Assembly (NCBI GenBank): GCA_958295805.1
Contig: OY282373.1
Coordinates: forward strand, 405,001-469,000
Length of the DNA stretch: 64,000 nt
Direction: 5' to 3'
Source: an uncultured Nitrospirales bacterium
GTDB lineage: Bacteria; Nitrospirota; Nitrospiria; Nitrospirales; UBA8639
A program made the position numbers and the translations under genes. Positions 1 through 64,000 of the stretch are shown piece by piece. Within the stretch, counting starts at the first letter, position 1, and each line of letters starts with the position of its first letter. The notes below the pieces were generated by a model. The model did not search any database. It saw only the letters and a list, made by a program, of their open reading frames with translations, and was not told where the DNA came from.

Positions 1-273
1 ACCGCACCCACCCGATTCTTCTACCAATATCCACTGTTCAGACAGGGTTACGCAAACCATGACCTGATTAAGGAGTTTATGTTGGATGTGGTCGGCAGCC
101 CTCCGGCAATTATCATAGATGAGCATAACCCCGAGATATCTGTACCTCTGAATATGGCCGATCCAGAGCGTAGATACCCTGAACAACTCCAACCCTTCAT
201 TGAGTTCGTGGACACCCATTACGAACGGCTAACGACCATCAAATCAAAAGACATTTACCACCACAAGAAGTGA
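1..273 (+). CDS. C-terminal end of a probable membrane glycosyltransferase (partial)
   Basis: The frame is open from the first base of the window and stops at TGA 271-273, so only the last 90 residues of a longer protein are visible. The segment reads as a soluble C-terminal domain, with PTRFFYQYPLF near its start followed by a hydrophobic strand (PPAIIID) and a basic tail. This PTRxFYQYPL pattern, followed by a short domain in which the protein 'must not show' a private address-like strand, is what I associate with ArnT/PMT-like (GT39/GT83) membrane glycosyltransferases, whose last periplasmic segment sits after the final membrane helix. No catalytic residue is visible here, so the family call is inference from the tail only. 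Confidence 0.4.
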   Translation, partial: TAPTRFFYQYPLFRQGYANHDLIKEFMLDVVGSPPAIIIDEHNPEISVPLNMADPERRYPEQLQPFIEFVDTHYERLTTIKSKDIYHHKK

Positions 274-469
274 TTTCTGTCCGATGCGATGCTCGTGTCC
301 GGCGTGCCGAAGATCCACTCAAATTTTGACGTGTCTTCACCTCGCTCAGGTGCTCGAAGAGCACTGTCCAACAGCACCCGAGTACCAAAGTTGGACCTCT
401 ACGTTGCCTTGTCGCTCCAAGGGCCTCATGTTAAGATAACGCTCCCGAACATCGCAGACGAGCCAACGC

Positions 470-559
<90 letters not shown>

Positions 560-564
560 CAACG

Positions 565-768
565 TCAAGAGCGAGATGATTGAGCATAAACTGCCTCTAC
601 CTGAGATCGGCTCACACCAGGAAACCAATCAAGGAAGTCGTTGACCGTCGCTCCGTCCTCGATATTTTCGAAAAGTGCCCGAACGGGCACTCGGGTGCCT
701 TTGAACACATAGTCGCCGCTGACGACTTGAGAGTTGCGACTGACTTCGGGACACGTTTGCCAGCTCAT
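565..768 (-). CDS. DUF433 domain protein (antitoxin-like), no toxin partner seen
   Basis: A 67-residue protein beginning MSWQTCPEVS, with the DUF433 core VVSGDYVFKGTRVPVRALF followed by a helix rich in acidic residues (VNDFLDWFPGVSRSQVEAV). DUF433 is a small winged-helix-like domain that commonly pairs with a DUF5615 PIN-like toxin, as at 35.4-36.0 kb of this window. Here no toxin frame follows before the tRNA gene, so it is either an orphan or a domain with another use. A longer frame extends upstream to 939, but its first 57 residues look untranslated; two adjacent ATGs (771, 768) begin the conserved part. Confidence 0.65.
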   Translation of the reverse strand: MSWQTCPEVSRNSQVVSGDYVFKGTRVPVRALFENIEDGATVNDFLDWFPGVSRSQVEAVYAQSSRS

Positions 769-939
769 CATGACCGAGCCATGATGCCACCCGAAGGCAG
801 ACGACTCAATCCTGTGGATCATCACGGTCACCGTCCGCTGATATGAGACCTTTGCAAAAGTGGAATGGGCCACTACCGAGGACTTCCCCTCACCCCCGCG
901 TTCGCGGGGGCAGGCTCTCGCCTTCTCCCGGGGTGCCAT

Positions 940-1267
940 GAGATGGCGCAGCTACAGCTAGCGCAGAGGGTAGAAGATTCAATTCGATGCGTTTCAATAG
1001 TTCTCGATCCTGCGCATGGTCAGACTCCGCAGTGGCAACCTCTCTCCATGGGGGATGTTATCTTGTCCCCACCAGTAAAAAGCCTTTTGCCCGGATTCAG
1101 CGCTTTATGAGACAATCTGTCTTTAGGCTTGACACTTACCTGGAAAAACCTATATTTTTTACAAATGCTAAATGGCACCATACCACTCGGCGTCTAGTCC
1201 CTACACTTACCCAAATGCAAGGCGGTTTCTGCTACTTTGCCCCCTTCCCCTTGGTAAGTGGTCTTAG
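940..1267. other. Intergenic stretch without a supported gene
   Basis: No convincing gene. It begins with a palindromic repeat fragment (about 933-955, GTGCCATGAGATGGCGC) of a family seen elsewhere in the window. The remainder is ordinary sequence whose short frames show no family resemblance. Confidence 0.5.
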
Positions 1268-1764
1268 ATGTTCGGCATCTTCGATTCTCCACTAATTGCA
1301 ACCCTCATTGCTCTTACCGGCGGATATATCTTCGTTCGCCACCAAATACAAAAGCAGAGGAAGCTCCAACAGGAAACTCTCAGCATTCAAGAGGTGCAAC
1401 GCTTGTGGAGGGATGAATCCTTTCAGGCCGACATCATCGCTGTTATGAAAATCGGGAGAGAAGAAGATATCGCCCAATATGCAGAAGATCGGCAACATGC
1501 CCCAGTCAATGAAGGATGGGAGAAAAAAGAGCATTAATTGTGAGATCTATTAATTACTTTGAAATGATCAGCGTAGGCGTCCACGTAGGTATTTACGACT
1601 CAAATATCATTAAACTCACAATCGAAAGCACAATACTTGGATTTTATCATAACACCGAGCCTTTCATAAAAAAGATACGGGAAAAGATACGGGAAGAGCA
1701 TCCGAAGATAGAAGATGTCGCCACAGAATTTGAGAATTTTGCGAAAAGTCTGGAAAAGTTGTGA
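1268..1764 (+). pseudogene. DUF4760-like membrane protein gene split by a frameshift
   Basis: Two overlapping frames together make one plausible protein. The first (1268-1537) has an N-terminal membrane helix (SPLIATLIALTGGYIFV) followed by a charged helix (QKQRKLQQETLSIQEVQRLW). The second (from about 1516 to 1764) carries INYFEMISVGVHVGIYD and a charged C-terminal helix. The order TM helix, linker, then NYFE..SVGV..G.YD resembles DUF4760 proteins of unknown function. The frame changes by -1 at a run of six A residues near 1524-1529. This could be a real mutation, an assembly error or slippage; the run is too short and in the wrong phase for a classical A AAA AAG site. Confidence 0.5.
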
Positions 1765-2339
1765 ACCGGCGCTTTTTAGGTCGTCGCATCTGTTTGCTTC
1801 AACACGTCGGACAACGTGCCAGACAAATCGGGGCCGCTCTTGGTGTGTGGAGATGAAGGCAAACACGGATGTCGCCGCAGCCCGCTCGTGAGACCTTTCC
1901 ACCACTCCTTTTTCTCTCCCCCTCCCCCTGACCCTCTCCTACCAGAGGAAAGGGAAGAGCAGGGAGGCCCGAATCCTTCCATTCTTCCGTGGGGTTGTTC
2001 ACCCGAACGCTAAGAATTCATTCCTTTGTAGCTGCGTCATCCCCCGCTTCCGCGGGTGCAGGTTCACCGGTTAGGTCGGGGGATGTCTCATGGCGCCCCA
2101 GCTGACCAGCAGGAAGCGCGATAAGGCATGTCCCTGCCTTTGAGCAGGGATTGCGCAGCTACGGGATGGGCGGGACGGGTTGGTGATACCACCCCAGAAC
2201 AGAGGATTCAATCCTACGGATTATCACGATCATCGTCCATCTGATATGGATCCGGCGGGCTTTCTTGACAGAAGGATGGTAACTCGGAAACAATTCGGTT
2301 CCCCGTTTGGTATTCGGGAATCATCACTGACAAAGGAAA
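1765..2339. other. Repeat-rich intergenic region
   Basis: No gene supported. It holds a pyrimidine-rich/purine-rich repeat (about 1900-1965, CCCTCACCCTCTCC-type with a GGGA-rich return arm) and a stretch at 2180-2255 that resembles the region just upstream of the DUF433 gene (779-850): both share TCAATCCT followed by GGATxATCACG and CGTCC..CTGATATG. The second copy may be the upstream region of a lost paralogue. Confidence 0.5.
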
Positions 2340-2440
2340 GGGGCTGGGCCCTGTGCAATGGAACCTTGTGAACCCCGCCAGATCCGGAAGGAAGCAACGG
2401 TAAGCAGGCGAGTCCGTGTGCCGCAGGATCACCTGGCCCC
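2340..2440 (+). ncRNA. ffs: Signal recognition particle RNA (4.5S-type)
   Basis: A ~101-base RNA with the bacterial SRP apical domain: GTCCGGAAGG-type symmetric loop (here GATCCGGAAGGAAGCAAC) and the return strand GTGTGCCGCAGGATC. The 5' GGGGCTGGG pairs with the 3' CCTGGCCCC to close the long hairpin. It acts with Ffh to target nascent membrane and secreted proteins to the Sec translocon. Its position immediately upstream of dnaX is common in bacteria. The outer ends are set by the closing stem and may be off by a few bases. Confidence 0.88.
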
Positions 2441-2504
2441 GGTTTTCAGGTCGTAAAGCGTACAGACGGGTGACGTTTCCGACTCGCGCGTTGTGCGTAC
2501 TGGT

Positions 2505-2527
2505 CCTTCGAGGCTCAGGACAGGCTT
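2505..2527. repeat. REP-like element copy next to dnaX start
   Basis: CCTTCGAGGCTCAGGACAGG followed by CTT directly abuts the dnaX ATG. The same sequence family occurs at 3947-3968 (inside dnaX), 5659-5679, 47140-47169 and 47724-47754. Confidence 0.7.
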
Positions 2528-4393
2528 ATGGACTATCAGGTCTCCGCGAGAAAATTCCGTCCGTCCACGTTTGACCAGTTAATTGGACAACCGCACGTCG
2601 TCCAAACGCTACAGAACGCCATCCTTCGCAAACACGTTGCCCATGCCTATCTTTTTTCCGGTATGCGCGGGGTCGGCAAGACCACGGTCGCCCGCATTTT
2701 GGCCAAGGCGCTGAATTGCAAAAACGGTCCGACTCCGGAACCTTGTGAACAGTGCGAAAGCTGCGAGGAAATTACTCGCGGGAACTCGGTGGACGTCATT
2801 GAAATCGATGGCGCCTCGAATACCGGGGTCGATGACGTCCGGGAACTTCGTGAAAACGTCAAATTTTCTCCCTTCCGCGGCTCCTATCGCATTTACATCA
2901 TCGATGAAGTCCACATGCTCTCGAATTCGGCGTTTAACGCGCTGTTGAAAACGTTGGAAGAGCCGCCCCCGCACGCGGTGTTTGTGTTTGCCACGACCGA
3001 GGTCCACAAGATTCCCGCGACTATCACGTCTCGCTGTCAACATTTCAACTTTCGACGTATTCCCAGGCAAGAGATCGTGGCTCGTCTTCAAGCCGTCGTG
3101 GACCACATGAACGTCACGATCGGAAAACAAAGCGTCGGCGCGATTGCCCGAGCGAGTGAAGGAAGCATGAGGGATGCCCTCAGTTTGTTGGATCAAGCCG
3201 TCGCGTTTGGCGGCACCGATGTGAAGGACCAGGACGTGGAAGATATGCTCGGGACCGTGCCGGACGTTCTGGTGCGTCGATTAGTCGACGCGGTGGTGAA
3301 GCAGGACGCCGCGGCAGCCGTGGAACTCATTGGTGAGGTGGTAGACCATGGGTACGACCTTCGGGCTTATTGTAGCGCGGTCGTGGAACGAATGCGCAGT
3401 TTGATGATTGGAGCCGTAGTGCCGAATTTTGAGCAAGCCCAAGGCCTGATGGATTTGCCCGGCGAAGAAGTCAAACAGTTGTTGGCGGAAGCCGGATCGT
3501 TTTCGATTGAGCAGTTACAGGACCTGTTCAATCTTTTTGCGCAGGCCGAAGACCGGCTTCGGTCAACGGGGTATCCGCGTTTCGTTTTTGAAGTGGCCGC
3601 GGTTCGTGCGGCGCGTTCGGTGACACACGACGGACAGACGCTTCAAGGGGATCAAGCCCCAAGCCGTGCTCCATCCCCAAGTTCAAGAACGCCGGTTGAA
3701 ACGCGCCGGCCGGAACCCGGAGGGGCACGCCTCTCGTCAAAGCCGCCGGACGAGCACACCAGAAAACCTGCCTCTCCATCGGGGGTACGGCCAAGTCAAG
3801 AAGGACATCACGCTCCGCCTGTACAGAAAGAACGCGCTGCGACTGAAAATCCGGTCGATGCTCCCTCAACCACGCGCCCGGGGGGTGAGGCGAAACGGAT
3901 GCCCCGAACTCCTTCCCCTCCAGGGGGAAACCCTTCCTCGGTGACACTTCGAGGCTCAGGACAAGCTTCACCAGTCATTGGGAAGGAAGACTGGCAGCGA
4001 GTGGTGGAATCGGTGGTTCGCGATCATCCCAATATCGGAACCTTTTTGGTCATGGGGACGTTGGTGAAAATCGAAGGTCAACAGGTCATCGTCGGGTTTC
4101 CGAAAAAGGCGTCGGTGGCGTGTTCACGAATCCAGAAAGAAGAAACCAGGACATTGATCGCAAGAATCTGTCAGGATGTGGTCGGGGCGACCATTCACAT
4201 GCGCGTGGTCGAATTAGCCGAAGATCCGGGAGAGGGGGGCACCATGAAGCAGATGCGGGCCCAACGGCAACAACAGGACGATGAAACCTTACTGCGAGAA
4301 GCCCGCGCGAATCCTCTGGTGAAACACGCGATGGATTTGTTTGGCGGAGAAGTGGTGAAGGCGAGTCGAGGGCCGGAACAGAAGGAGGTGTGA
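2528..4393 (+). CDS. dnaX: DNA polymerase III subunit gamma/tau
   Basis: 621 residues. This is the clamp-loader ATPase that loads the beta sliding clamp and organises the replisome. Visible features are Walker A GMRGVGKTT (45-53), four zinc-ligand cysteines (C64, C73, C76, C79), the Walker B-like DEVH (126-129) and TSRC (sensor 1/arginine-finger region). A long disordered linker rich in Pro, Ser and Arg (about 370-480) precedes a globular C-terminal tau domain of ~110 residues. I see no A AAA AAG slippery site for a programmed gamma frameshift, so only the full-length form is predicted. The linker contains an in-frame REP-like repeat at 3947-3968. ebfC and recR follow closely, the usual dnaX-ebfC-recR operon. 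Confidence 0.95.
   Translation: MDYQVSARKFRPSTFDQLIGQPHVVQTLQNAILRKHVAHAYLFSGMRGVGKTTVARILAKALNCKNGPTPEPCEQCESCEEITRGNSVDVIEIDGASNTGVDDVRELRENVKFSPFRGSYRIYIIDEVHMLSNSAFNALLKTLEEPPPHAVFVFATTEVHKIPATITSRCQHFNFRRIPRQEIVARLQAVVDHMNVTIGKQSVGAIARASEGSMRDALSLLDQAVAFGGTDVKDQDVEDMLGTVPDVLVRRLVDAVVKQDAAAAVELIGEVVDHGYDLRAYCSAVVERMRSLMIGAVVPNFEQAQGLMDLPGEEVKQLLAEAGSFSIEQLQDLFNLFAQAEDRLRSTGYPRFVFEVAAVRAARSVTHDGQTLQGDQAPSRAPSPSSRTPVETRRPEPGGARLSSKPPDEHTRKPASPSGVRPSQEGHHAPPVQKERAATENPVDAPSTTRPGGEAKRMPRTPSPPGGNPSSVTLRGSGQASPVIGKEDWQRVVESVVRDHPNIGTFLVMGTLVKIEGQQVIVGFPKKASVACSRIQKEETRTLIARICQDVVGATIHMRVVELAEDPGEGGTMKQMRAQRQQQDDETLLREARANPLVKHAMDLFGGEVVKASRGPEQKEV
3947..3968. repeat. REP-like element inside the dnaX linker
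   Basis: CTTCGAGGCTCAGGACAAGC plus TT is almost identical to the copy at 2505-2527. Here it is translated in frame (LRGSGQAS) in the disordered linker between the ATPase and tau domains. Confidence 0.7.
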
Positions 4394-4395
4394 AC

Positions 4396-4722
4396 GTGTC
4401 CAAGAATCCCTTCGGCAATATGGGGAATTTGTTAAAGCAAGCCCAAGCCATGCAGGAGAAATTAGGCAAAATCCAGGAAGAAGCCGCGGCCAAAACCGTC
4501 AAAGCGTCCGTTGGGGGTGGGATGGTCACGGTCACGGCCAATGGAGGGATGCAGCTTACAAAAGTGGAAATTGATCCCCAGGTCTTGCAGTCCGGGGATC
4601 ACGAAATGTTGCAGGATCTCCTGGTCTCCGCCGTCAACGAAGCCTTACGGAAAGCCAAAGAATTAATGGCTGAAGAGGTGAAGGGATTGACCGGTGGGAT
4701 GGGCATCCCCGGGATGTTCTGA
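4396..4722 (+). CDS. ebfC: YbaB/EbfC family nucleoid-associated protein
   Basis: 108 residues, a small DNA-binding protein that dimerises in a tweezer shape. The N-terminal helix carries the family pattern GNLLKQAQAMQEKLGKIQEE, followed by GGGMVTVTANG and LTKVEIDP, then a C-terminal helix and a Gly/Met-rich tail (GGMGIPGMF) typical of the family. GTG at 4396 is chosen because GGAGG (4384-4388) lies 7 bases upstream. A GTG at 4390 in the same frame would sit on top of that site and overlap the dnaX stop. It lies between dnaX and recR, the standard arrangement. Confidence 0.92.
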   Translation: MSKNPFGNMGNLLKQAQAMQEKLGKIQEEAAAKTVKASVGGGMVTVTANGGMQLTKVEIDPQVLQSGDHEMLQDLLVSAVNEALRKAKELMAEEVKGLTGGMGIPGMF

Positions 4723-4737
4723 CGGAATGGCGCTTCA

Positions 4738-5346
4738 ATGACCGGGCAACGGCACCAGGGACGGCTCGCAAAACTGGCAAAAGAATTCGTTCGGTTGCCC
4801 GGCATTGGACAAAAAACCTCGCAGCGCCTCGCGTTTCACATGATGAAAGCGAACAAAGAGGATGCAATGCGCTTGGCCGATGCGATCCGGGACGTCAAAG
4901 AATTTGTGACGTTTTGCGTGCAATGCCGGAATATTGCCGAAAGCGAATTGTGCGAGATTTGCCAGGACCCGCGACGGGACCGCAGCAAAATTCTGGTCGT
5001 GGAAGAACCCAGCACCTTACACGCGATTGATCAATGCCGTGGCTATAAAGGGTTGTATCACGTCCTGATGGGGTCGCTTTCCCCTTTGGACGGCGTGGGC
5101 CCGTCCGATATTCGTGCGAAGGAACTGGAGTTGCGCGTCAAGGACGGAGAAGTTGGAGAAGTCATCGTCGCGACGAGTCCGACCATTGAAGGGGAAGCCA
5201 CGGCCATTTATCTCACGAAACTCTTAACGCCCCATGGCGTCACGGTCTCACGCATTGCGTATGGCATTCCCGTCGGCATGGATATCGAATACGCCGACGA
5301 AGTGACGCTGACCAAATCCATCGAAGGCCGCCGCGAACTCTCGTAG
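4738..5346 (+). CDS. recR: Recombination mediator protein RecR
   Basis: 202 residues. RecR works with RecF/RecO to load RecA at single-strand gaps. The N-terminal helix-hairpin-helix (FVRLPGIGQKTSQRLAFH) is followed by a four-cysteine zinc motif (FCVQCRNI ... LCEICQDP) and the Toprim domain (ILVVEEPSTLHAID, with YKGLYHVLMGSLSPLDGVGP). The C-terminal walker-like strand region (TLTKSIEGR) is present. Length matches the family norm of about 200. The gene follows ebfC by 15 bases and ends in TAG, which shows UAG serves as an ordinary stop in this genome. Confidence 0.95.
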   Translation: MTGQRHQGRLAKLAKEFVRLPGIGQKTSQRLAFHMMKANKEDAMRLADAIRDVKEFVTFCVQCRNIAESELCEICQDPRRDRSKILVVEEPSTLHAIDQCRGYKGLYHVLMGSLSPLDGVGPSDIRAKELELRVKDGEVGEVIVATSPTIEGEATAIYLTKLLTPHGVTVSRIAYGIPVGMDIEYADEVTLTKSIEGRRELS

Positions 5347-5442
5347 CCGGATCAAGAAATCTTCTAAGTCTCCTCTCATTTCTTCTCAGCTTCTCAGGAT
5401 TTTCGGAACGAGAAAATGAAATTGGTATCAGGCGGTGCTTGC

Positions 5443-5718
5443 ATGAAAGATACCTCAACCGAGATGGAACAGCGATTCCGAAGCATGATGCTGGCTCAAT
5501 CAGGAGAAGACCGTCTGAAAATGGGATGTTCGATGTATGAGATGGCGCAAGCCTTTGTCGTGGCGTCCTTGGAGGAAAAGACTCCCCATCCGACGCGGGA
5601 AGAGGTACGACGGACACTCTTCCTTCGATTGTATGGAGGCGATTTCGATAAGAAAACGCCTGCCCTGAGCCTCGAAGGGTCAGAGAAAATTATGGCAACG
5701 TTGGCACGTGCCGGTTGA
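5443..5718 (+). CDS. Hypothetical protein, helical, ~91 residues
   Basis: Soluble, mostly helical small protein (EMEQRFRSMMLAQSGEDRLKM, then CSMYEMAQAFVVASL). I recognise it only as a recurrent uncharacterised type in environmental genomes, in which a conserved MGCSM motif and a following helix occur; no function can be assigned. ATG 5443 is preferred because AGGCGGTG lies just upstream; an alternative ATG at 5416 adds nine residues. Its C-terminal part (ALSLEG) is encoded by another copy of the REP-like repeat (5659-5679), so the tail sequence may be recent. It lies between recR and an AsmA-like gene on the same strand. Confidence 0.6.
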   Translation: MKDTSTEMEQRFRSMMLAQSGEDRLKMGCSMYEMAQAFVVASLEEKTPHPTREEVRRTLFLRLYGGDFDKKTPALSLEGSEKIMATLARAG

Positions 5719-5745
5719 ATCGTTTGCCCCAAAGGCGAGGCTCAC

Positions 5746-6525
5746 ATGAAAGCGTTGGTGAAGGTTCTTCTTCTGATTGGCGTCCTTGGAGGCCTCGCTC
5801 TCGTTCTTGTCGTCATGTCGTTCAGTACCTTAGTCAAAAGCGGGATCGAGACCATGGGTCCCAAAGTGTTGGGCGTGCCTGTGACGCTGGAGGACGCGGA
5901 TATTGACTTGGTGTCCGGCACGACCGTGCAAGCTGGTTTGACCCGGCTTGTCATCAAAAACCCCGAGGGCTATGAGACCGATTCGGCCTTGTCCCTCCCG
6001 CACATTCGAGCGCAATTCGATTGGAACTCGGTGCTGACCGATACCGTCATTGTCGAAGAGGTGCTGATCGTCGCACCGGTCATTACGTTTGAATGGTCAT
6101 TACAACGGGGTAGTAACCTCAGCAAGATACAAGAAAACGTGACGCGCAGTACTCAATCCGGCCCCGATAACAACGAGAAAGAAAAGAGCGAAACGCATAA
6201 AGAAGAAGGCGAAGAACCCGATAAAAGAGTTCACATTAAAAAAGTGGCCGTCAAAGACGCGATCATCAACGTGAGCCTCATCGGTGGCCAAAACCAGGTC
6301 ATTGAATTGCCGTTGGATGATTTTGAATTACGTGACATCGGCAAGCCTTCAGAAGGTACCACGCTCTCAAACGCCTTAGCCGTGATCTTCGATGAGCTGA
6401 TACACCGAGCCATTCTCAGGGCTGTCAAGAAAACGGGCATGCTCATCCCCAAAGGCGTCCAGCAACTCGGCCAATCCATCGGGAAGATGGGGAAAGAGTT
6501 GTTGGACGGACTGTTTGGGAAGTAA
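5746..6525 (+). CDS. AsmA-like/DUF748-type envelope protein
   Basis: 259 residues with an N-terminal membrane helix (LVKVLLLIGVLGGLALVLVV) and a periplasmic domain. The pattern LGVPVTLEDADIDLVSGT ... GLTRLVIKNPEGY ... ALSLPHIRAQFDW is typical of AsmA/DUF748 proteins, large beta-rich envelope proteins related to lipid transport. A highly charged linker (about 145-165, rich in Glu and Lys) precedes a second strand-rich part (VKDAIINVSLIGG) and a C-terminal amphipathic segment. It is much shorter than classical AsmA, so the family link rests on the N-terminal half. GAGG at 5738-5741 supports the ATG. Confidence 0.6.
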   Translation: MKALVKVLLLIGVLGGLALVLVVMSFSTLVKSGIETMGPKVLGVPVTLEDADIDLVSGTTVQAGLTRLVIKNPEGYETDSALSLPHIRAQFDWNSVLTDTVIVEEVLIVAPVITFEWSLQRGSNLSKIQENVTRSTQSGPDNNEKEKSETHKEEGEEPDKRVHIKKVAVKDAIINVSLIGGQNQVIELPLDDFELRDIGKPSEGTTLSNALAVIFDELIHRAILRAVKKTGMLIPKGVQQLGQSIGKMGKELLDGLFGK

Positions 6526-6569
6526 ACATCGCTTTGCATTCGATAGTCTGACAAAAAAGAGATAAAACA

Positions 6570-6761
6570 ATGCAGACGCGAAAGTACATCTACTGGCAAG
6601 ATAATGACACGAGGATCGGATTCTTTGAAGAATATCCCGACTACTGGACGCAGGGCGAAACGAGAGAGGAATTAGAAGAAAATCTGATGGACGTTTACAA
6701 CGAACTGACGGGTGGCACCATTCCCTGTGTCCGAAGGGTTGCCGAATTACAAGTCTTATGA
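6570..6761 (+). CDS. hicB: HicB-like antitoxin
   Basis: 63 residues with the HicB RNase-H-like fold pattern: two N-terminal strands (KYIYWQDNDTRIGFFEEYPD), then YWTQGETREELEENLMDVY. HicB proteins neutralise the HicA mRNA interferase. There is no C-terminal DNA-binding domain, so this is the short form. Its TGA overlaps the ATG of a hicA remnant (ATGA at 6758-6761), the usual coupled arrangement. The toxin partner is broken, so the antitoxin may now be free of selection as an addiction module. Confidence 0.75.
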   Translation: MQTRKYIYWQDNDTRIGFFEEYPDYWTQGETREELEENLMDVYNELTGGTIPCVRRVAELQVL

Positions 6762-6868
6762 AAAGACGGGACTTGATACGTGAATGAGAGAAGATGGGTT
6801 GTGTGCTCATTCGTCATGGGGCAAAGCATGACTGGTATCAAAATACAAACACGATAGCAAAATGCTGA
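6758..6868 (+). pseudogene. hicA: hicA toxin remnant with in-frame stop
   Basis: Starting at the ATG that overlaps the hicB stop, the frame reads MKRRDLIRE, then TGA (6785-6787), then EKMGCVLIRHGAKHDWYQNTN, then TGA at 6866-6868. This is the HicA double-stranded-RNA-binding-like fold with its catalytic-histidine region (LIRHG.KHDWYQ) plainly recognisable. The early nonsense codon and loss of the C-terminal third (the segment that normally follows TNT with a basic, proline-containing helix) indicate a dead toxin. Some relic of the C-terminus may persist to about 6903. Confidence 0.75.
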
Positions 6869-6949
6869 AGACTTGCTCCAAACCCAAGCCACCCAAGCTA
6901 TGAGATAGCTTCTAAATTAATTATGAGTCCAACATAGAGAGGCATTGCG

Positions 6950-7240
6950 ATGAGTTTATCAGCGCGTGGCAAACACGCTTCGGCGGTTGAAGTGACCAAC
7001 GTCTCATCCCACGGCTTGTGGCTTTTGGTACACGACAAAGAACTCTATCTGTCTTATGAAGATTTTCCGTGGTCTCAAGAGCAAGCGGTGAAGTCGATTG
7101 TCAATGTTGAAGAGCACTCACCGGGGCATTTCTATTGGCCCGATCTTGACGTTGACTTATCGCAAGAAATCATCGAACACCCAGCGCGCTTTCCATTGAA
7201 AGCCAAATTACTTTCCAAAGTTGGCCGGCCGACGAAGTGA
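6950..7240 (+). CDS. DUF2442 domain protein
   Basis: 96 residues. The segment VTNVSSHGLWLLVHDKELYL followed by SYEDFPW and SPGHFYWPDLDVDLS is the signature of DUF2442, a small domain found next to DUF4160 genes in presumed toxin-antitoxin pairs. No DUF4160 partner is seen beside it. It ends with a basic tail (KLLSKVGRPTK). Function unknown; a role in a toxin-antitoxin pair is inference from the family's usual context. Confidence 0.75.
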   Translation: MSLSARGKHASAVEVTNVSSHGLWLLVHDKELYLSYEDFPWSQEQAVKSIVNVEEHSPGHFYWPDLDVDLSQEIIEHPARFPLKAKLLSKVGRPTK

Positions 7241-7361
7241 CCCGGGTGGCTGATTGTGTCGTGAACGGTCCTCACTCATAAAGTCAAGTAAGCATTGACT
7301 GCCCGTCATTCCAAATTCATTGTGAAAACTGAATTCCTGCCTCTTGTATCTCCCGATAAAA

Positions 7362-7685
7362 GACCTTTGCAAAAATCGCATCTGCACCCAGACACTCGTC
7401 AAGCAGCACCGTCATTCCCGCGAAACCTGTCCCAGACCTGCCTGTGCCCTTGCAGACAGGCATTTGTTATCGGGGAGCGGGAATCCAGAAGGATAGGCAA
7501 GATTGACCCGAACATAATAGGGAAGGGGGTTAGGCGGAGTTTCCCGAGGGCGGCTCGGTCGCTTCTCGCTCCCGTGGCCCTTCTTGAAAAACCGACCTGG
7601 ATTCCCGCTTAAGACTGCGGGAATGACAGAGGGGTGGACTAGGGGAATGCCGGGAGGAGGGAGAATGACGATTTTTGCAAAGGTC
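7362..7685. mobile_element. MITE-like element with perfect 17-bp terminal inverted repeats
   Basis: GACCTTTGCAAAAATCG (7362-7378) recurs as its exact reverse complement at 7669-7685. The 324-bp interior has no open gene and carries CATTCCCGC/GCGGGAATCC palindromic modules. CCCGATA occurs just outside both ends (7352-7358 and about 7685-7691), a possible but imperfect target duplication. A related element lies at 22603-22776, and a single end-like sequence at 844-858. A further degenerate direct repeat (GAAAACTGAATTCC, near 7323 and 7755) lies on either side. Confidence 0.7.
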
Positions 7686-7749
7686 CCGATAGGGCGCATG
7701 AGGCATGTCCCGGGCTGTGACTCGGGATGCTGCTGCTACAGAAATGGGG

Positions 7750-8235
7750 TCAATGAGAAAACTGAATTCCCGTCTCACGAACGCCCTCAATCCCGATTGC
7801 CCATTCATGCACGGAAATGGGGTTACTGAGAAAACGTGATCCCTGTCTCCTGCACTTTTCGCGGTAGGGGAGCATCCAGACGAGGGATTCGTCGTGCAGG
7901 TCGCCGACTTGGATGCGGTTGCCCCAGGGGTCGCGGAAGTCGCAGCGGAAGGGCGGTTCCAACGTCAGGCCGTATGTGTTGATGAGTTTCTCACGGATTT
8001 CATTGATTTGTGCTTCATCCCGGACCATGAGGCCGAAGTGTTTCGTGCGATCGGGTTGCAGGGTTTCCACTTCAAAAATGGCCAAGAATTGATGTTCGCC
8101 CAGTTTGCACCAGGCGGCTCCCTCTCCGCCCCGCAGCATTTCCAGATTAAACACGTCTGAGTAAAACTCCACGGCTTTTTGCGCGTCATCCACTTCAATG
8201 ACGACGTGATTGCATCCATAGACTTGAACGGCCAT
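7750..8235 (-). CDS. VOC (glyoxalase/bleomycin-resistance) superfamily protein
   Basis: 161 residues. The first ~125 form a vicinal-oxygen-chelate fold: YGCNHVVIEVDDAQKAVEFY at the start, then HFGLMVRDEAQINEIREKL and FRCDFRDPWGNRIQVGD, the last containing the usual DPxGN turn. VOC proteins bind a metal and act as lyases, dioxygenases or resistance proteins; the substrate cannot be read from sequence. The final ~35 residues (from SRFLSNPI) are encoded by the repeat-rich DNA beside the MITE and look like a read-through extension rather than part of the fold. It has no operon partner. Confidence 0.75.
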   Translation of the reverse strand: MAVQVYGCNHVVIEVDDAQKAVEFYSDVFNLEMLRGGEGAAWCKLGEHQFLAIFEVETLQPDRTKHFGLMVRDEAQINEIREKLINTYGLTLEPPFRCDFRDPWGNRIQVGDLHDESLVWMLPYREKCRRQGSRFLSNPISVHEWAIGIEGVRETGIQFSH

Positions 8236-8353
8236 TTCTCTCCTCCGTTTTTTGCTGTTGGGTCTCTGGTTCTTTGTTTCTCATCATAGCAGATTCTTCT
8301 GCTCATTTGTCCTGAATCTGTGTAGTGGCAGCATCTTCTGCTGCCTGGAAGAA

Positions 8354-8372
8354 GGCGCGATGAGATCGCGCC
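8354..8372. repeat. Palindromic repeat
   Basis: GGCGCGATGAGATCGCGCC is a near-perfect hairpin around a central ATGAGAT. The same design occurs at 933-955, 51631-51647 and 51677-51695, usually next to GTAG or CTAC. Confidence 0.6.
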
Positions 8373-8513
8373 GCTACCATCAGAACGACTGGAGAAAACC
8401 TATGTAAGGGAGGAGTTTTTCTGCCAACGTTGTGGTGAAATTCGGTATTGGCGAAGAAAAACGGGATGGTCACCAGTGCGGACGTCGCGGAACGTTTTTA
8501 TGAAAGTATAGGC

Positions 8514-8843
8514 TTACGGGGCAAATGTTTCAGACAAAACCGACAACACTTTCTGGGCAGTGGATGGATTAATTATTCCCAATCGTCTCACTAACCGTTT
8601 TTTATCTACCGTCCGAATTTGATCGAGTACGATGTACCCTTTCTTCCCTTGGAACGTCACCGGCACACGGGTTGGATAGTCTCGTCCCTTGGTGGTCATC
8701 GGGGCAATGATAACCGTTTCGATTGCGTGATTCATTTCATCCGGAGAGATGATGAGGCCGGGGCGGGTTTTGCGAATTTCTCGGCCAACCGTAGGATCTA
8801 AATTGACAAGATGAACTTCAAAACGAAAGACTACCAGATCCAT
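8514..8843 (-). CDS. mazF: MazF/PemK-family mRNA interferase toxin
   Basis: 109 residues. MazF toxins are sequence-specific endoribonucleases. The SH3-like fold is plain: FEVHLVNLDPTVGREIRKTR, PGLIISPDEMN, VIIAPMTTKGRDYPTRVPV and the C-terminal LSETF. The conserved R-K-T-R-P segment after the first strands and the T/S in APMT are present, so it should be active. It overlaps the end of mazE by 13 bases and is translated second, as in most mazEF operons. Confidence 0.9.
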   Translation of the reverse strand: MDLVVFRFEVHLVNLDPTVGREIRKTRPGLIISPDEMNHAIETVIIAPMTTKGRDYPTRVPVTFQGKKGYIVLDQIRTVDKKRLVRRLGIINPSTAQKVLSVLSETFAP

Positions 8844-9085
8844 TCGGTCTTATCCCAGTCGGAGCCTGACGTTATCCTGGAATCAAGAAGCTGGTCTTCT
8901 CTCCTTGATGCCATTTCCTTGAATGCCTGTTTCCAGCCCGTTCTCGGTTTTGTCAGGGAATGGATAATCAGTTGTCCGTTTTTCGCTTCCAGTTCGACGG
9001 AATCTTCTAATTGACATTGTTTTAAGAGGGTTTTCGGGATCCGAATGCCACGAGAATTTCCGATAGTGACCACTTTGGTTTTCAT
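8831..9085 (-). CDS. mazE: MazE-family antitoxin (AbrB fold)
   Basis: 84 residues. The N-terminal swapped-hairpin AbrB domain (KTKVVTIGNSRGIRIPKTLL) binds DNA, and the C-terminal flexible tail (from about 50, with DKTEWIW at the end) would bind and inhibit MazF. ATG 9085 is chosen because AGGGGTGA lies about 7 bases upstream; a GTG at 9094 would overlap that site. The gene is preceded by a strong promoter carrying two palindromes, consistent with autoregulation. Confidence 0.9.
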   Translation of the reverse strand: MKTKVVTIGNSRGIRIPKTLLKQCQLEDSVELEAKNGQLIIHSLTKPRTGWKQAFKEMASRREDQLLDSRITSGSDWDKTEWIW

Positions 9086-9110
9086 AGGATTCACCCCTAG
9101 AATTATTGAA

Positions 9111-9150
9111 TAATTACGTTGTAATTACACAAAAATATTTTGTGTGTCAA
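9111..9150 (-). promoter_or_regulatory. mazEF promoter with two palindromic operators
   Basis: On the minus strand TTGACA (9145-9150) and TAATTA (9122-9127) are separated by exactly 17 bases. A perfect 8-3-8 palindrome (ACACAAAA-ATA-TTTTGTGT, 9127-9145) fills the spacer, and a perfect 7-3-7 palindrome (TAATTAC-GTT-GTAATTA, 9111-9127) covers the -10. These are good candidates for MazE/MazEF binding sites that would block RNA polymerase. Confidence 0.75.
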
Positions 9151-9174
9151 GTCAACTGACGGAGAAACAGAACG

Positions 9175-10782
9175 TCATCCCATCTCCAGAAGATCGTGGT
9201 TGGGGTTTCGTTCTTTGGCGAAGTTTTTTGACCAGGGGGAACGGAAGAGGACCACGGGGCGGCCGCGCTGGTCTTTCACCACCAGGGCATCCGATGGGGC
9301 GCTGAAGGTATGGAGGTCGCCGTCCAACCAGGCGCTGCACTCATACGGCAGAGATTCCAGTCGAGTGTTCACGCGATATTCGTTTCGCAAGCGAAATTGC
9401 AGCACGTCGCATTGCAGACGGCCCACGGCTCCGACGAAGAATTCCAGATCATCGAGGCTCCAGAGAATTTGCACCGTGCCTTCGACGGCCATTTGTTCCA
9501 TGCCTTTGTCAAAGGCTTTGCGTTTTCCCACGTCGGTGGGGTGAATCCTGGCAAAGACTTCGGGTTGAAACTGGGGAAGCGGCTTGTAGTTGAATCCCTT
9601 GCCGAGTGAGATGGTGTCGCCAATGGCAAACTGGCCCGGGTTGATGATGCCGATGATGTCTCCGGGATACGCCACGTCTACGGTGTGGCGGTTCCGGGCG
9701 ACGAGACTATGGGGCCGAGACAGACGAATCTCATTGCCCAATCGATGGTGCGTGACCGTCATGTCTCGTTCGAATCGTCCGGAACACACTCGCAAGAAGG
9801 CGGTGCTGTCTCGATGTCGGGGATTCATGTTCGCCTGGATTTTGAACACGTAGGCGCTGAACGGCGTTTCTATGGGGTCTACGATGATTTCGCTTCCATC
9901 AGGTCGGTCAGCCGTTCGAGGCAGGGCCGCGGGTGCCATATCCACGAAGGCGTCGAAGAAATTTTCAATCCCGAAGTTCGTCAGCGCGGACGCAAAAAAG
10001 ACGGGCGTCACGTTACCGGTGAGAAAGGCATCGTGCGTATAGGGATTGCCGGCCACTTCCAGGAGTTCTAAATCGTGGTTGACCCGTTGCAACGCCTCGT
10101 CGTCGATCAACTCGTTGACCTCAGTGCCGTCCAGGGACAGTTCAGCACGGCCGGCTTTCGCCGACCCGCCGGCCGCCTTTTTCTGAAACACCGAGACCCG
10201 TCGCGTGGCCCGGTCAACGACGCCGACGAATTGTTGCCCCGAACCCACGGGCCAATTGACGGCGTTGGCGTGAATACCCAGGACGTCTTCCACTTCGGCC
10301 ATAAGATCGAGTGGAGCACGTCCCGGCAGGTCCATTTTGTTGATGAGCGTCAACACGGGGATTCTGCGTAATCGACACACGTCAAAGAGTTTCCGCGTTT
10401 GGGTCTCCACGCCTTTGGCCGCGTCGATGACCATGACGGCGCTGTCCGCGGCGGTCAGCGTGCGATAGGTGTCCTCACAGAAATCCTGATGGCCCGGCGT
10501 GTCAAGGAGGTTGATGACCGCCCGTTTGTAGGGGAACTGCATGGCCGACGCCGTAATCGAAATCCCGCGCTCTTGTTCCATGTCCATCCAATCGGACGCC
10601 GCGGTCCTGGCGCTTTTTCGGCTGCCGACCATGCCGGCGGTGCGGACCATTCCTGAATAGAGCAGCAATTTTTCCGTCACCGTGGTTTTTCCGGCGTCGG
10701 GATGGCTGATGATGGCAAAGGTCCGGCGTGTGTTGGCGTGGGACCGAACCTCGTTGTGAACGTGTGAATTGTTCGTGGACAT
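9175..10782 (-). CDS. prfC: Peptide chain release factor 3
   Basis: 535 residues. RF3 is a GTPase that recycles RF1/RF2 from the ribosome after termination. The G1 loop SHPDAGKTTVTEKL near residue 25, the RGISITASA switch I/G2 region, DTPGHQDF (G3) and NKMD (G4) are all present, followed by EF-Tu-like domains II and III with RFF-type C-terminal sequences. An upstream extension of the frame to 10971 is out of phase with tolC and rejected; ATG 10782 gives MSTNNSHVHN and the usual length. It lies 25 bases after the tolC-like gene on the same strand, an unusual companion for an efflux operon. Confidence 0.93.
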   Translation of the reverse strand: MSTNNSHVHNEVRSHANTRRTFAIISHPDAGKTTVTEKLLLYSGMVRTAGMVGSRKSARTAASDWMDMEQERGISITASAMQFPYKRAVINLLDTPGHQDFCEDTYRTLTAADSAVMVIDAAKGVETQTRKLFDVCRLRRIPVLTLINKMDLPGRAPLDLMAEVEDVLGIHANAVNWPVGSGQQFVGVVDRATRRVSVFQKKAAGGSAKAGRAELSLDGTEVNELIDDEALQRVNHDLELLEVAGNPYTHDAFLTGNVTPVFFASALTNFGIENFFDAFVDMAPAALPRTADRPDGSEIIVDPIETPFSAYVFKIQANMNPRHRDSTAFLRVCSGRFERDMTVTHHRLGNEIRLSRPHSLVARNRHTVDVAYPGDIIGIINPGQFAIGDTISLGKGFNYKPLPQFQPEVFARIHPTDVGKRKAFDKGMEQMAVEGTVQILWSLDDLEFFVGAVGRLQCDVLQFRLRNEYRVNTRLESLPYECSAWLDGDLHTFSAPSDALVVKDQRGRPVVLFRSPWSKNFAKERNPNHDLLEMG

Positions 10783-10807
10783 CTGACCTTTCGGGGAAGG
10801 GAGCGGC

Positions 10808-12187
10808 TCAGAGATCTTCCAACCGACCTTGGGCTCGGGCGAGATCCACGCGTGAGGCATTGAAACGAAACAGTGCTTCAATGAGGTTGTCCCTGGCCTG
10901 CGCCACCGAGGTTTGGGCGTCCGTGACCTCAATGTTCGTGGCCACGCCCACGGCGAAGCGCTGACGGGCAAGATGCAGTTCCTGTAAGGCCAGACGCAGT
11001 CCTTTTTGGGCCACGCCGACTTGTTGTCGGGTTGATCCCAGGGTCAGGAGGGCGTCCCTGACTTCCAGGGCCACTTGATACTCGATGTCTCTGGTTTTGA
11101 GATCCTCCTGGCGGACGAGACTTCGACTCTCAGACACGCGCCCCTCCCATTGGCCTCCGTCAAAAATGGGAATGGACGCCAGAATTTGCAGGTTGTTGTT
11201 GGTCAACGCATTAGCGGGCTGATTGCCGATTATGCCCACGTCTCCGCTGCCCGTCAGAGAAGGCAACCGTTCCATGGTGACGGAACTTAACGTGAGTTCC
11301 GCCAAACGTTTGCGTTTTTTCTGGGCTTTGAGTTCCACTCGGTTTTCACTGGCGACGTGTAAGGCATCGTGGATGGTTTGCGTCGCCACGTCGGTCAACG
11401 TGAGTTTGTCGGTCAGCACTAATTTCACGTCGAAGGGCAGGCCGATGGCTCGGCTCAAATTGAGCCGAGCTCGATTCTCATCATTTCTGGCCACGAGCAA
11501 CCGTTGTTTTTCGTTTTCGAATTGGACTCTGGCCCGAGTCACGTCCAGGCTCGTGGCCATACCCGCGGCCTTACGTTCCATGGACAAGCGCAGCAGTGCC
11601 TTGTTCAATTTCGCGTCTGCCCAGCGGGCTGCCACGGCTTTCTTGGCCCGTAACGCTTCTAGGTAGGCGAGACCGACGACGGCCATGGTGTCCATTTTTG
11701 TGATTTCCGAGTCAAGGGTGGCCACCTCGACGTTCGTGCGTGCGGCACGCCATTTCTGAATGAGGCTGAGGCTGAAAATATTCTGGGTCAACGCCACGCG
11801 GCTTTCGTAAAAATCTCTTGGGTCGGAAACTTTCGCGGAACCCCCGAATGCGCCCAAAAAGAATCGCCTTCTCGCTCCGCTGACCCTGGCGGACACGTTC
11901 GGCAGCAGTGTTCCGCGCTGGGTGAAGGCTTGCTCCGCGGCCTGGGTGATCCGCTCTTGAAAGAGCCGCACCGTGGGGTTGTCACCCACTGCAGCTTCCA
12001 TGGCGTCGCGCATACTGAGCCGCAGGTCCGGCGGCGTCTGAGGGGAGACGGCTTGACCCTGCGCCCAGGAGAGTTGAGAGGCGTTACACCACGACGCGAT
12101 TCCAGCCAGAATCAGGATAAGCAGATGGATTCGGTGGATGGACGTGTTCCCGCTGGAACCGGCGTAATGTCTCAACGTGGTGCTCAT
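10808..12187 (-). CDS. TolC-family outer-membrane efflux protein
   Basis: 459 residues. It begins with a signal peptide (IHLLILILAGIASWCNASQLSWA), followed by two repeated alpha-hairpin halves typical of TolC/OEP proteins: SMRDAMEAAVGDNPTVRLFQERI and, later, VRQEDLKTRDIEYQVALEVRDALL, with a conserved equatorial region. The C-terminal part (LARQRFAVGVATNIEVTDAQ) carries the family's second repeat. It would form the outer-membrane exit duct for the RND pump encoded just upstream: its start overlaps that gene's stop by four bases (ATGA), indicating translational coupling. Confidence 0.9.
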   Translation of the reverse strand: MSTTLRHYAGSSGNTSIHRIHLLILILAGIASWCNASQLSWAQGQAVSPQTPPDLRLSMRDAMEAAVGDNPTVRLFQERITQAAEQAFTQRGTLLPNVSARVSGARRRFFLGAFGGSAKVSDPRDFYESRVALTQNIFSLSLIQKWRAARTNVEVATLDSEITKMDTMAVVGLAYLEALRAKKAVAARWADAKLNKALLRLSMERKAAGMATSLDVTRARVQFENEKQRLLVARNDENRARLNLSRAIGLPFDVKLVLTDKLTLTDVATQTIHDALHVASENRVELKAQKKRKRLAELTLSSVTMERLPSLTGSGDVGIIGNQPANALTNNNLQILASIPIFDGGQWEGRVSESRSLVRQEDLKTRDIEYQVALEVRDALLTLGSTRQQVGVAQKGLRLALQELHLARQRFAVGVATNIEVTDAQTSVAQARDNLIEALFRFNASRVDLARAQGRLEDL

Positions 12188-15100
12188 GAGTGAGGAATCT
12201 CCGGAACCAGGGCATCGGCTGAAGATTCGGCGTCTCTTTTCAACTTCCAGTCCATCACGAGGCTGAATAACGCCGGCACGACGAGGATCGTAAATACGGT
12301 GGAGAGGATCAGTCCGCCGAGGACCACGCTGCCGATGCCTCGATACAATTCCGAGCCTGCGCCGGAAGCCAGAACCAGCGGCAGTAGGCCGAACGTCGTC
12401 GTCAACATGCTCATCATGATGGGCCGCACGCGAGTTCGCACGGCTTCGCTGACGGCTTCACGGACCGACATGCCGGCGGCTTCGCCTTCATTCGACTTCC
12501 ACAGGTTTCGCCGGGTCGGATCCATGAAGTTCAAGGCCTGATGCACGACCAGAATGGCATTGTTGACCACGACGCCGATCAGAATAATGAATCCCAACAT
12601 GGTCAAGACGTCCAAGGGTTGATAGGCGATCCCGAGATTGACGACGAACAATCCGAGAATGCCGCCGGCCGCGGCCAACGGCACACTGAAGATAATAACA
12701 AAGGGATAGAGGAAGCTTTCAAACAAGGCGGCCATGAGCAAATACGTGATGAGCAGGGCGAGGAGAAGATTGTATTTCAGGGCGTCATAGGTTTTCGTGA
12801 GGTCATCCGCCGTGCCCGACAGACGGACGTTATAGAGCCGACCAAGTTGTCCCCCTTCTTTGATGGGCAGGATGACGTTCTCTTCGATCAACTCCATGGC
12901 CGTTTCCAGCGGCATCTGGTCCGGCGGAATGACCTGAATGGTGATCGCCCGTTCTCGTTCAATGTGATTGATTTGTTCGGGGCCTGCAATGAGTCGAACG
13001 TCGGCCACGTCTCCCACCGTGGCGAGGTGGCCACCGGGAGTAAAGATGGGCAGATTACTCAGGTCTTGCGTTCGACCGGCATAATGATCCATGCCGCGAA
13101 TGGTGAGATCGATTTCGTCCCCCTCAAACTGGTAGTCACTGGCCTTTGCTCCGTCAACCAACGCATCCACCGTAAAGCCGAGTTCTTGATTCGTCATTTG
13201 CACATCGGCCGCCCGTTCTCGTTTCAGGCTCACGCGGACTTCAGGACTGCCCAGGTCGAGACTGGGTTTCGGTCGAACCTGTGCTCCCGGCAAGAGTGCT
13301 CGAACGCTTCCAAAAATTTGTCCACCCAGCGCCACAAGCCGGTTGAGGTCCGGTCCCGTAACTTCAACGTCGATGTTTCGCCCTTCGCCCAACCCCTGTT
13401 GAAACAGACTGCTTTGCGTCACAATTCCGATGATCCCGGGGATATCGGCAAAAGCTTTGCGAAAAACCGGAATCAACTCTCGGATTCGGTCGTCGTCATT
13501 CGTGCGGCCGCCCATGAACACGGAACGTCCGCGTGCCACGTAGAAGAAATTCCTGATACTGGGGCCATCCAACGCCGCTTCCTCCGGGGAACCGGGTTCG
13601 GCGTTCCAATAGGGAGCGAGCACGTGCTCAATCGTTTCTCCTAAACGAATGAATTTCTCCGTATTATACCCGGGTGGAGGGAGAACAATCCCGATGATCA
13701 GATTTCGATTCCCACTGGGAAGATATTCGGCTTTTGGCATCAACAGCACGGGGACGCCGACGGCGAACGCGGTTAATCCGACGACGATTCCCACGCGCCG
13801 ACGGAAATTGCCGCACATCCAATGAACCAAATCTCCCACGCGGTCGGCGTTCAATCCCATTCGGTCGGCCATTCGACTGCGACGACCCGCCGGCACGTTC
13901 ACGCGAGTGGAAGAGCGGCTCTCAGGTGTCCCACGGTTTCGGGTCGTGAGCACGCGGGCGGACAGGCAAGGAATCACGGTGATGGAGACCAGCAGACTCA
14001 GACCGACGCCGGCGCTGATGGCAATGGCGATGTCTCGAAAGAGTTGCCCGGCTTGTTCTTCAACGAAGATGATCGGCACGAAGACGGCAATGGTGGTCAG
14101 CGTGCTGGCCAGCACCGCGCCCCATACTTCGACGGTGCCGTCATAGGCCGCTTGAAAGAGCGGCTTGCCCGATTCTCGATGCCGGTAAATGTTCTCGAGG
14201 ACCACGATCGAATTATCGACTAACATGCCGGCCGCGAACGTCATGCCCGCGAGACTGATGACGTTGACGTTCCGGTCAAGGGCCCACAGGGCGATGAAGG
14301 TCCCCATGATGCTGATCGGAATGGCTAATCCGATCACGAGCGTCGTGCTGCCCGTGCGTAAAAACAGAAAGAGAATCGTCACGGCGAAGATGCTGCCGAT
14401 CACCAGATTGTGTTGGACCAACGAGAGGGAGTCATAAATGTAGTCCGTCTCGTCGTAGACTTGAAACAGTTGTAATCCGCGTCGGTGAAGAATCTCCTCG
14501 TTTAAGTCCTGCACGGCTTCGTGGAGGTTCTCCATTGTGTCGAGAATATTGGCGCCGGTTTCGCGAATGGCATTGACGGCAATGGAATGCCGGCCCATTT
14601 CCCGGACGACGTGTAACGGGTCTTTGTACGCAATGCGTACGTCGGCGACGTCCCGCACGTACACGGGCGCGCCGTTTCGCCTGGCAATGATGACGTTTTC
14701 CACGTCTTCGGGGCTTCGATATTCCCCGATCGTTCTCACGACGTACGTCCGTTTGCCTTCGTCGAAATCTCCCGCGCTGAAGTCGCGATTTTCCTGATCC
14801 AGTGTTTGCGCCAAGTCTCGCACGGTCAGGGACCGCGTGGCCAATTTCATCGGGTCCACGAGCACGCGCAGTTCTCGCGTGCGTCCGCCGTAGACGTTTG
14901 AAGCGGCCACGCCGGAAATTCGCTCGAACCTCGCCTTGATCACGTCTTCGGTAAAGTCCCGCATCGTGTCGATTTCCACGAAGTTGTGTTCCAATGGTTC
15001 GAGAATAAACCAGGCCATGGCGTTGCCGCGCGTATCGGCGCTGCTGATCACGGGTTCATCCACCTCATCGGGATATTCCTTGACCTGATTCAAGCGATTG

Positions 15101-15426
15101 GAGACGCGGAGAAGGGCCGTGTCGTTGTTCGTCCCTGAGGGAAAACGAAGGACGATTTTGGCGGAATCGTAGGAACTTTCCCCAAACATCCTCTCGTGTC
15201 CTTCAACGCTTTTCAACTGTTCCTCCTGTTCATCCACGATCTCACGTTCCACTTCTTTGGGGCTGGCACCCTGCCATTGTGTTTCAACCGTGATCTCGGC
15301 TTTGGAGACGTCGGGGGTGAGTTGGATCGGAAGCTTGGCGAGAGACACGAATCCGAAGAGGACCACCAGAATGACGCCGACGGTGGTCGTCACGGGATAC
15401 CGGATGGCGAATTGAATGACGTTCAT
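12184..15426 (-). CDS. RND efflux pump, inner-membrane transporter (HAE-1-like)
   Basis: 1,080 residues with the complete RND layout: TM1 near the N-terminus (FAIRYPVTTTVGVILVVLFG), a large periplasmic loop, TM2-6, the conserved TM4 segment FAAGMLVDNSIVVLENIYRH (proton-relay Asp/Asn), a second periplasmic loop, and TM8-12 with GVVVNNAILVV. Proton-driven trimeric pumps of this type export hydrophobic toxins or drugs; the substrate is not predictable. ATG 15426 (MNVIQFAI) is chosen over an upstream in-frame extension. It sits between the periplasmic adaptor and the TolC-like gene, forming one operon. Confidence 0.93.
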   Translation of the reverse strand: MNVIQFAIRYPVTTTVGVILVVLFGFVSLAKLPIQLTPDVSKAEITVETQWQGASPKEVEREIVDEQEEQLKSVEGHERMFGESSYDSAKIVLRFPSGTNNDTALLRVSNRLNQVKEYPDEVDEPVISSADTRGNAMAWFILEPLEHNFVEIDTMRDFTEDVIKARFERISGVAASNVYGGRTRELRVLVDPMKLATRSLTVRDLAQTLDQENRDFSAGDFDEGKRTYVVRTIGEYRSPEDVENVIIARRNGAPVYVRDVADVRIAYKDPLHVVREMGRHSIAVNAIRETGANILDTMENLHEAVQDLNEEILHRRGLQLFQVYDETDYIYDSLSLVQHNLVIGSIFAVTILFLFLRTGSTTLVIGLAIPISIMGTFIALWALDRNVNVISLAGMTFAAGMLVDNSIVVLENIYRHRESGKPLFQAAYDGTVEVWGAVLASTLTTIAVFVPIIFVEEQAGQLFRDIAIAISAGVGLSLLVSITVIPCLSARVLTTRNRGTPESRSSTRVNVPAGRRSRMADRMGLNADRVGDLVHWMCGNFRRRVGIVVGLTAFAVGVPVLLMPKAEYLPSGNRNLIIGIVLPPPGYNTEKFIRLGETIEHVLAPYWNAEPGSPEEAALDGPSIRNFFYVARGRSVFMGGRTNDDDRIRELIPVFRKAFADIPGIIGIVTQSSLFQQGLGEGRNIDVEVTGPDLNRLVALGGQIFGSVRALLPGAQVRPKPSLDLGSPEVRVSLKRERAADVQMTNQELGFTVDALVDGAKASDYQFEGDEIDLTIRGMDHYAGRTQDLSNLPIFTPGGHLATVGDVADVRLIAGPEQINHIERERAITIQVIPPDQMPLETAMELIEENVILPIKEGGQLGRLYNVRLSGTADDLTKTYDALKYNLLLALLITYLLMAALFESFLYPFVIIFSVPLAAAGGILGLFVVNLGIAYQPLDVLTMLGFIILIGVVVNNAILVVHQALNFMDPTRRNLWKSNEGEAAGMSVREAVSEAVRTRVRPIMMSMLTTTFGLLPLVLASGAGSELYRGIGSVVLGGLILSTVFTILVVPALFSLVMDWKLKRDAESSADALVPEIPHS

Positions 15427-15433
15427 GGTTGCT

Positions 15434-16540
15434 TCACGGCGATGCCAACGTGCGCACGGGCTGGCCCGGGAACAGGCGTTCATTGCCCTCCACCACGACG
15501 GTCATGCCCTCGTGAAGTTCCCCCTTGACTTCAAGGCGGTCCTCGAAGTGCATGACCGGAGTCACCGGCACTTGCTGAACCATTCCCTCATTGACCAGAA
15601 ACACAAACTCCTTGCCGCCCCGCAGGACCAGGGCATCCTTGGGAATGACCAAGCCTTCGTGAGCATGACCCACGGGGAGCGTCACGCGCGACACCATGCC
15701 GCTTTTAATCGCCAACGACGGATTCGGAATATCCACTTTGACCGGGAAGGTTCTCGCAACTCGGTCGGCTTGGGCAATCACGGAAAAGACCGTGCCCTGA
15801 GCCACAAACCCGCGGAGGCCGTCAAAGACGGCCGTCACGGGGTCGTGGATTTGAATGTGTTGCACGTAGCGCTCTGGAAGCGGGACCGCGACCTGGACGT
15901 GAGACAGGTCAACCATCTCGATAATCGCACCGCCTTCTTCCACCCACTGCCCGATCTCGGTAAATTCCTGCGTAATCCATCCATCGAAAGGAGCCAGAAT
16001 TCTGGATTTGTTGAGCAGGTCTCGGACGCGCTGGATTTCAGTGCCGAGTTGAGCCAGTCGTTCTCGAAGCGCGCCTTCCTCGGCCAGGGCGTCGTCAAAT
16101 TGCTTTTGGGTGACGAGTTCTTTGGCAAAGAGCACGCGCATTCGGTTCAGATCCTGTTTGGCTTGGCGATAGCGGGTTTTCGCCTCTCGATGCGAGGCCA
16201 GGACGGAATCGAGTTGGATGTGCCACGTGCGCGTCCGCAATTGTGCCAACAATTGCCCGCGTGTGACCGTCATGCCCTCTTCAGCCGGAAACGCTTGGAC
16301 AATTCCCTCCACCTCACTGGCCACGACGCTGCGTTTCCATGGTTCGACGGACCCGACCAACGTGACCGTTTGCTTGACCTCCTGCATAAGGACCGACGCC
16401 ACCCGAACGGGCGTGGGCGGTGGACCTTGGGGCGGCGGCGCGGCCTGTTGCTCGCTACATCCCGTCATCGTCACCAAGCCCAGGAACAGAACGGGCCAAA
16501 TTTTGCGAAGGAACGGTTGCAAAGAGGGTACGATGGTCAT
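15434..16540 (-). CDS. RND efflux periplasmic adaptor lipoprotein (MFP/HlyD family)
   Basis: 368 residues from ATG 16540. A lipoprotein signal peptide ends in LVTMTGC, so the mature protein would be lipid-anchored, like AcrA. Then come the barrel-sandwich/lipoyl half (VTLVGSVEPWKRSVVASEVEG), a coiled-coil hairpin (about 120-190) and the second lipoyl half (ILAPFDGWITQEF), a beta-barrel and the membrane-proximal domain. It bridges the pump and the TolC-like channel. It is the first gene of the operon; the pump ATG lies 7 bases after its stop. A GTG at 16579 would add 13 residues. A Gln/Pro-rich stretch follows the lipid-attachment cysteine. Confidence 0.9.
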   Translation of the reverse strand: MTIVPSLQPFLRKIWPVLFLGLVTMTGCSEQQAAPPPQGPPPTPVRVASVLMQEVKQTVTLVGSVEPWKRSVVASEVEGIVQAFPAEEGMTVTRGQLLAQLRTRTWHIQLDSVLASHREAKTRYRQAKQDLNRMRVLFAKELVTQKQFDDALAEEGALRERLAQLGTEIQRVRDLLNKSRILAPFDGWITQEFTEIGQWVEEGGAIIEMVDLSHVQVAVPLPERYVQHIQIHDPVTAVFDGLRGFVAQGTVFSVIAQADRVARTFPVKVDIPNPSLAIKSGMVSRVTLPVGHAHEGLVIPKDALVLRGGKEFVFLVNEGMVQQVPVTPVMHFEDRLEVKGELHEGMTVVVEGNERLFPGQPVRTLASP

Positions 16541-17318
16541 CACAAGATCAATCAACGTTCTTTTCAATCTTAATACCACTCAGGAACAGCGAACGAACCT
16601 TACCAAGCAGAGAAACCTTCCCTGCCCTTTGTCAGGTGAGGGAAGGTGGGGTAGAGGGGAGAGATGAACTGGTCTTATCAACGAATTCATGGCTCCATAC
16701 AGGAATAACGGCTGCATCGTTTTGCGAGAGAACTCCATATCAGATTATGAAAGAACCCTTCTCATTTATGATAGGTCATTTCACAAAACGGGACAACCAT
16801 TCCGTTTTTCGCCAGTCAATAGCAGGCCAAGTTATCCGGCGAAAGAGAACTCTTTTGAGTTTTTAGCGGAAATCCAGAGCCCGTGGCCTAAGACGCGGGA
16901 CCTACATCTGAATAGGGATGTGATGAGTCAGACCAAATTTCCACTCTCTCTCTTAAAGAGAAAACAAGGTGTGAGAGAAAGAAGAAGCGGAGTGTCAGAC
17001 CGAGTTGTCCATTGGGCAGAACGGGAGGACTGGAGTAATGCTGAAGCTATTGCCGGTGAGGTGATATGGGTGACGTCTTCGGCTAAACTGACCGGCAGTT
17101 ACTGAGGGACTGGTTACAGTATACTTTGTTGCCCAATCAATTCCTCAGAGTCATGGTATCCCTCGCCGGATGCCGTTTTCCTCGTCAGACCAATGCATCC
17201 TTAATCTCCTGTTCAAAAATGTGGGGTCATCTCAGCCTTCTGAAACTGGGCAATTCTCAAGTTTGGGGGAGAAACTGTGTTGAATAAACTGGATAATTGG
17301 GGAAACGCGCCCGGAACG
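16541..17318. other. Intergenic region without a supported gene
   Basis: About 780 bases. A repeat with a TTCCCTGCCC...GTGAGGGAAGG hairpin and GGGGAGAG lies at 16612-16668. A plus-strand frame at 16689-17105 (138 codons) shows no family resemblance and no clear ribosome-binding site, so it is not annotated. The rest is featureless at this level of reading. Confidence 0.5.
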
Positions 17319-17999
17319 TTACTGATCGGTAATTGTATCGAACATACTCAACTGGCCATCGTAGACGGTAAACGAGTAGCATTTCTGTACGACTGGCTCA
17401 GAGCTACTTTTACCAAAGATCTTCAGATCGAGCTGATACCTCCCAATTTTAAATGATTCAAGTTGTTTATCCGCTCGGGATTTCATTTTGTTGAACAAAA
17501 TGTCGCTGGTCTTGAATCCTACGCCGTGCCTCATGCCGGGGGAAGAATTTATTTCCTTGCTTAACTGTCTGTAAATTTTTATGCGCTCACTTTCTAGTGC
17601 TGAATCGAACTGTTCATGGAACGTGATTTGCCCACCCCATGTTTCGCCAGGCGGTATGACAATATGGCCAAACGGTATCTGCTGGTACGGGAAAGCAGAA
17701 GTTTCCGGTTTGGAGTAAGTTTGGGCCAACAAGGTCTTCTTAAAAGAGGGACTATCAGGTTTGGTAAGGATGAAATCGATCTTGTAAATCGTTCCTCGGG
17801 CATTCCCCGAATTGTTGATCTATAGAAAGGAAGATAGAACAATCTCGCCAAGAGTGTGACTGACTTGGAGGTTACTGTTGTCTGTGACGTTCAACTTGGG
17901 CGCGGCGAAATAGCTCTAGAGGGGCGGGAACTAGGAGAGAACAATCGCAATGATCGCGACCACCAAGGAAAGCCATCCGATAAGGTTTTTGTTCTTCAT
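17319..17999 (-). pseudogene. Membrane-anchored protein frame with three in-frame UAG codons
   Basis: From ATG 17999 (GGAGG 8 bases upstream) to TAA 17319 the frame is exactly 227 codons long with no frameshift, but TAG occurs at codons 23 (17931-17933), 28 (17916-17918) and 60 (17820-17822). The product would have an N-terminal membrane helix (KNLIGWLSLVVAIIAIVLS), a short PP-containing turn, and an extracytoplasmic beta-sandwich-like domain (SYFAAPKLNVTDNS, INNSGNARGTIYKIDF, GHIVIPPGETWGGQI). The context of codons 23 and 60 suggests they replaced Gln (CAG to TAG). The rest of the protein looks under coding constraint. It may be a recent pseudogene, or an unusual read-through gene; recR and gdx in this window end in TAG, so UAG is not generally reassigned. 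Its ATG overlaps the stop of an ankyrin frame. Confidence 0.75.
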
Positions 18000-18199
18000 A
18001 TGGAGTTACCTCCTATAGCAGTTTTGGCCCAATGGAGAGGGGGCCAGCCGTTTTCACCCTCAGTCCTGGCATTGGGGTCGGCTCCGGCAGCCAAGAGGTC
18101 CTTTACAGTGGCGGTGTCGCCCTTCTCTGCGGCATCGTGGAGGGGCGGGATGCTGGAATATGCCGGGATGGGGAAGGCCATGAATAGCATGACGGCCAT
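17996..18199 (-). pseudogene. Truncated ankyrin-repeat protein
   Basis: 67 residues: a signal-like N-terminus (MAVMLFMAFPIPAYS), then one full ankyrin repeat (PPLHDAAEKGDTATVKDLLAAGADPNAR) and the beginning of a second (GWPPLHWA). The frame then runs through what looks like the ribosome-binding site of the next gene (IGGNSI) and stops, overlapping its ATG. Ankyrin proteins normally carry several repeats, so this is probably the surviving 5' end of a longer gene. A deletion joining it to the downstream gene would explain the arrangement. Confidence 0.5.
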
Positions 18200-18300
18200 G
18201 GTTTGTGTGAGTGGATATGGAAAACGTGGGGGCTGTGAGGTCCTTTCGTTGGCGATGATGTCCTGGCGGTCCGGCCCGTCGCCGGTGCCGTGCGATCAGG

Positions 18301-18861
18301 TCAGATCAAGGCGACGATGAGCGTGACGATTATGCCTCCTTGAGCGATCAGGGCGCCGAACATCCATTTCAGCAAGTCGGCCTTGAGGTTTGCGATATCG
18401 GCCTTGGTTTCTTTTCGCAGGACTTCAATATCCCGTTGGATGAGGGCAATGTCGGTCTTGGTGGCCTGCTGCAGGACTTCGATGTCGGTCTTGGTGGCCT
18501 GCCGCAGGGCTTCGATGTCGGTCTTGGTGGCCAGCCGCAGGGCTTCGATGTCGGCCTTGGTTTCTTTTCGTAAGGCTTCAATATCCCGCTGGATGAGAGC
18601 GATGTCGGTCTTGGTGGCCTGCTGCAGGGCTTCGATGTCAGTCTTGGTGGCCAGCCGCAGGGCTTCGATGTCGGCCTTGGTTTCTTTTCGTAAGGCTTCA
18701 ATATCCCGCTGGATGAGAGCGATGTCGGTCTTGGTGGCCAGATTGCTGTTGAGCAGGTTGACCTGCTCGTTCGCCAAGACCTCGGCCTGTTCCTCGGTGA
18801 ACCCGTGATCCGTCAGGTTTTTGACAAAGCGATGGGTGTCGAAGGCGATAGCTTCACTCAT
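18301..18861 (-). CDS. DUF1640-like coiled-coil membrane protein with tandem repeats
   Basis: 186 residues starting MSEAIAFDTHRFVKNL. The N-terminal ~45 residues and the C-terminal membrane helix (FGALIAQGGIIVTLIVALI) match the small DUF1640-like proteins at 46.7 and 47.3 kb of this window, but the middle is expanded. A 40-residue unit (11+11+11+7: DIEALRKETKA, DIEALRLATKT, DIEALQQATKT, DIALIQR) is repeated, giving a long hendecad coiled coil. At DNA level the 120-bp unit is identical over about 78 bases between 18541 and 18661, indicating recent expansion. Probably an oligomeric membrane-tethered rod; function unknown. Confidence 0.75.
   Translation of the reverse strand: MSEAIAFDTHRFVKNLTDHGFTEEQAEVLANEQVNLLNSNLATKTDIALIQRDIEALRKETKADIEALRLATKTDIEALQQATKTDIALIQRDIEALRKETKADIEALRLATKTDIEALRQATKTDIEVLQQATKTDIALIQRDIEVLRKETKADIANLKADLLKWMFGALIAQGGIIVTLIVALI
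18390..18740. repeat. Coding tandem repeats (120-bp period, 33-bp subunits)
   Basis: Blocks beginning GGCTTCGATGTCGGCCTTGG at 18541 and 18661 are identical for about 78 bases. Shorter ~30-33-bp subunits with CTTCGATGTCGGTCTTGGTG recur between them. They encode the hendecad coiled coil of the overlapping gene and are not a CRISPR array. Confidence 0.85.
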
Positions 18862-18984
18862 GGCCGCCAATCTACGTTATCCTCTCACCGGATGCAACAC
18901 AGGCTCCAGGCTCCCCGTGTCTGAACCACGATGAGCAGACGCCGCCTTCCTGGTCCCGGCTGCTCGGGCATGGGTCCGGAACAT

Positions 18985-19683
18985 TTATTCAGGAGGTTTT
19001 TGAGTTGCTGAGGGATGGGAAAGGGACGGAGGTACGTTCAGCGTTGAAGGTGGGTTCTGGTGATTTCCATTAGCCGGCGCACCGGAGACGCCACCGGAGA
19101 CGATGAAGGCCATGATCTCGGCGCTTTCGGCTTGAAGGGGACGGATTTGACTGCGAGGAAAGACTAACAGATGGCCGGCGAAGTTGTAGGATTGCGGAAA
19201 GTAGACGGCAACTCGGTCGTCCAACCCGAACATGGCCAAATCCTGGCACGTGACGAACCCGATGGCTTCGGCGTGTCCGCCGGGGATGAGCGTGACGAGG
19301 ACGGGTTGGTCAAAACGTTTTTTCTCACCCATGAACGCTTCGATGAGATCTTTCAGCGACGTGTACACCAGTTTGACAAAGGGAGTGCGCGTGAGAATTT
19401 TTTCTAATGAGCCTAACGCTCCCTGGAAGAATACGTTCGAGGCAAGCCGCCCGACGAGAATCATCATGCCGATGGTCAGGAGAAACCCGATGCCTGGAAT
19501 GGGAATGTTCAGCCAACCGTCAATAAAACTGAAGACCACAAAGACGACGTAGATGGTGACGGCCACCGGGACAACGAGAAACAGGCCTTCAAAGAAATTT
19601 TTGGCCAATTCCTGCATGTCCCACCGCTTGGGAATGGCTTCGTCTTTCAGCGATTTGAGTATGTGTTTCCAATCAACGCTCAT
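18985..19683 (-). CDS. DUF502 family membrane protein
   Basis: 232 residues. Two membrane helices (FFEGLFLVVPVAVTIYVVFVV and IPGIGFLLTIGMMILVG) are followed by the conserved DUF502 soluble part: TPFVKLVYTSLKDLIEAF, PVLVTLIP, AIGFVT, VAVYFPQSYN (normally a PTTPNP-like motif) and IMAFIVSGGV. The family is widespread and uncharacterised. The C-terminal 35 residues are Pro/Ser/Asn-rich and disordered. It stands alone on its strand between the coiled-coil gene and a divergent small gene. Confidence 0.85.
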   Translation of the reverse strand: MSVDWKHILKSLKDEAIPKRWDMQELAKNFFEGLFLVVPVAVTIYVVFVVFSFIDGWLNIPIPGIGFLLTIGMMILVGRLASNVFFQGALGSLEKILTRTPFVKLVYTSLKDLIEAFMGEKKRFDQPVLVTLIPGGHAEAIGFVTCQDLAMFGLDDRVAVYFPQSYNFAGHLLVFPRSQIRPLQAESAEIMAFIVSGGVSGAPANGNHQNPPSTLNVPPSLSHPSATQKPPE

Positions 19684-19892
19684 GGGGCGGGTCTCGATCA
19701 GGGTGCACGTCTGTGCTCACTGTGTTGACGGATGTTCTTGACTCTAACCGGTGAGATGGGTTTGAGACAACCCCCGTTTGAGATTTATTTGGTACGTCGG
19801 TCTGCGAGCCCCGGGGTCTGAATCATTTGACACTCGGAAGACAAAACCGTCACAGTATTTTTTATCCACACGATGCCAAAAAGGAGCCCATC

Positions 19893-20159
19893 GTGACAGA
19901 TCACGACTCAGAGCGGAACCCATTGACATCAGAGCCCACACAACCCCGCATGGAAACCGAAATTCTGGCGGTTCACGTTGAACGGGACGGTCGGCAAGTC
20001 AGCGCCAAATGGGGACTGAATCCACAATTGAAAGAAGAATTGACTCCGGAAGAATGGAAAGAGGTGACGGACATCATGGGGAAAGTCACCGACATTGTGG
20101 GAAACCGGTTCTCAGAAATCCTGGCGCAAGGACAGGCTGAAGCAGGCGGGACCGCCTGA
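19893..20159 (+). CDS. Small hypothetical protein
   Basis: 88 residues from GTG 19893, chosen because AAGGAG lies 6 bases upstream; an earlier in-frame start at 19827 lacks such a site. The protein has a central strand-turn (ETEILAVHVERDGRQVSAKW) and an acidic helix (LKEELTPEEWKEVTDIMGKVTDIVG). I do not recognise a family. It lies 108 bases from the 3' end of the convergent radical SAM gene; I see no core-peptide-like tail that would make it a RiPP precursor. Confidence 0.6.
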   Translation: MTDHDSERNPLTSEPTQPRMETEILAVHVERDGRQVSAKWGLNPQLKEELTPEEWKEVTDIMGKVTDIVGNRFSEILAQGQAEAGGTA

Positions 20160-20267
20160 ATCCACCCCCGTTTCCCCCTCACCCCGTCCCTCTCCCGCCA
20201 AGGGAGAGGAGCCCACCTTATGGCGTCCCTGCTCCCTTCTGCGCCTCCTTTGTGGTCCAACCAGGAC

Positions 20268-22226
20268 CTACAGATGAGGATTGGCCGGTAGTGCGAGGGT
20301 AAAGTGTCGGCCTCTATCTTCAACTAGGAGGCGTTGAGCCACGAGGGTAGAGACCGCCGTATCGATGGAGGTCTCGGCGGAGCGTTTGAACGTGGATGCC
20401 GATGGATGGTCGGCGACAGCCCGTCGGATTTGATCCAGCGTTTTCGGGGTCTCGTTGCAATACTCAATGATAAACGAATGTGGCCAATCAAAGCGCTGGT
20501 TCGTCGGGTGGTCGGTTCGACCGTCATAGACGGTCACGTAACTCATGGCTTTGACGTAGAACAGAAACGGCCGGTCTTGCGAGAAATACCGCGCGCGCCA
20601 GTCCTGCACGAGGGTGGTCAATCGTTCATACAGCGCCACGTCCACCTTCCAATCAATCGTATATTCAAAGTCGTAGGCAATCTTCTGAAGGTCTACGTTC
20701 CTCGCGTCGTACACGTATTCATAGGCCGCGCCCGGGCCGGTCATGCGGACTCCATATTCGTCGGGTCGCATGAAATACGGGCTGAAGCGTTCGAGCCACA
20801 GTTTGCCGGTGCTTTCGGGTGGTTGAAGGTGAAAGAGTGAGGGAATGAGCGTGATCTGGCGTTGATAGTCCTCGTTGGTTTCTTGTGGGAATCCCAGAAG
20901 AATGTTCCAGTTGACGTCCACGTTGTAATAGCGGCTCCATTTGAGGCATTGAACGTTCTGGAGCGGACTGACCCCTTTATCCATTTCTTTCAACTGGGCC
21001 GCGCTCAAACTTTCAAGCCCCGGCTGCATACACTTCACGCCCCCTTGGGCCAACGTTTGAATCTGTTGTTTGGTCAGATTGGCTTTGGTTTCGATAAACA
21101 CGTCCAGGTCATAGTGACCGGCGGCAAAGGTTCCGAACAGGTTGTCGATGTATTTCAAATCAATAATATTATCGACGAGCCGGAACCGGGTCGCGTCATA
21201 GCGGCTGGACAGCGCATCCATTTCCCTGGCCACTTGTTCGGAAGATTTCGCCCGAAACCGCATGGATTGCGCGTTCAACCCGCAGAACGTGCAATGGTGT
21301 TTCTCTCCCCACCAGCATCCACGTGACCCTTCATACAGCAAAATCCGATTGAGTCCGGTTGAGGCCTGTCCTTCAAGCTCCCGTACCAGTTCAAAATAAT
21401 CGTCGTAATCCGGCGGGCCGACGTCCGCAAACTCGGCAAAGAGCGTCGGGTTGGGGTGAAAGTGAATCTGTCCGTCTTTCCGGTACGCGACGCCCGCGGG
21501 GAAATGATCTTCCTGCCCTCGAAGAATTTGCTTGACCAAAAAGGGAAACACCTCTTCCCCCTCGCCCACCACGACGTAATCAATCCAGGGAAACGCCCGG
21601 AAATGTTCCAAGCCCATCTCTCCGTCAAAGTTGGCCCCGCCAAACACAATGCGAACGGAGGGAAACAACTCCTTAATCAATTTCGCCAGGGTGAGGCTGG
21701 CGACGTTTTGATCAAAGGTCGAGGTAAATCCCACGACTTTATATTGATCCCAGTCATAAGAAGTTGCCAACTCGGTAAGAAATTGGGGCGCCATGGTGTG
21801 GGCCACGTCTTCAAGGAATCCCGTGGAACACCCGGCCTCCTGAGCCGTGCTCTCAAACACGGGCTTGAACACCTTGGGGTACTCCGCGTGTTTCGGATTG
21901 TCGCGGAAGAGGAGAGAAGAGAAGAGCCATTCTCCGAGCATCCCGCGCTTCTCGCACAACACCTCGTAGAGCGGCACGCCGAGGCGATGGGCAAAAAGGA
22001 GATTGAAGTGATAACTCTTGGACCTGATGGCATGATTTTTCAGGACTCGCGACAGCGTGCCTAACTGGATGGATGGGAACTTCGAATACCCGAACGGCAT
22101 GGTGACTAACGCCACCTGCGGCAGCCCATTCGGATCACCCCAGGGCGCTTTATCAAGCCCTTCGTTGGTTTGAGAGCCTGTCCCCGACGTTTTTAATCGG
22201 GGAATGGTGATGAGAGGATCAGGCAT
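20268..22226 (-). CDS. RiPP-maturation B12-binding radical SAM protein (TIGR03975-type)
   Basis: 652 residues. The N-terminal half has a cobalamin-binding-like Rossmann region (VVGFTSTFDQNVASLTLAKL, IVFGGANFDGEMGLE). The radical SAM motif is GCWWGEKHHCTFCG, with spacing C-x7-C-x2-C rather than the usual CxxxCxxC. That variant is diagnostic for the 'RiPP maturation radical SAM protein 1' group. A TIM-barrel-like core (RFRLVDNIIDLKYI) and a C-terminal ~130-residue domain follow. Such enzymes often C-methylate or otherwise modify ribosomal peptides. ATG 22226 (MPDPLITIP) overlaps the phhB stop by 8 bases. No precursor peptide is recognisable nearby, so the substrate is open. Confidence 0.8.
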   Translation of the reverse strand: MPDPLITIPRLKTSGTGSQTNEGLDKAPWGDPNGLPQVALVTMPFGYSKFPSIQLGTLSRVLKNHAIRSKSYHFNLLFAHRLGVPLYEVLCEKRGMLGEWLFSSLLFRDNPKHAEYPKVFKPVFESTAQEAGCSTGFLEDVAHTMAPQFLTELATSYDWDQYKVVGFTSTFDQNVASLTLAKLIKELFPSVRIVFGGANFDGEMGLEHFRAFPWIDYVVVGEGEEVFPFLVKQILRGQEDHFPAGVAYRKDGQIHFHPNPTLFAEFADVGPPDYDDYFELVRELEGQASTGLNRILLYEGSRGCWWGEKHHCTFCGLNAQSMRFRAKSSEQVAREMDALSSRYDATRFRLVDNIIDLKYIDNLFGTFAAGHYDLDVFIETKANLTKQQIQTLAQGGVKCMQPGLESLSAAQLKEMDKGVSPLQNVQCLKWSRYYNVDVNWNILLGFPQETNEDYQRQITLIPSLFHLQPPESTGKLWLERFSPYFMRPDEYGVRMTGPGAAYEYVYDARNVDLQKIAYDFEYTIDWKVDVALYERLTTLVQDWRARYFSQDRPFLFYVKAMSYVTVYDGRTDHPTNQRFDWPHSFIIEYCNETPKTLDQIRRAVADHPSASTFKRSAETSIDTAVSTLVAQRLLVEDRGRHFTLALPANPHL

Positions 22227-22557
22227 GGCTCGTAAACACGCGGTCGGCCTTGGCTGCGAGATAAAAATCGCTTTCCGTGAGGCCGTGAATTTTGTGCGTC
22301 CAGATTTCCACTTTGCACCGCCCCCAGGCGAGATACAGATCGGGATGATGCCCCTCCTCCTCGGCAATGGCCCCGACTCTGTTCACAAAATCCAGAGCTT
22401 CAGCAAAGTTGGAAAATTCGTACAGGCGCTCGATGTGCCCTTCGGCATTCAAGCCCCAGCCTTGCCCTAATTGACCCAACAACTCCTGCACCTTCGCCGA
22501 TTCCAGCGGCGGCACCCCACCCCGACACGGCACACATTTCTGATCAGCCAGACTCAT
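22219..22557 (-). CDS. phhB: Pterin-4a-carbinolamine dehydratase
   Basis: 112 residues, the usual length. Catalyses dehydration of 4a-hydroxytetrahydrobiopterin. The family hallmarks are visible: EGHIERLYEFSNFAEALDFVNRV and AEEEGHHPDLYLAWGRCKVEIWTHKIHGLTESD, containing the catalytic HH-P..Y and the T-H..GLT..D signature. It is the first gene of a two-gene unit with the radical SAM gene. No phenylalanine hydroxylase is present in the window, so a moonlighting or tetrahydromonapterin role is possible. Confidence 0.92.
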   Translation of the reverse strand: MSLADQKCVPCRGGVPPLESAKVQELLGQLGQGWGLNAEGHIERLYEFSNFAEALDFVNRVGAIAEEEGHHPDLYLAWGRCKVEIWTHKIHGLTESDFYLAAKADRVFTSHA

Positions 22558-22602
22558 GACTATCCTCCTCTCGTTCGTTCACTTGTTCTCCTCTCCCTTC
22601 CC

Positions 22603-22776
22603 GAGACCTTTGCCATACCATCACTCACGCGGCCCCTTCTGTCATCCCCGAGACCCTTTCTGTCATTCCCGCGACCCTTTCTGTCATTCCCGCGACAGCG
22701 GGAATCCAGAAGCAGCAATTCACGTATCAGATCGGCGAGTGTCGGAGCGCAGGCATTCGACTTTTGCAACGGTCTC
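22603..22776. mobile_element. Short MITE-like element, related to 7362-7685
   Basis: Ends are GAGACCTTTGC (22603-22613) and its imperfect inverse GCAACGGTCTC (22766-22776). Inside is a 21-bp unit (GACCCTTTCTGTCATTCCCGC) present nearly three times in tandem, followed by the palindrome CCCGCGACAGCGGG. It lies just upstream of the truncated zeta toxin gene. Confidence 0.6.
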
Positions 22777-22941
22777 TTAACGGCAGAGAAATAGGAAAGA
22801 ATTATAGTCTCCCAAAATGGCAAGGCACAAATCGGGTTGCTTTTTAAGCAGAAAATGCGGATAACCTTCTGAAATTTGAATGAAAAAGGAAGGGGCACAA
22901 CAAAAAGGTCGTCACGGATGTGAAACTCACTGGTCCCCGGC

Positions 22942-23307
22942 TTGGCCACACGAGCCGCGGGGCGATTTGTGCTACAAGAACTGGAGCGTCTTTCTCATGG
23001 ATCCAAGGACTTTGCTTTTGAAAGCACGTTGAGTGGTCTGACTTACGTGCAACGGCTCAAGAATTTGAAATCGACAGGATATCGCGTCGAAATGATTTTT
23101 CTTTGGCTTCCTTCACCCCGGGTTGCACTACGGCGGATCGCATCACGTGTGCGACAGGGTGGCCATCATGTCCCTCGTCATGATGTGCTCCGGTGTTTTG
23201 ATAGAGGCTTGAAAAATTTTCACGTCGCATACCGCCCATTGGCTGATACCTGAACGGTGTATGACAATTCCGGGGAGGTTCCTCGGTTCTTAGAGGAGGG
23301 CCCATGA
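22942..23307 (+). pseudogene. Zeta-toxin-like kinase remnant
   Basis: From about 22942 the frame reads AAGRFVLQELERL ... DFAFESTLSGLTYVQRL ... GYRVEMIFLWLPSPRVALRRI, ending in FDRGLKNFHVAYRPLADT. This matches the middle and C-terminal part of zeta-type UDP-N-acetylglucosamine kinases. The P-loop (GPNGAGKST) that should precede it is absent: an upstream stop (22921-22923) closes the frame and no kinase sequence is found before it. A TGA at 23251-23253 stands where the family has Trp (YRPLADT-W-TVYDNS); the frame then continues as TVYDNSGEVPRF to TGA 23305-23307. The toxin is therefore dead twice over. Confidence 0.7.
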
Positions 23308-23462
23308 AACCCATGAAAGTCCAAGAAGAAAGGAAAGCGTTTGTGCGTAGCGTTGGCCGTGCCTTGCGTCGGGCCGCCAAAGCTGCCCGAAAAACCGCCC
23401 GTATCCATCACACGCCGATCTACATTTGGAAGGACGGCAAAGTCGTAGTCAAAAAGCCCTGA
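23304..23462 (+). CDS. Small basic partner of a zeta-like toxin
   Basis: 52 residues: a Lys/Arg/Ala-rich helix (KAFVRSVGRALRRAAKAARKTA) followed by the strand-turn TPIYIWKDGKVV and VKKP. Small proteins ending in TPIYVWKDGKVV are commonly encoded directly beside zeta-like toxin kinases, and I take it as the antitoxin or partner. Its ATG overlaps the final stop of the toxin remnant (ATGA at 23304-23307), so coupling is preserved although the toxin is broken. Confidence 0.65.
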   Translation: MKPMKVQEERKAFVRSVGRALRRAAKAARKTARIHHTPIYIWKDGKVVVKKP

Positions 23463-23689
23463 TTAGGAAATTTGTGTGAAGTGGCTATTCCGCTTGAGAA
23501 ACTGAAATAATTTGATGAAGTAGAAAAATGTCCAACGTATTCGTATCAGGAAATAACCAAGACGTGGAATGAGGAATCATTCCTGGATTGGGACGCTGCG
23601 TTTGCGAATACACTGATTTGCAATTTGGACGAAAAACACGGACAGGGAAATGAATCGCACACACACATTGAGCGACGAAATCGGACAAC

Positions 23690-23718
23690 AAAAAGGCCGC
23701 CTCTTCAGCGGCCTTTTT
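23690..23718 (-). terminator. Rho-independent terminator after tmRNA
   Basis: AAAAAGGCCGC-CTCTTCA-GCGGCCTTTTT forms a 6-bp GC stem flanked by A and T runs, about 40 bases past the tmRNA 3' end. It could work in both directions. Confidence 0.85.
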
Positions 23719-23758
23719 CGTACTCCCTGTCCCTTATTGGAATCCCGGGATACTAATC

Positions 23759-24110
23759 TGGTGGAGGTGGCGGGAGTTGAACCCGCGTCCGAAGACATTC
23801 AGCGCAACGGTCCTACGTGTGTAGTCAATGTTTTACGATTCGTGGTCGCCCACGCCCACTGACCGGCTTAGAACGCTCACTAGCCCAGAGAAGTCTCATC
23901 CGCCGCCGCTGAGCACCAGCATTGGACCAGCCTGCTGAAGTAGCGTCTCATCCATGCCCGCAGACAAAGAATGACGAGACGTCGCAGTCAATTAAGCTGC
24001 GAGAGCCAATGGTTCGTTGGCACTTATAGGTTTCCCGAAGGTTTAACGAGACTCCGAGAGCTCGACACGCACCGTTGACTTCCTGATCCCCGTCGAAACC
24101 AGTCACCCCC
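23759..24110 (-). ncRNA. ssrA: tmRNA (tag ANEPLALAA)
   Basis: A 352-base tmRNA that rescues stalled ribosomes. The 5' end GGGGGTGACTGGTTTCGACG and 3' end GGTTCAACTCCCGCCACCTCC-ACCA form the tRNA-like domain, with acceptor GGGGGTG pairing CACCTCC and an encoded CCA (23759-23761). The reading frame GCC AAC GAA CCA TTG GCT CTC GCA GCT TAA gives the degradation tag ANEPLALAA (after the alanine carried by the tRNA-like part). The 3' end faces left, away from the phosphorothioation-type genes that begin 230 bases beyond its 5' end. Confidence 0.95.
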
Positions 24111-24342
24111 TTTGTTGTCAGTTGAACCATTTTTTCATCCATCTTCCTTACTATAGCCCACTTAGGAGTCGATTGCTAGGAGAAGAGATCCGGTAGAAGA
24201 ATTGTGAGGAATCCCTTATACTTCTCTTACTTCTCTTCATCAGGATCGAAAGGTCGTTGCTCACGGTCTGCGCGATGTCTCCACAGCGTCCTCAGAGACG
24301 ATTCAAAATATAAAAGATATACAGCCAGAACGGAAATACACG

Positions 24343-25326
24343 ATGTCCGAGGTTTATAGAAGTGCATTGGAAATGGGAAAAAAGTATCGGATTTCTGGTC
24401 ACGAGACGTTTCCATGCCGCTATGCGTGGATGCCCAAGGCCGTGCGTGGTCTACAAAAAGATCCGAAACTTTTTTTGGACGAAACCAAGGCCATGGTCAA
24501 TTTAGGCGTCGGGAAAAATATGGTTCGTTCCATTCGTTTTTGGTCACAAGTGATGGGCATGGTGGAGGGAGAGACAAAAGGGCAAAATTCTGAGGTTACT
24601 GAAATTGGAAGAGTCCTACTTGCTGAAAAAGGGCTTGATCCTTTTCTCGAAGACATTCGAACACTTTGGCTTCTCCACTGGAATCTATCCACTGATAGAA
24701 CGAATCCACTATTAGCATGGGACTTTCTGCTGAACCACTGGCAGGACCCTGAACTTGTGCCACGTGCCGTTCTCAAGGCACTCCAAAAGGAGGTGCAGAA
24801 GCAGGAGAATCAACCCTCGGTCACGTTGAAACAACACTTCAACACGTTTCTCCACACTTACTATCCAACTCGGGGCCGAAAAGGAGAAGTTCAGGAAGAC
24901 AATCTTGATTGTCCGCTCGTCGAACTTGCATTCATCACGAAAATAGGAGAGCGCGAACTCGACCGCCGGTCAGGTAAACATGAAACGATTTATGGATTTC
25001 ATCGTGAGGAAAAATCCGACATCAGCCCACAACTCTTTGTTTACTGCCTCAACGATTTTTGGCAAAAACGGCATAGGGCGGAATCGACCTTGACGTTACG
25101 GGAGATTGCGTATGGTTACGGCAGTCCGGGCCAGATATTCAAACTTCCAGAGGAAGATATACGAACGCGAGTTGAGGCTTTGGCACAGCAAACCAATGGA
25201 TTCTTACGCTACGTGGAATCTGTAACCCTGCAACAAGTCCAAAAAACCCGAGACAGGGATAGCATCGAACTGCTAAGGGAAGTGTATACGGGTGCGATGA
25301 ATGATGACTCAAAAAAGAATCGGTGA
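24343..25326 (+). CDS. sspB: DUF4007 family protein, SspB-like
   Basis: 327 residues. The DUF4007 signature is at the N-terminus: ISGHETFPCRYAWMPKAV, followed by LGVGKNMVRSIRFWSQ. In the single-stranded DNA phosphorothioation system SspABCD, SspB is, to my knowledge, the DUF4007 protein and acts as a nickase that opens DNA for sulfur insertion. The next two genes match SspC and SspD in type and order, which supports the call. The stop overlaps the next gene by 26 bases. Start uncertain: ATG 24343 or ATG 24373 (MGKKYRISGH), the latter closer to the conserved part. Confidence 0.75.
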   Translation: MSEVYRSALEMGKKYRISGHETFPCRYAWMPKAVRGLQKDPKLFLDETKAMVNLGVGKNMVRSIRFWSQVMGMVEGETKGQNSEVTEIGRVLLAEKGLDPFLEDIRTLWLLHWNLSTDRTNPLLAWDFLLNHWQDPELVPRAVLKALQKEVQKQENQPSVTLKQHFNTFLHTYYPTRGRKGEVQEDNLDCPLVELAFITKIGERELDRRSGKHETIYGFHREEKSDISPQLFVYCLNDFWQKRHRAESTLTLREIAYGYGSPGQIFKLPEEDIRTRVEALAQQTNGFLRYVESVTLQQVQKTRDRDSIELLREVYTGAMNDDSKKNR

Positions 25327-28300
25327 TCTGTTTCAAATCAGAAGCCGTTTCCTTCGGTCTGCCCATCTTGAACGGGATTTCGAAGACCCGGCCTGTTTGT
25401 CCGGGTACGTCATAACAGATTTCACCCGTTCCTGTTTGGCGCACGTGGCCAATGGACTTAAGCGAGGTTCCGGGCAACGAGCTTGGCGAATGACGGGTGA
25501 TTACGGCAGCGGCAAGTCGAGTTTTGCGCTGTTGCTTGCACACTGGTTTGCCGGCCGTGAAAAGGATTTTCCTCAAGAACTTCGCAAAGATGTTGGCTTT
25601 CGTCAGCTCGGTGTGCCACGACCACATGTTCCCGTGTTGGTCACGTGCTCCCGGCAGGCATTGGGAACTTCAATCCTCAATTCGCTCCACCAAACGCTCA
25701 CTCAGATTTATAAAGGCAGGGCTAAGATAAATCTTGTACGCGAAGTTGAGTATTTGCTTAAGACAAGACAAGAACCGACCGAAGACCAAATCTTCCAACT
25801 TGTTCTCAAAGTTAATTCCCGAATCATTGCAGATTCAAAGGGGAATGGACTGATCTTAATTTTAGATGAACTCGGGAAATTTTTAGAATTTGCCGCCTTG
25901 CATCCACAACGACAAGACGTATTTCTGTTGCAGCGTCTAGCCGAAGCTGCCTCGCGTAGCGGAGATCAACCGTTATTTATCGTCAGTCTTCTCCATCAGG
26001 GTTTCAATGCTTACTCGGATCTGCTCAGCCAGTCCGCTCAACGCGAATGGGAAAAAATTGCAGGGCGTTTTGAAGAAATTGTCTTCAATCAGCCTATCGA
26101 TCAAGTGGCCAACGTCGTTGCTTCAGCTATAAACGTTCGCACAGAGAAGATACCGAAAACGGAATCTCTGGAATTGAGACGGGCCATGGAACAAACCATT
26201 GCACTGGGGTGGTTTGGTTCTGGCTCAACCAAATCGCTGTCGAATGTTGTCCCTCGGCTTTACCCACTTCATCCGACGGTACTACCGATTCTCATCCGAA
26301 CGTTCCGACGATTCGGGCAGAACGAACGGTCGCTCTTCAGCTTCTTGTTATCGAATGAACCATTTGGTTTGCAGGCATTTTCAGAACAAAATGTACGAGA
26401 AGGAAACCTGTATCGCTTGCATAACTTCTACGATTATGTACGGACAACCTTCGGCCATCGCCTTGCCGTCCAGAGCTACCGCAGCCATTGGAACCTTATT
26501 GATTCCGTCGTCGAAAGTTTTGCGACGGAAGACGAACGCCAAGTCAAGATTCTAAAAACAGTGGGGATCCTCAACCTCATCAACGATGGTGATCTGTTAC
26601 CAAATGAGGAATCGGTTGTGCTGACGTTGGCGAGGGTTCACGAGACCGAAAAAGAACAGATTCGGAAGACGTTAAGAAAACTCCACCAGGACAGGCGAGT
26701 TCTCTACGACCGTGGTCGGGCTCGTGGCCTCTGCCTGTGGCCGCACACGTCTGTCGATCTAGAAAAAGCTTACGATGAGGCATGCCGAGCCGTTGATACA
26801 CCCCAGCATGTAGCCGGTCTCATCAAGGATTTTCTTGATTCCCGTCCTATCGTCGCTCGGCGGCATTACATTGAAACGGGTAACCTCCGTCACTTCGATA
26901 TCCGCTATTGCTCAGTGGATGAGTTGTCGGGTCTCTCTGAACAACACCTGACTCACGCCGATGGCTTCATCATCGTGCCGTTGTGTGAAACACCAACTGA
27001 GCATCAGACGGCATTAGCGTTCGCAGAAAAATCACTATTCGAGCAACGCTCGCACTGGCTTCTCGCAGTTCCTCGGCCGCTGAATCACCTCGCGAGTCTC
27101 GTCCAAGAGGTTCAACGATGGGAGTGGATTTCTACCAATATCCTTGAACTGAACGCTGATAAGTTTGCCCGAGAAGAGGTTTCACGGCAGAAAGCCGCAG
27201 TACGTTTGCAGTTGGAAAAAAGAATTCAAAGCTACATAGGATTCAAACAGTTCACCAGCCAAATGTCGCTCGAATGGTTTCACAAAGGGTGTCCCCTCAA
27301 TGTTCAAAATGGTCGAGATTTGCTATCTAGGCTGTCTCGTATTTCCGACAAAGTGTACAATCGTGCTCCAAGCATTCACAACGAACTTGTTAATCGCCGC
27401 AATCTGAGTTCGGCTGCGGCAGCGGCGCGAATGCGACTCATTGAACGCATGTTCACGGATGCGGGAACTAAATTTTTGGGCATGAATCCCGCGAAGAAAC
27501 CACCAGAGATGAGCATGTATCTCTCGGTGCTCAAAGATACGGGTATCCACCATGTGCGGGAAAACAGTTGGCGAATTGGTGAACCCAATGGAAATGTTGA
27601 CAAAAAATGTAATCTCCTTCCGACGTTACTTCGAATTCGTGAAATTGTGCTGAAAGAACTAGACAGCCGAGTCAACGTAGCCACGCTGTTTGCTGAATTG
27701 CGGAAACCACCTTATGGGGTTCGTGATGGACTCATTCCACTGCTACTGGCGGTATTTGCCATTACGCATGAAAAAGACGTGGCCTTTTACAAAGACGGAA
27801 CATTTCTGCGTGAACTGAACGGTGAAGTGATGCTCTTGCTTACGAAAGCGCCGGAGCGATTTGATATTCAACATTGCAAGATTGAAGGTGTTCGGGCTGA
27901 ACTGTTTCAACGGCTGCTGACCGTGTTGGATATCAAAGTCCCAGCACGGCGAGGATCCGAACTTCTTGACGTGGTAAAGCAACTCTGCGTTTTCGTTGCT
28001 CAACTCCCGACCTACGTGTTGAAGACACAAAAACTTTCTGTCGAGACATTAGCTGTTCGAGACAGTATCTTGAATGCGCGTGAACCCGTGAAACTGGTAT
28101 TCACAGAACTGCCGAAGGCATGTGGCTTTCAACCCATACGGGCTGAAGTCTCTACCAAAGAAACCGTGCCAGCTTTCGTGAAAACGTTAAAAGTCGCATT
28201 GGACGATTTGAAAGCGACGTTTCCAGAATTGCAGGAACGGTTGCGAATAGAGCTTCGTGCCGCATTTAACTTGCCCGGCACTTTTCAACAGTTCAGGACA

Positions 28301-28765
28301 GCACTCTCGTCACGTTCGAAGCAGATGTTGCTCACCGTCACAGAACCGAAACTTCGTGCCTTTTGTCTGCGTTTGATGGATGACAGCTTGCCGGAATCAG
28401 ATTGGCTTGAATCTATTGCGAGCCACCTTTCGCTCAAACCACCATCTAAGTGGCACGATATGGAAGAAGAAGTCTTCAGCCATGAGCTTGCCCAATACGC
28501 CGCAAAATTTCATCGCGTAGAAAGTATTGCATTCGCCGGGAGCAAATCGCTCAAGAATTCCATTGGGGTGCGGCTAGCAGTAACGCAAGCCGACGGTGTT
28601 GAACATGAGCAAGTGGTACACTACGCAGCAAACGAAGAAGATCAACTGCAAAACCTGCAAAGGCAATTTGAAGATTTGTTGACCGAAGACAAACGTCTTG
28701 GTCTCGTAGCGGCATCTCGGGTAATTCAGGCGAACTTGGGACAAGCGGAAAAAACGAAGACATGA
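25301..28765 (+). CDS. sspC: Large P-loop ATPase, SspC-like
   Basis: 1,154 residues. Walker A GDYGSGKSS (66-74) follows the AWRMT segment, and Walker B ILILDELGKF (from 185) ends in Asp-Glu. The ATPase core covers about residues 20-350; the remaining two thirds is helical with no motif I can name. Position between the DUF4007 gene and a PAPS-reductase-like gene matches SspC, whose ATPase activity is needed for phosphorothioate insertion. Resemblance to the BrxC/PglY class of phage-defence ATPases is also possible from sequence alone. Overlaps both neighbours (26 and 4 bases), so the three are translationally coupled. Base composition is closer to the host than the genes further downstream. 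Confidence 0.65.
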   Translation: MMTQKRIGDLFQIRSRFLRSAHLERDFEDPACLSGYVITDFTRSCLAHVANGLKRGSGQRAWRMTGDYGSGKSSFALLLAHWFAGREKDFPQELRKDVGFRQLGVPRPHVPVLVTCSRQALGTSILNSLHQTLTQIYKGRAKINLVREVEYLLKTRQEPTEDQIFQLVLKVNSRIIADSKGNGLILILDELGKFLEFAALHPQRQDVFLLQRLAEAASRSGDQPLFIVSLLHQGFNAYSDLLSQSAQREWEKIAGRFEEIVFNQPIDQVANVVASAINVRTEKIPKTESLELRRAMEQTIALGWFGSGSTKSLSNVVPRLYPLHPTVLPILIRTFRRFGQNERSLFSFLLSNEPFGLQAFSEQNVREGNLYRLHNFYDYVRTTFGHRLAVQSYRSHWNLIDSVVESFATEDERQVKILKTVGILNLINDGDLLPNEESVVLTLARVHETEKEQIRKTLRKLHQDRRVLYDRGRARGLCLWPHTSVDLEKAYDEACRAVDTPQHVAGLIKDFLDSRPIVARRHYIETGNLRHFDIRYCSVDELSGLSEQHLTHADGFIIVPLCETPTEHQTALAFAEKSLFEQRSHWLLAVPRPLNHLASLVQEVQRWEWISTNILELNADKFAREEVSRQKAAVRLQLEKRIQSYIGFKQFTSQMSLEWFHKGCPLNVQNGRDLLSRLSRISDKVYNRAPSIHNELVNRRNLSSAAAAARMRLIERMFTDAGTKFLGMNPAKKPPEMSMYLSVLKDTGIHHVRENSWRIGEPNGNVDKKCNLLPTLLRIREIVLKELDSRVNVATLFAELRKPPYGVRDGLIPLLLAVFAITHEKDVAFYKDGTFLRELNGEVMLLLTKAPERFDIQHCKIEGVRAELFQRLLTVLDIKVPARRGSELLDVVKQLCVFVAQLPTYVLKTQKLSVETLAVRDSILNAREPVKLVFTELPKACGFQPIRAEVSTKETVPAFVKTLKVALDDLKATFPELQERLRIELRAAFNLPGTFQQFRTALSSRSKQMLLTVTEPKLRAFCLRLMDDSLPESDWLESIASHLSLKPPSKWHDMEEEVFSHELAQYAAKFHRVESIAFAGSKSLKNSIGVRLAVTQADGVEHEQVVHYAANEEDQLQNLQRQFEDLLTEDKRLGLVAASRVIQANLGQAEKTKT

Positions 28766-29571
28766 GCCAGTCAACACGGCATATCCTCTGCATGTCGGGA
28801 GGCAAGGATAGTACCGCGCTCGCGCTTTATATGCGTGACCGCGTGGAGGACATGGAATATATCTTCTGCGATACCGACAAGGAGTTGACCGAAACGTATG
28901 CGTACTTGAATCGTGTTGAAGCGTTTTTGGGCAAGAAAATCGTCCGACTGAATGCCAAAGCCGGATTCGACCACTGGCTAGAGGTTTTTGGCGGGTATCT
29001 TCCCTCTCCCAATATGCGATGGTGTACAAGGTTGCTTAAATTGAAGCCCTTTGAGGAATACGTAGGTGAAGATTCCGTCGTCAGCTACGTTGGCCTTCGC
29101 GCCGATGAAGACAGAATTGGCTACATCAGCACCAAGCCAAATATAAAGGCAGAGTTCCCCTTCAAAGAAGATGGGATTGACTACGCGGGCGTCATGAAAA
29201 TTTTGCAAGACAGCGGCATTGGAATGCCGCCCTATCTTAAATGGGGGAGAACACACTCAGGATGCTACTTCTGTTTTTTTCAGCGTCCGATTGAATGGGT
29301 ACGACTGCTTGAAACACATCCCGACCAATTTGAGGAGGCCCAGAAGTATGAGAAGATTACGGATGATCCCGGTAAATCATTCACGTGGATTCAAGGCATG
29401 CCCTTGAGCGAACTTCGAAAACCTGAAAACGTCGCCAAAATCAAGAATCGTTATGCTGAATCTGAGGAACGGAAAAAAGCGAACCGAGGAAACAAAAGAC
29501 TTATCGAAGTCTTGGGCGATATGGAAGAAGATGACGATGAACCAAAAGCCTGTTTGATTTGCCAATTATGA
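28762..29571 (+). CDS. sspD: PAPS-reductase-like ATP pyrophosphatase, SspD/DndC-like
   Basis: 269 residues. The PP-loop SGGKDST (12-18) lies in HILCMSGGKDSTALALY and is followed by EYIFCDTDKELTETYAYL. Two cysteine sites suit an Fe-S cluster or sulfur relay: RWCTRLLKLKPF, SGCYFCFFQRP and a C-terminal CLICQL. Such proteins (DndC, SspD) activate the DNA backbone phosphate with ATP so sulfur can be added. No cysteine desulfurase (SspA) is encoded here, so sulfur would come from a host IscS-type enzyme. Its ATG overlaps the previous stop (ATGA). Confidence 0.75.
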   Translation: MSQSTRHILCMSGGKDSTALALYMRDRVEDMEYIFCDTDKELTETYAYLNRVEAFLGKKIVRLNAKAGFDHWLEVFGGYLPSPNMRWCTRLLKLKPFEEYVGEDSVVSYVGLRADEDRIGYISTKPNIKAEFPFKEDGIDYAGVMKILQDSGIGMPPYLKWGRTHSGCYFCFFQRPIEWVRLLETHPDQFEEAQKYEKITDDPGKSFTWIQGMPLSELRKPENVAKIKNRYAESEERKKANRGNKRLIEVLGDMEEDDDEPKACLICQL

Positions 29572-29581
29572 GGACACTGCT

Positions 29582-30424
29582 ATGAACCAAGACATAACCA
29601 AAGCACAAGAGCGACCCCTTGAAAACATTCACAGGGTTTCCCTCCATGAAATCGAGATTAGTCCTAGCAACGTGAGACTGAGCAACCCAACCAAAGACCT
29701 AGACGAGCTAGTCGCCAGTATCAAAAAGCATGATCTACTTCAACCGGTAGTTCTGATAGGTCACCAAGGACATCCTCCGTATAAACTCATTTCAGGTCAG
29801 CGACGTTTTCTCGCCCATCAAAAACTTGGGAAAAGCGATATCCGGGCTGTTTTCGCAGGTAGTCTCTCAGAAACTGAGGCGACTGTGAGATCTCTCATTG
29901 AGAATATGCAGCGCCGTGATTTGGATTACAGTGATACTGCCAAGGCGGTCACACATCTGTATAAGAAGTACAACAATGACGAACAGCGAGTTCACAAAGA
30001 GACTGGTCTTTCGCTCAGAAAAGTCCGAGATTTAATTTTAATTGAAGAGAGAGCAACACCGAAGATGAAGGGTTTGATGCAGAAAAATAGAGTATCACCG
30101 GTTGATGTTAAAAGAGCAATTCACGCTGCTCAAGAGAACTTAGAGAAAGCTGAAGTGTTAGTAGAACTCATCATAAAATATCAGCCTACAACTCATCAGA
30201 AGAAGCGGTTAGCGATGTATGGGGAAATGCACAAAGGTGCAACAGCAGATAAAATATTAAACGAGGCAATGCAACCTCATATTGAGCAGAGCATACTGAT
30301 CAGTTTGCCAGACGATGTGAGAAAAGGACTTATTAAGGCTACCAAGTCCATGGCAATGGAAGCTGATGAGCTTACCACCAAGGTTCTTGTAGATTGGTTG
30401 CGCAATCAAGGGTTTTTGGCGTGA
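29582..30424 (+). CDS. ParB-like nuclease-domain protein
   Basis: 280 residues. The N-terminal ParB/sulfiredoxin-like fold is clear: LHEIEISPSNVRLSN (box I), YKLISGQRRFLAHQKLG (GQRR at 72-75), and RSLIENMQRRDLDYSD (box II). An HTH (ETGLSLRKVRDLILIEE) and a helical C-terminus follow. ParB-fold domains bind CTP in segregation proteins; related domains (DUF262) sense phosphorothioate in SspE. Its place directly behind sspBCD (10-base gap) makes a DNA-sensing or targeting role plausible, though this is inference. It is not accompanied by ParA. Confidence 0.7.
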   Translation: MNQDITKAQERPLENIHRVSLHEIEISPSNVRLSNPTKDLDELVASIKKHDLLQPVVLIGHQGHPPYKLISGQRRFLAHQKLGKSDIRAVFAGSLSETEATVRSLIENMQRRDLDYSDTAKAVTHLYKKYNNDEQRVHKETGLSLRKVRDLILIEERATPKMKGLMQKNRVSPVDVKRAIHAAQENLEKAEVLVELIIKYQPTTHQKKRLAMYGEMHKGATADKILNEAMQPHIEQSILISLPDDVRKGLIKATKSMAMEADELTTKVLVDWLRNQGFLA

Positions 30425-31098
30425 CAAGACTACAAAAGAAAGTCCGTATTTCGGAGAATGGACAATTAGAGGAAGCTCTAGCCGCTTTAATTTCTTGTAC
30501 ACATAGAAAAACCAGGCCGCTATCGCTAACAGAAATTGCCAAATGGCTTGATACTGCAATTGAGAAAATGGGGAGTATTAGGGCTGTTGCAGACCGTATC
30601 GGCGTGTCTGCGAAAATGTTAGCTCAGTTTTCTCATGTTAAAAAATTATCACCCAATATTCAGGAACTTTTTGAAAAACGAAAACTTGATAGTGTAGATG
30701 CTACTACCCAGTTAGCGATGTTGCCAGAGCATGAACAGCAGACAGTAGCTAATGCCATGATAGCAGGACATATTGATACTGTTGATCTCAGAGCCGTTGT
30801 TGAATTGCGACGTGCAGAGGATAACAGCTCTATAGCTGTTCTGTTACAAAGAGTGTCCGCAAGCAAGACTAAGAAGGAATATGTGGCTGAGTTTGTGATT
30901 CGAGGAGACCCTAGCGAGGCGCGCATTCGGAAACAGTTCACTAGATATATACCCGATTCCGAAATTCTTTCCCTTGAAATAAAGGGGACTCTTGGAAAAA
31001 TGGTACTTTCCCCTAAAGGGAAGAATGCTTTGGCAAATACCGCGAAAAAGCTGCAAACGCCATTGAAACGTATCATTCCGTCAATTTTGGATTGCTGA
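30421..31098 (+). CDS. HTH protein paired with the ParB-like gene
   Basis: 225 residues from GTG 30421, which overlaps the preceding stop (GTGA). The N-terminal half has two helix-turn-helix-like stretches (LSLTEIAKWLDTAIEKM and IRAVADRIGVSAKMLAQFSH) followed by VDATTQLAMLPEHEQQTVA, resembling the DNA-binding half of ParB proteins. The C-terminal part (EYVAEFVIRGDPSEARIRKQ ... LSLEIKGTLGKMVLSPKG) is strand-rich and unrecognised. Together with the gene before it this looks like a ParB split into two polypeptides, or a specificity partner. AT-richer than the flanking chromosomal genes. Confidence 0.5.
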   Translation: MTRLQKKVRISENGQLEEALAALISCTHRKTRPLSLTEIAKWLDTAIEKMGSIRAVADRIGVSAKMLAQFSHVKKLSPNIQELFEKRKLDSVDATTQLAMLPEHEQQTVANAMIAGHIDTVDLRAVVELRRAEDNSSIAVLLQRVSASKTKKEYVAEFVIRGDPSEARIRKQFTRYIPDSEILSLEIKGTLGKMVLSPKGKNALANTAKKLQTPLKRIIPSILDC

Positions 31099-31108
31099 GG
31101 ACTTCTTT

Positions 31109-31759
31109 GTGCCACAAAAAATTAAGTATCGGTCAGCTCGATTACCGGTGGGTGCCAATCTCAGAATAGAACAGCTTGTTGGCCTCCGTGAGGAATTACA
31201 AATCTTGAGACATCATCCTCCTCTCATCAAGCGATCAGACGGGAAATATGAAGGCGATATTTTAGGATTTGTCAAAGGTTTACGCCTTTCGGCTCGAGTG
31301 ATCTATTTTCTTCGGGAACGACTTTCTTCTACTGACCTTGAGGTAAGCTGGGGGCACATCTTAGATCAAGAAGAGAGATCATGTTCGCCTGAATGTGATG
31401 TAGTAATTCACAAAAAAGGATACGTCCGTCGTTGGAACGGTAACAATGAACCAATTATGGAATTCAAATTTGTCGAAGCTATATCTGTCAGAGCCGTCGT
31501 AAGTTGTAAGTCGAAATTGACAGACATTGATAAAGACTATCCTAGTTCACTAAAAAAATATGGAGTTAAAAAGGTATTTCTGTTTGCCGAATGCTGTGCC
31601 GAATCTCGTTTGCAATCTCTCAAACTGAAAGCTAGTAGAGCAGGATATAAAGGACTTTGGTTTTTATACAGCGTTGTAAATTCGACAGGATTTATAAAAA
31701 ATGACGAATCAGAGCTTATAAATTTCGGTGATGAAGTTTTTAAAAGTGTTTCGCGATGA
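31109..31759 (+). CDS. Putative PD-(D/E)XK-like (DUF6602-type) protein with altered active site
   Basis: 216 residues from GTG 31109. The middle resembles the DUF6602 nuclease-like fold: SWGHILDQEERSCSPECDVV (with D97 in the CDVVIH strand) and, later, SVRAVVSCKSKLTDIDKDY. In that fold the second strand normally reads A-V-I-E-x-K, with E and K catalytic; here it is V-V-S-C-K (S132, K134), so the acidic residue is replaced by Ser. The protein may have lost catalysis or use another acid (E119 in IMEFKF is a candidate). Context inside the ssp-like cluster suggests DNA binding or cleavage. Family assignment is by eye and tentative. Confidence 0.4.
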   Translation: MPQKIKYRSARLPVGANLRIEQLVGLREELQILRHHPPLIKRSDGKYEGDILGFVKGLRLSARVIYFLRERLSSTDLEVSWGHILDQEERSCSPECDVVIHKKGYVRRWNGNNEPIMEFKFVEAISVRAVVSCKSKLTDIDKDYPSSLKKYGVKKVFLFAECCAESRLQSLKLKASRAGYKGLWFLYSVVNSTGFIKNDESELINFGDEVFKSVSR

Positions 31760-31841
31760 GTACACCATGAGACTGCTTGATCAAGTTTAAGAAAGAATAG
31801 CTGCATATAAAGACTACAAATGGATTAAGAGACTAAATTCT

Positions 31842-34244
31842 ATGCCCTCTATTGATTATAGATCTTTATTTGAAAAACTTTTCTTCGCCCCGACTGAAGT
31901 TGAGGTTCGGGATGTTGTTGGCCAACATCCCGAGATTTTCAAGGATGAACACTGGTGCCCTTTAGGTGGTGACGAAAAGTTCTTTGGTATCGTTAGAGGG
32001 CAGCAGTCGAATCCTATTGCTGCCATTGTCGAAAAAGTGACGAATTCTATTGATGCTCTTCTGATGAAGAAATGTTATGAGTGTGGGATAGACCCAAAAT
32101 CTTCAAATGCTCCTCGGACTATGGAGGAAGCTCTGAAGAAATTTTTCACCGATTACAAGCAATGGGATCTTCAGTCCGCAAGACGAAAGCAGGCCGAAGA
32201 AATTCAGATTGTCGCTGACGGTCCTCCAAGAAATACCTCGGTTATTATTTACGATAACGGGGAGGGTCAGCATCCTGAAGAGTTTGAGGATACTTTTCTT
32301 TCCCTTGTTCGTGGCAACAAGATTGATATCCATTTTGTGCAAGGCAAATACAACATGGGTGGCAGCGGTGCCTTACTATTTTGCGGTAGAGAACGCTATC
32401 AACTCATCGGATCGAAACGGTTCGATAATTCAGGTCAGTTTGGATTTACTCTTATGCGACAAAGAAAGATAGGGAATTCGCAGGATGCCAAAAGACACAG
32501 TCACTTCGAATATTTGAAAATTGATGGAGACATTCCGTCTTTTGAGTCTGCCGATATGGATTTAAAACTCTTTGGACGGGCGTTCAAAACAGGCACGATT
32601 ATCAAGTTGTATTCTTATCAATTTCCTTCGGGGTATGCCGGTTTTGCTCAAGATTTGCATCAAAGCTTAAACGAGTTCTTATTTGAGCCGGTGCTTCCCA
32701 TTCTGACAGTCGATAAGAAGGAACGTTATCCGAACAACAAAGTTTTGGAACTTGATTTGTTTGGCCTGAAGAGACGTTTAGAAGAAATCAATAACGATTA
32801 CGTCGATTCATCTTTTTCCGAAGAATATGAAGATGAACTTTTTGGCAAAGCAAAGGTCACTTGTTATGTGTTCAAACCAAAGCTGTTAGGAAGAGATGTC
32901 AAAAAATCTAAAGAAGTAATTCGGGAAAGATTTTTTAGGAATGATATGTCCGTGATGTTTTCTATGAATGGGCAAGTTCATGGGCACTTCACTTCCGAAT
33001 TCATTACACGTACCTTGAAATTCAATCTACTCAAAGACTATCTACTGATTCACGTGGATTCTACTGGTATGAAGCCGGATTTCCGTGAAGAATTGTTTAT
33101 GTCAGATCGGGAACGCCTTAAGAAAGGCGACGAAGCATCCCAATTACGAAAATTTTTAGGGGAGAAACTTCGCAAGAGCCATCTTGATGAAATAAACCGT
33201 AGGCGTAAAGAATCGATCGGACTTGAAAGCGAAGATGCCTCCGAACTCATCAAATCGTTTGCCAAGAATTTACCTAAAAACAGTGAATTATTCCGGCTTT
33301 TGGAGCATACCCTCAAGTTGGAAGAATACAAAGACAGAGAGAAGACGCCAGAAAAGAATAGACTCAAAAAACACAAAGAAGAAAAATCCTTCCAGCCAAA
33401 ACGCTTTCCATCCATGTTTAGATTCCAGAAAAATAGAGACGGCGCAAATGTAGTTTCTGTTCCTTTGAACGGGGAAAAGGCCTTGTTGTTCGATACCGAT
33501 GTCGAAAATGACTATTTTGATCGGACTGAAGAACCTGGAAACCTTCAACTCGGGTTATTACAAGTCAAGCGTTCTGGATACGGCGGCGGCAACAAACCGG
33601 GCGACGAGAAGGAAATTTCAAAACTTCTGAACGTTGTAAAAAGCAGTCCTCAGAACGGCCTCATTAAGGTAGCCATAAACCCGACGCAAGAGGTTCAGGT
33701 TGGAGATGATCTAGAGGTTAAAATTTCGTTAGATGGCCGAGGTGAAATTTTTGAGGAAATAGTCTGGGTTAAGATAGCTGAAGCAAAAAAACCAAAAGAA
33801 CCTACTCACAAGGAAGAGGAATCCAATGATCACATTGGCCTTCCCGAACTCAATATTGTCCACAAGAAGGATTGGAAGAAACTTGAAGGCGGAGGCATTC
33901 CAATGGATCACGGTACTGTGATGTACCCTGAAGGCGAAGGAGATAAATTGAAAACGATTTACATAAATTTGGATAGCAGCGTGTTTTTGAATCATCGATC
34001 AAAACTCAAAAGTGAAGAGCAAATAGGGATAGCGCAAAAGAAATATCTAGCTTCTGTATATTTTCACACACTATTCCTTTCCGTAATCACAAAAAGGAAA
34101 AATTATCATTTAGGCATTGATAAAAACGGAAAGCAGGAAGAGATTACAGTAGATCAATATATCTGTGACGTCTTTGACAGCTACTATAGTGATTTTCTTT
34201 TAAATTTCGGCATGGAACAGTTGATCAATGTCTTGGAGGATTAG
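31842..34244 (+). CDS. GHKL (MutL/MORC/Hsp90-type) ATPase
   Basis: 800 residues. The Bergerat ATP-binding fold is unmistakable: motif I EKVTNSIDA (E64, N68, D71), motif II DNGEG (138-142) and motif III GKYNMGGSG (168-176). A transducer-like domain with a lysine-bearing loop follows (about 200-420), then a helical, charged linker (about 430-530) and a novel C-terminal region ending NFGMEQLINVLED. GHKL ATPases of the MORC/MutL group act as ATP-driven DNA clamps and have been noted beside prokaryotic modification-restriction genes. Last and most AT-rich gene of the co-directional cluster, 82 bases after the previous stop. It is a candidate effector or DNA-tracking component. Confidence 0.7.
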   Translation: MPSIDYRSLFEKLFFAPTEVEVRDVVGQHPEIFKDEHWCPLGGDEKFFGIVRGQQSNPIAAIVEKVTNSIDALLMKKCYECGIDPKSSNAPRTMEEALKKFFTDYKQWDLQSARRKQAEEIQIVADGPPRNTSVIIYDNGEGQHPEEFEDTFLSLVRGNKIDIHFVQGKYNMGGSGALLFCGRERYQLIGSKRFDNSGQFGFTLMRQRKIGNSQDAKRHSHFEYLKIDGDIPSFESADMDLKLFGRAFKTGTIIKLYSYQFPSGYAGFAQDLHQSLNEFLFEPVLPILTVDKKERYPNNKVLELDLFGLKRRLEEINNDYVDSSFSEEYEDELFGKAKVTCYVFKPKLLGRDVKKSKEVIRERFFRNDMSVMFSMNGQVHGHFTSEFITRTLKFNLLKDYLLIHVDSTGMKPDFREELFMSDRERLKKGDEASQLRKFLGEKLRKSHLDEINRRRKESIGLESEDASELIKSFAKNLPKNSELFRLLEHTLKLEEYKDREKTPEKNRLKKHKEEKSFQPKRFPSMFRFQKNRDGANVVSVPLNGEKALLFDTDVENDYFDRTEEPGNLQLGLLQVKRSGYGGGNKPGDEKEISKLLNVVKSSPQNGLIKVAINPTQEVQVGDDLEVKISLDGRGEIFEEIVWVKIAEAKKPKEPTHKEEESNDHIGLPELNIVHKKDWKKLEGGGIPMDHGTVMYPEGEGDKLKTIYINLDSSVFLNHRSKLKSEEQIGIAQKKYLASVYFHTLFLSVITKRKNYHLGIDKNGKQEEITVDQYICDVFDSYYSDFLLNFGMEQLINVLED

Positions 34245-34343
34245 GGAATAACCCGATTACTATTGATCAGTTTACCTCCAAACTCAACGATCATCCTCTC
34301 GCTGCTTGATCTCGGCAGAGGCACAATGACTGACGGGAGATGT

Positions 34344-34559
34344 TTACAAAATGGGCATGTAGCCGTTGTCCGCAAGCATGGCGACGGCTTTTTCGAGCAT
34401 CGTCTCCTTGTTCGGACTATGGGCGGAGATTTTGGTTGTGCGACGGAGTTCCCAAAGCTTCTCGGAATCGGAGGAAGGACGCGGGCAGTTGGCCTCCAGC
34501 CTGGCGTATATTTTCCCAATGTCTTTCATGCCTTCGGTGCCGTTGAACAAATTGGCCAT
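34344..34559 (-). CDS. Small hypothetical protein, possibly truncated
   Basis: 71 residues starting MANLFNGTEGMKDIGKIYAR; helical with a conserved-looking TTKISAHSPNKETMLEKAV segment. I have no family name for it. It follows the decayed gene at 34622-35442 on the same strand and may be its former operon partner; the abrupt end (DNGYMPIL) suggests a shortened C-terminus. It converges on the GHKL ATPase gene. Confidence 0.45.
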   Translation of the reverse strand: MANLFNGTEGMKDIGKIYARLEANCPRPSSDSEKLWELRRTTKISAHSPNKETMLEKAVAMLADNGYMPIL

Positions 34560-34621
34560 GTCGAATCTCCTTCTGCGCGAAAAATCGTTATGCGGCAGTT
34601 CTCCGCCGAACGGCGGCGGGG

Positions 34622-35442
34622 TCAGCAGTCGGGGACTGGGTCAAAGGACTGACAAGTCGCGCGGATCAGCGGAATCAGGGGCGTCCCGTTGATGTTCAGG
34701 GGTTTCCCCCAGCACGAGTTGTCAATGATGTGTTTTCCATGTTTTTTGAGGACACATTTCCAATTCGCATCGGATTGAAATAACTGCTTGGGTGCCATAT
34801 CCGTTGCGTTCAGAAATTCGAGATAGACGAGGACGACGGGAACGCCAAGCGAAGCCAGCTTCCAGGCCCAAGCGAACCTGTTGGACAACTGGTAATGACT
34901 ATTCATGGAGATATTCCAGGTGTTCCCGTTCGCTGACGCCAGTCCGTGTGCCGACTCCTTGATTGCCCTATCGATTCTGGCGTGATATTCGGGGATGCAC
35001 TCGACTGTATAGGTTTTCCCGATGATTTTCGTGCGCTTTGGCTTCGATGAGGAGAAGTCCTCGCCTATCCTCGATTTCGCACGTGCTGGCGATGTCCAGG
35101 TCAGCGTGGTTGCGTTTCGGGGCACCGCCAGCCACCAGTCTTGAAGTTTGTTTCGGATAGACTTATATCATCCGACGCGGCGCCTTCTCATCCCCAAGCG
35201 TCCGCCCTCGATTGTCGATAGGCTTTCACGACGTCGAGCCTGCCCATGCGGTCTTTTATTTTCTCGATTTCCTTGGGGTAGAAATCGAGCATTGCGCCGC
35301 AAAGCCGAAGCATCCACTTTTTGCGCGAATACCCATGATTTATCTTGATATGACCAGGTCCCCCACAACGAAGCCGATACTCTGGCAGATCACACGTTAG
35401 CTTGATTTCTTTGGAGAGTTCCAGATTCGTTTGTTTTCCCAC
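34622..35442 (-). pseudogene. Frameshifted gene with PD-(D/E)XK-like segment
   Basis: Three frames on the minus strand supply consecutive pieces of one protein. The first (from 35442) reads LRLCGAMLDFYPKEIEKIKD; the middle one (around 35030-35132) reads HADLDIASTCEIEDRRGLLLIEAKAH, containing the D...E-A-K of a PD-(D/E)XK-like site; the third (to 34622) reads LSNRFAWAWKLASLGVPVVL. At least two frameshifts separate them, near 35185 and near 35000. The intact relatives I recall are uncharacterised proteins of ~250-300 residues. The reading frame cannot be translated as it stands, so I call it a pseudogene. Confidence 0.6.
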
Positions 35443-35450
35443 CAGAGAGT

Positions 35451-35813
35451 TTAAGCGGGTCGCAGGCGGATGCGACCGGCCTCAACGATAGCCAGCTTGT
35501 TGGGTAGCCGAGCGACCACTTCGCTCTGGCGTAATGTCTTCTCAATCAGGCCGAGAATGAAGCTGGCCGTCGCATCACGGGGCAACGCGAGCACAACAAT
35601 GCCGTCATAACGTTCGGGCGGATAGTTCCGTATGTCCGCGAAGCCAAAGTCACCGGTCAGGAGGCAGGCTTGGTGATTTTGGGCATAGCGTGCGATGACT
35701 GGGTCTTTGGCACTTCTCAAGCCGATGTCTCGAACGTCTATGGCTTCATGACCGAATCTCTCCAGCAAGGGTTTGGCAGAACGCGGGAGGTCGGCGTCGA
35801 TCAAAAAGCGCAC
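35451..35813 (-). CDS. DUF5615 PIN-like toxin
   Basis: 120 residues. The N-terminus MRFLIDADLPRSAKPLLERFG and the later LTGDFGFADIRNY are the DUF5615/Mut7-C-like PIN fold, with the acidic residues D6, D8 and D54-region expected for a metal-dependent RNase. It forms a pair with the DUF433 gene 8 bases upstream, a recurring VapBC-like arrangement. Activity on RNA is inferred from the family. Confidence 0.8.
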   Translation of the reverse strand: MRFLIDADLPRSAKPLLERFGHEAIDVRDIGLRSAKDPVIARYAQNHQACLLTGDFGFADIRNYPPERYDGIVVLALPRDATASFILGLIEKTLRQSEVVARLPNKLAIVEAGRIRLRPA

Positions 35814-35821
35814 GGAGGAAG

Positions 35822-36046
35822 TCAGCCCATGGGAAGTGGATGGTGGGTTTCCTGTTCAACCAGTTCTTCGGCATACGTGATGGCGGCCCGTATGTCTTCA
35901 ACCGTGACCTCGTACTCCCGGCATATCTCGTCAAAGGTCATTCTGTCCGCCAATCCGCCGAGGATGCGGGCCACTGGTACGCGCGTGCCGAGGATCACTG
36001 GTTTCCCGTGTTGGATCTCAGGATCAATGAGAATTCGTTCATTCAT
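35822..36046 (-). CDS. DUF433 antitoxin
   Basis: 74 residues with the full DUF433 pattern: ILIDPEIQHGKPVILGTRVP, VARILGGLADRMTFDEICREY and VTVEDIRAAITYAEEL. The winged-helix-like domain is thought to bind DNA and autoregulate, while the tail (EQETHHPLPMG) reaches the toxin. First gene of the pair with the DUF5615 toxin. More canonical than the DUF433 protein at 565-768. Confidence 0.85.
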   Translation of the reverse strand: MNERILIDPEIQHGKPVILGTRVPVARILGGLADRMTFDEICREYEVTVEDIRAAITYAEELVEQETHHPLPMG

Positions 36047-36247
36047 GGTCTGGTGTATCGTCTTTGAAAGAAAGCAACAAACTTACGGTATCCAGCTTCG
36101 CTTGCCTGTCCAGCCTTATACCGCACAGTCGAGTGAGACTCAACTCTGAAAAGTTGTGGTCAAGGCTCGCTCGTCGCAAAGACGTTTCTTTACATCCCTG
36201 GTTGTGCTACAAGACCTCTTTTGCCCGTTTTGGGAAAGGAGGGGGTG

Positions 36248-36568
36248 ATGGGATGGGTGTATTTATTCGTCGCGGGTGGGTTTGAGATTGTCTGGGTGGT
36301 CGGGCTTCAATATTCGGATGGGTTGACGCGGCTGTGGCCCAGCGTGGGGACGGTCGCGGCGTTGGGCGTCAGTATGGTGTGTTTGGCGTTGGCCTTGCGC
36401 GCTATCCCCATTGGAACGGCTTATGCGATCTGGACGGGAATCGGCGCGGTGGGGACGGCGATCATCGGCATTCTTTTGTTTCATGAGCCGCGTGACGTTG
36501 TCCGTCTGTTTTTTATCTTTGTGATTGTTGCTGGAATCGTGGGGCTGAAACTGTCCACGCCCAGCTAG
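36248..36568 (+). CDS. sugE: Small multidrug-resistance family exporter, Gdx/SugE type
   Basis: 106 residues, four membrane helices. The TM1 segment MGWVYLFVAGGFEIVWVVGL carries the essential Glu (E14) of SMR proteins, and TM3/4 read AYAIWTGIGAVGTAIIGILLF. The Gdx/SugE subgroup exports guanidinium with protons; the FEIVW and GTAYAIWTGIG signatures fit that group better than EmrE. ATG 36248 has a strong GGAGGGGG just upstream. I looked upstream for a guanidine riboswitch and could not identify one. The gene ends in TAG. Confidence 0.85.
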   Translation: MGWVYLFVAGGFEIVWVVGLQYSDGLTRLWPSVGTVAALGVSMVCLALALRAIPIGTAYAIWTGIGAVGTAIIGILLFHEPRDVVRLFFIFVIVAGIVGLKLSTPS

Positions 36569-36695
36569 CCGGATTTTTTATCCCTGGTCGGGACCAACGA
36601 TTTGTGGTCCCTGAGTCAATCTGTTTGCCCCCACCGCATCAGCCGGCGCTTGGCGGCTTGGCTTTTGCGACTCCTCCTCAAGGGGGGAGTGATTG

Positions 36696-38504
36696 TTAAA
36701 TCGAGAATTGAGAAGTGGGGTCGTTCCTGATCGTTTCTGCCAGAATGTCCTTGTGTTTCAGCGTTTCCAGAACGTCATGGGCCGCGGCCGTAAAGTCTTC
36801 AGGACCGGTGAAGGAAAGATCCGACTCCATGGGCGAAGGGACGGGGTCTTGGCTCATGTAGACCGTCAGCACCGGGACGGGATGGACCAAGGTACGGATG
36901 GCTTCGACGACGTGATCCGCCGGCAGGTGGAACGAGTTTGTGGTGGAAATCAGGACGAGCCCGGTATCGAGTAACAACCGCGCCACTTCGCCGTAGCGAC
37001 GAATGGTTTCTTCGGCGTCTCCCTCTCGCAAATCCGCGTCAAGCCCGTGTCGAAGGTTTTCCGGATCCAGCGTGTACGCATACCGTCCGTCGGCCACGAG
37101 CATGGATTCCAACTGTTTGGCCAGGAAGGTTTTGCCCGTGACGTCCGGGCCGATGAGAAGAACCAGCGCCGCCCGATGGCCGTAGTGTCTGGCACGGTCC
37201 CCTACGGTGACGTCCCCTTTGATCCAGGCAAAGTCGCGTTGTCGGGCCTCGATCCGAAGGGTTTCTTCACGATCGTGGACCATCGCGGTGATGATGCCTC
37301 CCCCGGACACGTCGTAGTCGTCAACGAGGACAAAGCGTCCCGTGGTCTCAAAATCGGCGTACAGATCAAAGGCAAGCGGGGCTTTGGCTTGGATGGTGAT
37401 ATCCGCCACCTCGTTTCGCTGAACGACGGTTCTGGCGTCCTGGGCATCCAACGAGAGGTTGTCGGCATCAACGATGCGATGAACGGCGGCCACGTGGCAT
37501 TCGATTTCGCGCGTGCCCAGCCGTATCAGATAGGAGGCGTTCAGCGTCAGGGGACGTCGCCCGAGCCAGAAGAGATTTGCACGAAAGGTGGTCGAGACGA
37601 GTGGGATGGAATCTTCGTGACCGATGATCTCTCCGCGTTCGACGAAAATTTGTTCGTCCAGGGTAATGCCCACGGATTGGCCGGCCTCGGCGTGGGTTGG
37701 GGGCGGCTCACTATTAAATGCTTCCACGGTTTGGACGACCGCGGTTTTGTTTGAGGGGGCGAAGATCAACCGATCTCCGACGTGGAGGCGTCCGGAGGTG
37801 AGGCGTCCCGCCAGAATCCGACGAGCGTCAAATTTGTACACGTCTTGAAGCGGCAACCGCAGGGGTTGTTCCGCCTCGTCGGACGTCGAAGAAAATTCGG
37901 CCAGGGAGTTCAACACCGTGGGGCCGGCGAACCAGGACATGTGCGGACTGGGATGCGCGATGTTCTCCCCGAGTTTGGCGCTGGCGGGGATCACGAACTG
38001 CGGCGTGACCTTGAGTTGGGAAAGGAATTCTCGATACTCCTTTTCAATGCCGTGAAACGTATCCTGTCGGTATCCCACCAGGTCCATTTTGTTCACGACC
38101 ACCGTGACGTGTTTGACGCCCAACATGGAGAGCAGGAGGCCGTGTCGTTTGGATTGATCCTTGACGCCTTCCAGTGCGTCGATGAGCAGCAAGGCGGCTT
38201 CGGCTCGTGCGGCGCCGGACACCATGTTTTTCAGGAATTCCTTATGCCCGGGGGCATCGATAATGATGTATTGGCGCCCGGCCCACTGAAAAAACGTTCG
38301 AGCGGTATCAATCGTAATGCCCTGCTGTTGTTCTTCCAGGAACGCGTCGAATAAAAAGGCGTATTCAAATTCTTTGCCTTGTTGTTTGCAAATGGCCTGA
38401 ATTTTCTCGATTTTGCCCTCCGGCAGGGTGCCCGTGTCGGCATACAAGCGCCCCAGCAGGGTGGACTTGCCGTGGTCCACGCTGCCCACGATGACGATGT
38501 TCAT
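36696..38504 (-). CDS. cysN: Sulfate adenylyltransferase large subunit CysN fused to a degenerate APS-kinase-like domain
   Basis: 602 residues. The first ~420 are an EF-Tu-like GTPase: [14 protein letters not shown] (P-loop), DTARTFFQ (switch I), DAPGHKEF (G3), NKMDLV (G4), then two beta-barrels. With CysD it makes APS from ATP and sulfate. The C-terminal ~170 residues resemble CysC, but the P-loop is GPDVTGKT instead of GLSGAGKS, DGDNVR has become DPENLR, and the FISP.R motif is NSFHLP. The kinase may thus be inactive, which fits an APS (not PAPS) reductase in the operon. Start 38504 gives [10 protein letters not shown]; an upstream ATG at 38549 would overlap cysD. Confidence 0.85.
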
Positions 38505-38535
38505 GCTGTCCCGACTCTCGGTCGCGGTCTGAGGA

Positions 38536-39333
38536 TTACATGTAGCCATCTTTGCGGAGTAACTCCATGCCTCGGCCTTCGTCCTGGGCCCGTCCGGCTC
38601 GTTCGGCTACGTTGGTGGCGCGCAGTTCGTCGATAATTTCATCAACGGTGCTGGCCGTGGACGTGATGGGAAACGTACACGGGGCGCAACCCAAACTTCG
38701 ATACCGGGTGCCGTTCCCCTTATTGAGGTACAAATCCATGAAGGGAATGGTTTCGAGTTTGATGTATTCCCAGATGTTGATCTCGGTCCAATCCAACAGA
38801 GGATGGATCCGAATGTGGGTGCCGGGGGGAAACGAGGTTTTGAATTGATCCCACAGTTCCGGCGGTTGGTCACGAAAATCCCAATCGTTGTTTTTATCGC
38901 GGGGAGAAAAGTAGCGTTCTTTGGCGCGGGTACCTTCCTCGTCGGCGCGCACGCCCAGGATGATGCCCGTATATCCTTTTTCTTCCAGCAGGAGTTTCAA
39001 TCCTTCGGTTTTTAACGCGGTGCAGCATTCGACGCGACCGCGCTCGTGGTTCATGCCTTCGGCCAGAGCTTTTTTGTTCTGTCCCACGACCAAGTTGAGG
39101 CGCCATTCGCGTGCCAGACGATCGCGATACTCAATCATGGCGGGAATTTTGTAACTGGTATCGACGTGCAGGAGCGGAAACGGCACGTGGCCGAAGAAGG
39201 CTTTGCGAGTCAACCACAACAGCACGGTGGAATCTTTTCCCATGGACCAGAGCATGGCCAGGTTCTCGAAGTGTCGATAGGCTTCACGAAGAATATAGAC
39301 GCTTTGATCTTCTAACCGTCGGAGATGTCTCAT
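38536..39333 (-). CDS. cysD: Sulfate adenylyltransferase small subunit
   Basis: 265 residues. ATP-pyrophosphatase-fold subunit that adenylates sulfate, partnered by Cys[21 protein letters not shown] and [14 protein letters not shown] (PP-loop SMGKDS) open the protein; [18 protein letters not shown] and [10 protein letters not shown] follow, and the C-terminal KDGYM closes it as in other CysD proteins. ATG 39333 ([10 protein letters not shown]) is chosen: the upstream frame extension has no homology, and this ATG overlaps the previous stop by four bases. Confidence 0.93.
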
Positions 39334-40406
39334 GCGTGAACCACCTTGTTCTCCGGCAAACGTGAGGGCGCGGGAGTTGAGGTGAGGTCCGCCAGTTTGT
39401 GTGCGGCAACGCCCGACGCCAGGGCACGTTGCGCCAACGGAACCCCTGCGGCAATGGACGACGCTTGCCCCGCCGCATACAGCAGCGTGGCGGCATTGTA
39501 GATGACCCAATCGCGAAGCCGGTCGCGAATCTGGTTGTGCAGCACCTTGTGAATTATCGCAGCCTCCTGAGCCGGCACGGATTCCGAAGAGGACGGGGAC
39601 GGAAGGGCCATCGTGGAAAATGAACCCAGGGGGAGATGAACGTCTTCGGGTGTGAGGGTCAGGGGCGTCACGCGGTCTTGGCGCAGTTCCCGCATGATGG
39701 TTGGGGTTGCAATGGACAGTTCCGGGAAGCCTTCGATCCCCTGAAACACGAGAAGGCGCTGCCCGCCGAGCATGGATGCCGCTTCCGGGATTTTTCCCAG
39801 GTACGGAGGATGGGCCACGCCCACCACTTGCGATTGCGCTCGTGCGGGATTCAGCAGTCGGGCGACTTGATGAAACACGTTTTGAGCACCCAGTTCCTCT
39901 CGCAGGGCTAACAATTTGGCCAACGGCGGGTGATACAACGCCAGGTCCAGGTACGCGAATCCCTTCTCTTGCAAGACGTCGGGCAGGTCCGGCGCCTGCG
40001 AAGTCACGGGAATCCCAAGTTCCCCTAACAGCCGAGGCAGGTCGGAGGCCGCGGACGAGGTTTCGATGCCGTGAAACAGAATGGTGGCTCCTGCGGACGC
40101 GGCAACGATGGCCGCGGGAATACAGACGTGCAGGGTATTGTGTTTTTCAGCGTACACCGGCACGTCTACCACGTTGAAGTCGGCCGGCGTCTTGACGGGG
40201 GAGACGTAGCTTCGCGTTGCCGAGGTGAACGAGGCCAATTCCGCCACGGCTTCCAGCTTGATCCGCATGGCCATCAAAAAGGCACCGACTTGATACGGGG
40301 TGGCCTTGCCCTCAATCAGCGCGTGGGCCGCCTGTTTGGCCTCGTCCCAGGAAAGGTCTTTGGTGCCGCGTTGGCCCTTTCCGATTTTGGTGATGAGTTG
40401 GTGCAT
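39330..40406 (-). CDS. Anthranilate phosphoribosyltransferase-like protein (TrpD2/YbiB type)
   Basis: 358 residues of the class III glycosyltransferase fold: an N-terminal helical domain ([33 protein letters not shown]) and an alpha/beta domain with [25 protein letters not shown]. The PRPP-binding signature GTGGD of true TrpD is replaced around the ADFNVVDVP region, so tryptophan synthesis is unlikely; YbiB-like paralogues bind nucleic acids. Its conserved-looking position inside a sulfur-assimilation operon is unexplained. Overlaps cysD by four bases. Confidence 0.7.
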
Positions 40407-40448
40407 CGGTGGCGTTGAACGTCAGGAAGAGTGGCGGATGCCAGTCGG

Positions 40449-41165
40449 TTATTGATGAAGCCCACATTCGGTTTTTTCAGTGCTCTGCCATCGACCGGAG
40501 CGCGGATCATCGCCCGGATGAACGGGCGCGGTACAGTGCGTGCATCCAATGCTGGGATAGTGTTGATCGTGCAGGCGGTTGTACGGCACGTCGTGCGTGT
40601 TGACGTAGGTCCACACGTCATCGTTGGTCCATGCCGCAAGCGGATTCAATTTGACGAGGCCGAACGCGGCGTCCCACTCAACCAGACCCGCACGGGCTCG
40701 CGTCGGCGTCTGGTCCCGGCGAATGCCGGTTATCCAAGCGGCATAGTGTTGTAAAACTTTGGTCAACGGATCGACTTTGCGAAGTCGGCAGCATTCGTCA
40801 GGTTGTCGTATCCACAACAGATCGCCGAATCGTTCAGCCTGTTGGGCGGGCGTGAGTTCCGGTTTGACTTGAATCACCTGTTCGGCCGGCACGCGGTATC
40901 GAGCCATCAGGCGGTCGCGCACCTCGTAGGTTTCCGGAAACAGGAAGTCCGTGTCCAAGTAAAAGAGAGAGGCTTGAGGATTGAGCCGGTACATCATGTC
41001 CCAAAGCACCATGTCTTCCGCACCGAAGCTACACGCCAACACGATCTTCGGAAAAAACCGTTGGAAGGCATATTGCAAGACCTCTTGAGGTGATTGGGCC
41101 TCAAAGCGTTGATTCAGTTCTTGCAGTTCTTCCGTTGAAAAATTCGCTTGCACCATTTCCGTCAC
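40449..41165 (-). CDS. cysH: Assimilatory APS reductase (CysH family, 4Fe-4S type)
   Basis: 238 residues. The PP-loop-like core is present (IVLACSFGAEDMVLWDMM, TDFLFPETYEVRD) and, importantly, the CC...CxxC cluster ligands: DECCRLRKVDPL and GCTHCTAPV. This marks the Fe-S-containing APS-reducing group rather than the PAPS-reducing E. coli type. The catalytic C-terminal ECGLH motif (TECGLHQ) is intact. GTG 41165 is chosen because AGGAG lies 7 bases upstream; alternatives are 41198 and 41156. Located between the sulfite reductase and trpD-like genes. Confidence 0.9.
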   Translation of the reverse strand: MTEMVQANFSTEELQELNQRFEAQSPQEVLQYAFQRFFPKIVLACSFGAEDMVLWDMMYRLNPQASLFYLDTDFLFPETYEVRDRLMARYRVPAEQVIQVKPELTPAQQAERFGDLLWIRQPDECCRLRKVDPLTKVLQHYAAWITGIRRDQTPTRARAGLVEWDAAFGLVKLNPLAAWTNDDVWTYVNTHDVPYNRLHDQHYPSIGCTHCTAPVHPGDDPRSGRWQSTEKTECGLHQ

Positions 41166-41207
41166 GTGAGGCTCCTGACCGCAATGAGCAATCAACAATC
41201 AAAGAAG

Positions 41208-43739
41208 CTAGGCTCCGACTTTTTCCACCAACACCTTGAAATGTTGTGCCGCCGGGTCCAATGGATTTTCCGCGAGCACGGTATGTCCATCGTTGCGAAG
41301 ACTCATCGGCACGTTGGTAATGGGGTCGCCGGCATCCAGCCACACTTCCAAGCGTTCGCCTTCATCCATCATTTCGAGCTTCAACTTGGTTTTCACGTAG
41401 TTGAGCGGGCACATGACCCCGCGAAGATCCAGCACTGTCGCCTCTTCAGCGGGTTCGCTGCTCGCCGGGGGGTTGCCCTGAACTTGTTGAAGGGTCTCTG
41501 CTTCGGGAGCGGGACGGGTTTCATCAGACGTTTCTCCGAGTGTGAGGTCCTGCCCCATTTGCTCAGTCAGTTGACGGCAGACCTCCACGAAATCCTTGGC
41601 AAACGTCATTTTCTCTTGGGTATAGTCGGCAGTGCTCTTGTCTTTGGAGCCGAGATCGCCGGTTTTGCTGGAAAGCGTTCGGTAGGCTTCGGGGATCAAT
41701 CCGTTTTGCCGAGCCGCAAACTGATCAAATTCAGCCAAGGTGTCGGCATCGGAATTCGGATCAATGCCTTCGGTCACCAGCAAGGCCTTGGCCCCGGCGA
41801 CCACCGCACGGTACGCCTTGTTGATGGCCATGGCGAACTGATGTTTCTCGGCGAGCATGCGAGCGTGATACAGTTCCTGTTCCGCTTCCAGGATGCGGTT
41901 GTCGATCATTTCCAGGGCGCCGCCGGCACATTCCCCCGGGCCAAGGTCTTCCACGGAAAATTTCTCGTCCGCTTCCCAATCGAAATAGTGAGAGGGATCG
42001 TCTTCGTAGGCAGGCAGAATCGAATGGGGAATCAGTTCTTCTTTCAATGTGGCTTTGCCCGTGCGCTGAATGAAGCCGAATAGATTTTCTCCGTCTTGCC
42101 GGTCCCGTCGATAGAGGTCGATTACGTGCGAAATCGCCGCCGGAACGTTTTTGGCCGGCAGTTTGACGGTCATGTGCCCAATCTGCGCCGTTCCATTGAT
42201 TTGCCCACCCAGATGGAGTTCATACACCGGGGCCACATGGGAGCCGACGCGCTTTCCGACGCCGTGCAATCCAATGGTGGCCGTATGATGTTGGGCACAG
42301 GAATTGTGGCAACCGCTGACGTGAACCGTGGTGCCTTTCAGATCCTCCGGGACCTGACCGGGCGGGAAGACTTCGGCTAAGGCCCGGGCCAAGCCTTTGG
42401 ATGACGTGATGCCTAAGCCACACGTGTCCGTTCCCGGGCAGGCGACAATGTCTTCGGTTTTATTGGCCCCGGGTTGGCCTAAGCCGTGCGTCTCCAGTTC
42501 TTGATACATCGACTCCAACCGGCTTTCAGGAATCCATCGAACGATCACGTTCTGTCCAATGGTGGTGCGGATATTGCCGTTGGCATATTGCTCGGCCAGG
42601 TCGGCCACCGCCAACATTTGATCCGCCGTGATGTCGCCGGTGGGCAGTCGCAGCACGGCCGCGACGAATCCCTCCTGCCGTTGCTTGACGACGTTGGTGC
42701 GTCGCCACGTCGCAAAGGGCGCGTCCGACGCGAGGCCCTGCCCGTTGCTCCCATTCCGCTTCGTCCCCCTCACCCTCCCGTCTCCCTCAAGGGGAGAGGG
42801 TGATATTGGGGTGGGCATGAGTAAGGGAGCCGGATCGTGGTGTTCCAGCAACGTGAGGGGCTGCCGTGACGGCGTGTTGCCGAACGTGTCGTGATACGCG
42901 CGTTCCCAGCGACGCCGGAATTCTTCAAACCCCAATTTTTCAATCACGAATTTCATTCTCGCCTTGCTTCGGTTCTTCCGGTTGCCGAGGGTGTCGAACA
43001 CCTTGATCACGGCCTCGATAGACGGGATCACGTCGTCCATCGGCACGAATTCCCGCAGAAGATGGGCAATCCGCGGTGCCGCACCAAGCCCGCCCCCGAC
43101 AGACATCCTGAAGCCGATGGTGCCGTCTTCGGCTTTCACGGCCAGGAGACCGACGTCGTGGATCGGGGTCATGGCGCAATCATGCCGGCACCCGGACAGG
43201 GCAATTTTGAATTTCCGCGGCAGGCTCTGATTCAGCGGATTTCGCAACAAGTGAGAGGCAATGGTCTTGGCGTAGGGCGTCACGTCGAACACTTCCCCTT
43301 GGCACACGCCGGCCAAGTGGCAGGCCGTCACGTTGCGCACGGTATTGGCGCACGCTTCTCGCGTGGTGAGCCCCACTTCCGCGAGTTTTCGCATCACCGT
43401 ACTGACTTGAGGCAAGGGAACAAAGTGAAGTTGAACGTCTTGCCGAGTGGTGACGTGGCCGACGCCGGTGGCATAGGCGTCGGCCAGTTCAGCGAGGCGG
43501 CGGAGTTGGTTCGACGTCAGGCCGCCGAATGGAATTTTGATTCGCACCATTTGCACGTCCGGTTGCCGTTGTCCATAGATGCCGTATTGCAACCGGAACG
43601 GCTTAAACAGGTCCATGGGGGTCTCCCCGTCCTGTAACCGTTTCACTTCATCTTCAAAGGTTTCAATTTCCTCCTGAATCTCTTGAGGAATGGGCATGGT
43701 GTGAATTTCAGGAATGGTAGCGAAACGGTCGGTTTTCAT
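41208..43739 (-). CDS. Sulfite reductase fused to HEPN-like and TusA domains
   Basis: 843 residues. About 1-600 is a siroheme/4Fe-4S nitrite/sulfite reductase with two homologous halves. Each half carries the C-x5-C...C-x3-C pattern: CHLAGVC with SGCRHDC, and CPGTDTC with SGCHNSC. Residues about 640-770 look like a helical HEPN-type domain (ILEAEQELYHARMLAEKHQF). The last ~75 residues are a TusA sulfur carrier (LDLRGVMCPLNYVKTKLKLE, with the conserved Cys-Pro). A ~20-residue loop near 305-326 is encoded by an intergenic-type repeat (42766-42820). The enzyme would reduce sulfite to sulfide, and the TusA tail may hand sulfur on. GGAGGG precedes the ATG; follows the Rrf2 gene in the operon. Confidence 0.85.
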   Translation of the reverse strand: MKTDRFATIPEIHTMPIPQEIQEEIETFEDEVKRLQDGETPMDLFKPFRLQYGIYGQRQPDVQMVRIKIPFGGLTSNQLRRLAELADAYATGVGHVTTRQDVQLHFVPLPQVSTVMRKLAEVGLTTREACANTVRNVTACHLAGVCQGEVFDVTPYAKTIASHLLRNPLNQSLPRKFKIALSGCRHDCAMTPIHDVGLLAVKAEDGTIGFRMSVGGGLGAAPRIAHLLREFVPMDDVIPSIEAVIKVFDTLGNRKNRSKARMKFVIEKLGFEEFRRRWERAYHDTFGNTPSRQPLTLLEHHDPAPLLMPTPISPSPLEGDGRVRGTKRNGSNGQGLASDAPFATWRRTNVVKQRQEGFVAAVLRLPTGDITADQMLAVADLAEQYANGNIRTTIGQNVIVRWIPESRLESMYQELETHGLGQPGANKTEDIVACPGTDTCGLGITSSKGLARALAEVFPPGQVPEDLKGTTVHVSGCHNSCAQHHTATIGLHGVGKRVGSHVAPVYELHLGGQINGTAQIGHMTVKLPAKNVPAAISHVIDLYRRDRQDGENLFGFIQRTGKATLKEELIPHSILPAYEDDPSHYFDWEADEKFSVEDLGPGECAGGALEMIDNRILEAEQELYHARMLAEKHQFAMAINKAYRAVVAGAKALLVTEGIDPNSDADTLAEFDQFAARQNGLIPEAYRTLSSKTGDLGSKDKSTADYTQEKMTFAKDFVEVCRQLTEQMGQDLTLGETSDETRPAPEAETLQQVQGNPPASSEPAEEATVLDLRGVMCPLNYVKTKLKLEMMDEGERLEVWLDAGDPITNVPMSLRNDGHTVLAENPLDPAAQHFKVLVEKVGA
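42766..42820. repeat. Intergenic-type GC-rich repeat inside the sulfite reductase gene
   Basis: CCCCCTCACCCTCCCG ... GGGGAGAGGG, then TGATATTGGGGTG. The same CCCTCACC.../GGGAGAGG hairpin design occurs outside genes at about 1905-1965, 16612-16668 and 20165-20215. Here it is translated in frame between the two halves of the enzyme. Confidence 0.65.
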
Positions 43740-43835
43740 GGTGTCCCTCCGGGTGTCAGTGGTCGGTGTCCCGTGGTCAGTGTTTGCAGTTTCTTCATCG
43801 GGTCACTGGCCACCGGCCACGGTCATGGTGTCGAA

Positions 43836-44291
43836 TTAAATGTGATACATCGGCGCCCGGGTTTGTTCGATCTGCCGATGCCGTTCGATCAAGGTTTCAA
43901 GCGTGACGGACTGCAAGACTTCTCGTTCGGCTTGGCGAACGCGCTCCCATATTGTCGATAAGAACGATTCCTGCTGGAGAGATCGTAATGAATGGCCGTT
44001 CATCCCTGCGTCCGGTGCGTTGGATTCCGCGGAACCGTTCAGTGCTTCCACGATGGAAATCAACGACACCTGAGACGGGGGGCGCCGAAGCATGTATCCT
44101 CCCTGGGGCCCTCTGAGACTCTCCACCACCCCGCCTTGTTTCAAGGCATGAAGCACTTGCTCAAGAAAGCGGGCAGGGATGGATTGCCGGCGAGCAATGA
44201 CCTTGGCTTGAATGGGCCCCTCGCCATATCGTAAAGCCAGGTCCAACGTCGCAAAGATGGCATACCGTATTTTCAGGGGAATTTTGAACAT
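43836..44291 (-). CDS. Rrf2-family transcriptional regulator (CymR-like)
   Basis: 151 residues. The winged helix is clear: LKIRYAIFATLDLALRYGEG, IPARFLEQVLHALKQGGVVESLRGPQGGYML. No cysteine is present at all, so it does not bind an Fe-S cluster as IscR or NsrR do; it resembles CymR, the cysteine-synthesis repressor. It is the first gene of the sulfate operon and is preceded by a strong promoter with an Rrf2-type palindrome, so autorepression and control of the operon are likely. Confidence 0.88.
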   Translation of the reverse strand: MFKIPLKIRYAIFATLDLALRYGEGPIQAKVIARRQSIPARFLEQVLHALKQGGVVESLRGPQGGYMLRRPPSQVSLISIVEALNGSAESNAPDAGMNGHSLRSLQQESFLSTIWERVRQAEREVLQSVTLETLIERHRQIEQTRAPMYHI

Positions 44292-44321
44292 AGGGCGCCG
44301 TCTATTTCTTAATCTATATAT

Positions 44322-44369
44322 TTCCGATAGGAATTGTCGGATTATAGGATGAGACTAATACCGTGTCAA
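44322..44369 (-). promoter_or_regulatory. Sulfate-operon promoter with Rrf2-type operator
   Basis: On the minus strand TTGACA (44364-44369) and TATAAT (44341-44346) are separated by exactly 17 bases: a perfect sigma-70 consensus. Just downstream lies TTCC-TATC-GGAA (44322-44333), matching the ATTCC-N4-GGAAT type of Rrf2/CymR operators, where a bound repressor would block initiation. Confidence 0.8.
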
Positions 44370-44385
44370 CGCCGCGTTCGTTGAA

Positions 44386-45558
44386 TTATGTAGCGGGACG
44401 AGCGGTGATCCCCAACGCATTCAACTGGTGAAGCACGTGGTTCCGGCTGCCTTTGATAACGACGGGGGTGTTGGCAAATTCTCTCCGAGGCGGATAATCC
44501 CTACGGAGTCGTTGGAAGGCGCGTGGACGCATGGTCTCGGGAAGGGTCAGCACGTGCTTCATCCGTTGATGGTCTCCGGCGAGATCATACAGCGTGGTGG
44601 TCACGTCATGGGCAAGGGTTTGCAAATCTTTGTCGGTCGCGTGAAATTCAGGTTGGGGCGGCCTCTCCGGTGCGAGATTGGCCGTCGATGGAAGCGTTGT
44701 CGGCGGAGTCCAGGTCGGTTCAATGCCCCAAAAGCGGCAGCAGGCTTGATACATCATCACCGTTCCCTTGACCTTCCCGTCATACGAGTGACCGGCAATG
44801 TGAGGCGTGCCGATGAGGGCTTGACTGAACAGCTCCCAACGAATCGATGGTTCCCCTTCCCAGACGTCCAGAACGGCTCCGCCTATGGTCCGTCGCGTCA
44901 AAGCCTGAAGCAGGGCGTTCGTGTCCACAACTTCTCCTCGTGCGGCATTGATGAGAACGGCAGAGGGGGCCATCCGGGACAGTTCTTTTTCTCCGATCAG
45001 ATGCAGCGTAGGATCGGGCACATCAACGGTCAACGGGACGTGCAGGGTCACCACGTCGGCTTGTAAGGCCTCCGTGATGGGCTGATAGTGCGGGTTGCCC
45101 GTTTCCCGTGCCAACGGCGGATCATTCAGGATGGGTTCCATGCCCAACGCCCGCACTTTGTCGGCCACCAGGCTGCCGATTCGGCCGACACCAATCACCC
45201 CGATCGTTTTCCCGGTTAAGGAAATTCCACGTTGGTGCGCCGTCGTCAGCAACGCGGTCAGGACGTATTCGGCCACGGAATTCGCGTTGCACCCCAGGGC
45301 CGCGGCAAACCCAATGCGCCGCTCGGCTAAATATCGTTGGTCAACGTGATCAACGCCCGTGGTCGCCGTTCCCACAAATTGCACGTCGGTGTTGGTCAAC
45401 AGGTCCGCATTGACTGTTATATTGGAACGGGTAATCAATGCCTGGGCTTTCTGAAGCGTTGCCGGGGTCATTTCTTGAGCAGGGAGAACCGTGACCGAAC
45501 CCAGATGCGAAAACGCTTCGCGGGCAAACGGAATATTTTCATCGACAACGAGATACAT
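44386..45558 (-). CDS. pdxB: 4-phosphoerythronate dehydrogenase
   Basis: 390 residues. NAD-dependent 2-hydroxyacid dehydrogenase of pyridoxal-phosphate synthesis (DXP-dependent route). MYLVVDENIPFAREAFSHLG opens the protein as in PdxB; GKTIGVIGVGRIGSLVADKV is the NAD-binding loop; LINAARGEVVDTNALLQAL and GTPHIAGHSYDGKVKGT supply the active-site His-Ser (HIAGHS) and PdxB-specific sequence. The C-terminal dimerisation domain is present but diverged. Its start faces the peroxiredoxin gene; its end lies near the Rrf2 promoter. Confidence 0.9.
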   Translation of the reverse strand: MYLVVDENIPFAREAFSHLGSVTVLPAQEMTPATLQKAQALITRSNITVNADLLTNTDVQFVGTATTGVDHVDQRYLAERRIGFAAALGCNANSVAEYVLTALLTTAHQRGISLTGKTIGVIGVGRIGSLVADKVRALGMEPILNDPPLARETGNPHYQPITEALQADVVTLHVPLTVDVPDPTLHLIGEKELSRMAPSAVLINAARGEVVDTNALLQALTRRTIGGAVLDVWEGEPSIRWELFSQALIGTPHIAGHSYDGKVKGTVMMYQACCRFWGIEPTWTPPTTLPSTANLAPERPPQPEFHATDKDLQTLAHDVTTTLYDLAGDHQRMKHVLTLPETMRPRAFQRLRRDYPPRREFANTPVVIKGSRNHVLHQLNALGITARPAT

Positions 45559-45861
45559 TTTGTCTAACCTTGAAAAAATTGAACCTTTCTTTCAGTCACG
45601 GTCCAGCATAAAATTTTCACGTCGGGTTTGGAAAGGCGAAACGCTTGCGAAGCGATTATAGATGCCTACAATACTAAGGCAGGGGCCGTACCGGCTTTTT
45701 TTCTATTCCGGCGATGGTGGTGAACCCGTTCGGCCACTACCGGAGGGGCCGTGGTGTCGTCATGGCCATCGCGCATCCTTCGCGGTTGGGGTATCAATGG
45801 CATCCAGTGGTAAAGCGATTCTTGGATTGGAGATGACGAATTGATCAGGAAAGGGGGAGTA
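45559..45861. other. Divergent intergenic region
   Basis: About 300 bases between pdxB and the divergent peroxiredoxin gene. I see no gene. It must hold both promoters, but I cannot mark either with confidence. Confidence 0.4.
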
Positions 45862-46470
45862 ATGGTCCAAAAAACCAAAGCAACGAAAAAAACAACGGCA
45901 TCCGGGGCAACAAAAAAGGCCCCAACAAAAAAAGCCGCCACGCCGAGCACGAGCAAGTCAAAAAAGACGAAAGTCACCCAGGCCGTGCCCGGACCTTCAA
46001 CGGTGCAGTTGAAAGCGGGGCGAGAGGCGCCGGCGTTTTCCTTGCCGAATCAGGATGGAAAAATGGTGAGTCTCTCTCAATTCAAAGGGAAGAAAGTCGT
46101 CCTGTATTTCTATCCCAAGGATGATACGCCGGGATGTACCAAAGAGTCATGCGCCTTTCGGGACGGCATGGATGAAATCCGGGACTGCGGCGCGGTCGTG
46201 CTGGGGGTCAGCGGCGATTCCGTGGACTCTCATAAGAAGTTTGCGAAAAAGTTCAATCTCAATTTTCCCTTGCTGAGCGATGAACGGAAAACCGTCTTGC
46301 AGGCCTACGGCGTGTGGAAAGAAAAATCGCTCTACGGCCGGAAATTCATGGGTATCGAACGCACGACGTTCATCATTGATGAGCAAGGAAAAATCGATGA
46401 TATTTTTCAAAAGGTCAAGGTGGACGGCCACTTGGAAGAAGTGTTGGGCGAACTGGATATCATGCCGTAG
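45862..46470 (+). CDS. bcp: Bcp-type peroxiredoxin with Lys/Ala-rich N-terminal tail
   Basis: 202 residues. The peroxiredoxin core starts near 55 (AGREAPAFSLPNQDGK) and has YFYPKDDTPGCTKESCAFRD, in which the peroxidatic Cys is followed five residues later by a second Cys, the Bcp/PrxQ layout; GVSGDSVDSHKKF follows. It reduces hydroperoxides using thioredoxin. The first ~50 residues (KKTTASGATKKAPTKKAAT) are histone-H1-like, which is unusual for Bcp and could bind DNA. ATG 45862 is favoured by AAAGGGGGAG just upstream; the TTG at 45841 is an alternative. Confidence 0.88.
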   Translation: MVQKTKATKKTTASGATKKAPTKKAATPSTSKSKKTKVTQAVPGPSTVQLKAGREAPAFSLPNQDGKMVSLSQFKGKKVVLYFYPKDDTPGCTKESCAFRDGMDEIRDCGAVVLGVSGDSVDSHKKFAKKFNLNFPLLSDERKTVLQAYGVWKEKSLYGRKFMGIERTTFIIDEQGKIDDIFQKVKVDGHLEEVLGELDIMP

Positions 46471-46694
46471 ACCGCCCGCGAAAACCGTCTTCACCCATTG
46501 AGCCTTGAACAACGAAGCGTCTGCCATTCCCGCGCCCGCGGAAATCCACGCGCCTTCTGTCCGATTGCCCGCTTTCTCAGCGCCCCCGAAGCGGGGACAA
46601 TTCGTCAGCAGTGTCCGCGAAGACGCTGACCAAACGCCGTCCGGGAACTGTATCATCTTGACACCGCGTAGGACACCAAGTAGCCTTCACTAAC

Positions 46695-46979
46695 ATGAGC
46701 ACCCTCATTTTTGACACCCACGAGTTTGTCACCGAGATGACCAATGTTGGAATGCCACAACCACAGGCTGAAGCCTTGGCCAAATCCCACGTGAAATTGA
46801 TGGAGAACACGTTAGCCACGAAGCAGGACTTGAAAGACCTCGAAGGCAGGCTAACCAGCGAGCTAACCAGCAAGATTGATAAAGCAAAAATCGAGATCAT
46901 CGGAATCATCACCGCGGTCATAGTTGGCTTGGCCGCGATCATGGCCTTCTTCATGGCCTACCTGCAAATCGCCAAATGA
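46695..46979 (+). CDS. DUF1640-like small coiled-coil membrane protein, copy 1
   Basis: 94 residues: MSTLIFDTHEFVTEM, a helix with PQPQAEALAKSH, a coiled coil (LATKQDLKDLEGRLTSELTSKI) and a C-terminal membrane helix (IITAVIVGLAAIMAFFMAYL). Related to mitochondrial CCDC90/DUF1640 proteins; function unknown. Duplicated at 47281-47553 and expanded at 18301-18861. Overlaps the following small gene by ATGA. Relative to copy 2 it has an extra four residues in the coiled coil. Confidence 0.75.
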   Translation: MSTLIFDTHEFVTEMTNVGMPQPQAEALAKSHVKLMENTLATKQDLKDLEGRLTSELTSKIDKAKIEIIGIITAVIVGLAAIMAFFMAYLQIAK

Positions 46980-47158
46980 AGCCCCGCAAACCAATCTTCA
47001 CCGAGCAAATTCACATCCGCCTTTCGCCCGCCGAGAAACACAAACTGCTTGCCCACGTCGAGAAGTTAGGGATGCCGTGGACGGTGTCGACGTGGATGCG
47101 CCGCGGCCCTCAAACAGACTTCCTAAGACCCGTCCTTGTCATGCTGAGCTTGCCCTGA
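46976..47158 (+). pseudogene. Small RHH-like protein, copy 1 with altered C-terminus
   Basis: Reads MKPRKPIFTEQIHIRLSPAE ... VSTWMRR as in copy 2, but an 11-base deletion just after the CGCCGC codons shifts the frame. The last ~17 residues (RPVLVMLSLP) are then encoded by the REP-like repeat. The ribbon-helix-helix-like part remains, so it might still fold; I list it as damaged by comparison with the intact copy. Confidence 0.6.
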
Positions 47159-47280
47159 GCCTCGAAGGGAAGAATCTCCGCCGCCGCGACGGCATGGGCC
47201 GAAATTAGCCATTGACCAAACGCCGTCCGGGAACTGTATCATCTTGACACCGCGTAGGACACCAAGTAGCCTTCACCAAC

Positions 47281-47553
47281 ATGAGCACCCTCATTTTTGA
47301 CACCCACAAGTTTATCACCAAGATGACCAAGGCCGGAATGCCGCAACCACAAGCCGAGGTCTTGGCGGAATCCAACGTGGAATTGATGGAGAACACGTTA
47401 GCCACGAAGCAGGACTTGAAAGACCTCAAAGCCGAGCTAACCAGCAAGATCGATAAAGCGAAAATCGAAACCATCGGAATCATCACCGCGGTCATGGTTG
47501 GCTTGGCCGCGATCATGGCTTTCTTCATGGCCTACCTGCAAGCTGCCAAATGA
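47281..47553 (+). CDS. DUF1640-like small coiled-coil membrane protein, copy 2
   Basis: 90 residues, the same layout as copy 1: MSTLIFDTHKFITKM, a shortened coiled coil (ATKQDLKDLKAELTSKI) and a membrane helix (IITAVMVGLAAIMAFFMAYL). Substitutions are mostly conservative, which suggests both copies were kept for some time. ATGA overlap with the next gene. Confidence 0.75.
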   Translation: MSTLIFDTHKFITKMTKAGMPQPQAEVLAESNVELMENTLATKQDLKDLKAELTSKIDKAKIETIGIITAVMVGLAAIMAFFMAYLQAAK

Positions 47554-47711
47554 AGCCCCGGAAACCAATCTTCACCGAGCAAATTCACATCCGCCTTTCG
47601 CCCGCCGAGAAACGCAAACTGCTTGCCCACGTCGAGAAGTTAGGGATGCCGTGGACGGTGTCGACGTGGATGCGCCGCGTCATGCTTGATGCCCTCAAGC
47701 AGACTTCCTAA
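47550..47711 (+). CDS. Small RHH-like protein, copy 2 (intact)
   Basis: 53 residues: IHIRLSPAEKRKLLAHVEKL, then GMPWTVSTWMRRVMLDALKQ. The short strand followed by two helices resembles a ribbon-helix-helix or MobC-like DNA-binding protein. It partners with the DUF1640-like gene it overlaps. The 3' end of the neighbouring IS30 transposase frame (minus strand) overlaps its last 17 bases. Confidence 0.6.
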   Translation: MKPRKPIFTEQIHIRLSPAEKRKLLAHVEKLGMPWTVSTWMRRVMLDALKQTS

Positions 47712-48837
47712 GACCCGTCCTTGTCATGCTGAGCTTGCCCTGAGCCTCGAAGGGCGAAGCGAAGCATCTCCTGAAAGTCCGGGATCCCGAAAAATTCGGT
47801 AAACGTGTCAGACGCATTGACACGGCGTCTTCAACATAATACCCCGCCATTGTGGATTCACATTTCAAGTGCAACACTTGGTGGATAAAAACCTCCGCGG
47901 GCGTGGCATACCCGAGGCACTTCCGCGGGGTGTGGTTGTACGCATGAACCAGGTGATGAAACCGCTGGTCGGAGAGGGTGGCCAGGTCGGTTTTGCGGGG
48001 GAGGGTGCGGCGCAGGCGGCCGATGGCGTTCTCGACGCCGCCTTTCTGCCAGGGGGCGTAAAGGTCACAGAAGAAGGTCTCGATGCCGAGAGCATGGAGG
48101 CGATGATGATAGGCGAATTCCGTCCCATTGTCGAAGGTGACGGTCTGGCGGCCGTGAGGGGGCATCGGGGTGAGGAGGTGGGTGAGGGCGTGGGCGATGG
48201 GGGCGGCGGCTTTGCCCGGGGGGCGCACGGCGAGGAGAAGGCGGGAGGTGCGTTCGTGGAGAGTGAGGACGGCTTGGCCGTAGGTGCGGAAGAGCATCAG
48301 ATCGGCTTCCCAATGGCCGGGAGTCTGGCGGTCGGCGGCGGCGGCGGGGCGCTCGGCGAGGGGGCGGCGGTGGGCCATCAAGGCGGCGGGGCTGCGGCGT
48401 TTGCGCCGGCGGCCGCGGGTGGCTTTGGCGTGAGGGAGATAGTGCCGCCAGGCATAGGTTTTCGTCCGGGTGATCTGAGCGTAGAGGAAGCGGTAGATGG
48501 TTTCGTGCGAGAGGACGGGGCGCCCGGCGTCGCGGGCGAGGCGGCCTGCGACTTGCTCGGGGGTCCAGCCCTGTTGGAGGTGGGTGAGGACTGTGGTGCG
48601 GAGGGGGGCATCGCGATCCAGCTTGGCCCCGCGCCACCGGCGGGCGCGGGCCTGCTGCTCGGCATAGCGGGGCTGGTAGCCCTCGGTGCGGGAGCGATTG
48701 CGCTTCATTTCGCGAGCCACGGTTGATGGCGGGCGATCCAGAGCTGCCGCGATTTGCCGGAGCGAGCGCCCGGCGGCGTATAGTCGGGCCATGTCACATC
48801 GGTCTTCCAGGGTGAGGTGGTGATAGTGGGTTCCCAT
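47695..48837 (-). CDS. IS30-family transposase
   Basis: 380-codon frame. The N-terminal HTH (LTLEDRCDMARLYAAGRSLRQIAAAL then PPSTVAREMKRN) binds the inverted repeats. The DDE core is visible: GHWEADLM (first D), TFDNGTEF (second D) and KGGVENAIGRLRR (E), with NHTPRKCLGYATPAE as the IS30 C-terminal signature. The element's own coding part ends in the left inverted repeat (VLHLKCES); no stop lies inside, so the last ~55 residues come from flanking DNA. GC-rich and otherwise intact, so possibly active. Confidence 0.92.
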   Translation of the reverse strand: MGTHYHHLTLEDRCDMARLYAAGRSLRQIAAALDRPPSTVAREMKRNRSRTEGYQPRYAEQQARARRWRGAKLDRDAPLRTTVLTHLQQGWTPEQVAGRLARDAGRPVLSHETIYRFLYAQITRTKTYAWRHYLPHAKATRGRRRKRRSPAALMAHRRPLAERPAAAADRQTPGHWEADLMLFRTYGQAVLTLHERTSRLLLAVRPPGKAAAPIAHALTHLLTPMPPHGRQTVTFDNGTEFAYHHRLHALGIETFFCDLYAPWQKGGVENAIGRLRRTLPRKTDLATLSDQRFHHLVHAYNHTPRKCLGYATPAEVFIHQVLHLKCESTMAGYYVEDAVSMRLTRLPNFSGSRTFRRCFASPFEAQGKLSMTRTGLRKSA

Positions 48838-48876
48838 GCCAACACCTTAGCAAGGTGTTGCACTTCGTTTGTGAAT
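47856..48876. mobile_element. IS30-family insertion sequence
   Basis: About 1.02 kb. Imperfect terminal inverted repeats: ATTCACATTTCAAGTGCAAC plus ACTTG (47856-47880) and, inverted, ATTCACAAACGAAGTGCAAC plus ACCTTG (48851-48876). GTGGATT occurs just outside or at the tip of both. I could not define a target-site duplication. Confidence 0.75.
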
Positions 48877-48957
48877 TTAGAAAATCCACCGTAGGGACAG
48901 CCCCCCGTGGCTGTCCGCAGACCTTCCCCGTTGAGCCTTGGGCAACCGACAATAGAG

Positions 48958-49530
48958 TTAGAATTCCACTTTCGGAGTGGCTCGGGCCTCTTCCGTAATC
49001 TCGAAGTATTCGGCTTGCTCCACTCCCGCCAGTCCGGCATAGAGTCTTCCTAACAATTTACGGATAAAGGTATTCAGGACGCGGACATTGTCGTTGTAAC
49101 GTTTTCGTTCGACCGCCAGGCGATTTTCGGTCCCCTCCAACTGGTCTTGGAGTTTCAAAAAGGATTGATTGGATTTGAGTGCCGGATACGACTCCCGCAA
49201 AACCAGGAGTCTGGACAGGGCCGACTCAAAGCCACCGGCGGCCCGAGCCTTTTCATTGACGGAGTTCGCTTGAAAATAAGCTTTGCGCGCTTCCGCCACG
49301 CCCAGATAGATTTTTTCTTCCTGACCGGCAACGCCCTTGACCGTATTGACCAGATTAGGGATTAACTCAAACCGTCGTTGCAATTGATTTTCCACCTGAG
49401 CCCATTGACTCTTCACCGCTTCATCCATCTCGATGGCCCGGTTATAGCCGGAATAGACGCAGCCGCCGGCCATCAAGATCAAGATAACCAAGCCCCCGAA
49501 GATCATGAGGAGTATGCGTCCCGCGCTCAT
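48958..49530 (-). CDS. lemA: LemA family protein
   Basis: 190 residues. An N-terminal membrane helix with a lipobox-like GGC (ILLMIFGGLVILILMAGGC) is followed by the LemA helical bundle: YNRAIEMDEAVKSQWAQVENQLQRR, ELIPNLVNTVKG, and YNDNVRVLNTFIRKLLGRLYAG. LemA proteins are envelope proteins of unclear function that are typically co-encoded with TPM-domain proteins, as here. Third gene of the minus-strand operon. Confidence 0.92.
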   Translation of the reverse strand: MSAGRILLMIFGGLVILILMAGGCVYSGYNRAIEMDEAVKSQWAQVENQLQRRFELIPNLVNTVKGVAGQEEKIYLGVAEARKAYFQANSVNEKARAAGGFESALSRLLVLRESYPALKSNQSFLKLQDQLEGTENRLAVERKRYNDNVRVLNTFIRKLLGRLYAGLAGVEQAEYFEITEEARATPKVEF

Positions 49531-49633
49531 GCTTGTTCCTCCCTTCCCTGTTTAGACGAATCCAGGGTTTCGGCCACAAAACAAACGGAATATTCGTGAA
49601 ATCGGCCGCTGGTGTTCGTCGTGGAAAGCCGGA

Positions 49634-50443
49634 TTACCAACCTGCTCCGCCACCACCGCCGCCAAAGCCGCCGCCCCCGCCGAACGATCCACCGAATCCC
49701 CCGCCGAACCCGCCGCCAAATCCACCGGTTGAGACCCCCCAAGGACTCCGTCCGCCGGCCAATCCACCCAAGGCACTTCCCACCAACATGCCGCCGACGA
49801 CTCCCCCGCCCCACGAAGAATAATACCGTTGCCGCCGGCGCATGTTCGAAAACATCATGAGGAGAAAAAAGAGCGGGATCAACAACGATCCCAGAAGGGA
49901 CCCGCCGCCGCCTCGACTCGGCCGATATCGATGTTGAGGAATACCCGTGAGTTTCACCTGTTGAGCATCCGCCACGCGATTGGCCGTCATGACGGCCAAT
50001 TGGAAGAGACCTTCGGAATATTTCCCTGGTTTGAAAAACTGTGCGGTCACGGCTCGGGCAGCCGACCCCGCCCATGAATCGGGCAAGACCTCTTCCAACC
50101 CATACCCCGTGTGAATACGGACTTTTCGTTCGTTGAGCGCCAACGCGATCAAGGCGCCGTTGTCTTGCCCCCGTTGGCCAAGCTTCCACGTTTCGGCGTG
50201 ACGATGGACAAATCCAAAAAAGTCCTCGCCTTCCGTGGATTGCACGGTTAAGACCTTGATCTGAGCCGTCGTCCGTTGTTCCAGTTCTCGAAGCCAGCCC
50301 TCGAGTTGTTGCTCCATCCCTGCTTCAATAATCCCTGCTTGATCCACCACGTACCGTCCCGGATCGGGAACGGAGACTTCCCCCGCACTCACGGTCGGCA
50401 GGATCAGCAGGACAAGGATGATGAGAGCGTGAATGAGACGCAT
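49634..50443 (-). CDS. TPM-domain (YgcG-like) membrane protein with Gly-rich tail
   Basis: 269 residues from ATG 50443. A signal peptide (MRLIHALIILVLLILPTVSAG) precedes the TPM fold: YVVDQAGIIEAGMEQQLEGWLRELEQ, IKVLTVQSTEG, RKVRIHTGYGLEEVLPD. A membrane helix (LIPLFFLLMMFSNM) and a C-terminal run of Gly/Phe-rich repeats follow (GGGFGGGFGG...). TPM proteins include a thylakoid photosystem-repair phosphatase relative; in bacteria their role with LemA is unknown. The upstream part of the open frame to 50707 belongs to the neighbouring gene in another frame. Confidence 0.88.
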   Translation of the reverse strand: MRLIHALIILVLLILPTVSAGEVSVPDPGRYVVDQAGIIEAGMEQQLEGWLRELEQRTTAQIKVLTVQSTEGEDFFGFVHRHAETWKLGQRGQDNGALIALALNERKVRIHTGYGLEEVLPDSWAGSAARAVTAQFFKPGKYSEGLFQLAVMTANRVADAQQVKLTGIPQHRYRPSRGGGGSLLGSLLIPLFFLLMMFSNMRRRQRYYSSWGGGVVGGMLVGSALGGLAGGRSPWGVSTGGFGGGFGGGFGGSFGGGGGFGGGGGGAGW

Positions 50444-50450
50444 GGGGTGG

Positions 50451-51176
50451 TTACCAGCGATCCGCCAAGGTCTTGAGGCCATCAACGTCATCATAGAGCC
50501 GGGTAAAATCATCCCAGTCATGCCGCCGGTGGTCTTGCAGCGCCTGACGAATGCCGGCAAGAGATCGGTCGGTTTCTTGCTCAATCCGACTGACCACGTC
50601 CATTGACGACACGTACTCGTCTTGGCCGTGAAGCCACAGCAAACCGCGGAGGGTGCGGAGCAACCGTTCGGCCACGTCGCCCTCCATGGCGCCGAAGAGT
50701 TTTTCACGGCCTGCCGCGGCCAGGAGTCCCTGACGCATCCCGATGAGGATAGTTTTTAACTCACGCTCACATTGGAGGCGAAGGTGACGCTCGTCAAACG
50801 CAAGTTCCGTAAAATAATCGGTTCCCACGAAACACACGTGGCATTGGTGGATCTCCAACAACTCCAGAGGAAAGGCATCCAATGATCCATTGATGTAGAC
50901 GGGCGTCATAATCAGCGGCGCGGCAATTCTGGCTTTCCCGAGTTTCGCCCCATCCTTGGCCAACTCGCGCAACATGGCTAAATCAATCTTGTCCAGGACG
51001 ATGACGCTGCGGGCAATATGCTTCGCCGGATCAAACCCGGACGTGGCAATGGTCCCAAACCCGATTATGGCCAGACAATTCGACCCGGCGAGCGTCTGCA
51101 CCCGATCGAGATACTTCGTCAGCGGCTCCTGCATGTGATCGACCACATGGTCCATATTCATCATTGATGGGATCAT
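50451..51176 (-). CDS. Hypothetical cytoplasmic protein upstream of TPM/LemA genes
   Basis: 241 residues from ATG 51176. Reads LAIIGFGTIATSGFDPAKHIA, VIVLDKIDLAMLRELAKDG, then PVYINGSLDAFPLELLEIHQ. The fold resembles nucleotidyltransferase-like proteins in which an FP-E-x-x-E-I-H segment follows the core, but no GS-type catalytic triad is sure, so I leave the function open. Seven bases before the TPM gene, so probably the same operon. About 110 bp of its 5' end plus ~110 bp of upstream DNA are duplicated at 55022-55237, downstream of the autotransporter. Confidence 0.6.
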   Translation of the reverse strand: MIPSMMNMDHVVDHMQEPLTKYLDRVQTLAGSNCLAIIGFGTIATSGFDPAKHIARSVIVLDKIDLAMLRELAKDGAKLGKARIAAPLIMTPVYINGSLDAFPLELLEIHQCHVCFVGTDYFTELAFDERHLRLQCERELKTILIGMRQGLLAAAGREKLFGAMEGDVAERLLRTLRGLLWLHGQDEYVSSMDVVSRIEQETDRSLAGIRQALQDHRRHDWDDFTRLYDDVDGLKTLADRW

Positions 51177-51284
51177 ACGGTTGTTCTCCTGAATCCAAAC
51201 GTGCTTTGGAGAGAGGGTGAAAAAGAAGGTTGGACTGAACCGATGTGTCATTCAAGGCTAACGTACTACGTGACACCTTGCAAG
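51067..51284. repeat. Direct repeat flanking the autotransporter region, left copy
   Basis: Starts ATGGCCAGACAATTCGACCC and ends near CACCTTGCAAG. About 90% identical by eye to 55022-55237. Confidence 0.85.
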
Positions 51285-51919
51285 TTGTCCCGGATCGGAC
51301 GGATGTGAGACGGCAGCGTTGATAACGAAGAGGAATGTCTCTATATGTCTCAAGCATTTCGCACAAGGCGTTGAGTTGGGGGGGAAGGGTAAGCAACAGT
51401 GCTCAAAGTCGTCAGAGTCTTGTCAGCCCAACGGCTTGAGAGCCGCAAGAATTGTTGAGAAAAAGTCAATTGTCAAAGTGAAGGGTGATGTGTTAAAAGG
51501 CTTCGCTCTTATCCTAATGCACCCGTGACGTGGGCCGTCGGCTAGGCGCGGGCGTTGCCCGGAGGGCGCCGCCGGTGCGGCTGGAACGGATGGAACAATC
51601 ACAAATGTATGGCGGCGGCAGCATCGTAGGGCGCCATCTCATGGCGCTTGGTTTCCAGGCAACACAAGGGTTCCAAGGCCGCATGAGATGCGGCCCTACA
51701 TTTGTAGGCGCCTGGTTTTCTTTTCGCCATGTCCGCGCAGATCCCCAAGACGCATAAGGTAAGGAGAGGAAACATGCTGTCTCGCATCGTGCATTTTTTG
51801 TCCCATGTCTCGACGGATGAGCCGTGCTGCACGTGCAGCACGGCCGAAAGAGGAAAACTCCCGCACCACCACGCCTCTCGTTCTCGTAGGGTGGGGGGGG
51901 TAATGCAAGGCAAGCAACA
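51285..51919. other. Upstream region of the autotransporter gene
   Basis: No supported gene. It contains GCAACAGTGCTCAAAGTCGT at about 51391, which recurs (as GCAACAGTGCTGAAAATCGT) across the autotransporter start at about 51912. It also contains two palindromes of the ATGAGAT family: GCGCCATCTCATGGCGC (51631-51647) and GGCCGCATGAGATGCGGCC (51677-51695). Confidence 0.6.
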
Positions 51920-54900
51920 GTGCTGAAAATCGTCAGAGTCTTGTCAGTTAGGTTCGTGGTGACTGTGACGGTGGCAGTGGCTTTATCTGCTTGTGGCGGA
52001 GGCGGAGGAGGAATCCTGCCACCGAGCCCCCCCGGCCCCGCCGACCCCCCCGACGCCCCCGAACCTCCTGACACCCCCAATCCCCCCGGCTCCCCCAATC
52101 CCCCCGGCCCCGCCAATCCCCCCGGCCCCGCCGCCCTGCCCCCTCCAAATAGCGTGGTAGTGGCGCCCGTGATGAACAATCTGGTGGTCACGTGGGTGGC
52201 CGTGACCGGCGCGACTAGCTACAAGGTGCAGTGGAAGTCGGGTACGGAGGCTTGGAGCACGAGCCGGCAGCAAACCGTGCCCGGGATGAGCACGGCCTAC
52301 ACGATCCCCAGTCTGATGGCCAGCACGCAGTATACGGTTCGGGTGATCCCGATCGGGAGTTCCGGTGACGGGACGGCTTCGCGGGAGGTCATGCGTATGA
52401 TTTCCCCGAGCCCGCCGGCCCCGGTGGTACCGCAGGCACTGCCCCCGCCAAATATCGTGAAAGTGGCGTCCGGGCTGAACAGTGGGGTGGTCAATCTGGA
52501 GGTCACGTGGGCGGCCGTGAGCGGCGCGACCGGCTACAAGGTGCAGTGGAAGTCGGGTTCGGAGGCTTGGAGCACGAGCCGGGAGCAAATCGTGACCGGT
52601 ATGACCACCACGGCCTCCACGATTCCCAATCTGATGACCAGCACGCAGTATACGGTTCGGGTGATCCCAATCGGAAGTTCCGTTGACGGGACGGCTTCGC
52701 GGGAGGTCATGCATATGTATATGACGGATTCTCGCAGCAATGTTCGGACGCCCCGTTCCGGGGAAACCTTGGAGCCGACCAACCCGCGCATGAAGAGTTC
52801 CTGGGAGACCACGGAATACCGCGAATCTAGCGCGTTGCCGTTGATCAACGCCAGCACGGGCTATGCGGCGCGCACCACGGGCAATCCGGGCGGGGGCGGT
52901 ATCACCATCGCCATTCAGGATGACCAGATCGAATTCGCCCACCCCGCCCTTGACGGGACGACGGTCACCATTGGCCCCTGGCGCGCCGGCCGCGACGCCG
53001 ATCATGGAACACAGGTCGCCGGCGTTGCCGCCGGCCGGCGCGACGGCCAGCACATGCACGGGGTCGCCTACAACGCGAACATCGTGTGGATACGGGGAAT
53101 GGACGCCGGGGGATGGGGCCTGGAGGCCGCCCTTGCATCGGCGTCGGGTCTGACGGGGACGTTCAGCTATCCCGAGCACGGCGGCGGCGGGTTCACCTAC
53201 ACGGCCGACCCCGCCGCCAGCGCCCACATCGTGCTCCCCTCCTATGTTTACAGCAATGTAGACCCCCCGGCGCGGCGCGAGGCCATTTTAAGGGGCTTGC
53301 GGCTGGCGGCCGGACGGGGCCGGATCATCGTCTCCCCCGCGGGGAACTCCGAGGGCACGGTGCCTGTCTACCCGGGCAGGCTGTTCGCGGAGGAGGGGGT
53401 TGCCGGGTTCGGCATTGTGGCCACGGGCCTGAACGAGGACGGCACAGGCTTTGCGGCTTTTGCCAACCAGTGCGGACCGGTCAAGCAGTATTGCCTGATG
53501 GCGCCGGCAGAGAGCGTCTATACGTCCATCGGCCTATATATCAACAGGATCCTCCCCTCCCTCCCCCCATATGCAGCCGCTACCGGCACGTCTTTTTCCG
53601 CCCCTGCTACGGGCGGCGCGGCGGCGGTGCTGTGGGCGGCGTTCCCCAACAAAACCGCGAGCCAGATCGTTGACCGGCTGCTGACGACGGCGCGGCAGAT
53701 CGACGCAGCGAACTGCAACTATGACTCGACCGGCGTGTCCGCCAAATGCGGCCACGGCGCCCTCGATCTCGGCGCGGCGATGAACCCGGTCGGCTTCACG
53801 AGCATGGCGCTGCCCGGCGCGGGCTTGGTCCCGGTGCATCACAGTTACGTCAACCTGCCGCCGGGCTTCCGCGCGCCGACGAACGCGGGCCTGGCCAACG
53901 CGATCGTGTACGACGAACAGATGTTTCCGTTCTTGCACGATCTGAACGGCGCCTTCCGGGTCTATCAGGCGCCGCTTGCGGATAGCGCGATGCGCGGATT
54001 CCTGTCGTCGTTCGGCGATGCGGTGTGGGCTGTGCCGCTGGGGCAAAAGGCGGCGGTCGAGTTTGCGCCGGACACCGCGGCGTTTTTTCGGGCTCGGACG
54101 GCTCGGGATGCGGGCGTGGTGCGGAACTATCGGCTGTACGTTCGGCCGCTGCCGGACGTGCGGCTTGCTCTCGGCCAGGGATTCGGGTCGGTCGGGGGGG
54201 CGTCGAACCATTTCATCACGAAGCGGACGAGCCGGGCTCTCTTTCAGGACGGGCTGACGGTCAGTCCGTTTATGGCGTTCACCGGGCGGGGGCCGAGTCT
54301 GAGCATGGACTGGCAGATGGATGACGAGACGGTGGTGGACTTTGTCGGGAAGGACGGGACGGACTATTTCGGCGTGACGAGTGCCCGGCTGGCCTCGGTG
54401 GGGCTGACGCGGCGGCTGGGGCAGGGGTGGACCGTGGGGATGCGCTACGGGGGGCTTTGGGAGAGCGGCTCGGTTCTGGGCATCCGGGGGCAAGGCGCGT
54501 TCCGGGGCTTTTCGGAGGCAGGGACGGAGTTTTTCGACATCAGTGTTGAAAGCCGGCTGTGGGAGCGTCTGAGCGTGTTTGGGAGCCTGAGTCGCGGGCG
54601 GACTCGGGGAGGATCGGGCGGGGCTGGCTCGCTGGTCTCCGGCTGGAGCGGGGTGCGGACGGGGTCGGTCATGGTGGGCGTCGAACTGGGGGGGCTCTGG
54701 TTCGGGTCGGATCGCCTGATTCTGACGGCGGCGACGCCGTTTCGGGCGCGCGGGGCGACGGTCTACGTGAACGTGCCGAGTCGGGAGATTGCCGATGGGG
54801 TGGTGGAATACACGCGCCATGCCGTGGATGTGACGCCCCAGGGACGGGAACGCCGGGTGCAGGTGGTGTACGAGGTGAGCAGCGGGCGGGCCGCGTCGGT

Positions 54901-55120
54901 TACCGTGGGCGGATACCTGCGCAGCAACCCCGAGCACGACGCTGCGGCCGAATCGGAATTCGGCGTAGCCTCACTCACCTCTCTGCCCCCGAGGCGGGCT
55001 GCCCAGGGAATGCCCGCGGTCATGGCCAGACAATTCGGCCCGGCGAGCGTCTACCCGATCGAGGTACTTCGTCAGCGGCTCCTGCATGTGATCGACCACG
55101 TGGTCCATATTCCTCACTGA
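51920..55120 (+). CDS. Subtilase (S8) autotransporter with two fibronectin-III domains
   Basis: 1,066 residues from GTG 51920. A lipoprotein-like signal (VTVTVAVALSAC) precedes a poly-Gly then Pro-rich stalk (about 25-75), two near-identical FnIII domains (ATSYKVQWKSGTEAWSTS and ATGYKVQWKSGSEAWSTS), and a subtilisin domain. The triad is Asp in ITIAIQDDQIEFAHPAL, His in DADHGTQVAGVAAG and Ser in GTSFSAPATGG, with Asn in SPAGNSEG. A beta-barrel (about 690-1020) should insert in the outer membrane. Its C-terminus is odd: after SEFGVASLT the frame runs into the right flanking repeat (MARQFGPASVY...HIPH), so the last barrel strand and aromatic end residue seem lost. Very GC-rich compared with neighbours, which suggests transfer. 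Confidence 0.85.
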   Translation: MLKIVRVLSVRFVVTVTVAVALSACGGGGGGILPPSPPGPADPPDAPEPPDTPNPPGSPNPPGPANPPGPAALPPPNSVVVAPVMNNLVVTWVAVTGATSYKVQWKSGTEAWSTSRQQTVPGMSTAYTIPSLMASTQYTVRVIPIGSSGDGTASREVMRMISPSPPAPVVPQALPPPNIVKVASGLNSGVVNLEVTWAAVSGATGYKVQWKSGSEAWSTSREQIVTGMTTTASTIPNLMTSTQYTVRVIPIGSSVDGTASREVMHMYMTDSRSNVRTPRSGETLEPTNPRMKSSWETTEYRESSALPLINASTGYAARTTGNPGGGGITIAIQDDQIEFAHPALDGTTVTIGPWRAGRDADHGTQVAGVAAGRRDGQHMHGVAYNANIVWIRGMDAGGWGLEAALASASGLTGTFSYPEHGGGGFTYTADPAASAHIVLPSYVYSNVDPPARREAILRGLRLAAGRGRIIVSPAGNSEGTVPVYPGRLFAEEGVAGFGIVATGLNEDGTGFAAFANQCGPVKQYCLMAPAESVYTSIGLYINRILPSLPPYAAATGTSFSAPATGGAAAVLWAAFPNKTASQIVDRLLTTARQIDAANCNYDSTGVSAKCGHGALDLGAAMNPVGFTSMALPGAGLVPVHHSYVNLPPGFRAPTNAGLANAIVYDEQMFPFLHDLNGAFRVYQAPLADSAMRGFLSSFGDAVWAVPLGQKAAVEFAPDTAAFFRARTARDAGVVRNYRLYVRPLPDVRLALGQGFGSVGGASNHFITKRTSRALFQDGLTVSPFMAFTGRGPSLSMDWQMDDETVVDFVGKDGTDYFGVTSARLASVGLTRRLGQGWTVGMRYGGLWESGSVLGIRGQGAFRGFSEAGTEFFDISVESRLWERLSVFGSLSRGRTRGGSGGAGSLVSGWSGVRTGSVMVGVELGGLWFGSDRLILTAATPFRARGATVYVNVPSREIADGVVEYTRHAVDVTPQGRERRVQVVYEVSSGRAASVTVGGYLRSNPEHDAAAESEFGVASLTSLPPRRAAQGMPAVMARQFGPASVYPIEVLRQRLLHVIDHVVHIPH
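52150..52730 (+). repeat. Duplicated FnIII-coding segment
   Basis: Two copies about 300 bp apart, sharing for example AAGGTGCAGTGGAAGTCGGG (52227 and 52539) and ACGGTTCGGGTGATCCC. The high DNA identity points to a recent internal duplication. Confidence 0.8.
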
Positions 55121-55237
55121 TGCGGTCATCCGGTTGTTCTCCTGAATCCAAACGTGCTTTGGAGAGGGCGAAAAAGAGGGGTGGACTGAACCGATGTGTC
55201 ATTCAAGGTTAACGTAGACTACGTGAAACTTTGCAAA
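55022..55237. repeat. Direct repeat flanking the autotransporter region, right copy
   Basis: Starts ATGGCCAGACAATTCGGCCC. Same orientation as 51067-51284; its first ~100 bases form the 3' end of the autotransporter frame. Confidence 0.85.
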
Positions 55238-55423
55238 CGAGAAAATCGAGACCGGCGGGCAAGTGTGGCCGTCGTGTCGCTGTTTATTGTCAGACAATGT
55301 TCAAGGGCTTATACTTCAGAACCGAAAAACTGGAATCTGCTGTAGAACAAGATTATCGACTGTGAGAGCGACTCTCCACGAGACCAAAAGCGCCTCTGAA
55401 GCTACATTGAGGAAGTCATCGGC

Positions 55424-56413
55424 ATGAGAATAGGTACGGTCTCTGATTACGCTTGTTACGTGCCTCGTGCGGTCGCCGGTCTGAAAAACCCGCAAACTGA
55501 CGTTCCTCGCATTGCAAAAGACAAACGGCTCTTCAAGCAAATAGAAACGGCAGTCCAGCAAATCCCGACGACACACCGAGTCGTCCAGGGAGATGCACGC
55601 GACCTGACGTTTCTCGAAGATGAATCAATTCATGTAGTCGTAACGTCCCCGCCGTACTGGACCTTGAAAAAGTACAAAAATCACATTGACCAGCTTGGGA
55701 GCATCGAAAACTATGAAACATTTCTTCGTGAACTCGACAAAGTCTGGGCGCACTGTCATCGCGTTCTGGTCCCGGGAGGACGATTGATTTGTGTGGTCGG
55801 CGACGTCTGCTTATCACGAAGGAAGAACGACGGGAGACACACGGTCGTTCCACTTCACGCCTCTATTCAAGACCACTGTCGAGAAATTGGTTATGACAAT
55901 CTGGCACCGATTATCTGGCACAAGATTGCTAACGCCGCGTTTGAGGCCTCCGGCAATGGTGCGGGTTTCTTGGGGAAACCGTATGAACCCAATGCCGTGA
56001 TAAAGAACGACATCGAGTTCGTCCTGATGCAACGCAAACCGGGTGGATACCGGAAACCTGCACTGGCCACGCGAGTGCTGTCCGTCATATCGGATGAAAA
56101 CCATAAACAATGGTTTCAGCCAATCTGGTCCGGTATCACCGGCGCATCAACCCGACTGCACCCCGCACCGTACCCCGAAGAACTCGTCGAACGTCTGGTT
56201 CGGATGTTTTCCTTCGTAGGGGACACGGTGTTGGATCCCTTCATGGGAACGGGCACGACCACGGTTGCCGCGGCAAAATGGGGACGAAACTCCATTGGCG
56301 TAGAAATTGATCCGCAGTATTGCGAAATCGCGGAAAAACGGATTCGCCACGCAACGGGTTCGTTGTTCTCTTCCGCCGAACTTCATCCCGCAAGTTGCGG
56401 CGCCATACTCTGA
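55424..56413 (+). CDS. DNA methyltransferase (amino-methylating, TSPPY type)
   Basis: 329 residues. Catalytic motif IV TSPPYW appears early (VVVTSPPYWTLKKY) and the AdoMet-binding motif I late (DPFMGTGTT), the beta order of motifs. HRVLVPGGRLICVVGDV lies between. TSPPY enzymes methylate the exocyclic amine of adenine (N6) or cytosine (N4); the target specificity cannot be read. A second methyltransferase follows 45 bases downstream, and a decayed gene converges from the other side, suggesting a former restriction-modification locus. Confidence 0.9.
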   Translation: MRIGTVSDYACYVPRAVAGLKNPQTDVPRIAKDKRLFKQIETAVQQIPTTHRVVQGDARDLTFLEDESIHVVVTSPPYWTLKKYKNHIDQLGSIENYETFLRELDKVWAHCHRVLVPGGRLICVVGDVCLSRRKNDGRHTVVPLHASIQDHCREIGYDNLAPIIWHKIANAAFEASGNGAGFLGKPYEPNAVIKNDIEFVLMQRKPGGYRKPALATRVLSVISDENHKQWFQPIWSGITGASTRLHPAPYPEELVERLVRMFSFVGDTVLDPFMGTGTTTVAAAKWGRNSIGVEIDPQYCEIAEKRIRHATGSLFSSAELHPASCGAIL

Positions 56414-56497
56414 CAAATTTCCAAAATCGAAGAATTATCCTTCCTTCCGCTGGCAAGTGTGTTGACAGAAGACGTCTGGACGTCCAGACTACCGCCC

Positions 56498-57679
56498 ATG
56501 GATCAGAAAAGTTTGCGGAATTCTCCAGGACACGTGCGAGACGCCATCCTGCAAGTGTTGACCCTCACGTCCCAACCACTATCCGTCAAAGAAATCGAAA
56601 GCCGGGTACAAAAAATAGGCGGCCCTACGCCGGCCTCGTCTATACGGTCGTACTTAAGACTGAATACGCCGGATATGTTTGTCCGGGATGGGCGTGGCGT
56701 CTATGGCCTTCGGATGCGCAGTTCCGGAAGCATCCAACGGGAGTTCGCTCACGATCAACAATGGAACGCCCCGTTTCATTACGGCAAATCCACGATGGTC
56801 CATGCCGACTGCTTCGATTGGATAGAGAGCCAGGAACCGAACAGTTTCCACGCCGTGGTAACCGATCCACCGTATGGCCTGCATGAATATACGCCTGAGC
56901 AGCAGAAAAAGTTGCGCAACGGAAAGGGCGGCGTCTGGCGGATACCGCCCTCTTTCGACGGAAACCAGCGATCTCCTCTTCCCCGATTTACCACGCTCAC
57001 GCCGGAACAATTAGAACAGTTGGGTTCATTTTTCCTCATCTGGGGAAAAACGTTGCTTCCCAAACTCGTTCCCGGAGCCCACGTCGTCGTTGCCTCCCAT
57101 CCCCTTGTTTCTTACATCGTTTCAACCGCGTTAGCCGGCGCCGGCTTGGAAAGAAGGGGAGAGATCGTGCGTTTGACCATGACCATGCGAGGCGGCGACC
57201 GCCCCAAGGCCGCACAGGAAGAATTCGGCACAATCAGCGTCATGCCGCGTTCGATGTGGGAACCGTGGATTGTCTGCCGAAAACCTCTTGAGGGTCGCGT
57301 GCAGGATAATCTGAGGAAATGGAAAACAGGGGGCTTTCGTCGCCCCATGCCGGACAAGCCTTTCGGCGACGTCATGGCATCAGGGCCTACAAGAAAAAGC
57401 GAAAAGGCACTCGCCCCCCATCCGAGCTTAAAACCACAAGGTTTTATGAGACAGATTGTCCATGCCTCCTTGCCTTTGGGTGAAGGCGTGCTCCTTGATC
57501 CATTTGCCGGTTCCGGTTCTACAGTAGCAGCGGCAGAAGCGATCGGGTATACAAGCATCGGCATAGAAAAAGATCCCGAGTTCTTTTCGCTGGCGAGTGG
57601 CGCGATACCGAACCTTGCAAACCTCAAAACGAACGGGAGTTCTAAAGCCTGTCTATCCAGCTATCCCGAAGTTTCTTGA
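56498..57679 (+). CDS. DNA methyltransferase (TDPPYG type) with N-terminal winged helix
   Basis: 393 residues from ATG 56498 (an upstream GTG at 56459 would add 13). The N-terminal 75 residues form a HARE/winged-helix-like domain (VRDAILQVLTLTSQPLSVKEIESRV, FVRDGRGVYGL). The catalytic TDPPYGLHEY and later DPFAGSGSTVAAAEAIG give motifs IV and I in beta order; HPSLKPQGFMRQIV matches motif X. Probably N6-adenine. The C-terminal tail (KTNGSSKACLSSYPEVS) looks unconserved. Pairs with the preceding methyltransferase, as in systems that modify two half-sites. Confidence 0.88.
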   Translation: MDQKSLRNSPGHVRDAILQVLTLTSQPLSVKEIESRVQKIGGPTPASSIRSYLRLNTPDMFVRDGRGVYGLRMRSSGSIQREFAHDQQWNAPFHYGKSTMVHADCFDWIESQEPNSFHAVVTDPPYGLHEYTPEQQKKLRNGKGGVWRIPPSFDGNQRSPLPRFTTLTPEQLEQLGSFFLIWGKTLLPKLVPGAHVVVASHPLVSYIVSTALAGAGLERRGEIVRLTMTMRGGDRPKAAQEEFGTISVMPRSMWEPWIVCRKPLEGRVQDNLRKWKTGGFRRPMPDKPFGDVMASGPTRKSEKALAPHPSLKPQGFMRQIVHASLPLGEGVLLDPFAGSGSTVAAAEAIGYTSIGIEKDPEFFSLASGAIPNLANLKTNGSSKACLSSYPEVS

Positions 57680-58086
57680 TCCCGTCTTTGTGCAGCGTCG
57701 CGGTCCATGTGCCCAATTCTCCTCTGGGATTTTTCCTGAAGTCATCTCTGGTGTTTTTCAGCCGTTCAATGATTACGGGCAAGGCGAGCCGAGGCACGAC
57801 GATAGTCATCGCATTTCGCGTGCTTACACGCAGCACGGATCGAGTCAACCAGTTTGTGCCGGTCGAAGTGTTCTCGCTGTGCCTTGCGTTTGACGACTTC
57901 CCACGTGGCTTCCGCCGGCAACAGGTCCAATAGCGTATTCACGGCCTTCAACGGCCTCGTATGACGTTGCTCCTGGTCCGAGCAATTCCAATTCGGCGGG
58001 ATCGATGAAGTCGAAGTGCGTACCGTGCTTCTTCTTGACTTCGTTACGCTGTCTCGCCACTGCCGCCGCGCTCGGGATTCCCGCAC
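57642..58086 (-). pseudogene. Frameshifted remnant converging on the methyltransferases
   Basis: Three minus-strand frames give consecutive protein-like pieces. One reads RNEVKKKHGTHFDFIDPAEL and YEAVEGREYA (about 57960-58090), the next LLPAEATWEVVKRKAQREHF and VDSIRAACKHAK (about 57790-57950), and the last VIIERLKNTRDDFRKNPRGE to SWIDRL (57642-57800). Two frameshifts separate them. Position beside two methyltransferases suggests a former restriction endonuclease, but no catalytic motif is certain. Confidence 0.4.
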
Positions 58087-58299
58087 TGACCGCCGACCGC
58101 GCTTGGCGGGAACTCCAAATCCCCGGAGTCGAGGTCCGCTGTATCCGCCGACCGTCGCCGACCCGCCGCAACAGACCCGTCAATCCCGCACACCTCCGGC
58201 AGCAGCGCGCACGGTTCCGGACCGCGTCCGGGATGGCCGTGCCCGCAGGCCACGCCGCGGCGCCTTCCCTCCGATCTCTTATCGCGCCGGTCCCGGTGG

Positions 58300-60912
58300 T
58301 CACGGTACGGAAATCTCTTCCATCCAGAGCTTGCTGGCTCCCTCGAACTGGCCGGTCCTGATTTGGGAGATGGCGTACTCCGGGAGGACAACTTTCGCCA
58401 GGCATGTCCCGTCGAATCTATCGCCGTGCTGGTCGAAATCGAAGTCCAGGTTGTCGAAGCCGTATTGCTTGCGCTCTTCAGGCAGGCCGTCCTCGTCAGC
58501 GGGAATCAGGTGCAGAAAGAACTTCGCCTCCGTGTCGGCGCGGGCGCACGGCTCCTTGACGAAGATCAGACTTCCCTCGCCGAGATAGATGTCGAAGACG
58601 CCGCGGGCTGCCGGCTCGCCGGCAGCCGCAAGCCACCGCCCTTTCTCCTCGAACCAGTGCTCGGCTTCCCAAAGGGGGTTCCCGTCGCGGTCAACCTGTC
58701 CGGTTCGGATGCCGACAATGTCCTTGTCGGGAAGCTGGCGCTCGGCGATGCAGGTGCCGTTGCCCTGCCAGGAAGAGTCGCTCCAGGCGAAATCCAGCGT
58801 ATCGCGTTCGGGCGTCCCGCTCTCGGAATCCAGCGAATAGACGGCCAACAGGAACCGCGCGATTTGTTCGTCTTCCCATCGGCAGCTCCGGTTCTCATAG
58901 ACCAGCCTGTTTTCGAGAAGATAAACATCGTACCTCGAACGAATGATGCGGTCCGCTTCGGAAGGGGTCGCCCGTACGGGTTCGGACGGTTTGGTAGTCG
59001 CTTTCCCTCGGTTGCCGAGCGGGTCTTCGTAGTACACCGAAGCACGCAGGCGATGCCCGACATCGGCAGCCGTGGGGGTATACATGCGGATGTTTGGCCG
59101 TTGAATGGGGAGGCTCGTCCAGCCATCGGCATCGTCGCCTTTCTCCCACCGCCACGGCTCCCCGGGCAGCCGCCGGCCGTGGGACTTGTTGAGAAAGGCT
59201 CTGAACGGCTTGCCCTCTACCGGAGCATCGGAGCTGTGGAACATGGCGGGCGGGAGCTCATCCAGCTCACGCAGGCGATACAGATACAGCGTGCCGTCCG
59301 CCAGCTCCGCCACCAGCTTCAGCAAGGGCTCCCGAGACAAAGCGTTTCGGAGTTCGTCGTCCTGCTGCCGAGAGCATTCCCTCCATCTGTCCCCTTCGCT
59401 GAAATAGAGGACATGCACCTCTTCGGTGCCAAGTGCACTCCACAGTGCAGACTGCAGACGGTCCGGGTCACACGGTAGTCTGTAATAGCGCGTCGGACCG
59501 TCGGTGTGCGAGCTCGTGGCGACCGTGGCGAACAAGGCATTGCTCAGGATCGCGCCGGTCAGAGCCGTCTCCCGTAGGTACTGCAGGCTCTCCGAATTCA
59601 TCAATTGTGGTGCGGCAAATCCCTGTCGCACACCGGCAGCCCAGAGCCGTATCTCGCGGTCTTGCACCACAACCAACGAGCCCGCCTGCAGGGAAAGCGC
59701 CAACATCAGGGCGGCCCCCAATCGTCTCGCCCCCTGGCCGCCTTCACTCCCCTCCGGCGCGGAACGATCCCCCGCCGGCACCCGCTTCCGCGCATACCGC
59801 AGGGCGCCGTCCATCAGCAGCAATGCCGTGAGCAGGAGCGGAACATACACCGGAGTGAGGTATCTCCCCTGCAATCCTCTATCGACGGCTCCCAGCATCA
59901 TCGCGGCAACGAGCAGCGTCAGGTACGCGAGCGCAAAACCGCCGAACACGCGCAACGGACCCCAGGCAACCTCCGAAGCAACTGCAGCGTCCCTTTTCCA
60001 GTCCGAGCGGTAGCTGAACGCATGACAGGCGGCCACCACGAGCGCCAACAGGACCGGGACGGTCAACCCGACGAGCCACCAGCCCCCGACGACGATGCGC
60101 AAAGCCTCGTCCACGATGAAGGGAAATGAGTGGAAAACCAGCTCTCTTCCGCCGGTCATGGTTCCGCTAATCAGAACGTTCCGCAGCATCCACAGACCCA
60201 CCGGCGCCGCGGCAATCAGCGTATAGAGGGCGATGCGCTTCATCTTCTCCCGCGGCGCAGCCCGCGCCGCAAGCAGCAGCGGGACCACTGCCAGGATCAC
60301 GGAAGCGCCCTGGTAGCGGGTCAGGCAGGCCAGCGCGCTGAACGCCGCCGCCCGGATCAGGGAGGCGCGTCCGCCGCCGTGCAGGTGGGCGTCGATCTGC
60401 GTCAGCGCGAGTGTGACGAACAGAATGAAAGCCGACTCGCCCATGGCATGGGACGCCTCTTCGGCGAGCGGAAGGGCAAGCGCGATCGAGAAGCAGCCCC
60501 ACAGCCACAGGAACCGGGTGTGCAGATGGCGCCGCAACCACGAACCCGCGACCAGGACGGTCAGCCCGAAGAGGACGGCGTTGAGCGGTCCGGCGACGGC
60601 GTACGGGTCGAACCCGAACAATCCCCCGCCGGCGAGCATCGCCGGATACAGCGGCGGCCAGTACACCAAAGGGTCACCACCCAAGCCGACAAGACCATTA
60701 CCGGCCAGGAGATTGCGGGCCGCCACGATATAGGAGACGGCATCCCCCCCCATCCCGGTTCCGTAGCTGGCCAGCCGCAGGAGCACGAGGCCCGCGCCCA
60801 GCGCGGCGGCCGCGGCGAGGAGCGCCCTGTCCAAAGTCTTCTTCATGCGCATGGAGAACAAGTCGTCTTCGCTTCCCGGAAGGCCCCCAGCGGACACGGA
60901 GTCGGACGCCAC
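58300..60912 (-). CDS. GT39-like membrane protein with duplicated C-terminal periplasmic domain
   Basis: 870 residues. The first ~400 have 9-11 membrane helices and the early periplasmic signature GDAVSYIVAARNLLAGNGL followed by YWPPLYPAML, typical of GT39/ArnT-like polyprenyl-phosphate-dependent glycosyltransferases. A soluble part follows, with an Ig-like segment (RMYTPTAADVGHRLRASVYY). The C-terminus is two copies of a ~100-residue domain: SRYDVYLLENRLVYENRSC...DFAWSDSS...GIRTGQ and FDIYLGEGSLIFVKEPC...LDFDFDQHG...QIRTGQ. Each has a conserved Cys pair. That C-terminal fusion is not usual for the family. Start may instead be 60852 or 60846. Confidence 0.65.
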   Translation of the reverse strand: MASDSVSAGGLPGSEDDLFSMRMKKTLDRALLAAAAALGAGLVLLRLASYGTGMGGDAVSYIVAARNLLAGNGLVGLGGDPLVYWPPLYPAMLAGGGLFGFDPYAVAGPLNAVLFGLTVLVAGSWLRRHLHTRFLWLWGCFSIALALPLAEEASHAMGESAFILFVTLALTQIDAHLHGGGRASLIRAAAFSALACLTRYQGASVILAVVPLLLAARAAPREKMKRIALYTLIAAAPVGLWMLRNVLISGTMTGGRELVFHSFPFIVDEALRIVVGGWWLVGLTVPVLLALVVAACHAFSYRSDWKRDAAVASEVAWGPLRVFGGFALAYLTLLVAAMMLGAVDRGLQGRYLTPVYVPLLLTALLLMDGALRYARKRVPAGDRSAPEGSEGGQGARRLGAALMLALSLQAGSLVVVQDREIRLWAAGVRQGFAAPQLMNSESLQYLRETALTGAILSNALFATVATSSHTDGPTRYYRLPCDPDRLQSALWSALGTEEVHVLYFSEGDRWRECSRQQDDELRNALSREPLLKLVAELADGTLYLYRLRELDELPPAMFHSSDAPVEGKPFRAFLNKSHGRRLPGEPWRWEKGDDADGWTSLPIQRPNIRMYTPTAADVGHRLRASVYYEDPLGNRGKATTKPSEPVRATPSEADRIIRSRYDVYLLENRLVYENRSCRWEDEQIARFLLAVYSLDSESGTPERDTLDFAWSDSSWQGNGTCIAERQLPDKDIVGIRTGQVDRDGNPLWEAEHWFEEKGRWLAAAGEPAARGVFDIYLGEGSLIFVKEPCARADTEAKFFLHLIPADEDGLPEERKQYGFDNLDFDFDQHGDRFDGTCLAKVVLPEYAISQIRTGQFEGASKLWMEEISVP

Positions 60913-61563
60913 CGTCTGGCCGGTTCCGGGGCGTTGTCGTCCGGTCTGCGATGGCCACCGATCACGGCGCGATTATCCCCTTCCAGGGAAAGTGGCGCGG
61001 GAGTGCGGCGGGTGACGGCGGCCTTCTTCCCCGGTCCGGTGGCCGCCGTCGCCGTAGCACTTGCTCGTGATCCGGGTGTGGAAGTCCTCGGCGCGGACCC
61101 GGCGGGTAGAGCGGGGGACCCTGGTTCGGAAGGACTTCAAGGATTTCGTCCTCCCGGAGACATAGACCGTCCTCGGGAAAACGATAGTCCGCATTAGCGC
61201 CATCCCGGTCATCCTGCCCCTGCTCTTCAACCCTGTCCCGCCCGGGGAACCAGGTTCATCCTGCCTCCCGCCCGCCCGACGGCGCGGATTGCCGAGCATC
61301 CTCACGCGGATTATATCCATACGAGAGGCGATTGTCACGGTCAAACGGGCGCGGCAGGGCGCCAGATATACTTCCGTGAAGGTCATTGGTGCTCTGCCGA
61401 TGGCCGGTTCGGAAGCAGCATCGACTGTATAGACAAAGACGCACATCCACTGTTCTCTTGCTCCATGGGTATCAACGGCACCGCCCCCCAACACCGCCGC
61501 GCGGCCGACGCCCACCGCTCTTCTTTGCTCTCACTGTCTCGCTGAACGTAAAAGCAGCGGCTT
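60913..61563. other. Intergenic region without a supported gene
   Basis: About 650 bases. Several short frames exist on both strands, but none has recognisable protein features, and GC-rich composition explains their openness. No repeat or RNA gene seen. Confidence 0.5.
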
Positions 61564-62769
61564 TCAGCGCAAAAACCAAGGCAGGACGCGGAAGCCTTTG
61601 AAGTCGAACGTCTCGTTTCCGCCGTGGACCAGGACGCCACCATGGTTTGGATTGGAGGGGATTGACGTCCACCAAGTGAGAGGATCGACGGCGTCGCCGG
61701 CAATGGTCTGACCCGACTTGACCTTTACCGGGATGATCCGCTCGCCGGTGTCGATCAGGACATCGATTTCGTGGCCGGTTGCGTCCCTCCAGAAGTACAG
61801 CGGCGGGTCGCGGCGCTTTGCGGCAAAACTCTTGACCAACTCCGAGACGACGAACGATTCGAACACGGCACCGCGTAGCGGGTGGCGCTCCAACGTTCCG
61901 GCGTCTCGAATATTGAGCAGATAGCAGATGAGGCCGGTATCCAGGAAATGGAGACGCGGTCGCTTGCGCATGCGCTTGCGGTAGTTCGCGTGATGGGGTG
62001 GGAGCGTCGTGGCCAGAAAACCGATTTCGAGAGCCGTAAGCCAACGCTTCGCGGTCTGCTGCGTGATCCCGACGTCGCCGGCCAGCGTGCTCAGGTTGAG
62101 TTCCTGGGCCGTGTGCGCGGCGGCCAGCCGCACGAACCGCTCGAAGCTTCGTTGATCGGCGATCTGCATGACTTCGCGGAGGTCACGGTCGACGTAAGTA
62201 CGAACATAGTCCGCCAACCATTCCCCGGCCGGGATGCTCCGGTCGTGAATGCGGGGATAGAAGCCGTCGAGAAGCGTGTCCCAAAGCCCCTTGTGCGGTA
62301 GCCGGCCCTTGGGACTCCTCTTGCTCACGTCGGGACGGTCGAGATGCAGGGGATCAAGCGGAGGCCTCCCGTGTAACTCTGAGAGCGACAGCGGATACAA
62401 CCGGAGAAACGCCGTGCGGCCCGCAAGCGTCTGGGACACCGATTCCATCAGGAGAAGGTTCTGTGAACCGGTCAGAATGAAACGCCCTGGCCGGCTGTCT
62501 GTATCGACGAGATCCTGAATGTAGGAGAGCAACTCGGGGACACGCTGGATTTCGTCCAAAATCAGACGGTCTCCTTGCGTGAGAAAACTCCGCGGATCTT
62601 CGATTGCCCGGGCTCGCACATCCGGTGTTTCGAGCGAGAGGTAATGATAATTGCCAAAGAGTGCCCGAACCAGTGTGGTTTTGCCCGATTGCCGGGGACC
62701 CGTGAGCGTGACAACCGGGTAGGTCGCGGCAGCGGCTTTCAGTGCGTCGGTCAAGTGGCGGCTTAGCAT
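61564..62769 (-). CDS. AAA ATPase with DUF4143 (Archaeal-ATPase-like)
   Basis: 401 residues from ATG 62769. Walker A TGPRQSGKTTLVRALF (near 25-35), Walker B RLILDEIQRVPELL and sensor TGSQNLLLM form the AAA_14 core. The C-terminal DUF4143 domain shows FESFVVSELVKSF, then YFWRDATGHEIDVLI and IIPVKVKSG, a PD-(D/E)XK-like nuclease fold (D..E..K pattern: E-I-D-V ... V-K-V-K). Abundant in prokaryotes and often linked with mobile or toxin-antitoxin-like loci; function unknown. Monocistronic. Confidence 0.88.
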   Translation of the reverse strand: MLSRHLTDALKAAAATYPVVTLTGPRQSGKTTLVRALFGNYHYLSLETPDVRARAIEDPRSFLTQGDRLILDEIQRVPELLSYIQDLVDTDSRPGRFILTGSQNLLLMESVSQTLAGRTAFLRLYPLSLSELHGRPPLDPLHLDRPDVSKRSPKGRLPHKGLWDTLLDGFYPRIHDRSIPAGEWLADYVRTYVDRDLREVMQIADQRSFERFVRLAAAHTAQELNLSTLAGDVGITQQTAKRWLTALEIGFLATTLPPHHANYRKRMRKRPRLHFLDTGLICYLLNIRDAGTLERHPLRGAVFESFVVSELVKSFAAKRRDPPLYFWRDATGHEIDVLIDTGERIIPVKVKSGQTIAGDAVDPLTWWTSIPSNPNHGGVLVHGGNETFDFKGFRVLPWFLR

Positions 62770-62861
62770 CCCACTGACCTTAGCAACTTGCCTGTGTCGT
62801 GTCAATTTAATGATGGCATCATCAATAAAGCATTTTCTCTGGTACTTCGTGGACGATCCCC

Positions 62862-63311
62862 TTACCGCTCGGGAGGCTGGCTGGGGAGGACAGATTCACG
62901 CGACAGAAGACGACGCAACAATTCGAGCAGCACTGCCGTAATCAGGCCGAACAGGACCAGGCCGTTGGCTGCGCTGATGCCTGCCAGTAATCGCCAGGGC
63001 GTCGGCAGGACGATGTCGCCGAACCCCAGAGTGGTGAAGGCCACAACGGAAAAATACAGCGCCGTCTCGAGATCACTGAAGATTCCAAGTCCAAGATAGG
63101 TCACGGCCCAGAGCCAGACGCTCACGCTCAACGCCAGGATCAACCAGATCGTCACGCACGTGAGAACGACGCCGGTCTTGAGCAGGCTAGGCGAGGTCGC
63201 AAGCCAGGGACCGATGCGGGTCAACGCGCGAACGACAAGCCCGATGAATGTCGCCGTCATCGCAACGCTCACGGCGATCACGCCCGTTCCGATCAAGAGT
63301 TGAGACAGCAT
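62862..63311 (-). CDS. Two-TM potassium channel pore protein
   Basis: 149 residues. After an N-terminal membrane helix (IGTGVIAVSVAMTATFIGLVV) and a second one (GVVLTCVTIWLILALSVSVWLW) comes the pore: TALYFSVVAFTTLGFGDIVL with the K+ selectivity filter TLGFGD (a TVGYGD variant). The inner helix follows (AANGLVLFGLITAVLLELL). This is an Ion_trans_2 channel without a regulatory RCK domain. It lies downstream of the RND pump gene on the same strand. Confidence 0.88.
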   Translation of the reverse strand: MLSQLLIGTGVIAVSVAMTATFIGLVVRALTRIGPWLATSPSLLKTGVVLTCVTIWLILALSVSVWLWAVTYLGLGIFSDLETALYFSVVAFTTLGFGDIVLPTPWRLLAGISAANGLVLFGLITAVLLELLRRLLSRESVLPSQPPER

Positions 63312-63395
63312 GGTTCAGTCTTCGCAAACCCCGGAGCGGTTCACGGGGGAGACGTTCCATCTGACGTCACGGTTGCCCCGTTTCTTCTCGATGGT

Positions 63396-64000
63396 TCACT
63401 TCCGAACCCCAAGCTCTGACGCTGAGGCGATCTCTCGGGTGGGGCCGCGCCATTCACTCAGCCGCTGCATGACGACGTAGAGCGGTGGAGCAAACACCAC
63501 GACGAGCACCGTTGCCGCGACCAGACCACCGAACACCGCGGTGCCCAAGGAGCGGCGACCGGCCGCGCCGGCTCCCGTGGCAATGACCAGCGGAACCATG
63601 CCCAGCAACGTTGAACAGGCGGTCATGAGAATGGGGCGGAAGCGTAACCGGGCGGCTTCGAGCGCGGCATCGAGAATTCCCTGACCCGCGGCGCGCTGCT
63701 CACGGGCAAATTCGACGATCAGAATCGCGTTTTTACTGGCCAAGGCAATGAGCAGCACGATCCCGATCTGCACGTAAGTGTCGTTGGCCATCGAACGCAT
63801 CATCAAGGCAAGCACCGTCCCCGACAGCGCCAGCGGCACCGCAAGAATGATGGCCGCGGGACTCGTCCAGCTTTCGTATTGCGCCGCCAGCACTAGATAG
63901 ACCAACACGACGGCCAGGGCGAAAATCAACAGGGCTTCAGAGCCGACTTGCTTCTCCTGATACGCCACTCCGGTCCACTCATAGCCCATGGCCGCGGGCA
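63396..64000 (-). CDS. RND efflux pump, C-terminal part (partial)
   Basis: At least 201 residues; the frame is open to the window edge. It covers the last membrane segments of an AcrB-like pump: [56 protein letters not shown], and [25 protein letters not shown]. The conserved [17 protein letters not shown] signature is typical of HAE-1 pumps close to AcrB, closer than the pump at 12.2-15.4 kb. The partner genes lie outside the window. Confidence 0.92.

Follow-up and report, generated by a model that had tools for sequence, protein, structure and literature searches.

In-frame stop codons under purifying selection are reported to be widespread in bacteria, with a CAG/TAG site as a worked example and with the mobilome over-represented (Belinky et al. 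2021, PMC7918605). Reassignment of TAG to glutamine is established for crAss-like phages (PMC9523058). A third point of comparison is the bacterial pseudogene that arises by nonsense substitution in acquired DNA. We analysed a window of 64,000 nucleotides from the genome of an uncultured Nitrospirales bacterium, assembled as a single contig of 2.90 Mb, in which one frame is interrupted by three TAG codons. The frame shares with the stops of Belinky et al., for which read-through was inferred, a site of the CAG/TAG type, an otherwise intact reading frame and the character of a mobile element, but carries three or four stops that are common to no orthologue, whereas those authors describe one shared stop. 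Its resemblance to pseudogenes of acquired DNA extends to multiple premature stops, a differing base composition, an insert absent from the same site in close relatives and a neighbour that is probably truncated; unlike such pseudogenes, it has no frameshift over 226 codons and concentrates three stops of the same type near the 5' end. We conclude with high confidence that the frame is a decaying pseudogene of a horizontally acquired accessory gene, disrupted by nonsense substitution.

The interrupted frame occupies positions 17319–17999 of the minus strand and comprises 226 codons followed by TAA, encoding a transmembrane helix and then a beta-rich domain. Read from 17999 to 17319, it opens with ATG and translates as MKNKNLIGWLSLVVAIIAIVLS, a stop, FPPL, a second stop and SYF; an AGGAGG resembling a Shine-Dalgarno site lies nine bases upstream of the ATG (18009–18014, minus strand). 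TAG occurs on the same strand at codons 23 (17931–17933), 28 (17916–17918) and 60 (17820–17822), and the frame contains neither TGA nor a frameshift. The sequence-only reading had described a 226-codon gene with a well-placed start, interrupted by three UAG codons and nothing else; the frame, its start and ribosome-binding sites and the three stops are as described, and it is the "nothing else" that is in doubt. The location of all three TAG codons within the first 60 codons is a crowding that we count against plain decay. The sequence of the frame is present once in the genome, and since the DNA of and beside the interrupted gene is likewise single-copy, a multicopy element was rejected.

Sequence searches with the interrupted protein produced one distant match, on a replicon of Paraburkholderia caribensis MBA4, and a profile then recovered one intact homologue from another family of the same phylum together with eight loci on viral contigs. 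These ten relatives (L033, L049, L051 and L098–L104) include two near-duplicate pairs and therefore represent eight distinct sequences. A single-sequence search found zero homologues in 48 genomes of the same family and 295 of the phylum, and the profile search found one clear homologue among 395; scans of genome contigs and phage records gave no relative. No family in Pfam, NCBIfam, PHROGs or PADLOC covers the protein at a meaningful score, and a fold search of the PDB with a modest query model (pLDDT 69) returned weak beta-sandwich matches with TM-scores of about 0.3. A by-product of the analysis is thus an unnamed protein family, found mainly on viral contigs, which none of the searched profile libraries recognises. 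Some of the relatives adjoin a phage integrase, a tail hub gene or AbiTii, and such neighbours suggest that the family travels on mobile elements as accessory cargo. The AbiTii abortive-infection gene lies beside the intact Paraburkholderia relative (positions 1437–2324 of that locus, minus strand).

All ten relatives are intact, are 248–277 amino acids long and lack in-frame TAG; the family is characterized by an N-terminal transmembrane helix, the motif SQ[LF]PP and a beta-rich domain. Over residues 9–226 the window protein aligns with the family profile (HMM E about 1e-30), a homology that includes an SxFPP motif, although identity to individual relatives is only about 17–24%, the nearest reaching about 24%. 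It matches the family in its helix, its S-x-[LF]PP motif, its beta-rich domain and an alignment over the whole length, and departs from it by the stops at codons 23, 28, 60 and 227 and by an alignment gap, several residues long, within its helical region. Positions conserved in the family are kept at 26 of 44 sites (0.59), against 0.55–0.84 in the intact relatives. The frame thus shows no decay apart from the stops, a point against the pseudogene reading; the stops may be of recent origin. As to the original role, the product can be described no further than as a membrane-anchored accessory protein.

The relatives also bear on the residues that the stops replaced. All ten have sense codons at positions 23, 28 and 60, so that, measured against intact relatives, the TAG codons appear as inactivating mutations. 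At codon 23 every relative has glutamine in the motif SQ[LF]PP (six CAG, four CAA). One of the two peptide patterns that found the viral-contig loci contained this glutamine, and some loci were thus selected for it; the residue is equally present in L049, found by a pattern located elsewhere in the protein, in L051, found by the profile, and in L033, for which the query carried Gln at that position. Codon 28 corresponds to Lys, Arg, His or Ile, and codon 60 to Thr, Ile, Asp, Gly, Ser, Asn or Arg. The proposal that two of the sites are former glutamine codons therefore holds for codon 23, where a change from CAG to TAG is well supported, and fails for codons 28 and 60, which are Gln in none of the ten relatives.

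The same residues speak to the possibility that the gene was a recent arrival from a source, phage or cellular, in which UAG is read as glutamine (code 15) and the TAG codons served as Gln codons. The family lives in phage-like DNA, and codon 23 is a conserved Gln position, both of which speak for such a source. We nevertheless rejected it as barely credible: TAG falls at a family Gln position in one of the three sites, codons 28 and 60 are never Gln, the ten relatives have no in-frame TAG, two of them (L099 and L100) terminate in TAG, and the surrounding insert has no recognisable phage genes.

Comparison with the family suggests that the terminal TAA is also premature. Codon 227 (17319–17321, minus strand) aligns with a conserved Tyr/Phe/Leu column, three residues ahead of an invariant Gly, and all ten relatives extend 24–43 residues from this column. 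The frame continues past the TAA as RSGRVSPIIQFIQHSFSPKLENCPVSEG, up to a TGA at codon 256; these 28 further open codons with their stop (17232–17318, minus strand) are a possible remnant of the original C-terminus, and reading through to the TGA would give a protein of 255 amino acids, compared with 248–277 in the family. Addition of the tail raises the profile score by 2.3 bits, a rise that 96 of 2000 random open tails also reached (p≈0.05), for which reason a fourth stop is suggested and not proven. The gene probably carries in this TAA its fourth premature stop, different in type from the TAG codons, which removes a C-terminus that every relative possesses. The relatives of a gene can thus show that a supposedly natural stop may be premature too.

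The uniform type of the three upstream stops had been taken as an argument against random decay, which was expected to mix stop types. We counted the single-base routes to stop codons over the frame, with the three TAG codons entered as CAG, and found 40 routes to TAG, 31 to TAA and 12 to TGA; with transitions only, the ratio TAG:TAA:TGA is 13:4:4. The probability that three stops arising by point mutation are all TAG is 0.11 with any substitution and 0.22 with transitions only, and the uniformity is therefore no evidence for recoding. With a chance of 11–22% and a probable fourth stop that is TAA, the expectation of mixed types carries little weight. A run of identical stops can mimic recoding, and a composition-aware count makes the present run unremarkable. 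The companion argument, that decay should leave indels, is fairer: three nonsense hits with zero frameshifts have a probability of about 0.02–0.2 (roughly 2–20%) under indel-to-substitution ratios from 0.05 to 0.136, the latter taken from mutation accumulation in T. turnerae (PMC5833318). The lack of a frameshift across 226 codons is mildly unusual and is counted against decay, its improbability being only mild because the case was selected after the fact.

The decoding apparatus gives no sign of altered UAG reading. The genes resembling recR (4738–5346) and sugE (36221–36568) both end in TAG, as had been noted from the sequence, and TAG terminates 5 of 40 long ORFs in the window. Release factor RF1 is intact with its GGQ and PxT motifs, and RF2 is intact as well, which indicates neither loss nor change of RF1. 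A CUA anticodon is absent both from the 43 tRNAs found, a list that is incomplete because it lacks tRNAs for Asn, Ile and Ala-TGC, and from a separate pattern scan, so the search for the suppressor tRNA that the sequence-only reading envisaged came back empty. No PylS was found, the single match to tRNA-synt_2d being as expected for PheS alone. By every sign, UAG is an ordinary stop in this genome. The whole-genome tRNA search (E<=0.001) did not find tRNA-Asn, tRNA-Ile and tRNA-Ala(TGC), which were probably missed rather than truly absent.

Selective read-through would mean that the gene works and that low-level suppression of UAG yields a little full-length protein. The intact frame, start and Shine-Dalgarno site, the retention of conserved residues at the level of intact relatives and the precedent of bacterial stops under purifying selection (PMC7918605) are compatible with this. 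We nonetheless regard it as quite unlikely. With no suppressor tRNA, no PylS, no recoded relative and an intact RF1, nothing positively supports read-through; no relative has a stop at codons 23, 28 or 60, and TAA 227 probably removes the conserved C-terminus as well. Leaky expression is improbable because three or four stops act in series and the loss is multiplied across them. Retention of a rare full-length protein made through the three UAG codons under the standard code, or of the 22-residue transmembrane peptide as a small membrane peptide, is very unlikely. Of the two explanations offered initially, recent transitions to TAG or read-through, it is decay by point mutation that fits best.

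A further alternative is that errors of sequencing or assembly, here of a single contig, affected three sites of an intact gene. Conserved neighbouring genes are uninterrupted, including those for an RND pump (1099 aa), an adaptor (381 aa), a DUF502 protein (232 aa) and an RF3-like protein (598 aa), and the sequences around the three TAG codons have no obvious motif in common. Errors in long reads are mostly indels, and no indels are seen in the frame. We consider such errors highly improbable.

The surroundings of the frame are those expected of the decaying acquired gene. It lies in lineage-specific DNA extending approximately from 16490 to 19063, between genes for the HlyD-type adaptor and the DUF502 protein, both conserved. 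The spacing of these two genes is about 2.6 kb here against about 0.3 kb, measured between aligned parts, in ten contigs of the same genus; some 2.5 kb carrying the interrupted gene are missing from the site in the ten same-genus genomes. The GC content of the interrupted gene is 44.9%, compared with 54.8% for the window. Besides this gene the insert contains a short ankyrin-repeat ORF of 67 amino acids, probably truncated (17996–18199, minus strand), which ends in a TGA that overlaps the start codon of the interrupted gene as ATGA. The remainder of the insert consists of a CCDC90-like gene (PF07798) and about 0.8 kb in which no genes are recognisable; a search for repeats at its borders was negative. 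The locus has the appearance of a small piece of acquired DNA that is decaying, probably obtained by transfer from mobile DNA.

We propose that a gene of the prophage-associated, membrane-anchored family entered the lineage with other DNA between the two conserved genes and, lacking selective retention, would have accumulated nonsense point mutations: the TAG codons at positions 23, 28 and 60 and probably also the TAA at position 227. Because the start site has stayed intact, translation would begin and would end after 22 residues, yielding the transmembrane helix only. The interrupted gene would thereby have lost its function.

Two further features were observed in the region. The CCDC90-like coiled-coil gene (18301–18870, minus strand) contains an internal array of direct repeats, and stretches related to it recur at several genomic sites, chiefly around 2.30 Mb and 1.69 Mb. 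Homologues of SspB, SspC and SspD, which belong to a phosphorothioate DNA modification defence, directly adjoin the tmRNA gene (23759–24110, minus strand), and after them come ParB-like genes and one for a protein of 800 amino acids that matches HATPase weakly; this region (24343–29571, plus strand) looks like a defence island.

Follow-up and report, generated by a model that had tools for sequence, protein, structure and literature searches.

From two Helicobacter pylori genomes, Nobusato et al. (2000) described insertion with long target duplication, which, in the passages of PMC1643837 and PMC3031569 that treat it, is often tied to restriction-modification genes; autotransporters are not among the subjects of these passages. 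The locus described here brings such an insertion geometry together with a surface protease whose best solved relative is 8e7f (E 6.8e-17), the Serratia marcescens subtilase autotransporter Ssp, in a study that also gives NalP and SphB1 as lipidated (PMC9977779). We analysed a window of 64,000 nucleotides (G000:C1:405001-469000) from a Nitrospirales genome that is assembled as one contig of 2,904,372 bases.

Direct repeats around the gene and the empty site in congeners

The left direct repeat (51062-51284, + strand) consists of the first 115 bp of gene X, which encodes a conserved protein on the opposite strand (50451-51176, - strand), and of 108 bp upstream of it, and thus has the composition that the first-pass annotation had given it. 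The right repeat, now decayed, lies in the same orientation at 55017-55237 (+). Both copies measure ~220 bp and are ~91% identical with several indels, and a search with bases 51020-51280 against the 2.9-Mb genome gave one hit besides the query itself, namely the right copy (91% across bases 48-261 of the query, E 9.5e-80), so that the earlier description of an autotransporter between direct repeats of one orientation holds. Between the repeats lies an inserted segment of ~3.73 kb (51285-55016, +) with one large gene, and the last 46 bp of the segment (54971-55016, +), which separate the last homologous codon of the gene from the right repeat, are a filler without a second copy in the genome or in the relatives' loci compared. 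Gene X matches no Pfam family above cut-off; it has a 31% identical paralogue in a 305-residue frame at C1:1506176-1506739. To the right of the insert stands the original neighbour of X, a DNA methyltransferase gene (55424-56413, +; N6_N4_Mtase 1.5e-40), preceded by its likely promoter, TTGTCA-17 nt-TATACT at 55287-55315 (+), which is conserved in the five congeners described below. A scan for promoters and terminators gave 2 and 3 sites, respectively, where chance alone would give 1.2 and 3.7, and it is for this promoter alone among the scanned sites that conservation adds support. Rfam gave 0 matches up to E 0.5 across 51000-55500. Elsewhere in the window, and outside the insert, there is an IS30-like transposase gene (47695-48837) adjoined by a ~585-bp unit with a small frame in two copies (46627-47754, 91-98% identical), and tandem-like direct repeats at 18386-18811 comprise a 153-nt stretch five times at 61-100% identity.

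We searched 58 relatives for gene X and compared all loci with a match, which were found at E 3e-83 or better in 20 of the 58 (13 congeners and 7 genomes of the same family). In 5 of the 13 congeners (L076, L078, L079, L080, and L085), X stands directly divergent from a methyltransferase gene that is 82-85% identical to the one at 55424, with 256 to 608 bp between the two matches, one copy of the repeat region, and no insert; the other 8 have no methyltransferase match in the stretch examined. The alignment places both edges of the insertion: Agreement of the left copy with the congeners ends after TTGCAAG, at 51284, and the right flank of the window continues their intergenic sequence with GAGAAAA and then the methyltransferase promoter. 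The DNA of the right copy was matched in ten relatives' loci, each time within the stretch that the left copy matches as well. None of the 20 loci gave a protein match to the autotransporter at E 1e-5; 2 of these loci are uninformative for the insert because they reach just 26 and 311 bp upstream of X. Genomes with a single repeat copy and no segment, which the first-pass annotation had suggested looking for among strains, thus exist among congeners (sampled as one genome per species), and their uninterrupted arrangement of X and methyltransferase bears out its proposal of a cassette insertion. We infer from the empty site that ~3.73 kb entered with a target duplication of ~220 bp.

The same five congeners served as outgroup to ask which copy is old, using alignment columns up to 51280. 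Among 22 differing columns, some of which are neighbours that represent one event, the change could be assigned to the right copy in 11 and to the left copy in 4, with 7 unclear. The right copy also bears a 2-bp deletion in what was formerly coding sequence of X; both bases are present in 5 of 5 congeners. Judged from this alignment, the right copy is a decaying duplicate. The deletion shifts the reading frame of the autotransporter's tail too, so that this tail would no longer be the one that the insertion created, provided that the two copies were the same at the outset.

The large gene, its clipped end and its leader

The large gene (51920-55120, +) encodes a lipoprotein-type S8 subtilase of 1066 residues with a clipped, presumed autotransporter barrel. 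Its protein starts with a putative lipobox (LSAC followed by glycines from residue 22 on, read by eye), continues with a proline-rich stretch built of 9-nt repeats, two fn3 domains (Pfam fn3, 1.8e-12) and the S8 subtilase domain (Peptidase_S8, PF00082, 3.9e-20), and ends in the presumed barrel. The contexts of D334, H362, and S558 agree with S8 motifs, and we take these residues to be the catalytic ones. The fn3 domain has been duplicated internally (52177-52717, +), with direct repeats of 117 and 109 nt that are 91% and 93% identical. Among the full relatives found, the closest is an 837-codon frame of a Rhodospirillales MAG (L027, JAPPHR010000120.1), 45% identical at the protein level and 49% over the barrel region; congeners reach 32-33% over the S8 part, and of 395 genomes searched across the phylum, 30 had matches, none closer than L027.

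That the C-terminal region is an autotransporter barrel is presumed from its homology to the corresponding region of L027, L097, and L071. The autotransporter family PF03797 has no match to the window gene and 14 elsewhere in the genome (13 over cut-off), and barrel families likewise had no match in L027 or in four S8 relatives of the genus and family. Structure prediction gave no usable model of either the window barrel or the L027 barrel (mean pLDDT 29.1 and 30.6).

To define how such proteins end, we considered the six relatives that resemble full autotransporters. Over the barrel region, domain E-values are 5.5e-179 for L027, 2.1e-16 for L097, 4.8e-6 for L071, and a weak 0.11 for L098, while L095 and L096, whose matches extend to residues 673 and 634, were included on account of their length and ending. 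Left out were frames with the S8 region only, of shorter or other build and with other endings (e.g., L061, L062, L065, L074, and L105-L124), frames running off their locus (e.g., L064 and L072), and duplicate entries for one gene. All six, as well as a remnant with a frameshift at C1:817.9 kb of the window's own genome (L030; end PEFGAAAKMRWRF), finish in phenylalanine with the pattern EFGAAAKxRxRF; the natural end of L027 is PEFGAAAKIRARF, its complete end also being given as ...EFGAAAKIRARF. The window protein instead runs through SEFGVA into ~16 filler residues and then 33 residues encoded by the repeat, 49 residues past the last position that matches a relative, and its final HIPH lacks the terminal aromatic residue. 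The first-pass annotation was right that the frame enters the right copy, and its count of ~32 repeat-encoded replacement residues is amended by the filler that precedes them.

Since the six relatives end in phenylalanine and the window protein departs after EFGVA, the comparison supports a loss of the barrel's last ~7 natural residues, including the final phenylalanine and most of the terminal strand, as the earlier reading of an overwritten barrel end had it. Homologues with the window protein's C-terminus at other loci, named there as the observation that would speak against this, were not seen among the relatives found. In the standard view, the assembly signal of such a barrel sits in its last strand, and barrel assembly of the clipped protein would probably be impaired. 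According to PMC10945584, which cites Celik et al. 2012 and Cox et al. 2010, however, 473 of 1511 autotransporters have such a motif in an internal strand and none at the C-terminus.

The start of the gene carries a second, nested duplication. A 39-bp repeat, which the first-pass annotation had noticed as a smaller repeat spanning the gene start, is present at 51388-51426 (+) and 51909-51947 (+) with 92% identity; the left copy carries a second gene start and the right copy the present one. Between them lies a leader block (51421-51902, +) that is common to two further loci of the genome, at C1:1474977-1475455 (92%), upstream of a giant surface frame named Calx-beta-like by eye, and at C1:54693-55076 (71%), upstream of sequence that looks repetitive and coding, again by eye. 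Neither of these two copies has a bracketing direct repeat, and the first 189 bases of the leader, compared with 40 relatives apart from the own genome, gave two marginal matches only. In the simplest reading, a second, smaller insertion with target duplication probably placed the leader before the gene.

Two smaller elements lie within or at the edge of the leader. A small frame at 51774-51926 (+; MLSRIVHF...PCCTCST...HHHA) overlaps the gene start and recurs in both other leader copies (L028 and L029); it has a good ribosome-site-like sequence, and its copies differ by whole codons. We rejected it as a conserved regulator because good matches are confined to the three copies of its own genome (E 1e-28 to 3e-10); a fourth place in the genome and 14 other genomes reach just E 0.003-0.09. 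At 51620-51707, a palindromic repeat (GTAGGGCGCCATCTCATGGCGC ... GCATGAGATGCGGCCCTACA), which is also found in L029, L032, L033, L034, and L036, has many copies in the genome with clusters near C1:41-43 kb, 2624-2628 kb, and 2632-2634 kb, and may be a MITE- or REP-like element.

Origin, age and route of the insertion

The first-pass annotation had also proposed the acquisition of a GC-rich gene, which the composition does not support. The large gene has a GC3 of 0.81, two native giant surface frames have 0.87 and 0.88, and the leader has a 92% copy in its own genome; among the neighbours, the 58300 gene has 0.78, the IS30-like transposase gene 0.77, and five others 0.56-0.67. Because native giant frames are equally GC-rich, composition gives no sign of foreign origin and was discarded as proof of it, but the gene may still be foreign, since the closest relative found is from a Rhodospirillales MAG. 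Simple relocation from C1:817.9 kb was rejected as well: The remnant at that place has a frameshift and shares a 94-bp overlap with the present gene at 81% identity, which makes it a separate paralogue. This remnant (L030:5880-6110) is the end of a second autotransporter of the same type, and IS30-like transposase frames lie in its vicinity. At C1:2134466 (L004), 1473293, 665790, and 72745, the genome has very long open frames of 13364, 9287, 9184, and 6251 residues, respectively, that contain or adjoin autotransporter- or fn3-like matches.

Identity is 90-93% throughout, between the two long repeats, between the 39-bp copies, between the leader and its closest copy, and between the fn3 units, which is suggestive, though no more, of a locus assembled in one period. 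As to selection, the 1017 codons that have stayed open would do so under neutrality with P = 0.0002-0.0009 when indels are included and ~0.05 for substitutions alone, an estimate that is based on 6 substitutions and 2 indels and is invalid if the right copy arrived already diverged. The frame is thus open for longer than the decayed repeat predicts, which would mean either that an internal assembly signal suffices and the clipped protein works or that the clipping came late. This long open frame argues for constraint, while the fn3 pair, with dN 0.106 and dS 0.098 over 86 codons (0.194 and 0.216 over 101), has dN about equal to dS and fits no constraint. The gene may be a neutral pseudogene, which the fn3 ratio would fit, or may be under constraint, as a frame open against the odds would suggest.

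We consider it probable that one ~3.7-kb insertion made the ~220-bp duplication and clipped the gene at its right edge, and that a nested 39-bp event added the leader. A single event would have duplicated ~220 bp of the site between X and methyltransferase, either by repair or template switching, with synthesis returning to the chromosome upstream of its exit point, or by fill-in of a long staggered break. Its right edge would have cut the autotransporter ~7 residues before the natural end, and a smaller event of the same shape would probably have put the leader in front. Neither neighbour was damaged, because X and its upstream DNA are intact at the left copy and the methyltransferase promoter is retained in the right flank. 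A mobile element or composite transposon was tried and rejected, since the ends of the inserted segment have no inverted repeat of 20 nt or more, Pfam finds no transposase domain in the large gene, and the duplication is long.

The order of events and the source of the right copy could differ from this, in that the duplication could have come before the insert or the right copy could stem from donor DNA. The open frame bears on the first of the alternatives that we weighed, in which a complete gene was inserted and a later deletion took its end, the downstream DNA, and part of the right repeat: 1017 codons are open although the right repeat has decayed, and the 46-bp filler is without another copy. 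We nevertheless find such a two-step course rather unlikely, as no relict of the lost end or of the downstream DNA was recognised, the open-frame estimate draws on the few changes named above (6 substitutions and 2 indels), and a single event explains the edge more simply. It seems doubtful, too, that donor DNA already joined a piece of X to the autotransporter and entered by single-crossover integration or homology-facilitated illegitimate recombination, which would make the right copy a donor allele. Copies that differ by ~9% might well be alleles of different strains, and one-ended homology with an illegitimate join is described in PMC3240628 and PMC2884548; however, the junction of the gene with X was not seen in the 20 relatives' loci, and the concentration of changes on the right copy together with its frame-breaking deletion looks like decay in place and not like a functional donor allele.

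Other duplications nearby, namely the fn3 pair and the pair at 46627-47754, could suggest that a tandem duplication of the repeat came first and that the segment was inserted or assembled between the two copies afterwards, but this demands an extra step and an insertion exactly at the copy junction, and no congener locus has a tandem copy, so that we give it very little credence. Misassembly is more improbable still: Misjoins do occur at repeats such as those on both edges, but the assembly consists of a single contig, and the two copies are set apart by ~9% divergence with several indels. Starting from the preferred single insertion with its nested event, one could go further and propose that the clipped chimera is still exported and selected by way of an internal assembly signal, in a lineage that moves surface genes and leaders by repeated insertions with long target duplications (~220 bp with the nested 39 bp), but we regard this extended proposal as a long shot.

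Comparison with known systems

With Ssp, NalP, and SphB1, the window protein shares an S8 domain, a putative lipobox (read by eye here, NalP and SphB1 being lipidated), and the order of a passenger followed by a presumed barrel. In contrast to them, it has two fn3 domains in front, no match to a barrel family, and a replacement of its last ~7 residues; a tail made of filler and of residues read antisense to X is unlike S8 subtilase autotransporters. We have therefore filed it as a clipped derivative of these proteins and not as an intact member. The Rhodospirillales relative L027 resembles it in the putative lipobox, the glycines, the proline repeats, the S8 domain, and the 49% identical barrel region, but differs by having no fn3 domain according to Pfam, a complete end, and no direct repeats of at least 60 nt in its 14.2 kb. 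Such repeats are likewise absent around the genes of L095, L096, L097, and L098; L028 has many of them within its own repetitive coding sequence. If the clipped protein is exported, it would be a natural test of barrel assembly without the terminal strand, and if it is not, the locus would illustrate that an insertion edge can break a gene yet leave its frame open.

The geometry of the locus, as far as sequence can tell, fits insertion with long target duplication, a known mode of gene movement in bacteria. As in the H. pylori case, a segment is present in one genome, a relative has the flank once, and the flanks of the segment are long direct repeats, which at ~220 bp are far longer than the target duplications of transposons. 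The cargo here, by contrast, is a surface protease gene and not a set of restriction-modification genes, with the methyltransferase gene figuring only as an old neighbour; the copies are ~91% identical, and the comparison is with congeners instead of strains. The locus would thus represent this mode of insertion for a surface-protein gene, outside Helicobacter and restriction-modification genes and with a documented empty site.
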